Shown in pieces: positions 1 through 30,530 of a stretch of DNA of 30,530 nt (position 1 is the first letter of the stretch; every line of letters starts with the position of its first letter). The DNA is from a virus. Below the pieces are notes generated by a model that saw nothing but the letters and a program-made list of their open reading frames with translations, was not told where the DNA came from and did not search any database. A program made the translations under genes and the position numbers. The stretch covers positions 1-30,530 of IMG/VR virus record IMGVR_UViG_3300032246_000271, one strand, 5' to 3'.

Positions 1-48
1 CAAACCTATCTGCAAATACAATTTTCATTATTGCACTTATCTTATAAA
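1..48. repeat. Terminal direct repeat, left copy (assembly circularisation overlap)
   Basis: The first 48 bases match the last 48 bases of the window exactly. Because the repeat sits precisely at both contig ends, it is best explained as the overlap left when a circular or circularly permuted phage genome is assembled. It contains the first 28 bases (minus strand) of the 39-residue gene that is intact at the other end. A physical terminal repeat of 48 bp cannot be excluded. Confidence 0.95.
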
Positions 49-68
49 TAAGTATTAATGTTCTATTT

Positions 69-341
69 TTAATTACTCTCATTTGTGCCTCCTTGTATTT
101 TATTACGCATCCATTTTGCACCTCTCATAAAAGCATAATGTCTTACACCACTTAACTCTTCATCTGCTTTATCCCATATCTCCTCATCACTTGGTAGTTC
201 GATAGGGGTTTGAGTTTTTAAAATATCCTCAAATGTCAAAATGTGTTCGTATAAATCACTATCTATACAAACTTCAAGCATTTTCCTTACTTGTTCTTCT
301 GTGTATAGTTTCACTGCCGTTTGTTGTTTATTGTTTGTCAT
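69..341 (-). CDS. Small NNKQQTA-family protein, 90 aa
   Basis: The protein starts MTNNKQQTAVKLYTEEQVRKMLE, sharing its first residues with the genes ending at 5999 and 30394, and ends with GAKWMRNKIQGGTNESN. It is acidic, helical and soluble in appearance. After it, across the circular junction, the 39-residue gene follows at a distance of about 40 bases. No function can be assigned. Confidence 0.7.
   Translation of the reverse strand: MTNNKQQTAVKLYTEEQVRKMLEVCIDSDLYEHILTFEDILKTQTPIELPSDEEIWDKADEELSGVRHYAFMRGAKWMRNKIQGGTNESN
317..341 (-). repeat. Conserved 5' coding element shared by three small genes (copy A)
   Basis: The first about 25 bases of this gene (ATG then NN then AACAATAAACAACAAAC...) match the starts of two other genes, at 5975-5999 and 30370-30394, nearly base for base. 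Synonymous positions are conserved as well as the protein NNKQQTA. This points to a DNA- or RNA-level role or to recent duplication. Confidence 0.6.
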
Positions 342-589
342 TTCCGTTTGCGTTTTGGTTTCTGCTCATCATCGGCAAGTTGTGCCAACTCCAATGCTTT
401 TTGGTCTGCCCAAATCAAAAGTGAGAACACCGATTCAATCACACAAGTTGAGCAGTTAGGAACATTGCGACCAAATATCTCACGATGTACATTTTGAAGT
501 TGTGCGGATTGCTCAGGGGTTAATTGGAACACGAGTGTCTTTTTGTACTGCTCGTAAGCCGGGCGAAGTGACTGGATGAATTCTATCAT
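338..589 (-). CDS. Hypothetical protein with basic tail, 83 aa
   Basis: The protein starts MIEFIQSLRPAYEQYKKTL and contains NCSTCVIESVFSLLIWADQKALE, with a CxxC, and ends in a basic KPKRKRK tail. The layout is like small helical phage proteins of unknown function. The last 20 bases include GTTTGCGTTTT (plus strand 346-356), similar to the iteron at 4200-4243. It overlaps the next gene as ATGA. Confidence 0.6.
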   Translation of the reverse strand: MIEFIQSLRPAYEQYKKTLVFQLTPEQSAQLQNVHREIFGRNVPNCSTCVIESVFSLLIWADQKALELAQLADDEQKPKRKRK

Positions 590-840
590 ATTTTTGTCTC
601 AAGGAGTGCAACGATTACGGTTGCGATGGATGCGTACAAGATACCCACAAATCCGTAGGTGTATATAAAAAACGACAATCCCAACCACCACGATAAGCAA
701 AAAGCACAATCAAGTGGTTTCATTTGTTTCCATTTGGAGTAGTCGCTTCCGTAGAGATAGCGTTTTAGTAGGTCGGCTGGTTTGCCGAAGTTGACGATGA
801 TGATGCTTAGACAAGCAATTCCAATTATTTCGTTGTACAT
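586..840 (-). CDS. Small membrane protein with C-x-x-C motif, 84 aa
   Basis: The start is ATG 838-840 (MYNEIIGIACLSIIIVNF); an upstream ATG at 931-933 in the same frame lies inside the preceding gene. A GAAAGAAAG stretch precedes the chosen start. Two hydrophobic segments (IIGIACLSIIIVNF and WWLGLSFFIYTYGFVGILYASIATVIVALL) flank KPLDCAFCLSWW, resembling the KPLxCxxCxxFW motif of DUF1360-type proteins. An inner-membrane location is expected; the function is unknown. Confidence 0.65.
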   Translation of the reverse strand: MYNEIIGIACLSIIIVNFGKPADLLKRYLYGSDYSKWKQMKPLDCAFCLSWWLGLSFFIYTYGFVGILYASIATVIVALLETKI

Positions 841-1334
841 CTTTCTTTCATTAATTTCACTACACGCAGAATCTCCCTGACTGAAATATCCGTTTGGCGG
901 TTGATTGCCCTTGCTGACATTCCCGAACACCATAACTTGAATAACTCCCTTTCATAGAAATATGCTTCTTCAGTTACCTCTTTTATTTTGTTGATTCGTT
1001 TTTGTTCGATTCGCTCATCTTCTTCCCGTTCCAAAAGAAGGTCGGGTTCTTCAGACAAGTGCAGGTCATAGACATCGTATTGATCATAGATGCGAGATTC
1101 ACCAAAGGGATGCCGGTTGCCGTTGATACAAAGGTACAAAAGACGGATTGTCCAAAACTGGATGTATCCGTCGTTGTATATTTTCTCGATTTGTTCATCA
1201 GGTTTTTGCAGTATTGTCAGAAAGTAGAATTGATAGAGTTCCCGTGCCAACTCGTTTCCTTTGGCGATATTCTTCGTGGCTTTGGTCAGCCATTCCGCTT
1301 TTGAGAGTTCCTCTATGATTTCCGCTTTATTCAC
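825..1334 (-). CDS. HTH/sigma-like regulatory protein, 169 aa
   Basis: The start is a GTG (1332-1334) giving MNKAEIIEELSKAEWL. The body contains DGYIQFWTIRLLYLCINGN and a stretch of acidic residues, and the C-terminal part (FYERELFKLWCSGMSARAINRQTDISVREILRVV) is a helix-turn-helix of the kind found in sigma-70 region 4-like phage proteins. A role as a transcription regulator, perhaps a late activator or sigma-like factor, is possible. It overlaps the next gene by 16 bases. Confidence 0.6.
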   Translation of the reverse strand: MNKAEIIEELSKAEWLTKATKNIAKGNELARELYQFYFLTILQKPDEQIEKIYNDGYIQFWTIRLLYLCINGNRHPFGESRIYDQYDVYDLHLSEEPDLLLEREEDERIEQKRINKIKEVTEEAYFYERELFKLWCSGMSARAINRQTDISVREILRVVKLMKERCTTK

Positions 1335-1352
1335 ATTTTCTTTTCAATACTA

Positions 1353-1360
1353 CAAATATA
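1353..1360 (-). promoter_or_regulatory. Possible -7 element upstream of the HTH/sigma-like gene
   Basis: TATATTTG on the minus strand lies 18 bases before the GTG start of the next gene, in the 69-bp gap after the DnaA-like gene. No TTTG is found at 19-21 bases upstream, so it may need an activator or be chance. Confidence 0.25.
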
Positions 1361-1403
1361 ACCATTCTTTTCGTATTTTTTCTTTACACGCAACATCTCA
1401 TCC

Positions 1404-1880
1404 TCACACCGTAGAATATGTATTGACGAGCTTAGACCTTTCGTGCAAATGCAAACCCAGTAAGGATAGAGATTCGACATATAGTTTGTTGGTTGTTCGG
1501 TCATATTCTATTAGTGAATCGTACACTTGCACGGAGTTGATGATGGTTGAATGATCACGGTGAAGAATCTTTCCGATGGAAAGATAGGTCATCTTCAAAT
1601 GCTTTCTACATAAATAGCAAAACAAGTGCCGAGCATCCATAATGTTTTGAGTTCTAACCTTGTCCACAATTGCATCGGGTGTGACATCATAGACAATTGC
1701 AACCACTCGCATCGCTTCAGTCCACTCCGCATCTATCTCGTTAATCTTGCATCTTGGGTTGATGATTTCTTCTTTGAGTTTCTTGACCTCGTCAATTCGT
1801 TTTTGATTAAGTTCTGTAATCACTCCTTTGAGCCGTCTGACTTCTTGTTTGAGCAAGTGGATCTCCTGGTAGTAATTCAT
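1404..1880 (-). CDS. Orphan DnaA domain IV protein with coiled coil, 158 aa
   Basis: Residues about 55-135 match the DNA-binding domain IV of DnaA: VTPDAIVDKVRTQNIMDARHLF, CRKHLKMTYLSIGKILHRDHSTI and VQVYDSLIEYD, including the signature IGxxxxRDHSTI (102-113) that contacts DnaA boxes. The first 45 residues are a coiled coil (LLKQEVRRLKGVITELNQ), which may allow dimers. There is no AAA+ ATPase domain. It may bind DnaA boxes in the phage or host, or block host DnaA. The spacing of the genes suggests co-transcription with the replication module. Confidence 0.85.
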   Translation of the reverse strand: MNYYQEIHLLKQEVRRLKGVITELNQKRIDEVKKLKEEIINPRCKINEIDAEWTEAMRVVAIVYDVTPDAIVDKVRTQNIMDARHLFCYLCRKHLKMTYLSIGKILHRDHSTIINSVQVYDSLIEYDRTTNKLYVESLSLLGLHLHERSKLVNTYSTV

Positions 1881-2098
1881 AGTAGTTTTTGATTGTGTTC
1901 TCCAAGTTGGATGAATCCCGAATCCGATGTTGATCCAGTTACCTTAATGAAGTCAACTTCAATCTTTGCTGAGTTGATAATCACTTGTGAAACATCTGCC
2001 ATAGTTTGTGCAGTTTCAACGTCAATCTCACCATCCTTCAATCGTTCTAATACTTCAAAAAGATGATCTCTTAAGTCGGTCATTTTATTTCTTGCCAT
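1877..2098 (-). CDS. Conserved small phage protein, 73 aa
   Basis: The protein starts MARNKMTDLRDHLFEVLERLKDGEIDVETAQTMADVSQVIINSAKIEVDF, a well-populated family of small phage proteins without known function that is often found beside HNH or replication genes. The start at ATG 2096-2098 overlaps the HNH gene by 14 bases; a second ATG at 2081-2083 after the HNH stop is a possible alternative. It overlaps the DnaA-like gene by 4 bases. Confidence 0.7.
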   Translation of the reverse strand: MARNKMTDLRDHLFEVLERLKDGEIDVETAQTMADVSQVIINSAKIEVDFIKVTGSTSDSGFIQLGEHNQKLL

Positions 2099-2681
2099 AG
2101 CTATTTATTTTTCTTGTTATTTGTTTTTTGATGTGAATTACTTCTTTCAATTCTTGTGGTAAATTTTGGATGTGGTTTCTTCGGATGTGTTCCACTCGGT
2201 CAATGACCTCTAAGTTTTCAATACAAATGTTCTGCTTGTTGCGGTCTTTGAACACGACAAACATTCCTGGTGGTATTTCTTCGTGATGTTGTTTCCAAAG
2301 TAGCTTGTGAACAAACTCAAATCCTTTGTCGGTTTTCTCTACCAGGTATCCATCCCGAAGTGAACGGAATCCAATCGGCTTAGTGTTGTGTGGTGTTTGT
2401 CCTTTCTTAAATTGTGTTTCAACTCCACCCATCTGCAAACCTTTTTTGCCTTTGTTCCAAGATGCCACTCCTTTTTTGAATTGCGTTGCTTGGTGTCCTT
2501 TGAAGTTTTCAAGATAGTATTGGTGTAAAAACTCAATGTCTTTTTTTATACCGATGTTGTTTGATTTATTGTAAATCTGCTTGATAGTACATCCAAAACG
2601 CACCGCCAAATCATTTGCCATCGTTGTTGGGTATAACCGTTGTAATTCTTCAGTTTCTTCCGTTGTCCAATACTTTCTCAT
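2085..2681 (-). CDS. HNH endonuclease with N-terminal Myb/SANT-like domain, 198 aa
   Basis: The first 50 residues (KYWTTEETEELQRLYPTTMANDLAVRFGCTIKQIYNK) resemble a SANT/Myb-like DNA-binding helix bundle. The later part has an HNH_3 pattern (FVHKLLWKQHHEEIPPGMFV, KDRNKQNICIENLEVI). Such proteins are frequent in Bacteroidota phages; they may be homing nucleases or DNA-processing enzymes. The C-terminus is lysine-rich (IHIKKQITRKINSYGKK). It overlaps the helicase gene by 4 bases. Confidence 0.7.
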   Translation of the reverse strand: MRKYWTTEETEELQRLYPTTMANDLAVRFGCTIKQIYNKSNNIGIKKDIEFLHQYYLENFKGHQATQFKKGVASWNKGKKGLQMGGVETQFKKGQTPHNTKPIGFRSLRDGYLVEKTDKGFEFVHKLLWKQHHEEIPPGMFVVFKDRNKQNICIENLEVIDRVEHIRRNHIQNLPQELKEVIHIKKQITRKINSYGKK

Positions 2682-3916
2682 AGTCGTTCTTGATACATTG
2701 TGCGTTCACCGATGAATGTCGTTTTGATTGTGTAGCATTCACCGTGACGATTCTTTGCGATAATTAGTTCCGCCTCTTCTTGCTGGAGCTTCTCACCTGA
2801 ATAGTATGCCGGGCGGAATGGGAACATCACAACATCCGCATCTTGCTCAATACTTCCACTCTCACGGATATCGCTAAGCATAGGTCTTTTATCCGCTCTC
2901 TCCTCACATTTTCGTGACAACTGAGCCAATACTATCACGGTGATATTTAGTTCTTTAGAAAGCAATTTTAAGTTTCGGGAAATTTCTGCAATCTCTTGCT
3001 CACGGTTTGTTTTTGTTCCTTTGATTAACTGGATGTAATCAATCACCAAAAGTTCAAGTCCGTGTTTTGCTTTATGAATCTTGGCTTTAGATTTGATTTG
3101 TTGGATACTGCAATTCGGATCGTCATCAATGTAAAATTGCACCGTCTGATTGTTGGCTGAATTGATTAATTGCTGAACTTCAAACTCCCGAAGGTTTGCA
3201 TTGCGAATCTTCCAGTTGGCAAGGTCGGTGATTAATGATAAATATCTTTTGACAAGTTGCTCGTTGCTCATCTCCAGCGACAAGAACAATCCCTTTCCAC
3301 CAATCTTGGCGAAGTCATACATCAGCGACAAAGCCAATGCCGTTTTACCTTGCCCCGGTCTTGCAGCCATCACAATCAAATCACCGTTGTTCCATCCACC
3401 CAACACACGGTCAAGTCCTGCCCATCCGGTTGGTCTTCCCGTGAGCTTATCACCTCTTTGCACCGCCTCAATGATTGCATCAACGGTCTTGTTGGTAACT
3501 TGGGTAATCGTGACGGGATCATTGATTGTGGTGAACTTGGTGTTGTCGACCATTGTCTGAACATTTGTGAGAATCTCTTTCAAGTCCGAAGTCAAATCCA
3601 AATTTGTGATGTTCTCAATAAATTGTTTCTTAAGGTACTTGTGTTCAAGTGCTGGAAGGTGACTGCTGATGTTTGGAATCCCATAAACATTCTGCGTGAG
3701 TTTGACAATTGTGACCATCTCAGCACGGCTAAACTTCTTTCCCAAAGTTAAAACATCAATCTCATCGTTGTTGATGTACATCTCTAACATTGATTCAACA
3801 ATGCGTTTGTTCAGGTTATCTTCAAACCATTGCGATTTGATTCTCGGCAAGATTGCACGAGTTTGGTCGTAGAATAGTAATTGACCGATTATGTATTCTT
3901 CAAGTTCTTGCGTCAT
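2678..3916 (-). CDS. dnaB: Replicative DNA helicase, DnaB family, 412 aa
   Basis: The N-terminal domain ([15 protein letters not shown]) is a short DnaB N-domain, followed by a linker and the RecA-like core. Walker A is ARPGQGKT (185-192), the catalytic Glu lies in LSLEMS (E215), Walker B is VIDYIQLI (291-298), AQLSR (331-335) is motif H3 and RESGSIEQDADV (351-362) is motif H4. The length is close to the family norm. It unwinds DNA ahead of the phage or host polymerase; no phage polymerase or primase gene is seen, so host enzymes are presumably used. It overlaps both neighbours. Confidence 0.95.
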   Translation of the reverse strand: MTQELEEYIIGQLLFYDQTRAILPRIKSQWFEDNLNKRIVESMLEMYINNDEIDVLTLGKKFSRAEMVTIVKLTQNVYGIPNISSHLPALEHKYLKKQFIENITNLDLTSDLKEILTNVQTMVDNTKFTTINDPVTITQVTNKTVDAIIEAVQRGDKLTGRPTGWAGLDRVLGGWNNGDLIVMAARPGQGKTALALSLMYDFAKIGGKGLFLSLEMSNEQLVKRYLSLITDLANWKIRNANLREFEVQQLINSANNQTVQFYIDDDPNCSIQQIKSKAKIHKAKHGLELLVIDYIQLIKGTKTNREQEIAEISRNLKLLSKELNITVIVLAQLSRKCEERADKRPMLSDIRESGSIEQDADVVMFPFRPAYYSGEKLQQEEAELIIAKNRHGECYTIKTTFIGERTMYQERL

Positions 3917-4574
3917 AATCGGCTAAGTTAAACAATTTTCGGTTGACAACTTGTGGAAATGTCACATTATTTGCAGAATTTTTCTTCCAAGTCATAACAC
4001 ACGATTTCCAATCCTTGATTTTATTTTTCCCAATCACCCATCCTTTCGCTTCGTAAAAATAGTAGAAACGCTCTGCGAGATTCTCCATTCCTTTTTCTTG
4101 CATATAGATTTCAATTTCTTGAATGGTTGGTTTGACAAACTTACCTTCTTGTTGTTGTTGTTCTTGTTCTTCTTCTTTAATTGGTGTCGTTTGAATTTCG
4201 TCTGCGTTTCGTTTGCGTTTCACTTGCGTTTCGTTTGCGTTTCTCTCATCTTGGTAACTTGCATAATTACAAACACTTAGGTGTGTCGTTATATTATCGC
4301 TATTCACCACAATCATTCCATCACTTTGTAACAAAGTCAAAAAACGCCTAACCTTGCTTTTATCCCAATTCCATCTCTTCGCCCAGGTCTCTAATGACAT
4401 TGTGCTTTCACCCCGTTTGATGTTGTATATCTTGCCTTTGATTATTTGTTTCGCATCAGCAAAGTTTACCGAAAGTAGAATATCATTCCACGCTTCAAAT
4501 TTACTGAACACACGATCTTCAGTATACAACCAATGGTCTTTGATGCTTCGGTGTAATTTAATCCAACCACTCAT
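3900..4574 (-). CDS. Replication initiator / helicase loader-like protein, 224 aa
   Basis: The N-terminal half ([56 protein letters not shown]) is a winged-helix replication initiator domain. A low-complexity acidic and glutamine-rich linker (about residues 131-143) follows, then a C-terminal part ([28 protein letters not shown]) like DnaD-type or helicase-loading ends. It is immediately upstream of the DnaB gene, overlapping it by 17 bases, so it probably opens the origin and loads the helicase. Four 11-bp repeats within its gene (4200-4243) are the probable origin. Which of initiator and loader functions it holds is not determined. Confidence 0.75.
4200..4243. repeat. Probable replication origin: four 11-bp iterons in the initiator gene
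   Basis: Reading the minus strand, four tandem units of 11 bp follow each other without gaps, with consensus GAAACGCAARY (4243-4233, 4232-4222, 4221-4211, 4210-4200). Eleven is not a multiple of three, so the encoded residues 111-125 do not repeat, and the repeat must be kept at the DNA level. The spacing is about one helical turn. Next to it on the lower-coordinate side lies an A-rich, purine-rich tract (about 4150-4185). Lambda and related phages carry iterons and an AT-rich unwinding tract inside the linker part of the initiator gene, as here. Confidence 0.75.
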
Positions 4575-5077
4575 AAGTAAAAGAATCTTTGAAGTGGTGA
4601 TGAATGCATATGTCTCTTTTGATGACGACTATATGGTTCGTTGATATCTTGACACGCTAATTTTAATGAGTTATATTTTTTACCTGTTACATTGTCAATT
4701 ACTGGCTTTGATTGTAACAATCTCCTTGCTTCATTTAATCCCGTTGACCAACCGTGTTTTATATTCTCTTTAGCGGTTGACCATTCAAGATTAATAACGG
4801 TATTATTTAATTTATTTCCGTCAATATGATTCACCTGTGGCTTGTTGTCGGGATTATCTACAAAAGCCAAAGCAACTAATCGGTGAATTGCAACTTGATG
4901 AATTTTGCCATCAATATATAATCCAACATATTCGTATTTTAATCCAATACCTCCCAATTTTGGTTTCAAAATACGCTCCATACCATACTTCAAACTCTTG
5001 ACTTGCCCGTGACTGGAGATGTAGTAGATGCCATTGCTATCAGCAATCGCCTTCCATATTTCTTGTTGTGTTTCCAT
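4571..5077 (-). CDS. NUMOD4-HNH homing endonuclease-like protein, 168 aa
   Basis: Residues about 6-50 match NUMOD4 ([24 protein letters not shown]), residues 65-110 carry an HNH_3 core ([39 protein letters not shown]), and residues 123-150 ([22 protein letters not shown]) look like NUMOD1. This is the layout of phage homing endonucleases, which cut and copy themselves into related genomes. It overlaps the replication initiator start by 4 bases and begins 12 bases after a terminator, suggesting insertion between a control region and the replication genes. It could also be a DNA metabolism nuclease. Confidence 0.8.
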
Positions 5078-5088
5078 TTTTTTTTCAT

Positions 5089-5141
5089 AAAAAAAGCCCT
5101 ATCAAAATGATGCAATTGCGGTGCGATCATTCTAATAAGGC
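5089..5141 (-). terminator. Rho-independent terminator or attenuator before the endonuclease gene
   Basis: On the minus strand GCCTTAT (5141-5135) pairs with ATAGGGC (5102-5096), AATGAT (5131-5126) pairs with ATCATT (5111-5106), and GC (5124-5123) with GC (5113-5112), around a 9-base loop; a 3x3 internal loop and a single-base bulge interrupt it. Seven T follow (5095-5089). It ends 12 bases before the ATG of the endonuclease gene. Confidence 0.8.
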
Positions 5142-5184
5142 AAAAATCTTGTAACGATGGGAATCCGCAATACTCCCGTTTACT
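5089..5184 (-). ncRNA. Candidate small RNA or attenuated leader, about 95 nt
   Basis: Transcription from the promoter at 5189-5220 would begin near 5184 and meet the terminator ending at 5089, giving an RNA of about 95 nt. Near its 5' end a hairpin GGGAGT/ATTCCC with a 7-base loop is visible (plus strand 5153-5171). The 3' end is the terminator hairpin. It may be a free small RNA, or a leader whose terminator controls the endonuclease, initiator and helicase genes. An ATG frame in the hairpin (46 residues, [14 protein letters not shown]...) could be a leader peptide but overlaps the next gene and is doubtful. Confidence 0.5.
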
Positions 5185-5188
5185 CTTA

Positions 5189-5220
5189 CAAATATAGCGA
5201 ATTACTTCAGTTGTTCCAAA
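5189..5220 (-). promoter_or_regulatory. Probable promoter before the replication module
   Basis: On the minus strand TTTG (5220-5217), 20 bases, then TATATTTG (5196-5189) match the Bacteroidota consensus exactly. It overlaps the end of the small HTH gene. The start of transcription would be near 5184, leaving about 107 bases before the next ATG, with a strong terminator between. Confidence 0.7.
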
Positions 5221-5363
5221 TTGTAATGTGGCTTCGCTTGGTTGTACAAATGGATGACCTTTGTCATAGAATATCCCATCTTCCGTGAGATTGTCAACCA
5301 AGTATATTGGTAGTCGTCACGAAGGATGGCAATCGCCCAAATCAACGCATATCGTTCGCTCAT
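5202..5363 (-). CDS. Small HTH-like protein, 53 aa
   Basis: The frame starts ATG 5361-5363 (MSERYALIWAIAILRDDYQ) and ends TAA at 5202-5204. YTWLTISRKMGYSMTKVIHLY has the spacing of a helix-turn-helix. It overlaps the stop of the small ORF before it and is followed at once by a promoter (5189-5220, partly inside its end). A longer frame on the same strand (4990-5301) is a shadow of this gene and the next. A regulator acting on the adjacent promoter is a natural guess, but unproven. Confidence 0.65.
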   Translation of the reverse strand: MSERYALIWAIAILRDDYQYTWLTISRKMGYSMTKVIHLYNQAKPHYNLEQLK

Positions 5364-5443
5364 TGTCGGTCTATAAAGTTGGCATAATAGATGGCATCCG
5401 TTTCGTTCTCAAAGGTTGCGAGTAACTCTCCAGCGAAGTACAC
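5360..5443 (-). CDS. Very small ORF, about 27 aa, start uncertain
   Basis: The minus-strand frame from 5458 to the TGA at 5360-5362 reads sensible protein sequence (KWRVYFAGELLATFENE, then DAIYYANFIDRQ). Its stop overlaps the ATG of the next gene (ATGA), the usual coupling here. No ATG is present; the best start is GTG at 5441-5443 (27 residues), with an ATC at 5456-5458 or a GTG further upstream as alternatives. The amino acid content resembles small phage proteins. Low confidence because of the missing ATG. Confidence 0.4.
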   Translation of the reverse strand: MYFAGELLATFENETDAIYYANFIDRQ

Positions 5444-5459
5444 CCGCCACTTGATGATG

Positions 5460-5735
5460 TTATTTATTGATGCTCTTACCACGAGTGCTTTTAGGTTTGT
5501 CATCGTTTAGTTCTTTTAGAAAGTTTGCTTGTAGTTCCCAAGTTTTTGCACGGTCATTTGCTTCCGCAATCTTTGACCTGATCTCGAGTAGTTCAGTTTC
5601 ATAATCCCAAATCAAACGATTCTTGTTTGAGATGGTTTCAAGTAGCTCATCTTCTCTCTCGGTTGTTTTGTGCAACTGGAGAAGGACAACGACAAATAAG
5701 ATTGCCATTCCGATGATTAAGTAATTTTGTATCAT
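5460..5735 (-). CDS. Membrane-anchored coiled-coil protein, 91 aa
   Basis: An N-terminal membrane segment (YLIIGMAILFVVVLLQLH) is followed by a coiled coil rich in Glu, Lys and Leu (TEREDELLETISNKNRLI) and a basic tail. The layout is that of an Rz-like protein, but it lies among early genes, so a membrane-anchored early function is equally likely. It follows the preceding gene by 12 bases. Confidence 0.55.
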   Translation of the reverse strand: MIQNYLIIGMAILFVVVLLQLHKTTEREDELLETISNKNRLIWDYETELLEIRSKIAEANDRAKTWELQANFLKELNDDKPKSTRGKSINK

Positions 5736-5747
5736 TTGCTTTGTTGT

Positions 5748-5999
5748 TTAGTGTTTGTCATCGTTGGAAAATTTTTCTTTTAACTTTTCAATTAATAATT
5801 TGGAATACATAAATAACTCACTCAATTCTTCTGTGTCGTTTTGAGATTGTATGTGTCCAATTGCTTCTCTTATATGTCTAATTGCGTTACTATACCCACT
5901 AATAAAAGTATCATCATATTTTTCCTTTGGTGCAAAAAATGGGTTTTGCAAATTTTCTTCTCTGTTTGTCATTGCAGTTTGTTGTTTATTGTTTATCAT
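5748..5999 (-). CDS. Small NNKQQTA-family protein, 83 aa
   Basis: The protein starts MINNKQQTAMTNREENLQNP, sharing the NNKQQTA start with the genes ending at 341 and 30394, but the rest is different: FFAPKEKYDDTFISGYSNAIRHI and a helical lysine-rich tail. The shared stretch is about 24 bases long at the DNA level, longer than needed for a short protein motif. An AAAGGAAAAAG stretch precedes the start. Function unknown. Confidence 0.6.
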   Translation of the reverse strand: MINNKQQTAMTNREENLQNPFFAPKEKYDDTFISGYSNAIRHIREAIGHIQSQNDTEELSELFMYSKLLIEKLKEKFSNDDKH

Positions 6000-6202
6000 T
6001 TGCTTTTTCCTTTGTAAAATTTGTGTTTGTAGATTGCCTTCGTGTAGGTATCAAATTCGGGGATGTAGTTGTCCCTTTCAAATTCATACGGTGATGCCTC
6101 AGGCAACTTGTCAAAGTCATTGAAGTATTGTTTCAACTTCCAGTACACGAACATCACCGCAATGGTGATGGGTGTGATTACGATTAAGAATATCAAATCC
6201 AT
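5996..6202 (-). CDS. Small membrane protein, 68 aa
   Basis: An N-terminal hydrophobic segment (MDLIFLIVITPITIAVMFVYW) is followed by a polar region rich in Lys, Tyr and Asp ending KFYKGKSK. It likely sits in the inner membrane with the C-terminal part inside or outside the cell; orientation is not determined. It starts 4 bases after a promoter-like element and overlaps the next gene as ATGA. No family is recognised. Confidence 0.55.
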   Translation of the reverse strand: MDLIFLIVITPITIAVMFVYWKLKQYFNDFDKLPEASPYEFERDNYIPEFDTYTKAIYKHKFYKGKSK

Positions 6203-6206
6203 AAAT

Positions 6207-6238
6207 CAAAATAACAAATTAACTTTCATAATAACAAA
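6207..6238 (-). promoter_or_regulatory. Candidate promoter in the gap after the exonuclease gene
   Basis: On the minus strand TTTG (6238-6235), 21 bases, then TATTTTG (6213-6207) precede the ATG at 6202 by 4 bases. The -7 box is one base short of TAnnTTTG. The plus-strand sequence ATAACAAATT occurs twice, 20 bases apart (6211-6220 and 6231-6240), covering the region of both boxes, which may be an operator. The same box and spacing occur at 15867-15897. Confidence 0.45.
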
Positions 6239-6271
6239 TTTATTTTATAGTAGAGTTGGTGAATGAACGAT

Positions 6272-6919
6272 TTATTTAGTGATTGACATAAATAGTTCTC
6301 CAGCCGATGCCAACTTCTCGTCAATGATTTCTTGGATGTCCTCCTCCAAAGTGATTAAGGTTTGCGTGAGCTTCTTGCCAATGGGCATTCGTGGATCGTA
6401 CGACAAGAACAACGCTTCAGTCATCTCCGTTGCAACCATACCCATTTGGACTTGCCAATAGTATTCCGGTCGTTTTGATTTGAATTGCTCGTTGTTGGTG
6501 ATGAATGAGTTCTGCAAATGGTTTCCGCTATTGAACGGACATTTGATTTCAACCAGGTGTGTGCCAAGTGCATCAGGTGAATATCCACCCCATTCGCCAT
6601 AAGTGATGAAGGTGTATGTTTCTGCACCATAGTAAGTGTAAAATTCTTCTGAATCTTGGGCAAAGTATTGGAACGCTTCTTTCTCGTGTTCCTTGCCCCA
6701 ATCCAAAGCCCGACCATACATCTCCGCTTTTTGACCGGTTAAGTATTCCGCTGCCTTCTCAAAGATAAATGTCTTTGCAGTTTCTGAGAGATACTCCGAT
6801 TTGTTTTTCGGAGTACCCATCAGTTTGTGAATTTCAGATGCCGTGAAACGAGAGCTTCTCAATTGATGCCAATCGTCTTCGGTCAAATTAGTGTGAATTG
6901 TTGGAAGTTGAAGTTTCAT
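6272..6919 (-). CDS. YqaJ/lambda-type exonuclease, 215 aa
   Basis: The PD-(D/E)XK nuclease core is visible: RFTASE (24-29), DWGKEHE (73-79), SPDA with D116, EIKCP (E124, K126) and YYWQVQMGM (153-161). This is the pattern of the YqaJ viral recombinase family, which resects double-stranded ends 5' to 3' to expose single strands for the annealing protein. It overlaps the ERF gene by 4 bases, supporting joint translation. The gene is followed by 69 bases that hold a promoter candidate. Confidence 0.9.
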   Translation of the reverse strand: MKLQLPTIHTNLTEDDWHQLRSSRFTASEIHKLMGTPKNKSEYLSETAKTFIFEKAAEYLTGQKAEMYGRALDWGKEHEKEAFQYFAQDSEEFYTYYGAETYTFITYGEWGGYSPDALGTHLVEIKCPFNSGNHLQNSFITNNEQFKSKRPEYYWQVQMGMVATEMTEALFLSYDPRMPIGKKLTQTLITLEEDIQEIIDEKLASAGELFMSITK

Positions 6920-7455
6920 TTCTCACCAATTAAAAGTTTCTGATTTACCTCGCTCACTTCAAACTTCGTGGTGATGTCAGTCATCAATCCACCCGTCTTC
7001 AAATGCTCAACGGCTTTTGCCCAACTTGGGTGCTTTGGATTGAGTTCATCACGCTTTGGTGTTGACTGCCTTCCCATTGCTTTCTCACCATCGTCATCAT
7101 CGTCAATGTTTAAGTTTAGGATTGAACCGAGTGCATATCTCCGAGCATAGGTGATTGCACTTCCCATTGCTTGTGGATCGTTTTGTTTTGCAACCGGCAT
7201 CACATAGGATGATTCCATCCATTCACCTGATTCAGCGTGAACGATTAAAGTGGTCAGTTCCACCCCATTAGGAAATTGACTGATTGCCAAATTGCATTCG
7301 CTTAATGGCTTTTGAATGGTGTCCAGTATGTTCGCTAAACTTGCATACTTGGATTTGAAGAAAGGATTGCTTGATTCCTTTCCGACCTTGCTCACCGATG
7401 CTTGGAATTTTACCAATGCACCGGCAATGTTCTTGATTGATTCGCTTTTATTCAT
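6916..7455 (-). CDS. erf: ERF-family single-strand annealing protein, 179 aa
   Basis: The ERF signature is clear: FQASVSKVGKESSNPFFKSKYASLANI near the start, LSECNLAISQFPNG, then GSAITYARRYALGSILNLNIDDDDDGE. ERF proteins bind single-stranded DNA and anneal homologous strands, acting with a 5'-3' exonuclease, which is encoded by the overlapping next gene. The C-terminal part is a short helical tail after a linker with PKRDELNPKHPSW. Together the two genes form a Red-like recombination pair that may also help circularise or repair phage DNA. Confidence 0.9.
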   Translation of the reverse strand: MNKSESIKNIAGALVKFQASVSKVGKESSNPFFKSKYASLANILDTIQKPLSECNLAISQFPNGVELTTLIVHAESGEWMESSYVMPVAKQNDPQAMGSAITYARRYALGSILNLNIDDDDDGEKAMGRQSTPKRDELNPKHPSWAKAVEHLKTGGLMTDITTKFEVSEVNQKLLIGEK

Positions 7456-7467
7456 AGAGTTTTGTTT

Positions 7468-7737
7468 TTAGAAAAAGTTAGTTCTTTGTCCTATCATAAA
7501 TAGAACCTGAAATTTAGTTGGTTCAGCATTGAAGAATGCTTCCGAGTTGATGCCGTCAAATTCTTTGATACAACAATCACCAAATCCGCTGGTGGTTGAA
7601 TTGAGATAATCGCCAAGTTCTTCAATGTGGTTTGCAATCAGCCAATTGTCAACTGCCTCAATTGTGTAGACATACTTCTCTTCGCAGATGCGACCTTTCA
7701 CAGTCAGAATCCATCCATTGATTGCTAACTCAATCAT
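7468..7737 (-). CDS. Hypothetical early protein, 89 aa
   Basis: The protein starts MIELAINGWILTVKGRICEE and contains VYTIEAVDNWLIANHIEELGDYL and CCIKEFDGINSEAFFN. It is acidic, soluble in appearance, and not recognised as a known family. It lies between the HTH gene and the ERF gene in the early block, overlapping the former. A recombination or regulatory link can only be guessed from position. Confidence 0.6.
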   Translation of the reverse strand: MIELAINGWILTVKGRICEEKYVYTIEAVDNWLIANHIEELGDYLNSTTSGFGDCCIKEFDGINSEAFFNAEPTKFQVLFMIGQRTNFF

Positions 7738-7915
7738 TTGACACCTCCCTCAATGCAATATCAATGACGGCTTTTGCTTTTGGAGAAACAATGTTTCCCT
7801 CAACTAAATACTTTCTGACAGTTGGAAGTGACACTCCGGTCTTCCGTGCGACAATCTGAAAAAGACCTTGTCTTCGTTTCAGTTTGATTGTTTCAATTGC
7901 TTTTGCGTAATCCAT
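7730..7915 (-). CDS. Small HTH DNA-binding protein, first gene of the early block, 61 aa
   Basis: The start is ATG 7913-7915 (MDYAKAIETIKLKRRQGLF); a longer frame upstream would run through the promoter. The core FQIVARKTGVSLPTVRKYL is a helix-turn-helix, followed by a basic C-terminal helix. It is the first gene behind the strongest promoter, a usual place for an early transcription regulator. Targets might include the GTGCA cluster or its own promoter, but there is no direct evidence. It overlaps the next gene by 8 bases. Confidence 0.7.
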   Translation of the reverse strand: MDYAKAIETIKLKRRQGLFQIVARKTGVSLPTVRKYLVEGNIVSPKAKAVIDIALREVSND

Positions 7916-7922
7916 AACGACA

Positions 7923-7954
7923 CAAAAGTAAAATAAACAAATCAATAATGCAAA
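7923..7954 (-). promoter_or_regulatory. Probable early promoter, leaderless type
   Basis: On the minus strand TTTG (7954-7951), 20 bases, then TACTTTTG (7930-7923) match the Bacteroidota sigma factor consensus TTTG-N19-21-TAnnTTTG exactly. It lies in the gap between the last late-type gene and the HTH gene. The -7 box ends only 7 bases before the ATG at 7915, so the transcript would have almost no leader. Confidence 0.7.
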
Positions 7955-7970
7955 TAAAATTTACTTTTAA

Positions 7971-8507
7971 TTATATTTTTATGTCTTCAGAGAATATCAA
8001 ATCTCCGAAACGAGCGTTTAACTCGTTGACCAATTCCATCTGAATGGATTCCGTGAATGCCTTTTCCAAGAATGGTTGTGCCTTCGTTCCGCTTCGGTGA
8101 ATCTTCTTGGCGATGGCTTTGGCAAGTGAATCGTATGTTTGACCTTCGGTTGGTTTCAAACCTTTTTGTCTTATCCACTCTTTTAACGATTGCCACAAGT
8201 ACGGAGTGCCTTCAATATGTCCTCCTCGTGTTGGCTTTCTTCCGTATTCTATGAACTCCCAATAATCCTCAGCCACAAGAATGGTGTTGATTGATGTGGG
8301 TGACTTGGTGATAGTACCAGGTGCAAAAGATTGTCGGAGTTTGGATGATGCGTTTGTTCCATTGGCATCGAGATTCGCCCAAATCGGAGGAATGACCTTC
8401 TTGTTCCACCATTCAACGATGATTTGCTGAAGGAGTGAACCTTGAGATGCATCACCTAAATAAGTATCAAGTGCATCAGGCAATTTGGATAAATCTATTT
8501 GAGCCAC
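7971..8507 (-). CDS. HK97 gp10-like neck/tail protein, 178 aa
   Basis: The start is GTG (8505-8507) giving MAQIDLSKLPDALDTYLG. The middle contains EDYWEFIEYGRKPTRGGHIEGTP, the YGRKP-type signature of gp10-like neck proteins, and then PFLEKAFTESIQMEL, another family hallmark. These proteins take part in head-tail joining or tail completion. It is the last late-type gene before the early promoter at 7923-7954, so the late transcript probably ends near here; no strong terminator is visible in the short gap. Confidence 0.65.
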   Translation of the reverse strand: MAQIDLSKLPDALDTYLGDASQGSLLQQIIVEWWNKKVIPPIWANLDANGTNASSKLRQSFAPGTITKSPTSINTILVAEDYWEFIEYGRKPTRGGHIEGTPYLWQSLKEWIRQKGLKPTEGQTYDSLAKAIAKKIHRSGTKAQPFLEKAFTESIQMELVNELNARFGDLIFSEDIKI

Positions 8508-8824
8508 ATCACAACGCTTAAAATGGTTAGGACTACACTCAGCATCTTGTAACTGATTAAAGTGCGTGAGATGGCTTTATTTTGCTTGACAAGGGCATTG
8601 TTGTCATCCTTCAAGTATCCGATGTTTGTTTTTTGCTTACCGATGATGGAATCTTGCTGGTCAATGATGACGGAATCAGATGTCACAATTTTGCGAAGAA
8701 TTGTGACTTGCCTTCTCGCAATCGCACCCTTGACCAAATAGTGGTTTGCTTCTTGGATTACACAAGTATCAATCAATACTTGTCCATTGCTGGTCAAAGG
8801 AATGAGAAACAACAAGAACCACAT
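8495..8824 (-). CDS. Spanin-like membrane/exported protein, 109 aa
   Basis: The start is ATG 8822-8824 (MWFLLFLIPLTSNGQV), just after the DUF3310 stop, giving a signal-like N-terminus. It continues with VLIDTCVIQEANHYLV, a coiled coil (about residues 40-85) and a C-terminal membrane segment (MLSVVLTILSVVMWL). Proteins with this layout are common in Bacteroidota phages and are often considered spanin or Rz-like. Without an obvious partner the role remains inferred. It overlaps the next gene by 13 bases. Confidence 0.6.
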   Translation of the reverse strand: MWFLLFLIPLTSNGQVLIDTCVIQEANHYLVKGAIARRQVTILRKIVTSDSVIIDQQDSIIGKQKTNIGYLKDDNNALVKQNKAISRTLISYKMLSVVLTILSVVMWLK

Positions 8825-8825
8825 T

Positions 8826-9062
8826 CTACAAAGTAGCACTTTTTGGCGATTGTTTTTCTTTGGTTTCAATGAGCTTGTCAAGATACCACTTCGCTTTGTA
8901 CAAATCTTCAAGTCCATTTTTATCCTCGCACCTCCAAATGTATTTGATTATGTTCCCGGTGCAAACTGCGATGATTCCTTTTTTATTGGTGGTTGCTGAT
9001 TCAATCGCATCAATGCACTCAATTAATCCTTGTTTATAGTGTTTTGGGTTGACTGCATCCAT
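8826..9062 (-). CDS. DUF3310 protein (nucleotide-kinase-related), 78 aa
   Basis: The signature NPKHYKQGLIECIDAIES at the start, then TGNIIKYIWRCEDKNGLEDLYKAKWYLDKL, is the full DUF3310 pattern found in many phages. Relatives include T7 gp1.7, a nucleotide kinase, so a role in nucleotide metabolism is possible though not certain here. The gene has an AAAGAG sequence just before its ATG. It is followed immediately by the next start. Confidence 0.9.
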   Translation of the reverse strand: MDAVNPKHYKQGLIECIDAIESATTNKKGIIAVCTGNIIKYIWRCEDKNGLEDLYKAKWYLDKLIETKEKQSPKSATL

Positions 9063-9277
9063 CTCTTTACAAATATATCATATTCTTCTTCCAGTATAAA
9101 CGAATGACCACCGAGCATATAAACGATGCAATACTCGTGGTAAGCACTCACCCCAACAATTTGTGCAGAATCAATCGCACCATCTTCAACAATTTCAACG
9201 ATGTCTGATTCGCCTTCGACCAAACCCATCCAATTGTCGTTCTTTTGCTCGTGTACTATTTGAACCTTTAAGAGCAT
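9023..9277 (-). CDS. Hypothetical acidic protein, 84 aa
   Basis: The protein starts MLLKVQIVHEQKNDNWMGLVEG and contains VEIVEDGAIDSAQIVGVSAYHEYC, a small beta-rich acidic protein with a charged tail. It overlaps the DUF3310 gene by 40 bases. No family is recognised. A GTTTGCGTTT sequence like the initiator-gene iteron occurs just upstream of its start at about 9282-9291. Confidence 0.55.
   Translation of the reverse strand: MLLKVQIVHEQKNDNWMGLVEGESDIVEIVEDGAIDSAQIVGVSAYHEYCIVYMLGGHSFILEEEYDIFVKRWMQSTQNTINKD
9070..9100 (-). promoter_or_regulatory. Candidate promoter upstream of the DUF3310 gene
   Basis: On the minus strand TTTA (9100-9097, one mismatch to TTTG) is followed by 19 bases and a perfect TATATTTG (9077-9070), which ends 7 bases before the ATG of the next gene. 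The geometry is the same as the strong candidate at 7923-7954. It lies inside the preceding gene, so chance occurrence is possible. Confidence 0.4.
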
Positions 9278-9300
9278 ATTCGTTTGCGTTTTTTTAACCT

Positions 9301-10137
9301 TTAGATTGTTTTGTGGGTGTAAGCAATAACCTTGCGATGGTCACCTTCACGAACTGGATTCATCACTAACCAACGACCTCCGATTGGCTTTGGTGATGCA
9401 CCTCTTTCAATGTGCCATCCCTTTGAACCATCTCCGTATTCTTCTTTATATGCCGATGTACGAATCATCAAGATGTCACGCAAATAGACAGTTCCCTTGA
9501 TTGACAAGGTTTCAACAGTGTATGTAAGCTCATAGTCCTCGTGGACGTGACCCATCCAAATGGCATCAGCATTTTCTACATTTACACTCATTCGATTGTG
9601 TTGTATTGTTCCACGAGTGACCGCACCACCACCACCGAATCCGTGCATATACTTCATTGTATACATACAACTTTTGCCGTATTGTTCAAAGGTATACCGA
9701 ATCCATCCACCATACCCACCGACCTGAATATCACTTCCCGTTTTGTAGTTTAGCAAAGTAACAAAGCGTTCAATGATGTCGGTTTCTTGCCGTTTGAGAA
9801 TGTTAGTTTCGTGGTTGCCATATCCGATGAGCTTAATGTTGTGAGCATAGGGAGTGAACCATTCAACCGCAGTTTCAATAATGGCATCAAAGTAGTTTGC
9901 AACATTGTGTTCAGGTCGGATGTCCGACTTGCTCTTTCGTGGATCATACGCACCTTGCATCAAACAAAACAAATCCCCGTTGATTAGGATGTCATTGTTC
10001 CCAGCGAGTGCCAAGTCAAGATGTCGTTTAAGAGTTACCCGGTCACACTTTGGATTGTCCCAATGCAAATCTGAAATCAATAGAACCTTCGTTTCTTCAA
10101 ACGGCTTGTCAATTTTGAGAACATTGTTTTTCTTCAT
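9301..10137 (-). CDS. Calcineurin-like metallophosphoesterase, 278 aa
   Basis: All metal-binding motifs of the family are present: DLHW (D23, H25), INGDLF (D55), GNHE (107-110), a central MHGFGG His (H165) and GHVH (196-199). The fold normally binds two metal ions and hydrolyses phosphoesters. The substrate in phages is unknown; nucleic acids, nucleotides or a host signalling nucleotide are possible. The gene starts at the ATGA overlap with the preceding membrane gene, within a block that otherwise makes neck and tail proteins. Confidence 0.85.
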   Translation of the reverse strand: MKKNNVLKIDKPFEETKVLLISDLHWDNPKCDRVTLKRHLDLALAGNNDILINGDLFCLMQGAYDPRKSKSDIRPEHNVANYFDAIIETAVEWFTPYAHNIKLIGYGNHETNILKRQETDIIERFVTLLNYKTGSDIQVGGYGGWIRYTFEQYGKSCMYTMKYMHGFGGGGAVTRGTIQHNRMSVNVENADAIWMGHVHEDYELTYTVETLSIKGTVYLRDILMIRTSAYKEEYGDGSKGWHIERGASPKPIGGRWLVMNPVREGDHRKVIAYTHKTI

Positions 10138-10448
10138 AGAGTTGTGTCAAGTGTACGATGCATCTCAATTGCTTGTTTCAGACCTTCTGACGAACTTTGG
10201 AAGGTATCAAGGTAAATTGTATCCAAGTGATTGAGATATTTGATTAGAACGCTTCGTTTGATTTTCTCCCTTTCCACAATTCTTTCGTGCATTTCTACCT
10301 TCAATAGTGTTTTTGGCTTTGGATGTTCGTCAAAATTGAACATCGCCCAAATCACACTACACAGGTACAACGCAACTATTAGTGAGATAAGGAGTGAGAA
10401 CTTGGAAGTTGATTGCATATCCAGCCAGTATATCAGTTTTTGAATCAT
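10134..10448 (-). CDS. Small membrane protein, single N-terminal anchor, 104 aa
   Basis: The start is uncertain: ATG at 10446-10448 (MIQKLIYWLDMQSTSK) or a shorter start at 10416-10418 (MQSTSKFSLLIS), both inside the preceding gene. A membrane segment (LLISLIVALYLCSVIWAMF) is followed by a charged helical region (VEMHERIVEREKIKRS) and a polar tail. An anchored helix facing the periplasm would fit an inner-membrane spanin-like or phage membrane protein, but it lies away from the amidase and no spanin partner is certain. The stop overlaps the metallophosphoesterase start. Confidence 0.5.
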   Translation of the reverse strand: MIQKLIYWLDMQSTSKFSLLISLIVALYLCSVIWAMFNFDEHPKPKTLLKVEMHERIVEREKIKRSVLIKYLNHLDTIYLDTFQSSSEGLKQAIEMHRTLDTTL

Positions 10449-10797
10449 AGAATGGAGTCGCATTTCCGTTGATGCTCAATTGAAAGTCACCATCGGCTTG
10501 GTTGTTGTTGTCGACCAATGCAAATATGTCTGCCATAATTTGTGCAGTATCCGAAAGAACCTCAATTGTGTTGCTCTCAGATTCAAACACACGATCCATC
10601 ACAATCAATGCAAAGTTGTAGGTCATCAACTTTCCAGTTGACTGCAAATTGAAGCCATCTGGATACAACCACACCAATGGATAATACTCGACATTCTCAA
10701 CCGTCAAATTGGATTGCTGACCAACACCAAAGTGACCGACCATTTTATGGCTTTCCGATGCGGTCTGAATCTTTTTGATTATTTGGTTTAATGTCAT
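10357..10797 (-). CDS. Neck/tail completion-like protein, 146 aa
   Basis: The protein begins MTLNQIIKKIQTASESHKMV and has the pattern of tail completion or neck proteins of this group: YYPLVWLYPDGFNLQ, TYNFALIVMDRVFESESNTIEVL, and an ending DILAGYAINFQVLTPY. It sits 44 bases after the connector gene among portal-associated genes. It overlaps the following membrane-protein gene by up to 92 bases depending on that gene's start. The assignment rests on position and short motifs. Confidence 0.5.
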   Translation of the reverse strand: MTLNQIIKKIQTASESHKMVGHFGVGQQSNLTVENVEYYPLVWLYPDGFNLQSTGKLMTYNFALIVMDRVFESESNTIEVLSDTAQIMADIFALVDNNNQADGDFQLSINGNATPFYDSKTDILAGYAINFQVLTPYLTNSCVVPV

Positions 10798-10841
10798 TTT
10801 TTAGGAATTTGAGAAGTTTGGCTTCGTTGTTTTTTTGCCAC

Positions 10842-11405
10842 TTATTTGTCCTCGTGGGGGAAGTCGTAGTTGAAGAAACAATCGTCATATCTTGTTGGTA
10901 AATAAATGCCTCCGCTGAATGCAGTTGATTTCGGTCTGATGGTGTCAATCGTGTTGCCGGGATTTAAGAACAACGGATAATCATTCGTGTTGGTACGCAA
11001 GTAATCACGCAACCTATTTGCATAGTATTCCGCTTTGTCACGATATCTGCCTTCAATCAATGTCATCTCTTCAACGGATACGGCACGAGCATTGTCAGAT
11101 TCACGAGATGCAACCGATTTATTCATCAACTTGAATGTCATTGGCAACATCGCTTCGGTCAAAGTATAATACTTCAAACAAGGTGCAATGTATGAATCCA
11201 AAAGTGTTGTGTTCAAAGCGGTCAATGTTGATGCAAACGCTTGTGTCTGCAACTGGTTGTAAATACCCGAACCAATCACATCACGGATGTAGATTTCCTG
11301 AGCTTCTTTGATTGCTGACTTAAGCAACTTGTCATCTACATTCTCATTCAAAGGTGTATTGTCCTTCAAATAGGTTGTTGATATGAAATATACAAAGTTT
11401 GTCAT
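10842..11405 (-). CDS. Head-tail connector (gp6-like) protein, 187 aa
   Basis: The start is ATG 11403-11405 (MTNFVYFISTTYLKDNTPLNEN), overlapping the portal stop; the longer frame upstream is inside the portal gene. The protein is mostly helical with DDKLLKSAIKEAQEIYIRDVIGSGIYNQL and later GRYRDKAEYYANRLRDYLRTN, then a coil-rich end. Such helical proteins directly after the portal usually form the connector ring that closes the head and docks the tail. The family (DUF6712-like) is recalled by pattern only. Confidence 0.6.
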   Translation of the reverse strand: MTNFVYFISTTYLKDNTPLNENVDDKLLKSAIKEAQEIYIRDVIGSGIYNQLQTQAFASTLTALNTTLLDSYIAPCLKYYTLTEAMLPMTFKLMNKSVASRESDNARAVSVEEMTLIEGRYRDKAEYYANRLRDYLRTNTNDYPLFLNPGNTIDTIRPKSTAFSGGIYLPTRYDDCFFNYDFPHEDK

Positions 11406-13144
11406 TTCTTGATTCTCCTTAATAATTGTTGTTGCCAAATATGACGGCATTGCGGAACATTGACATCTCTCACTGGATCGTGATACCAACCGCCACGCCT
11501 CGACCAAACATCAATTCCGGTCTCACTCTGAGCCGACATCGCATCAATATCCGCACGAGAATACACACGATTGCTTTGTGCAACTTGACGGCAGAAATCA
11601 CGAGTTGTTGGAATCACCAATCCGCCTGATATTCCTGGTGCAAGTGCATACTTGTAACGGACAACAATCTCGGTTTGTAACTGACTGATTTCATCCAATC
11701 CCTTTGATGTTACCTCAAGACCTTGATTGTACCCTTTGATTAACTTGGCATCGTTCAATTTTGCAATGGTATCAACCACGACTTGTGGATCAAGTTTGGT
11801 GATGTTTACAATATCGCCAACTTGCAAACCTTTGTTTTCCTTCAGCACATTCAAGATGGCTGATTCAATCGCAGATGCGAAGTCAAACTTCATCGGTTCA
11901 AAGTTGTCAGCAGATTCACCGTATTTCATAAACACCGCCAAGTCACGCTCATCATCCCATCCAAAAGGATTTTGCGATGACATTGCAACGGGTGCTTTTT
12001 CAATCTCTTCAAATCCCAATTCCTTCCGTGCTTCGTTCTGCGTTAAAAGTCCAGCAGTAAACAAGGCAACATAATCAACTCCGATTGGTGGTTTATTAAT
12101 TGTTTCTAAGCGAACTGGAGAAATGAACTCAAACAAGTAAGTCAAAGTATCATCAATCTTTTGTTGTCTTGGTTCGATGTATGACTGTTGGAACATCTCA
12201 TATGCTTCAATCATCTCGCTACGACCACCCAATTGACCCTCTACACGCACTCCAAACAACATCGGAGAGTTTACCTTGTGTGCAACAAATATCTCTTGTT
12301 GTACGGTCTTATTTAGCAAATCAAATTGCTTGTCAAAGTCCGATGGTTGCAAGTTGCTGATGATGGACTCTTTCTCTTGTGGGTCGTTGTATTGGATGAT
12401 AAGTCCACCGGCATTGTCCGTGCCTTGATAATTCTCTTTGAATCGTCTTGCAGTTGCACGAGCTTCTTCAGGTGTTGGGATTCCCTTGAATAACTGGATG
12501 TGAGTTTGTGCCGTGAATCCGTTTTTGATTGAGTTCAAATAGTAATTTGAAATCTCGGTGTCAACCTCAATATATTTCAACGCACCGATGTAATCAGGTA
12601 AAGGATATTCACCTTGTCCCGGTCGGTAAAATTGGCAATAATAAAGTGACTTTGATTCTCTTGTCGTTGCATTGAACGGTTGATAGTGAACTTGCTCTGC
12701 CTTTCGGTCAGTCCAATCCTCACAATACACATACTCACCTTCAAGTCCTTTGCGGATATTCTTGAAAGGGATGTGGTAAATTTCAGCAATTGCCGTCTTT
12801 GCTTTGTTCCAAATTATCTCCAAGCAATAACCATTGAACAACTCAAGGTCATAAGCAATCTTGTTCTTAACTTGGTTAAGTGTTTCGTAGGCGTTAATCG
12901 CTTGAATCTTTGCTTCGGCTTTTGCGATGTCAACGGTGTTTTGTCCGATTACCTTTGTTCCAACACCAGCAACATACGATGCTTTGGAAGAAACGATGGC
13001 ATTGTGCTTGGGTGACTTATTGAATAACTCAATTAAAAAATCGGGATATAAATTGTCAGCACCAAAAGTCACATATCCTTTCGCCTTGTTTTCCTTGAAA
13101 ACTGGAAGGACATTGTCGTGAAAATTGATTCTTTGGAAGATCAT
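11402..13144 (-). CDS. Portal protein with winged-helix and head-morphogenesis-like C-terminal domains, 580 aa
   Basis: The first 400 residues are portal-like: KAKGYVTFGADNLYPDFLIELFNKSP near the start, a domain with YDLELFNGYCLEIIW, and a helical GGRSEMIEAYEMFQQSYIEP, all typical of Bacteroidota phage portals. Around residues 425-487 is a predicted winged helix (ENKGLQVGDIVNITKLDPQVV). The last 90 residues (TTRDFCRQVAQSNRVYSRADIDAMS, WSRRGGWYHD, CRHIWQQQLLRRIKK) match the end of head morphogenesis proteins of the MuF type. A portal forms the dodecameric DNA gate. The gene lies far from the terminase and capsid genes, after lysis, which is unusual. Its stop overlaps the next start (ATGA). Confidence 0.85.
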   Translation of the reverse strand: MIFQRINFHDNVLPVFKENKAKGYVTFGADNLYPDFLIELFNKSPKHNAIVSSKASYVAGVGTKVIGQNTVDIAKAEAKIQAINAYETLNQVKNKIAYDLELFNGYCLEIIWNKAKTAIAEIYHIPFKNIRKGLEGEYVYCEDWTDRKAEQVHYQPFNATTRESKSLYYCQFYRPGQGEYPLPDYIGALKYIEVDTEISNYYLNSIKNGFTAQTHIQLFKGIPTPEEARATARRFKENYQGTDNAGGLIIQYNDPQEKESIISNLQPSDFDKQFDLLNKTVQQEIFVAHKVNSPMLFGVRVEGQLGGRSEMIEAYEMFQQSYIEPRQQKIDDTLTYLFEFISPVRLETINKPPIGVDYVALFTAGLLTQNEARKELGFEEIEKAPVAMSSQNPFGWDDERDLAVFMKYGESADNFEPMKFDFASAIESAILNVLKENKGLQVGDIVNITKLDPQVVVDTIAKLNDAKLIKGYNQGLEVTSKGLDEISQLQTEIVVRYKYALAPGISGGLVIPTTRDFCRQVAQSNRVYSRADIDAMSAQSETGIDVWSRRGGWYHDPVRDVNVPQCRHIWQQQLLRRIKK

Positions 13145-13161
13145 TGAAAGTAAATAGCAAC

Positions 13162-13770
13162 TTACAACGATTGCAACATACTAATCAAATCGGGGTGGGG
13201 ATAAACATCAATTTTATCTGCACGAACTGAGTTGTGAGTGAACACTCCGTTCTTGTTTGACAAAGCTCTTTTTGTCACCGACCAAATGTCCTCGTGATAA
13301 GTCAAGTCAATGCCGTATTTGTCACGCCACAACAACAACAATTCTTTGACTGATGTAATTTGTTCTTTTGTGTAGTTCTCAAAATAGGTGTATCCCTTGA
13401 ATGGTTTGTCAAGTTTGCAAACATCTTTGACTTCTTTGCCTACATAATTGATGAACTTGCCGTTCTTCTCTACCAAGTATCCCCAATTACAAATCTCAAT
13501 TCCGATAGATGTCTTGTCAAGTTTGGTGAATGGTACTCCTTTGAAGTGTGATGTTTTTAGTCCTAAGTGATACGCCCAATGTTTAGACGAAAACCCTTGC
13601 ACGATTTCACCCGTGCGACTTATCGCAACGCAGGTTGCGATGTTTACTGGATCAGCATCCCAAAATTGAAATGTTGCAACTCCGTCACCACTACCAGCAG
13701 TATGATGCAAGTAAACTTGTGACTTTGGACATTCCTCTTGATAGAATCCGTTGAATTTAACTTGTTTCAT
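13162..13770 (-). CDS. N-acetylmuramoyl-L-alanine amidase (endolysin), 202 aa
   Basis: The start chosen is ATG 13768-13770 (MKQVKFNGFYQEECPKS), which overlaps the holin-like gene; a longer frame exists but its extra residues lie inside that gene. The protein is an Amidase_2-type zinc enzyme: HHTAG (residues 22-26) supplies the first zinc ligand, DKTSIGIEICNWG carries the conserved Glu, and the YHEDIW region and a late PHPDL supply further conserved His residues. It cleaves the amide bond between the glycan strand and the peptide of peptidoglycan. No signal peptide is visible, so release is expected through the holin. Confidence 0.9.
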   Translation of the reverse strand: MKQVKFNGFYQEECPKSQVYLHHTAGSGDGVATFQFWDADPVNIATCVAISRTGEIVQGFSSKHWAYHLGLKTSHFKGVPFTKLDKTSIGIEICNWGYLVEKNGKFINYVGKEVKDVCKLDKPFKGYTYFENYTKEQITSVKELLLLWRDKYGIDLTYHEDIWSVTKRALSNKNGVFTHNSVRADKIDVYPHPDLISMLQSL

Positions 13771-13960
13771 CGGTGAAGAAGTTTGTGATGAACTTTCCAA
13801 TTCCACCAGCAATGCCGATGATCAACATCAACTTTGGATTGTCAAGGTTCAAACCAGCAACAAACAACGATGCTGCGGCAATGGAATCACCAAGCACTCG
13901 GAATCGTTTCGGTGTCGGTTCAAAATAACCTTTTAACCTTGTCCTCTTTTTGGTTTGCAC
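13757..13960 (-). CDS. Second holin-like membrane protein, 67 aa
   Basis: The start is a GTG (13958-13960); the next in-frame codon upstream that matters is a stop, so this is the natural start. The N-terminus is basic (MQTKKRTRLKGYFEPTPKRFR), followed by two hydrophobic stretches (SIAAASLFVAGLNL and LMLIIGIAGGIGKFITNFF). The stop overlaps the amidase start (ATGAAACAAGTTAA). A holin or antiholin role beside the amidase is likely. The 72 bp upstream contain no further gene that I can support. Confidence 0.55.
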   Translation of the reverse strand: MQTKKRTRLKGYFEPTPKRFRVLGDSIAAASLFVAGLNLDNPKLMLIIGIAGGIGKFITNFFTDETS

Positions 13961-14032
13961 GACTTGTGTTTATTTTGGTGTTTGGTATGTCTGCGGAGCT
14001 TATTCTTTGGCTTTGCTCTGAAGGTGCTGATG

Positions 14033-14227
14033 TTATTTGCCTTTGCCATCTATCGCATCAATTTTCTTAGCGTAGTAACGAATCGCAAACAAACCCGAAA
14101 CAATACCAACAAGAGCCAAAACAAGTGCAAACAAAGGTTGCCAAGTATTCGCAAAATGCAGAACTGCCGAACTGCCTGAGATAGCAGTTGCAATGGCTGC
14201 CGTTGTATCATTATGAAGGTGTTTCAT
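14033..14227 (-). CDS. Holin-like small membrane protein, 64 aa
   Basis: The protein has one clear membrane segment (PLFALVLALVGIVSGLFAIRYY, about residues 30-51), a possible weaker one before it (AAIATAISGSSAVLHFA), and a basic C-terminus (AKKIDAIDGKGK). It sits shortly upstream of an amidase gene. Size, charge pattern and position match a holin, which forms lesions in the inner membrane that let the endolysin reach the cell wall. It begins at the TAATG shared with the preceding stop. Confidence 0.6.
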   Translation of the reverse strand: MKHLHNDTTAAIATAISGSSAVLHFANTWQPLFALVLALVGIVSGLFAIRYYAKKIDAIDGKGK

Positions 14228-14451
14228 TATTTAGGTGGGAATGGTGGTGGAACTGGTGGAACATACTCGGATTCGGGTAGGTCAAGAATCCAATCGTATG
14301 CAGTACCTAATATCTCGGCTTTGTCCTCAGTAGAGAGAAACAAAAACCAAACACCATTGATGTCCGCTACGCAATTAAAAAATTGGTATTCGGTGTAATA
14401 CTGCCCTTGCACTTGGGCGTATTCTGATTCGGTTAAGATGTATCCTATCAT
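14227..14451 (-). CDS. Small acidic protein after the fibre gene, 74 aa
   Basis: The protein starts MIGYILTESEYAQVQGQYY and ends with a proline-rich tail (YVPPVPPPFPPK). It is rich in Tyr, Phe, Glu and Asp and has no clear membrane segment. It overlaps the fibre gene by 4 bases and abuts the first holin-like gene. Placement directly after the fibre gene suggests a fibre chaperone or an additional virion part, but nothing in the sequence proves this. Confidence 0.5.
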   Translation of the reverse strand: MIGYILTESEYAQVQGQYYTEYQFFNCVADINGVWFLFLSTEDKAEILGTAYDWILDLPESEYVPPVPPPFPPK

Positions 14452-15269
14452 ACTTGACGGCTTAAAGTTGTTTGAAACGCTTGTACTGCGGTGTAAAAGT
14501 TTGATGCTTGTGTGTCGGTTAAGCCGTCACCGATGGAGGCGAATGCACATTGATTTGTTCCGTAAGTATTTGATTGACCCATACCAAGAGTTACATTGTT
14601 ATTAGGTAAAGTTCCTGTAATCGTAAGTGTAGAAGTTGCCAATAAAGAACCATTTTGAAAATACTTTCGTGTATTTGATGGAAATTGATTACCAATGTTT
14701 AACCCTAATGCGCTTGTAGTTCCTGCAATAGTTACTCCATTATCAGAACCGATTGCAAAATACTTTGAACCGCTTAATGTATTATCTCTTAGTCTCAAAT
14801 TAGAAGTAGAAGTAGCGCTATATGCACCTAAATCACCCATATCAGTACCAAAGGCAACTAATGCCATTAAATTCGTTCGTGAATAGAAACTAAAATGCGC
14901 TGATGATAGACTTAAATTTGAACTGATATTCAACCCCGTATTCATATACGCACTTGTTCCGTTAGGCGTTACCCCTGTACTCGCAAAAGTCCAACCACTT
15001 GTAAACGTACCCGTAAAACTTGAACTTTTCAAATTCTGCGCACATGCCGCAGCACTTGCACCGACCATTGGATAAATGGCTTTCATCGGTGTCCAAGTTC
15101 CTGCACTCTTCAAATCAAGTACCAATTGATTGGTTGCGTTCTTTTCGGTGGTGGTTAATGTACCACCCGCAGCCGTTACCCTATCAAAGAATGCTTGTGC
15201 ATCGGCATCAAATCCGCCTCCGCCACCACTCGCAGAAAATGAACGAACTCTAACGCCTACTTGAATCAT
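14448..15269 (-). CDS. Tail fibre or appendage protein, lectin-like, 273 aa
   Basis: The N-terminal third contains FDADAQAFFDRVTAAGGTL followed by a helical KNATNQLVLDLKSAGTW and MKAIYPMVGASAAACAQNL, a module recurrent in fibre or appendage proteins of Bacteroidota phages. The remaining 200 residues are Ser/Thr/Gly/Asn-rich and beta-type (TPNGTSAYMNTGLNISS, NNVTLGMGQSNTYG), reminiscent of concanavalin A-like or laminin-G-like folds, which bind glycans. It is the best candidate for a receptor-binding protein besides the end of the 908-residue tail protein. An N-terminal Gly5 linker (SASGGGGGF) may be an attachment point. Confidence 0.65.
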   Translation of the reverse strand: MIQVGVRVRSFSASGGGGGFDADAQAFFDRVTAAGGTLTTTEKNATNQLVLDLKSAGTWTPMKAIYPMVGASAAACAQNLKSSSFTGTFTSGWTFASTGVTPNGTSAYMNTGLNISSNLSLSSAHFSFYSRTNLMALVAFGTDMGDLGAYSATSTSNLRLRDNTLSGSKYFAIGSDNGVTIAGTTSALGLNIGNQFPSNTRKYFQNGSLLATSTLTITGTLPNNNVTLGMGQSNTYGTNQCAFASIGDGLTDTQASNFYTAVQAFQTTLSRQV

Positions 15270-15535
15270 ATGTTGTACATTACAACTGAACCCGAAGTCA
15301 GAGTAATTGAAGAGATATAATTGTCTTCGCTTACTGCAATATAGATTCCTTGCTTTAATGTCACGCCACTCAATCCCAAAGACGATAGAAGTGATGAACC
15401 TGACTTGTCAAGTATTGCACTTACTACGGCATCAGCATTGACGATAAATCCACGAAATGCACCCGTGTTTGCACTTGTGTTTGATACGACTTTACATCCA
15501 GTAAAACCCGCCATAAATTCATTTGAACTACTCAT
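15266..15535 (-). CDS. Small structural protein, fibre-associated, 89 aa
   Basis: A Gly/Ser/Val-rich beta-type protein starting MSSSNEFMAGFTGCKVVSN, with GAFRGFIVNADAVVSAILD and an ending ITLTSGSVVMYNI. Such small proteins commonly lie just ahead of the fibre gene in Bacteroidota phages. It overlaps both neighbours by 4 bases. The function is not known; an adaptor or decoration role is possible. Confidence 0.55.
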   Translation of the reverse strand: MSSSNEFMAGFTGCKVVSNTSANTGAFRGFIVNADAVVSAILDKSGSSLLSSLGLSGVTLKQGIYIAVSEDNYISSITLTSGSVVMYNI

Positions 15536-15861
15536 ATTGTGTGTATTTTTTCAGTTAAGTTTGGTGTGTATTGTGTCACGCTTGATGTTGTTTCTACTTT
15601 TAAGATTCCAATTTCACAAAGTGTTCCACCGCTGGTGCTTACACTATATTCGTGTTCGCCTTCCAAGAGTGTTCCCGTTGTTCCTTCGATGAATTGGAAT
15701 TTGTTGTATCTCTCAGTTTGTGTGCTGACATCGGTCAAGGTTCTTGTTAAGACCGTTTCAGTTTGTCGGTGAGTGAAGGTGAATACATACGATGCTGCAC
15801 TTGCTTTCTCCGTCAAAGTCAAGTACCAAAATTTGGTTTGCAGTTTATTAATTACCAACAT
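15532..15861 (-). CDS. Small structural (tail fibre-associated) protein, 109 aa
   Basis: A Thr/Ser-rich, beta-type protein (MLVINKLQTKFWYLTLTEKA, then YVFTFTHRQTETVLTRTL, TLLEGEHEYSVSTSGG) similar in style to small proteins that precede fibre genes in Flavobacterium-type phages. It is the first gene after the terminator and overlaps the next gene as ATGA. No signal peptide or membrane segment is visible. A virion or fibre-linked role is inferred from composition and context. Confidence 0.55.
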   Translation of the reverse strand: MLVINKLQTKFWYLTLTEKASAASYVFTFTHRQTETVLTRTLTDVSTQTERYNKFQFIEGTTGTLLEGEHEYSVSTSGGTLCEIGILKVETTSSVTQYTPNLTEKIHTI

Positions 15862-15866
15862 CTATA

Positions 15867-15897
15867 CAAAATAGCGACTTGAGTTTTATGTAACAAA
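15867..15897 (-). promoter_or_regulatory. Candidate promoter for the fibre-lysis-portal block
   Basis: On the minus strand TTTG (15897-15894) is followed by 20 bases and TATTTTG (15873-15867), then 5 bases to the ATG of the next gene. This approximates the Bacteroidota consensus TTTG-N19-21-TAnnTTTG but the -7 box is one base short. The -33 box overlaps the T-run of the terminator. The geometry is like the candidate at 6207-6238. Confidence 0.4.
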
Positions 15898-15920
15898 AAA
15901 GGGTGAGCAAATGCCCACCC
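15894..15920 (-). terminator. Rho-independent terminator after the tail tube gene
   Basis: On the minus strand GGGTGGGC (15920-15913) pairs with GCTCACCC (15908-15901), one pair being G-U, around an ATTT loop, and is followed by six T (15900-15895). It lies 24 bases after the tail tube stop and separates the head-tail transcript from the fibre-lysis-portal block. Confidence 0.9.
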
Positions 15921-15944
15921 CTTCTCTCTATGAATCAAGCGTAC

Positions 15945-16451
15945 TTAAATTCCTAATGTAGTTACAACCGATGCTTGTAAGATGAACGGTGCTTCGGCTT
16001 CGATTGCAGATAGAGTTACTTCGTATCCAGTAGAATCACCCATTGCAGTACCCGTGTTGCTGACCATTGCAGTCACATCACAACCCAAGTCCTTACCGGC
16101 TAACCAATACTCATCGTTGTTCGTTTTCACGATTGCATAGCAACGACCTTGTGCAAGGAGTTTCATCTCGTTGCGTTTGGTGGTTGACAATCTGCGAAGT
16201 TTGAACGCAATGTCTGCTTGGTTGAAAGTTGTTCCATTTTCTACACTCACATTCGTAGTGTTTGTCAATGATCCAGTTGCTTTCGGTAGCTCGTAAGTGT
16301 ACACATCACCGCTTACAACAGTTGTCGCAGTAACTACACCACTAACAACGGTAAACTTTGATGCAGTCCAACTGATTAGGTGGATGCTTTTGATACCCCC
16401 GATTGCTTCTTTGCAATCAAGGGTAAATCCTGATGTTAATAAACAAGGCAT
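15945..16451 (-). CDS. Major tail (tube) protein, 168 aa
   Basis: The protein starts MPCLLTSGFTLDCKEAIGGIK and has the pattern seen in tail tube proteins of Bacteroidota siphophages: an early IHLISW, a VENGTTFNQADIAFKL segment, LRRLSTTKRNEMKLLAQGRCYAIVKTNNDEYWLAG in the middle and a GDSTGYEVTLSAIEAEAPFIL ending. The predicted fold is beta-rich, as for tube proteins. It is the last gene before a strong intrinsic terminator, as expected for a gene whose product is needed in many copies. A role as a separate head or neck protein is a weaker alternative. Confidence 0.7.
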   Translation of the reverse strand: MPCLLTSGFTLDCKEAIGGIKSIHLISWTASKFTVVSGVVTATTVVSGDVYTYELPKATGSLTNTTNVSVENGTTFNQADIAFKLRRLSTTKRNEMKLLAQGRCYAIVKTNNDEYWLAGKDLGCDVTAMVSNTGTAMGDSTGYEVTLSAIEAEAPFILQASVVTTLGI

Positions 16452-16462
16452 CCTATCTCAGA

Positions 16463-17392
16463 TTAAAGGGTGAAATAAACAATTTCAGCAGGGAATGCAA
16501 CTTGCACACCATACTTGAAAGTGAAACGAACACGAACTTCGTCAGCATCTTGAGAATACCACATTTTCACATCTTCTTCTTCGTGAGCCAAATCAGTACC
16601 CAAGTGGAAATTGCTCAATGAACCGGCAAACAATTTGTTTGTTCCGTTCAATCCGCCAACGGCAATCAATTTCATATTTGTACCAGGATAAACCAACTCC
16701 ATAGTTTGTGGAGCATCAGCAACATAATGGAACAAGTTGGCATTCTTCAAGTTTACCAACATCAATTTGAAAGCATCAACACCCAAGAAACAAACTAAAT
16801 CAGTTTTCATTGCAACTGCACTTGGTACGTTTGCATAGATTTGATCCAAGATGTCATCAATGTTTGCATTGGTGATTGATGTGAAAGTTGTTGGAGTTGC
16901 ATTACCCAATGTTGGAGATGCGGCAGCGATGATCTTGCTGAATCCGTCAAAACGACTCAAGTTAGGGTTACCACTTGCGGTGTCACCTTGCCACATTGCA
17001 GTTTCCAAAGTTTGTGCAATAACGGCTGCCTTCTCACTACCAATCTGCTCCTCAAAAGGAATCATTGTTGGTGAACCGGGCATAATTTGTGTTTGCATCC
17101 ACTTTGCTTCCAAAGTTTTAGGACACAAAGTTTCTTCAACTTTCACAGCACCAACGGTGATGTTACGCTGAGTGAATGTAGTCACACCACTTGGATTGTA
17201 ACCACAACCATCGGCTTGGAAGTAAACGGTTGAAGCAAGGATGTTCAAAGATGCAGCGGATTTTACTCCTACTTGCACTTGATTTGAAGCGTACAAAGTT
17301 GCAGCAGTTTTGTTGCTGAACAATGCTTTTACCAACAGATCAGTTGACTGTTCGTTGGTGTAGGCGGCTAAGGAAGATACGGTAAATGACAT
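16463..17392 (-). CDS. Major capsid protein, HK97 fold expected, 309 aa
   Basis: Size, position after the scaffold and composition fit a major capsid protein. It contains a helical N-terminus (LAAYTNEQSTDLLVKALF), a middle region with KTLEAKWMQTQIMPGSP and an EEQIGSEKAAVIAQTLETAMWQGD helix, and a C-terminal beta-rich end (SQDADEVRVRFTFKYGVQVAFPAEIVYF), like the P-domain strands of HK97-type capsids in this phage group. The gene begins 4 bases after the scaffold stop with no visible Shine-Dalgarno sequence, an A-rich leader taking its place. The HK97 fold is inferred, not shown. Confidence 0.85.
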   Translation of the reverse strand: MSFTVSSLAAYTNEQSTDLLVKALFSNKTAATLYASNQVQVGVKSAASLNILASTVYFQADGCGYNPSGVTTFTQRNITVGAVKVEETLCPKTLEAKWMQTQIMPGSPTMIPFEEQIGSEKAAVIAQTLETAMWQGDTASGNPNLSRFDGFSKIIAAASPTLGNATPTTFTSITNANIDDILDQIYANVPSAVAMKTDLVCFLGVDAFKLMLVNLKNANLFHYVADAPQTMELVYPGTNMKLIAVGGLNGTNKLFAGSLSNFHLGTDLAHEEEDVKMWYSQDADEVRVRFTFKYGVQVAFPAEIVYFTL

Positions 17393-17396
17393 TTTT

Positions 17397-17942
17397 TTAT
17401 TTGTTTAGTGAGTTTTTGAATTTTGCGAGTGCTTCAAACTTGTCGTTTTTCTTGCTTGAAACGGGAGTTTTTGTGGGTGTTTCTGAAGGCAAGTCAGCAA
17501 CTTTCTCGATCAAGTCGATTGCTTTGCTCATTGCTTCTTTGTGTGTGTTGTTCGATGCAGTCAATGTTGCAACCTTCGCAGTCAATTCAGCAATGGCAGT
17601 TTCCATCTTTGCAACAACCTCGTTGAATGCAGACATAGTTGCAAACTCTTCGGCAGCAACTGGATTTGCAATGTTTTCGGTTTCTGCTGGTTCTACGATT
17701 TCAGTCACAAGACCGCCAACGGTAGTCACCAATGTTCCACCTTCAACTTCGTGAGTTGCATCAGGTGCAGGAATGTTTCCTTCGGCAGTTTGAACGAATA
17801 CGGCAGTACCTACCATCAATTCGCCTTCCCACTCAATGATTGTGCCATCGGTCAAAGTAGCAGTCGCTAATTCAACGGCAACTGGTTCGTCAGAGAATCC
17901 GAGCATTGTGCGGATTTCTTTCAATGTTTCTTTTGCGTTCAT
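17397..17942 (-). CDS. Scaffold-like head assembly protein, 181 aa
   Basis: Located between the protease and the major capsid gene, the usual place for a scaffold. The N-terminal half contains a beta-rich repeat-like segment (LTDGTIIEWEGELMVGTAVFV, then PAPDATHEVEGGTLV), a domain found in small head proteins of Bacteroidota phages. The second half is an Ala/Glu/Lys coiled coil (about residues 100-150), and the tail is basic (SSKKNDKFEALAKFKNSL). A coiled-coil body with a basic C-terminus is typical of scaffolds, which are removed by the maturation protease encoded just upstream. The role is inferred from context and architecture. Confidence 0.65.
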   Translation of the reverse strand: MNAKETLKEIRTMLGFSDEPVAVELATATLTDGTIIEWEGELMVGTAVFVQTAEGNIPAPDATHEVEGGTLVTTVGGLVTEIVEPAETENIANPVAAEEFATMSAFNEVVAKMETAIAELTAKVATLTASNNTHKEAMSKAIDLIEKVADLPSETPTKTPVSSKKNDKFEALAKFKNSLNK

Positions 17943-17981
17943 TTGTATATTAATTAGTTTTTAGTTGTGAGTGTTGCAATT

Positions 17982-19610
17982 TTACTTGCCATTCCATTGG
18001 GAAAGGATTGATTTCATTTGCTCAAGGAGTTGTTCATCAGCATCAACGGGAAAGTCAAAAACACCCTCAACCGAGAATCCTTTGAATTCGCCTGACTTGA
18101 CTTTTGCCCACACTTCATCGTTGTCAATTAGGTATGAAACAAACCAAGAACCATCGGCAACTTCTTCAAATCCCTTCGGTGGCATCACGCCCCGTTCACG
18201 ATCAATGATGTATGATTCAAACAAGCTCACGCCATCTGCGATTGGTGTTTTGTGGTGAGTGTTCACCGCATCGTACTTGTTGCCTCTTGCCCACTTCTTT
18301 GCAATCTTGAAGATGCTTTCCTTGTCGAACACGACATAGTATTCACCACGAACATCGTCCCTTCGGTAGATTGGTAGATCAGCAATCATTGCTGCTCCAG
18401 TAACGATTCGTTTTTCCTCGTCTTGGATGGCGAATTTACTCGCTGACAATTTGCGTTCCGTCCAACTCAACATCTCTTCACCACCCCACAACAAATAAGA
18501 TATAGTCCCACAAGCATTCTCATCGTTTGCATCATAGTATGCCTTCGCTCTTGATAGGTATGAATAAATTCTTTGAACCGTTTCATCGCTGATTGGTTCA
18601 CCTTGTGCCAATTGTTGACCTCTCACTTTGCCTACTTGAGTTGCACACTTGTTGCCATTGGCTTCATTCAAGCGGATACCTCTTTCGGCATTTGCTTTCG
18701 CACTTTCCGGATAATCCGTGTAACTTGCAAATTGCATCTTGAATTTCTGACCAATGCTACCCAATGCTTTCACAACATCAGGATTGTTGTCGTAGTGTTT
18801 AGAGATTCCAAGTGCTTTGACCTTTTCAACTTTTGCCGTATTGCTTCCAGTTGCAAAGATGTGGTCGCTTGGAAGATTGATATCAATGTTTTCTTTTGAA
18901 TCACGAGCAGAAATGACATATACTTCGTCACCATTGTCAATCGCATCCTGAATCATCTTTTTGCCATCAGCAGTTGAGCCAACACCATCCCAATCAAAGC
19001 TCACCTTTGAAAAGTTTTGAGCAAGGGCAACCCACGCATCACAAGTTCTTGCAGATGCACACTTAAAGTCAAACGCTTCGCAATATCCTAAGTCGCCCGC
19101 ATTGATGACATCAAAAGGATTACCACCTTCGCTTCCAATTCCTTGCGCAATGCAATCTTTGATTGCTTGTGAAGTATTAAAGAATGAGCAGTTTTTACAA
19201 CGAGCAGTTTTGGCATCATCAACTGAATCGCCAAACATCTTTGCTTTTGCTTTCCAATATTGATCATTGGGAAGATTTGGATTTAGCGGCCCATAATGCG
19301 CAATGTCAATTGCCTTTTGTCTATTGGCAAGGTTTGTCTTGATGTCTTGTGTTGCAATTGGGCAAGGTTCAGCAAAGTGTTCAGTCCACATTGAGTTGCA
19401 GATGGCAACGGCTTGTTCTGATGATTTGCCTTCGTCAATTACATATTTAATGCAACGAGTTATGAATTCGTCTTTATTTTCATTCTGACCAACTTCAACA
19501 AATGCAAGAAAGTCTTTTTGTATGGCTGGAGATTCAACAAGAGAAACAAAGTCAAGACCTGTTTCTTCATCCCACTCGTTGATGTCTAATTTGTAAACTG
19601 GTAACTTCAT
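17982..19610 (-). CDS. Multidomain XkdF-like maturation protease with embedded Cys-rich and HAD-like domains, 542 aa
   Basis: The two ends match the XkdF-like prohead protease family: the N-terminus (VYKLDIN, then LDFVSLVESPAIQKDFLAF) and residues about 398-520 (GAAMIADLPIYRRDD, NTHHKTPIADGVSLFES, KGFSVEGVFDF). Likely catalytic residues are a His of THH (452-453) and Ser513 in GFSVEG. Between them lie three insertions. Residues 85-193 are Cys-rich (ARCKNCSFF, GDLGYCEAFDFKC, RTCDAWV), possibly metal-binding. Residues 200-285 look like a HAD-type fold (SFDWDGVGS, VYVISARDS, GISKHYDNNPDVV). Residues 293-390 (SYTDYPESAKANAERG, ATQVGKVRGQQLAQGEPIS, LLWGGEEMLSWTERKL) form a domain common in phage head proteins. 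It precedes scaffold and capsid genes. The fusion is much longer than ordinary XkdF. Confidence 0.75.
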   Translation of the reverse strand: MKLPVYKLDINEWDEETGLDFVSLVESPAIQKDFLAFVEVGQNENKDEFITRCIKYVIDEGKSSEQAVAICNSMWTEHFAEPCPIATQDIKTNLANRQKAIDIAHYGPLNPNLPNDQYWKAKAKMFGDSVDDAKTARCKNCSFFNTSQAIKDCIAQGIGSEGGNPFDVINAGDLGYCEAFDFKCASARTCDAWVALAQNFSKVSFDWDGVGSTADGKKMIQDAIDNGDEVYVISARDSKENIDINLPSDHIFATGSNTAKVEKVKALGISKHYDNNPDVVKALGSIGQKFKMQFASYTDYPESAKANAERGIRLNEANGNKCATQVGKVRGQQLAQGEPISDETVQRIYSYLSRAKAYYDANDENACGTISYLLWGGEEMLSWTERKLSASKFAIQDEEKRIVTGAAMIADLPIYRRDDVRGEYYVVFDKESIFKIAKKWARGNKYDAVNTHHKTPIADGVSLFESYIIDRERGVMPPKGFEEVADGSWFVSYLIDNDEVWAKVKSGEFKGFSVEGVFDFPVDADEQLLEQMKSILSQWNGK

Positions 19611-19625
19611 CTTTCTTAAATAGCG

Positions 19626-21449
19626 TTATTTGACAACGGATACCTTTTTCGTGGAATCCACACGATTACTTGTTCTGCGAATATCACCTTCAGTCACAAA
19701 TACTTTGGTATCAAATCCGCTTACGGTTGGAAGTGATGAGCTGATATTTGGTGCTGACATTTGTGGCATTCCACCGCCATTCATTTGTGCCGGTGCAGGT
19801 GCTGATGGCTGACCACCTTTGAGGATATCCCTTGCTCTCTTTGCATTCGTCAAAATCATTGCTGCTAATCCAATGTACTTTGCTGCACCAGCAAGACCAC
19901 CCGTTGCGACATTGTCCGGTGATGGTGATTGACTGACTTTCAATGCTCCTGAAAGTGCCATTGCCGTATCTGCTGCAATTACACTTATTGCAAGAATCTT
20001 CCCGGTTTTTGTTTGTTCACCAGCAAGTCCAATGACGGCATTTGCCAAATCAATTGACGCTTTGTATAAATCTTCTTTAGATTGTTTTTCAGCAGCATCG
20101 GCAAGAAGTCGATCTTCGTGATTCTTTTTGTATTTTGCATTAAACTGATCGGTACTGGTTACAAGATTTTTAAGTGCTTCATTTTGAAGTTGCTTGTCTT
20201 TTGCGGCTTGGTCTTTTGCTTTTTGCTCTTCTTGTTTATTAAAGTTTGTTTGAGCCGTTGCAATATCACTTTGATATCTTTGCCTAATTAATTTCAACGC
20301 CTCTTGATTGCCCTCAAAATCTTTTAAGTCATTTTGATATTTGTCACGAAGTGCAAGTCGCTCATTGTCAAACTTTATTTTGCGTTCTTCTTCTTCGGTT
20401 TTTGCCAATGACAACCTTCTTAATCTATCTGCTTCAATTAATTCTTGTTGTAATCTTGCTAAGTTTTCAAGACGGTCTTTTTCCTTTTGTGCATCTTTGT
20501 CTGCTTGTGATTGCTTCTTATCTAAACGATTTTTCCTTTCAGCTTCTTTCCTCGCTTCATCATCTTTTTCAATTTTTGTAATTGCATTTGTTGCTGCAAT
20601 TTCAAGATTTGTTAATTTTTCAATTCTCAATTGAGCAGCATTGAATTCTGCATTCAATCGTGCTTCCTCAACTTTTCCGTGTTCGGTATTTGTCAAAAGC
20701 CGACTTTGAGAAATGACCTTCAATCGTTCTTGAATTTTTCCTTGTCTTTCGTAGAGTTTATTTGTCTCAGTTTCAATCTCCAGCAATTCAGATTTCTTTG
20801 CTGCCAATTCTCCATACAACAACAACTCTCTTTCACGATTCAACTCCTTGATGCTTTGATTGTATTTATCTTGTTCAAGTTTTGCTTTTTTAGTTTCTTC
20901 AGAAACGCCCATAATTGCAAATCTTATTTCATCCCAATACGCCACAATTGAGCCAAGTGCAATCACAATTAAGCCAATTCCAGTTGAACCGATACCTGCT
21001 TTGATTGCTGCAAATGCCTTCTTTGCTCCGGCAATTACATCAGTAAAAATTGCTTTGAATTGTTGTTGAATCTTTCCAAGTCCTTCAAGACCATCGGCAA
21101 GTGCCATCGCACCTTGCAGTTTGACCATTGTCCTTTCTAAGTCCTTTGATTCGTTTCCAAACAATGCCATTGCGCCTTGTGCTGCTTGAAATCCACGAGC
21201 AACGCTTGATATTACTGTGCCAATTTGTGCAAATTTATTTGGATTGATTGCATTAACTCTATCATTAAAATCTTGCATTGTTGACTTCGCCTCTGCCAAT
21301 GCTTTTTGAGCATTAAGAGCTTCGGGTGAAAATGCACCAAATGTAATAACTGCTTGTTCGGCTGCTATTGATAATTCTTGAATCTCTGCCTTCAGTCCTT
21401 TGAAGTCAGGTTTTTTGACGGTTAAGTCAATCGTTGCGTTTAGTGCCAT
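19626..21449 (-). CDS. Tape measure protein, 607 aa
   Basis: The length and composition fit a tape measure protein. It starts MALNATIDLTVKKPDFKG, has long Ala/Lys/Glu/Gln coiled-coil stretches (about residues 200-430), a hydrophobic segment around residues 155-172 (GIGSTGIGLIVIALGSIVAYW) and a second small hydrophobic stretch near residue 510 (ILAISVIAADTAMALSGAL). The C-terminal region is Pro/Gly/Met-rich. Tape measure length sets tail length; by the usual rule of about 1.5 angstrom per residue this would give a tail of roughly 90 nm. No contractile sheath gene is seen, so the tail is non-contractile. Confidence 0.85.
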   Translation of the reverse strand: MALNATIDLTVKKPDFKGLKAEIQELSIAAEQAVITFGAFSPEALNAQKALAEAKSTMQDFNDRVNAINPNKFAQIGTVISSVARGFQAAQGAMALFGNESKDLERTMVKLQGAMALADGLEGLGKIQQQFKAIFTDVIAGAKKAFAAIKAGIGSTGIGLIVIALGSIVAYWDEIRFAIMGVSEETKKAKLEQDKYNQSIKELNRERELLLYGELAAKKSELLEIETETNKLYERQGKIQERLKVISQSRLLTNTEHGKVEEARLNAEFNAAQLRIEKLTNLEIAATNAITKIEKDDEARKEAERKNRLDKKQSQADKDAQKEKDRLENLARLQQELIEADRLRRLSLAKTEEEERKIKFDNERLALRDKYQNDLKDFEGNQEALKLIRQRYQSDIATAQTNFNKQEEQKAKDQAAKDKQLQNEALKNLVTSTDQFNAKYKKNHEDRLLADAAEKQSKEDLYKASIDLANAVIGLAGEQTKTGKILAISVIAADTAMALSGALKVSQSPSPDNVATGGLAGAAKYIGLAAMILTNAKRARDILKGGQPSAPAPAQMNGGGMPQMSAPNISSSLPTVSGFDTKVFVTEGDIRRTSNRVDSTKKVSVVK

Positions 21450-24175
21450 TAGTGTCCTTCTGCTATCTTATAAAATTGAACGCCATCAGTAGTGATGACA
21501 TCGTATGAATGTGCTGATGTTTGTGTGTGCGTGTCGCTGCCGTCTATTTGTGCAGCAGTTGCCGTGTCAATGGTCACTTGATGTCCGGCTAATGGCTTTT
21601 TGATAATCCAAGTTTTACCACTTAGTCCAGTTGGATCGGGTAGAGTGATTGTAAAATTCCCGGCAGTTGTTGATGCTATGATCAACCAATCGTCTTTCGT
21701 TGCCGAGTAGTTTGCTGATACGGTTGTAACTGCACCACCACTCAAATAGTTGGGATACATCTCAAAGTTTCCGATGTAGAGTGTATCGGATTTGGTGACT
21801 TCAAAGTCATTGCAGACAAGAGCCACACTTCCATCAGTTCCTATTGGAAATGATACACCCGTCAATCCAAGTCCTGAGTTGTTGACATTGATTGCTGAAT
21901 TGACAACTTCCGTTCCCACAAAAACACCCATCCCACTCCCTTGACTTGTGCCAATGCTTACGCCTTTGATACCCGGTTTAATTGGATTGTTTCCGCTTGG
22001 ATAAATATCTCCGTATGTTTCGCCTTGATTCCCTCCAGCAGTTCCCGAACCAATCACTTTGATGGTTTGTGTTGCAGGTGGGATGAACTGAGCCAAAAGG
22101 AATTCGCACTCATAAACACCTTCTTCAACCGGATTGTAATCACTGACCTTATTCAATCTCCAATACTGACCTTCAAAAAAGTACAAGTTGTTAAATCGCA
22201 AGTTATACCAATCGGAAGGGGTGATTCTGAAGTAAGCTCGTACAATCTTGGAGTTCTTGTTGGTGATCTCCGTGATGAATCGGTAGTAGAAATTTGTGAC
22301 AAGGTTTGAATTCCCATACTGATAACCAGCACCAAGACCAAGTTCTTTCGGCATACCAAATAGTATGTCAAAGGTTGGGGCAGTAACTGAATCATAGTGA
22401 ATCGTCATCGGTAACTTTGTGCGATTCGAGTAGAATGGCAGCATATAGGAAATTGGATACAATCTCCAAGATACATCGGATTGCAAACCGCCATAATAAA
22501 GGATTCTTAAGTCACCATCTTTTTCTGCTTCGACATAACTCAAGACAAAGTTTTTTTGGTTGTTCGGATAATTCTTGATTTGAGTTGGTGAGAAAACAAT
22601 GTCAATCTTCTTTTCGGTTTTTACAAAGTCATTGTCAACTTTGTAGGTTCGTGATCCATATGTTGATTGATAGAGTTCCTGGTATTGTTTGTTTGATGTA
22701 TCTGCACCTTCTTTGTATGTGAACACATAAGGATTTGCATCAAGATCACCCATTGGAACAATCTCAACGGGTTGCGAGTAATCAAGTTTCTTTGTCCAAT
22801 CTACATTCACTCCGTTGTAGAAATCATCACGGGGAACGCATCGCAGAACCTTTGATTGGTCTTGGCTTGGTTCAATGTACAAGTTGAACATCTTGACAAA
22901 TGACATTAGCATCTCGCTTTGCTTGACTTCCGAGTTTAAGAATTGCGAGAAATCAACCGTTGTGTTGTAACCGTATGTTGATGCTTGACAATCATTGAGC
23001 AAAACTGAATTTGCCAATATATTAAAATTGAATTGTGCATTGGACAAAGTTTTTCCATAGACGGAATCCCTCACTTGTACCAATCTGAATTCAACTGTAT
23101 CACCGCTTTGTGCTTTTAAGCCAAACAACAAATTGTGTGTCATTGCACTGAAGTATTGAGTGATCACCGCAGATTTGATGATTGTGCCGTTGACAAAGAT
23201 TCCGATTGATACATCAACGTCCGTGATGGGTGCTGGTGGAACATAGGTTGCCAATGTACAAGTTGAAAGCATTGTCAACTCAAATGCGTAATCACCCATT
23301 GCAGGAACTGTATAAATTCCAGCAACATTGTAATTGCCACCATTGTCAAAGTTCCCTGAAGTTGAATCGTTCTCAAAGATGATTGTTTCGTTCAACTGCA
23401 TTGACTGACTCACAGTTTTTGTGGCTTGAAATTTCCTTGCTTCAATCACTCCAGCACTCACGGTCAATCCGTTTGGTGGTGGAATGACTAATCTTTTGAA
23501 TCGGTCATTATTAAAAAATGAATCCGATGTATATGTGTATCCAGCGTTATCAAAAATTTTGTCAACGATAGTTTTTGCATACAAACAAGGTGTCATTGCG
23601 TCGACTTCAAACTGCGTAATGTTTTGCACATTTGAATATCCCTTGTCTATCATTGCATACATATATCCACTTCCATATGCAAATGCTTGTGGGCTTCCGT
23701 TTTTGTAGATGGTTGTATCCCAAGAATCAATCACCGAACCACTTGACAATGTATGATTGTACTCGCTGAAGTTTAGGTCGTTCAATTTGCGGTCTGCAAT
23801 GGTCGTGAATAGATCAGCCGTTTGTCCGTGTAGTGAACACTCATATTGGATGTCCGTTGAATCCAGCACATTGATTTGAATCAATCGGATAAATCCACGT
23901 AGCTGCTCAATCTCATCAAGCAATACCACGACATCCGCTTTCTTGTTCGGATTGAAGTCGGGTGCAAACTGCGTAGTTCCTTGAATGGTTTGTTCAACCT
24001 CAAAGATGTGACCAAATAGTTTGTTGTTGGCACGAGTACCAGGAATGACAACCGTCTTTGTCCACTCACTTGACCTTGTTTCTGGTGACTTGATGTCAGC
24101 GATTGACTTTGAAATTAAGATATCAAAGTTGTCCGTTAGGTCAACTGGTGAGTTATTGACTAATAACCTGATCAT
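21449..24175 (-). CDS. Large tail/baseplate (hub- or spike-like) structural protein, 908 aa
   Basis: The N-terminal part (MIRLLVNNSPVDLTDNFDI, then TVVIPGTRANNKLFGHIFEV) is typical of the large tail protein that follows the tape measure in many Bacteroidota siphophages. The middle is beta-rich with many aromatic residues. From about residue 700 it changes to glycine/serine-rich segments (GTAGGNQGETYGD). The last 100 residues (YSATKDDWLIIASTTAGNFTITLP, GKTWIIKKPLAGHQ, and a closing DGVQFYKIAEGH) form a small domain found at the ends of many phage fibres. I infer a hub at the N-terminus with a surface-exposed fibre-like tip. It overlaps the tape measure gene by one base (TAATG). Confidence 0.7.
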   Translation of the reverse strand: MIRLLVNNSPVDLTDNFDILISKSIADIKSPETRSSEWTKTVVIPGTRANNKLFGHIFEVEQTIQGTTQFAPDFNPNKKADVVVLLDEIEQLRGFIRLIQINVLDSTDIQYECSLHGQTADLFTTIADRKLNDLNFSEYNHTLSSGSVIDSWDTTIYKNGSPQAFAYGSGYMYAMIDKGYSNVQNITQFEVDAMTPCLYAKTIVDKIFDNAGYTYTSDSFFNNDRFKRLVIPPPNGLTVSAGVIEARKFQATKTVSQSMQLNETIIFENDSTSGNFDNGGNYNVAGIYTVPAMGDYAFELTMLSTCTLATYVPPAPITDVDVSIGIFVNGTIIKSAVITQYFSAMTHNLLFGLKAQSGDTVEFRLVQVRDSVYGKTLSNAQFNFNILANSVLLNDCQASTYGYNTTVDFSQFLNSEVKQSEMLMSFVKMFNLYIEPSQDQSKVLRCVPRDDFYNGVNVDWTKKLDYSQPVEIVPMGDLDANPYVFTYKEGADTSNKQYQELYQSTYGSRTYKVDNDFVKTEKKIDIVFSPTQIKNYPNNQKNFVLSYVEAEKDGDLRILYYGGLQSDVSWRLYPISYMLPFYSNRTKLPMTIHYDSVTAPTFDILFGMPKELGLGAGYQYGNSNLVTNFYYRFITEITNKNSKIVRAYFRITPSDWYNLRFNNLYFFEGQYWRLNKVSDYNPVEEGVYECEFLLAQFIPPATQTIKVIGSGTAGGNQGETYGDIYPSGNNPIKPGIKGVSIGTSQGSGMGVFVGTEVVNSAINVNNSGLGLTGVSFPIGTDGSVALVCNDFEVTKSDTLYIGNFEMYPNYLSGGAVTTVSANYSATKDDWLIIASTTAGNFTITLPDPTGLSGKTWIIKKPLAGHQVTIDTATAAQIDGSDTHTQTSAHSYDVITTDGVQFYKIAEGH

Positions 24176-25305
24176 AAGCGTTGTGATTTGTCAGCGAATG
24201 ACAAGGTGATGTCAAGTTCAAGGTTGAACATCTTGTCTTGCACACCCTTCTTTTGTTCGTAGGTTGCATTGTCAATGTTGACCGCATACAAAGTACCGTC
24301 ATACATATAAACAACTGGTGATTCAATTAGATCACGCAACCAAACGGATTCGGTGTCATCAATCCAGTTTGAATTTAACTTGATTTTCTGACTTGCCATT
24401 GTGTGATAGTTTGAACGAGTGCGAACACTTGTTGTATAACCATATGTCGCACCGAGTGTGTAGGGATTGGATTGGAATTGCTTTCGTGCAACATCAAATG
24501 TATCTCGTCTAACCATATTGAAACGGAAGGAATCAAATCCACCAAGTCGGTTCATAAAGAAAATATCCGTTGTTTCGTATTTACTGCACTCGTCTTTGAT
24601 ATTGATGCGATAGGTTTCTGACTTTGCAGTTCCACCGAGTTTTAATACGACATCAAAGAAGGTTGCACCACCGGGTATTGTCAATTGGCTTCCCACAGGT
24701 ATTCTTACGACCTTAGACGAAGGCAATGTGAATGTTTGTATAGATGCATCGGAGTAGGTTATAACAACGCTTGTGGCATCACCTTTCAAAGCATAGAGCC
24801 AATCCTTCTGAGTGCGATGGATGTATCTCGTTCTGACATTTGTCAAGAACTTTGCTGATGATGATGTGGCAAGATATTGAGCTTGTGCGTAAGTGACCAA
24901 ATCAAACGGATTCAAGGCAGCATTCCAAATTGTTCCCGTTGCGGAAGTTAGGTTCAAATACTCCGTTATTGTTCCCGTTGCTGATGGTGAATACTCATAC
25001 CCAAACTCAACCGAATAGTCGCTGAAGGATGATGTGCATCCGCTTGGTGATGTATCTGCAAAGTTCCAATCGTTGCTCACATAACTCTCAAGTATGCGAC
25101 CAATGTTGAACACCCCCTTGTTTGTACTTCCGTAGTATATGGGTGCTTTTAATTTGGCAACGGATGTCGCTGCAACTTTGACATTCGCAATGAACTTGAA
25201 ATTGTCTTTCGTGTAGATACCACCTGAAGATTCCGTGATCACAAAGTTTGTGTCATTGAATCCAGGATGATACGAATCGGGTTGTTGGGTGATTGATAGA
25301 GCCAC
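24172..25305 (-). CDS. Tail/baseplate protein, possibly distal-tail-like, 377 aa
   Basis: I place the start at a GTG (25303-25305) giving MALSITQQPDSYHPGFND; the open frame extends 74 codons further upstream, but that stretch is low-complexity intergenic sequence with repeats. The protein is rich in beta-type residues (Ser, Thr, Tyr, Val), with ITESSGGIYTKDNFKFIANV early on and NLELDITLSFADKSQRL at the end, as expected for a tail tip protein. It overlaps the next, larger tail gene by 4 bases. Position beside the hub-like protein and the tape measure suggests a baseplate or distal tail role. No catalytic motif is visible. The family resemblance is to unnamed tail proteins of Bacteroidota siphophages. 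Confidence 0.6.
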   Translation of the reverse strand: MALSITQQPDSYHPGFNDTNFVITESSGGIYTKDNFKFIANVKVAATSVAKLKAPIYYGSTNKGVFNIGRILESYVSNDWNFADTSPSGCTSSFSDYSVEFGYEYSPSATGTITEYLNLTSATGTIWNAALNPFDLVTYAQAQYLATSSSAKFLTNVRTRYIHRTQKDWLYALKGDATSVVITYSDASIQTFTLPSSKVVRIPVGSQLTIPGGATFFDVVLKLGGTAKSETYRINIKDECSKYETTDIFFMNRLGGFDSFRFNMVRRDTFDVARKQFQSNPYTLGATYGYTTSVRTRSNYHTMASQKIKLNSNWIDDTESVWLRDLIESPVVYMYDGTLYAVNIDNATYEQKKGVQDKMFNLELDITLSFADKSQRL

Positions 25306-25559
25306 AATAAAAAATAGCGGATAGGTGGTTGCGTTCCAAATGCACCCATTTTTGAAATAAAGCTCATCTTTGCACCTTATAATGGTTAATTGCACCCATT
25401 TTGCACCACATTGACCAATATAATAGTTAATCAATTGCACAATAATTGCACAACAATGTGTGTTATAGTACCCGAAAGCTTTTGCCACTAATCCTATAAA
25501 TTGGCAATTTGTAACAAATACTGCCACAAATTTGTTACCGATTGGGATAATTTAGGGTA
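25306..25559 (-). promoter_or_regulatory. 254-bp non-coding region with six GTGCA motifs and a 9-bp inverted repeat
   Basis: This is the largest gap between genes. Reading the minus strand, GTGCA occurs six times, starting at 25451, 25440, 25406, 25395, 25375 and 25345. The steps are 11, 34, 11, 20 and 30 bases, several close to whole helical turns. Two copies sit in a longer shared AATGGGTGCA. Nearer the chaperone gene is a perfect inverted repeat, GTAACAAAT (25511-25519) with ATTTGTTAC (25530-25538) and a 10-base loop. A TATATTGG box (25415-25422) is a one-mismatch -7 element but lacks a good -33. An open frame crosses the region only as an unlikely 5' extension of the next gene. The region looks like an operator or late promoter region, or a packaging site. 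Confidence 0.6.
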
Positions 25560-25862
25560 TCACAACATCTCATTCAAACAAGCCACGATATACGGATTGA
25601 ATCCTTTTCCTGCTGCATCTTCCAATCGTTTCTGCCGTTCTTTGGTCTTAGCTTTGTAGAACGCCATCGCATTAAGGAATTCAATCAATGGCATATCAAG
25701 AATGAAGTCCCACTTGGTGCGATCACCTTTGACAATCTTGTCAACTATCTCCAGCCAAATTATTGGGGATTGGTCAACTGCTCGGTCATCTCCTTCATCT
25801 CCTCCTTCAAAGAGCAAAGGATACTTTTCAATAATTCGGGATAAACTTCCAAAAAAAAAAGA
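25560..25862 (-). CDS. Frameshift extension of the tail chaperone (T-like part)
   Basis: A -1 slip on the T10 run would join about 156 residues of the upstream frame to this frame, giving a fusion of about 253 residues that continues FFGSLSRIIEKYP and ends ACLNEML. The extension contains IIWLEIVDKIVKGDRTKWDF and a lysine-rich helix, a plausible tape-measure-binding segment. The frame alone has an ATG at 25908-25910, but starting there would translate an unlikely N-terminus that overlaps the upstream gene by about 150 bases. In other siphophages the longer product is made at a low, fixed ratio. A homopolymer length error joining or splitting one gene is the main alternative. Confidence 0.6.
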   Translation of the reverse strand, partial: SFFFGSLSRIIEKYPLLFEGGDEGDDRAVDQSPIIWLEIVDKIVKGDRTKWDFILDMPLIEFLNAMAFYKAKTKERQKRLEDAAGKGFNPYIVACLNEML

Positions 25863-26320
25863 GCGTAGGTGTACGGAAGTGGAACGGGCAAGTGCATCAT
25901 CAACGCACATTTGTCCTCATAGTGTGCCTGAGCATCAATGACCTTCTTGTTCCTTCCAAAGAAATCAACCTCCACCGATAGCAACGCAATAATCTTGTTG
26001 AGCGATTCAATCACATCTCCGTTGAATACCTGCTGGAGTTCGATGAAGTGGTGACCACACATCTCGTTGGGCGTTTTGGCTAACTTGAAATAACGACCAC
26101 GAAGTTTGAACCTAAATTCAATCGGTGCTTTTGGTAGGTCATTCAAGAACGACAACTTCTCAAACTCGGTTGTGAGTTTGTCCAATGTCATTGACTCGAC
26201 CTCATCCATTGAAAGATTCAAAGCAATGGCAAGGATGTTCATCTGCCTCTCAAGGTCAGACATATCACGACAAGAGTGAATTTCTTGTAGTTGGTGGATG
26301 GTTATGTTTTTCCAATTCAT
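25760..26320 (-). CDS. Probable tail assembly chaperone, short (G-like) form, 186 aa
   Basis: A mostly helical, acidic protein starting MNWKNITIHQLQEIHSC, with GRYFKLAKTPNEM in the middle and a long amphipathic C-terminus. Together with the overlapping downstream frame it forms the classic two-frame arrangement of tail assembly chaperones (gpG/gpGT of lambda), which wrap the tape measure protein during tail assembly. The zero-frame codons at residues 154-157 are CTT TTT TTT TTG, and a second open frame in the -1 register begins before this point and continues to 25560. Its place among tail genes fits, though it precedes the tape measure gene by two genes. Function is inferred from layout rather than a recognised domain. 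Confidence 0.6.
   Translation of the reverse strand: MNWKNITIHQLQEIHSCRDMSDLERQMNILAIALNLSMDEVESMTLDKLTTEFEKLSFLNDLPKAPIEFRFKLRGRYFKLAKTPNEMCGHHFIELQQVFNGDVIESLNKIIALLSVEVDFFGRNKKVIDAQAHYEDKCALMMHLPVPLPYTYALFFLEVYPELLKSILCSLKEEMKEMTEQLTNPQ
25850..25862 (-). promoter_or_regulatory. Programmed -1 ribosomal frameshift site (T10 slippery run)
   Basis: Minus-strand bases 25860-25851 are ten consecutive T followed by GG. In the zero frame of the 186-residue gene these read CTT TTT TTT TTG, which includes U-UUU-UUU and U-UUU-UUG heptamers suited to tandem -1 slippage. The following frame stays open for about 100 codons, as expected for a G/GT pair. Such a long homopolymer inside a conserved gene would normally be avoided. 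Confidence 0.6.
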
Positions 26321-26345
26321 AGCGTTTCAATTTGGTTTCAGCAAT

Positions 26346-26360
26346 GTGCATTTTTTGCAC
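26346..26360. repeat. Inverted repeat GTGCA-N5-TGCAC between terL and the tail chaperone gene
   Basis: A perfect 5-bp inverted repeat (GTGCA, five T, TGCAC on the plus strand) starts at the terL stop and lies in the 39-bp gap before the chaperone gene. There is no T-run on the minus strand after it, so it is unlikely to be an intrinsic terminator. Its half-site is the same GTGCA motif repeated six times in the 25306-25559 gap, so both may be bound by the same protein. This is inference from motif sharing. Confidence 0.45.
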
Positions 26361-27547
26361 TATGCAAAATAAAATGTTCCTGGTCTATTGTGAGCTTTGC
26401 AATCAACGGCAAGTGCGAGAGCCATCACACAGTCATCGTGTAGTCCAGCCGGTGCAGTATATCGCACACCCGTTCTTGTGTACTCAAATTCAAAGTTCTC
26501 CATCTCACTTCCAATCGGTTCTTCAGGAAAGAACACATCGGTTTGTTGCACCGACATCACAAGTCCTTCAATCAACTGTTGTTTGCTTTGGCTTGTGAAC
26601 TTGAATCCCTTCACTCTTTGACAAATCCGTTGAAGTTGTTCAACAATAGGATCACCTACTCCAGTACTATCAATGAACGATGGTGTGTTACCAATCAATG
26701 TCGTAATTTTTGCCATAGTTTGCGACCAATCCATTTGAAATCTCTCGCAGAAACTCACGCAGTTGTTTGCATCCAATCCGATGATAACTGTGTAATCCGC
26801 ATACTTTGCCAAATCCACACCCCACGCAACAACCGGCATTGATGAAATTGGTCGGTAACATTTGCGGATTGCATCCAAGCCGAACGGATTTGAATTGTCA
26901 TCTGCTGGTTCGGCAAGGTAGAGTTCACGGAATACATAATCAGGTAGATCTCGCTTTGCTTGTTCAATCTCTTTTTCCGAGATGATGCCTTCCCTTGCTG
27001 CATCGTATGCCGTAATTTTGAAATACTTGTATTCAGCTTCTCCTTGTCTTGCTCGTTCCCCTAATTTGTAGAACCAATTTTTTTTGCCTTTGACATTCCC
27101 AATCAGTTTGCATTTGCCTTGTGTAGCAGTCAAAGTTGAACGGAGTGCATACCACGATTCCTCACGCATCCTTGATGCCTCATCAATCACGGCAGCATAC
27201 ACATCATCTCCATACAAGTTGTCCGGCTTCTCACCTGACTTAAATTCAATCCTTGCACCCGTTGGCAAGGTCAACAATAATTTTGTTTCGTTGCTCAAAA
27301 AGAAGTTTTTGTCCGTGACTTGGTTCTTCATCCTTCGGAATGCAATCTCCGCTTGTTGGTATACTGGAGCCACCCACCATACCGACTGACCATCTTTGCA
27401 TTGGAGTGCTTGTTCAAAGAGCCAAATGATGTGTGATGCGGTCTTGCCTGTCTTGGTACTGGCAGCCGTAATAGTGAAACGGGCATCGCAGTCAAGGATG
27501 TCCTTTTGATAATTGGTGAGATATGGTCGTGTGTAGTTTATTTGCAC
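26360..27547 (-). CDS. terL: Terminase large subunit, 395 aa
   Basis: This packaging motor has an N-terminal ATPase with Walker A AASTKTGKT (residues 28-36), Walker B AAVIDEAS (118-125) and a coupling-type segment KLIGNVKG (about 147-154). The C-terminal nuclease has an RNase H-like pattern of acidic residues: D245 in GVDLAKYADYT, D293 in FIDSTGVGDP and D371/D372 in GLHDDCVMALA. The length is slightly short for the family but all motifs are present. It forms the packaging complex at the portal with the small terminase upstream. The stop codon abuts an inverted repeat (26346-26360). Confidence 0.95.
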   Translation of the reverse strand: MQINYTRPYLTNYQKDILDCDARFTITAASTKTGKTASHIIWLFEQALQCKDGQSVWWVAPVYQQAEIAFRRMKNQVTDKNFFLSNETKLLLTLPTGARIEFKSGEKPDNLYGDDVYAAVIDEASRMREESWYALRSTLTATQGKCKLIGNVKGKKNWFYKLGERARQGEAEYKYFKITAYDAAREGIISEKEIEQAKRDLPDYVFRELYLAEPADDNSNPFGLDAIRKCYRPISSMPVVAWGVDLAKYADYTVIIGLDANNCVSFCERFQMDWSQTMAKITTLIGNTPSFIDSTGVGDPIVEQLQRICQRVKGFKFTSQSKQQLIEGLVMSVQQTDVFFPEEPIGSEMENFEFEYTRTGVRYTAPAGLHDDCVMALALAVDCKAHNRPGTFYFA

Positions 27548-28527
27548 AACGATTTGTATAACTGCAATCTTGTCAAGTTGTGGAGTTCAAGGTTGTGATG
27601 CTTTTTGCAATACTCGTAGTTGCTCAATCCCATTGACTGACGAACCGAATGACCAACATCAATCATCTTTTGAATCGCAGTTCTCCAATCGTTTTGAGTT
27701 ACCAATAACACCCCGTCATTCGCCTGATGGTACAAGTAAGGATACACCGCAGAACAAATGATTGGCTTTTTGTAAGCACTCGCCTCAACTATCTTCAGCT
27801 CAGATTTGCATTGGTTGAACTTGGTATCTTGCAACGGTGCAACCACAAAGTCAAAGTGACGATACACCTCACCGTATTCAAACACGGTTGTGCCTTCCAC
27901 GATCTTGGCATTGGGCATACTCTTGGCGATGCGATTCCAAATCTCTCCGGGTGTATAACCGCAGATGTAGAACTCAATATCAAGTCCTTTGATTTGGTCG
28001 GCAATCAACTTCAAGTCCTCCTCGTGAGTTACACCACCAACCCAACCGACCTTGACTTTGTCAGTGCGTTCCATTGGTTCGGCTTCCCATTGCTTGTGTG
28101 TGTAGTCAAGGCAGTTGGATGCGATGACGACATTCTCATTGATTAATCGAATCTCTTTGGCAAGTGCTGGAGTTGTGGTGATTACCGCATCAGCATAATT
28201 GATGGCATCCTTCACGCCTTGTTTGATTCCTTTGCGATATGCCCAATATGCTGGATTGTATTTTGGAAGCACCCAATAGTCATCAATGTCCACAACATAG
28301 GGAGTGCCTGAATCAGCAATCTTCTTCAACACATCATAATGCTTTGCACCAAGCCATCGTGAGAAGATGATGACATCAAATCCACGATAGTCAAGTGTGA
28401 GCCATTCCTCTGGTGATTGGCAAACGCTGACATCTGCTTGTCCGTCAAGTTGCATCCGTAGGTGTGGCGTGAATAGTCGGTGGTAAACTACACCATTGAT
28501 TCCGTCAGTTAATATCAGGAGTTTCAT
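27538..28527 (-). CDS. GT-B type glycosyltransferase, 329 aa, between the terminase genes
   Basis: The protein has the two-domain pattern of a GT4-like glycosyltransferase. The N-terminal half begins MKLLILTDGINGVVYHRL and contains PYVVDIDDYW and YADAVITTTPALAKEI, typical of the acceptor domain. The C-terminal half has VKVGWVGG, a VAPLQDTKFNQCKSELKI segment and EASAYKKPIICS, resembling the nucleotide-sugar-binding end of GT4 enzymes. The donor and acceptor cannot be read from sequence; candidates are virion glycosylation, a host surface glycan, or modified DNA bases. It lies between the probable small and the large terminase genes, overlapping both neighbours by 4 and 10 bases, so it is expressed with packaging genes. 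An enzyme inside the terminase pair is unusual. Confidence 0.8.
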   Translation of the reverse strand: MKLLILTDGINGVVYHRLFTPHLRMQLDGQADVSVCQSPEEWLTLDYRGFDVIIFSRWLGAKHYDVLKKIADSGTPYVVDIDDYWVLPKYNPAYWAYRKGIKQGVKDAINYADAVITTTPALAKEIRLINENVVIASNCLDYTHKQWEAEPMERTDKVKVGWVGGVTHEEDLKLIADQIKGLDIEFYICGYTPGEIWNRIAKSMPNAKIVEGTTVFEYGEVYRHFDFVVAPLQDTKFNQCKSELKIVEASAYKKPIICSAVYPYLYHQANDGVLLVTQNDWRTAIQKMIDVGHSVRQSMGLSNYEYCKKHHNLELHNLTRLQLYKSLCK

Positions 28528-28709
28528 TCGTTGGGTAGAATTGGGATGGGCATCCAGTACATCACATTAATCCAAGCCATTGTGTTTTCATCAATCCACA
28601 TATCGTCAATAAACCGTGCAAGTTTGATTTCTCCATCAAAGGTTGCAACGAGTTTAAGCTCTCCGTCATAGGGTGGGAATATATCCTCACCTCTCCAAGT
28701 TTTTTTCAT
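28524..28709 (-). CDS. Small DUF551-like protein, 61 aa
   Basis: The start MKKTWRGEDIFPPYDGE and the ending VMYWMPIPILPNE resemble the W-x-P-L/I-P-x-P signature of DUF551-type phage proteins, small acidic proteins with no known function. The DNA encoding it overlaps the small terminase gene by 23 bases and the glycosyltransferase gene by 4 bases. No membrane segment is visible. The match to DUF551 rests on the short C-terminal motif only. Confidence 0.55.
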   Translation of the reverse strand: MKKTWRGEDIFPPYDGELKLVATFDGEIKLARFIDDMWIDENTMAWINVMYWMPIPILPNE

Positions 28710-29076
28710 CGAGATTCAAAGTTATAGTAAAGTTTTTAGATTGGATTGTTTGGTCAATGGTTTCTTTCGGTTTTCCTTGTGATCGTGTGAGTAACATCTC
28801 TAAGTTAAACAAAGAGTTTTTGTCATGACCCTTCAGCAATGCACCTGCAATCGTGCGTTCCATAATTGTGTACTCATCCCCTCGGTCTATCTTCTCCAGT
28901 TCCTTTCTACCAAGCGACAACATTGACAACATCGTTTCCTCTACCTGAGATTTTGTGTATCCGATTTCTTTCATCAATGTGATAAGCTTCTTTGGTCTGC
29001 CGTTTGGATTCAACACTTCTCCTTTGTCAGGTCGTGTCAAAGTTCCTCCGTTTCTTGCTGGTACTTGCGTTGCCAT
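28687..29076 (-). CDS. Probable terminase small subunit, 129 aa
   Basis: The protein begins with a disordered basic stretch containing GEVLNPNGRPKK, the NPNGRP signature of a small-terminase-like phage family, followed by a helical region (LMKEIGYTKSQVEETMLSM) that may form the DNA-binding part. A central ALLKGHDKNSLFNLEMLLTRS and a polar tail end the protein. The small subunit recognises the packaging site and recruits the large subunit. It lies directly after the HNH gene and two genes before the large terminase, which supports the call. The short upstream gap holds a direct repeat of ATTCGTAA on the minus strand. It could alternatively be another DNA-binding protein of the DUF5681 type. 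Confidence 0.65.
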   Translation of the reverse strand: MATQVPARNGGTLTRPDKGEVLNPNGRPKKLITLMKEIGYTKSQVEETMLSMLSLGRKELEKIDRGDEYTIMERTIAGALLKGHDKNSLFNLEMLLTRSQGKPKETIDQTIQSKNFTITLNLDEKNLER

Positions 29077-29096
29077 TTTACGAATTAATTACGAAT

Positions 29097-29354
29097 TTAT
29101 TTTACCATCGACAATCTTTGTTCGTGAATGGATTTCAACCACTCTTTGTATTGTTTCTTATCTCCGTATTTCAAGTGATCCTCACGACATATCGCCATCA
29201 GGTTTTCAATCGCATCGGCTTCTTTGCTTCCTCCGATTCCCCTCGCTTCAATGTGATGGATGTCAACGGCAGTTTTGCCACACACCTCACAAGGGATGAA
29301 GTCACTAATGTCATATCCGAAATGGTTCAAGTATGTCAAGGTGTGTTTCTTCAT
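29097..29354 (-). CDS. HNH endonuclease next to the terminase genes, 85 aa
   Basis: The chosen start is the ATG at 29352-29354 (MKKHTLTYLNHFGYD), which overlaps the methyltransferase stop as ATGA; a longer open frame upstream has no support. The protein has a classic zinc-binding HNH core: CEVCG, then DIHHIEARGIGG, then NLMAICREDHLKYG. Small HNH proteins beside terminase genes assist the terminase in DNA cutting and packaging in several HK97-like cos phages, and the position directly before the small terminase fits that role. This suggests a cos-type packaging strategy, but no cos site has been located. It could instead be a free-standing homing-type nuclease. Confidence 0.85.
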   Translation of the reverse strand: MKKHTLTYLNHFGYDISDFIPCEVCGKTAVDIHHIEARGIGGSKEADAIENLMAICREDHLKYGDKKQYKEWLKSIHEQRLSMVK

Positions 29355-29932
29355 TTGGTAAATAGCAATGACCAGGATGTTGGGTGTGACAATCGTTGCC
29401 AAAAGATGAATCCGCACTTCTCAAATAGTTCAACCCACTCCGATTCTTGCTTGATGTTAATGTGTCCCCATTCTTCGTCATAGTCTGTCGTGTGAGGTGT
29501 AGACGAAAAGTGAAAGTAGTCGCACTTGATATTCTTTAAGAATGGTATGAGCATTGCGTCGGGTATATGCTCCATAACTTCAATAGACGCTACTACATCG
29601 AACTTCTTATATTTACACGCAGTGAAGTCGTTGTGATACATTTGAAGCGTTTGAGCATCGTGTATCGGCTTTAATCGTTTACCTACATACTCAAAGTGGT
29701 GTTGGTTCAAATCCACATAAGTACAGTCAAGACCTTGTTCAAGCATTGCTTTTGTGTATGCTCCCATTCCTCCACCGCAGTCCAGAAAGGTTTTCGCTCC
29801 AGTTATCTTGACAATCTCTTCTGCCGTTTGTTTGAATAGGTTAACATAAGATTCATTGTCCAAGTTGATGCCTAAATCGTTTTCGTGATTAAAGCATTTT
29901 TCATCATCCCAAGTTCCACCAAATGCGTTCAT
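29351..29932 (-). CDS. Class I SAM-dependent methyltransferase, 193 aa
   Basis: A Rossmann-fold methyltransferase is indicated by motif I (FLDCGGGMGAYT, residues about 43-54), an acidic residue ending strand 2 (TYVDLN), a DFTACKYKKFDVV segment and the post-motif VMEHIP typical of Methyltransf_11/23-type enzymes. These enzymes bind S-adenosylmethionine; the acceptor here cannot be told from sequence. There is no DPPY, NPPY or PCQ motif, so it is not an ordinary DNA adenine or C5-cytosine methylase. It sits just upstream of an HNH nuclease and the terminase genes, three genes from a glycosyltransferase, so a role in modifying a glycan, a nucleotide or a virion component is possible. Its stop overlaps the next start (ATGA). 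Confidence 0.8.
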   Translation of the reverse strand: MNAFGGTWDDEKCFNHENDLGINLDNESYVNLFKQTAEEIVKITGAKTFLDCGGGMGAYTKAMLEQGLDCTYVDLNQHHFEYVGKRLKPIHDAQTLQMYHNDFTACKYKKFDVVASIEVMEHIPDAMLIPFLKNIKCDYFHFSSTPHTTDYDEEWGHINIKQESEWVELFEKCGFIFWQRLSHPTSWSLLFTK

Positions 29933-30150
29933 AATATCAACCCCTCCTCGTTTAGTGATTCACGCAAGAAGTCACGCATTTTGATGAGTGCATCCACAAC
30001 TTCATCAGGTGTATCATCAGATGCGTACTTTGTCCGTGTTCTTAATTCGTTGTCCAATTCCGATACGATGCACTTCCACTTCCATCCGTCAACTGCATCT
30101 TCAAACTGATGGCGTTCTTCGTCAAGGTTAAATTCAAGGATTGCTTTCAT
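29929..30150 (-). CDS. Conserved small phage protein of unknown function, 73 aa
   Basis: The sequence MKAILEFNLDEE at the start, a central AVDGWKW/ELDNELR segment with TKYASDDTPDE, and an end like LRESLNEEGL match a small family common in phages of several phyla, typically 70-80 residues. From memory the family has no established biochemical role and often lies among early or nucleotide-metabolism genes. It overlaps the preceding gene by 17 bases and the following methyltransferase by 4 bases. The protein is acidic with no membrane segment. The family match is recalled from sequence pattern, not searched. Confidence 0.75.
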   Translation of the reverse strand: MKAILEFNLDEERHQFEDAVDGWKWKCIVSELDNELRTRTKYASDDTPDEVVDALIKMRDFLRESLNEEGLIL

Positions 30151-30394
30151 TATTCTTTGTCTTCATTTCTCCAATTTCCCACTCTACCAATTCCAACGCC
30201 CGTTTATAACCTTCCGCATAACCATCGGCATAACTCATTTCCTTTCCCGCAATTTCCATTTCTTTGGCTTGTTCCAAAAGTATTTCGTGTTTGTATTTGA
30301 CTTGGTATGTTGTTTTATCAACAATAATAATTCGGTGTTCAATCAATTGTTCTATTAACCACTCCACTGCCGTTTGTTGTTTATTGTTGCTCAT
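30134..30394 (-). CDS. Small conserved phage protein with NNKQQTA N-terminus, 86 aa
   Basis: The protein begins MSNNKQQTAVEWLIEQL, a start shared by many small proteins of Bacteroidota phages whose function is unknown. Two other genes in this genome (ending at 341 and 5999) share the NNKQQTA start. The rest is charged and probably helical, with an acidic and lysine-rich tail and no membrane segment. It has an unusually good ribosome binding site for this genome, GGAGGAGG at about 8 bases before the ATG, encoded in the end of the preceding gene. It overlaps the next gene by 17 bases. I cannot assign a function. Confidence 0.75.
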   Translation of the reverse strand: MSNNKQQTAVEWLIEQLIEHRIIIVDKTTYQVKYKHEILLEQAKEMEIAGKEMSYADGYAEGYKRALELVEWEIGEMKTKNNESNP

Positions 30395-30510
30395 TGCTCA
30401 CCTCCTCCGTAGGTTAAAATTTCTTTTTTATTAAATGTAATTTGAGTAAGATTCCAACCGTTCTTATCAAAAATATTTAATTCAAACCTATCTGCAAATA
30501 CAATTTTCAT
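30391..30510 (-). CDS. Small hypothetical protein, 39 aa, spanning the circular junction
   Basis: This minus-strand frame runs ATG (30508-30510) to TGA (30391-30393) and encodes 39 residues beginning MKIVFADRF and ending TYGGGEQ. It was recognised by reading the gap between neighbouring genes. Its stop overlaps the ATG of the next gene (ATGA), the same coupling seen throughout the genome. Its last codons also supply a strong Shine-Dalgarno sequence (GGAGGAGG) for that next gene. No family is recognised; the mix of charged and aromatic residues and the tight junction support a real gene. A 5'-partial copy of its start lies at bases 1-28 because of the terminal overlap. Confidence 0.65.
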   Translation of the reverse strand: MKIVFADRFELNIFDKNGWNLTQITFNKKEILTYGGGEQ

Positions 30511-30530
30511 TATTGCACTTATCTTATAAA
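30483..30530. repeat. Terminal direct repeat, right copy
   Basis: Exact copy of window bases 1-48. Joining the two copies gives a circle of about 30,482 bp in which the minus-strand gene order continues without a break from the 90-residue gene near base 69 into the 39-residue gene at the right end. Confidence 0.95.

Follow-up and report, generated by a model that had tools for sequence, protein, structure and literature searches.

The cassette at positions 5089–5220 (minus strand) of the phage DNA analysed here is, with fair probability, the gene of a transcription attenuator of about 96 nt, in which two hairpins, P1 and P2, would be joined by an intramolecular kissing loop. The whole stretch analysed (the window) comprises positions 1–30,530 of the IMG/VR record IMGVR_UViG_3300032246_000271. 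A preliminary description of this DNA had recognized the overall structure, with a promoter, a 5' hairpin and a terminator, but overlooked the complementarity between the two loops, L1 and L2, which is the defining feature of the element. Judged from sequence comparison, the kissing-loop architecture is new and covaries, and the class to which it belongs is apparently undescribed and widespread. The features of the cassette and of the genes downstream are the following:

5217–5220, minus strand: −33 element TTTG of a Bacteroidetes sigma-A type promoter (motif; TTG at 19–20 nt spacing in 42 of 96 relatives)
5189–5196, minus strand: −7 box TATATTTG (motif; identical box in 77 of the 96 distinct relatives)
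5151–5183, minus strand: 5' hairpin P1, 4 + 6 pairs with an internal bulge, beginning at about +2 (fold; covariation in relatives)
5165–5171, minus strand: loop L1, ATTGCGG, 7 nt, putative kissing partner of L2 (complementarity, covariation, loop swaps)
5142–5150, minus strand: A/T linker between P1 and P2, 9 nt (sequence; median linker of the relatives 10.5 nt)
5096–5141, minus strand: terminator hairpin P2, with a 7-nt loop and 16 + 3 pairs separated by a bulged C (fold, covariation, covariance model)
5115–5121, minus strand: loop L2, CCGCAAT, exact complement of L1 (complementarity, covariation, loop swaps)
5089–5095, minus strand: U-tract T7, predicted 3' end of the RNA of about 96 nt (sequence, relatives)
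4571–5077, minus strand: HNH/NUMOD4 endonuclease, first gene of the operon, exchangeable in relatives (domain and profile matches; ATG at 5077)
3900–4574, minus strand: DnaD-like helicase loader/initiator (PHROG 2514, E 2.9e-27)
2678–3916, minus strand: DnaB-like replicative helicase (PF03796)

The promoter, TTTG-N20-TATATTTG at 5220–5189 on the minus strand, was found where the preliminary description had placed it, and it has the arrangement of a sigma-A promoter, with TTTG or TTG about 19–20 nt before TAnnTTTG. In Flavobacterium psychrophilum, the TAnnTTTG box spans −12 to −5 (PMC9723704), and +1 is therefore predicted at 5184, in agreement with the start proposed earlier. The resulting RNA would measure 96 nt (5184–5089), close to the 95 nt or so first suggested, and RNAfold predicts two hairpins with a free energy of −31.1 kcal/mol. 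The pattern TTG-N18–22-TAnnTTTG occurs eight times in the window, and the promoter motif alone is near chance; a generic sigma-70 scan, uninformative for such a host type, returned 43 sites where 40 were expected. By this reckoning, the weight of the promoter call derives from its conservation in relatives, not from the motif alone.

The terminator at 5141–5096 with its T7 is also present and proved stronger than described, with 16 contiguous pairs, the bulged C and 3 further pairs (−21.6 to −22.8 kcal/mol) in place of 15 pairs in three segments. It has the form of an intrinsic terminator: on the transcribed strand, a hairpin containing G+C runs directly into a U-tract. P2 was not listed by a generic terminator scan of the window, probably because of the bulged C. 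A covariance model built on 13 sequences, the window among them, gave one match in the window (90.4 bits, E 5.9e-18). The further hairpin expected near the 5' end of the RNA corresponds to P1, with 10 pairs at 5183–5151. L1 (5171–5165) and L2 (5121–5115) are complementary at 7 of 7 nucleotides and thus could form an intramolecular kissing loop.

A search with the DnaD-like gene retrieved 43 phage loci as first relatives, and a hairpin followed by a T-run was observed upstream of DnaD in 38 of them in a screen on these criteria only. Once aligned, they displayed the same layout with nearly unrelated letters. These loci had been picked without regard to loop complementarity, and yet L1 and L2 were complementary over 6–10 nt wherever the 5' segment had been cut in the right place; in locus L009 the cut fell at a second box, and a 7-nt match was seen there separately. 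Further scans raised the total to 300 loci. A detector combining P1, loop complementarity and the −7 box identified 78 cases on the gene strand versus 3 on the opposite strand in 123 loci, and P1, the kissing complementarity and P2 were present in 108 of 131 loci of the later sets. After the removal of repeats, 96 distinct RNAs from 114 phage loci were assembled, all with promoter, P1, P2, U-tract and a loop complementarity of 6–10 nt, and together carrying 45 different kissing words. Longer kissing variants were recognized by eye in loci missed by the detector, for example L071 with 13 complementary nucleotides. The preliminary description had named loss of the stem in relatives with the same gene order as an argument against its proposal; in such relatives the stem was retained, with strong covariation.

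Covariation across these relatives proves the predicted two-hairpin kissing structure. The sequences were cut at the promoter and the U-tract before alignment, and the structures tested were derived from member sequences. In type A (13 RNAs including that of the window), all 7 pairs of the kissing helix changed on both sides with 97.8% of the cells paired, 15 of the 19 P2 pairs covaried, and in the upper part of P1 pairing reached 95.4%, with two-sided changes at 4 of 5 pairs; none of 500 shuffles matched any observed measure. In type B (21 RNAs), 6 of the 7 kissing pairs covaried and 99.3% of the cells were paired. Shifting the pairing partners by one column lowered pairing from 92–94% to 45–47%. 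When loops were swapped between RNAs, in a set partly selected with complementarity in view, the mean complement, 7.7 nt for loops of the same RNA, fell to 5.0 nt; the observed sum was not reached in any of 50,000 permutations. Type B carries a purine-rich word in L2 and a pyrimidine-rich word in L1, while type A shows the reverse, which indicates that the pairing is conserved and not a fixed sequence. P2 was more stable than its complement in 89 of the 96 RNAs (−18.6 vs −12.0 kcal/mol), and G-U pairs account for 241 of 1,496 pairs in P2 and almost none in the kissing helix. This asymmetry and the distribution of G-U pairs argue that selection acts on the RNA of the transcribed strand.

The endonuclease, initiator and helicase genes named in the preliminary description were identified by profile matches as HNH/NUMOD4, a DnaD-like loader and a DnaB helicase. 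The RNA heads the replication operon, but it is not specific to these three genes, since the first gene varies and second copies head other operons. The RNA keeps its place whether the first gene is HNH/NUMOD4 (the window and L003–L008), a protein of 57–91 aa or the initiator itself. In the type B/C relatives L011, L025, L028 and L031–L034, the first gene encodes 57–73 aa with a common C-terminal motif like LIGALHxIQKxM. Most genomes carry one copy, and a second was found in L025, L075 and L100. The extra copy of L025 precedes a thymidylate-synthase-like gene and that of L075 precedes HNH and ERF-like genes, identities read by eye from the translations. The distance from the U-tract to the first ATG is 0–22 nt in 91 of the 96 RNAs; this count is textual, and in the window the ATG next to the T-run is out of frame and the real start lies 12 nt further on. 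Start codons at this distance imply that downstream expression requires read-through, and in most of the L184–L262 loci the ATG of the initiator itself directly abuts T7, which leaves no room for another promoter. The layout is that of an attenuator, with promoter, structured leader, terminator and coding sequence without an intervening promoter. A role in cis is supported by this short distance from U-tract to ATG, by the persistence of the element when the first gene is exchanged and by the copies at the heads of other operons.

Several further features of these gene neighbourhoods were recorded. In the window, a second HNH endonuclease gene (2085–2681) directly follows the DnaB helicase gene, and the same cluster includes a small protein (1404–1880) that has the C-terminal DNA-binding domain of DnaA (PF08299, E 2e-17) but not the DnaA ATPase. 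About five tandem 11-nt repeats (GTTTCGTTTGC-like) are located at 4184–4238 inside the DnaD-like gene, and the encoded protein region is repeated in relatives too; they are candidate iterons of an origin embedded in the initiator gene, an arrangement known from lambda O. In L023, at about −400 from the DnaD gene, a promoter-like box is separated from the kissing RNA by a second small terminator-like hairpin with T8, and this RNA is without the usual adjacent −7 box. The P1–P2 linker of the L264–L299 subtype seems capable of folding into a third, small hairpin (e.g. TAGGTTAACTAAACCTA) and would be shorter as a result.

In the proposed mechanism, host sigma-A RNA polymerase would start at about 5184, P1 would fold first and, as L2 emerges, L1 could pair with it (7 bp in the window). 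Once the 3' arm of P2 emerges, P2 would zip up and polymerase would be released at the U-tract, yielding a stable RNA of about 96 nt, while a fraction of polymerases would read through and transcribe the HNH–DnaD–DnaB operon. The small RNA and the read-through leader, posed as alternatives in the preliminary description, would both be compatible, since one unit would yield the two products. By working against closure of the lower P2 stem, the kissing helix probably favours read-through, as has been suggested for the guanidine-IV riboswitch, and a trigger (a phage factor, the speed of RNA polymerase or a ligand) may shift the balance between termination and read-through. The sequences show the promoter motif, P1, P2, the U-tract, the covarying kissing helix and the place at the head of the operon; that kissing opposes completion of P2, and hence the direction of its effect, is inferred, as are termination in vivo and the trigger. 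In a crude coaxial model with assumed geometry, the linker was unable to span P1, the kiss and a full P2 in 63 of the 96 RNAs. This linker geometry fits a competition between kiss and P2 within the model, though not universally, as the longer-linker subtypes do not require competition. Weaker P2 hairpins go with longer kisses (Spearman 0.38), a trend confounded by loop size that would be equally consistent with kissing as a stabilising contact. A classical antiterminator hairpin was rejected, since the 5' arm of P2, considered before its 3' arm has been made, pairs less with its own leader than with shuffled ones (0.30 vs 0.42). A kissing-type antiterminator is possible, and the kissing helix is the only contact between leader and terminator that is under selection. 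A short leader peptide inside P2, noticed by eye in some type B RNAs (ATG AAG TAG and similar), was also dismissed, as it is not conserved.

The loop words change rapidly. Loci L167 and L168 have 100% identity over 400 nt downstream and 94% upstream, but only 82% in the RNA, where compensated pairs occur and the words are GTAGAAG and GTAGGAT. Of the 76 pairs of loci that are at least 96% identical downstream, 14 differ in the word; these pairs are not independent, and coding flanks do not make an ideal reference for a noncoding RNA. Two copies within one genome also carry different words. Either diversifying selection or cassette exchange would explain the variability. As a separate observation, L038 and L039 share up to about 90% flanking identity with the window and carry a different N-terminal half of DnaD together with a different RNA; the N-terminus of the initiator and the RNA cassette may be exchanged as a module.

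This variability bears on an alternative in which the terminated RNA acts in trans as a specificity determinant, in superinfection exclusion, copy control or small-RNA regulation, so that its loop words would diversify like plasmid incompatibility loops. The 45 words among 96 RNAs, the near-identical phages with different words and the two differing copies in one genome are what such a role would lead one to expect, and a likeness to IsrK and to the P4 CI RNA, which causes termination in the replication leader (PMC4825925), keeps it in view. However, the complementarity lies within one molecule, so that cis pairing should form first, and noncoding drift or cassette exchange can also yield the variability. 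Some carriers, lillamy and tooticki, are virulent phages (PMC7077304), and no integrase or repressor was detected among the window ORFs tested, which together make lysogenic immunity unlikely. On balance, we regard action in trans as unlikely. The broader proposal, that this is an undescribed and widespread phage RNA class in which intramolecular kissing gates replication and other early operons and a diversifying word also confers specificity against co-infecting relatives, is rather unlikely as a whole and is advanced tentatively.

Two simpler readings were weighed against the cis attenuator. P2 could be a fixed terminator closing an upstream early operon and combined with a promoter, without regulation, kissing serving only to make a compact, nuclease-resistant RNA. 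The upstream genes do share this orientation, P2 makes a strong terminator, and with P1 at about +2 and P2 at the end of the RNA, kissing would protect both ends; but a promoter placed before the terminator and the same layout at the heads of other operons make little sense under this reading, which also leaves the near-strict Watson–Crick kissing helix unexplained, and we judge it improbable. Still further down the scale, and disfavoured, stands a DNA-level element, either a replication origin or an initiator-binding cruciform beside the initiator gene. Although initiator and helicase genes are nearby and 11-nt iterons are found inside the DnaD gene, the strand-asymmetric stability, the many G-U pairs and the conserved promoter and U-tract speak for an RNA, copies occur before non-replication genes, and the iterons themselves are the better origin candidate, so that this reading is very improbable.

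Among known systems, the put RNA of phage HK022 is a two-hairpin leader that affects termination in cis by modifying polymerase; compared by its general description, it resembles the cis attenuator proposed here, but its second hairpin is not a terminator. In ColE1, kissing loops of RNAI and RNAII control plasmid replication, and loop changes create new specificities. In pT181-type antisense attenuators, kissing hairpins likewise control termination or plasmid replication, and loop changes lead to new specificities (PMC3753616). In both plasmid systems two different RNAs pair, whereas the phage leader has both loops in one transcript. The closest architecture is that of the guanidine-IV (mepA) riboswitch, a leader of about 100 nt with P1 and P2 hairpins and loop–loop kissing, in which the kiss stands in competition with full formation of the terminator and favours read-through (PMC11611296). 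That RNA is, however, a bacterial ligand riboswitch, whereas the phage loops vary freely and no invariant ligand pocket is visible; no match to a guanidine-IV model was obtained via Rfam 15 (4,227 models, the inclusion of guanidine-IV among them being unconfirmed). The P4 CI RNA, as described in PMC4825925, also places a phage replication operon under premature termination through leader RNA–RNA pairing, but CI undergoes processing and works in trans in the lysogenic state, while the kissing RNA pairs intramolecularly, has its ends set by promoter and terminator and is found in several virulent carriers. IsrK of Gifsy-1 resembles it in that a terminated small RNA and a read-through mRNA both arise from a single promoter (PMC4825925); it is a single prophage locus, and the passages of that paper on IsrK report no kissing architecture. 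A type III toxin–antitoxin RNA (ToxI-like), which would have tandem pseudoknot repeats ahead of the terminator, was rejected, as the phage RNA is a single non-repeated unit and its first genes encode HNH, small proteins or DnaD, with no ToxN-type toxin.

No family of Rfam 15 exceeded its gathering threshold in the window or 30 relatives, the best sub-threshold match reaching 19.1 bits where 67 were required, and no kissing leader RNA of this kind was described in the open-access papers searched. The element would represent a structured RNA class with very strong covariation, absent from Rfam 15, in a large and little-studied phage group. It points to a way in which flavobacterial phages that use promoters of the host type might set the timing or the level of replication, although no antiterminator protein is obvious in them, and its loop words offer a natural set of apparently distinct kissing attenuators, of interest for RNA engineering in Bacteroidetes.

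The detector, which gave no match in 617 kb of shuffled genomes, found nothing credible in Cellulophaga phages phi12:1 and phi46:1 or Flavobacterium phage 6H, so the RNA is not universal among flavobacterial phages. The same applied to Staphylococcus phi575, Vibrio 1.167.O, Anoxybacillus A403, Salmonella Emek and Planktothrix PaV-LD, and the kissing RNA was not found in two human faecal phages. In host chromosomes, model R2 found nothing in 395 genomes of the phylum of L113, a weak result obtained with strict filters and no positive control. Among named phages, a 7-nt kiss was identified in Olleya phage Harreka_1, a 9-nt kiss in Cellulophaga phage phi13:2, and an 8-nt kiss in Flavobacterium phages 11b, lillamy9-1, tooticki6-1, snork6-2 and hemulen9-1 and in Polaribacter phage P12002L, where it lies directly upstream of the primosomal gene gp44. 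The cultured carriers lillamy9-1, tooticki6-1, phi13:2, Harreka_1 and P12002L would allow the attenuator to be tested. A near-identity search of known phages with the window returned none. At least 30 bases are repeated between the window ends (1–49 and 30482–30530), which suggests a circular or terminally redundant, near-complete phage genome.
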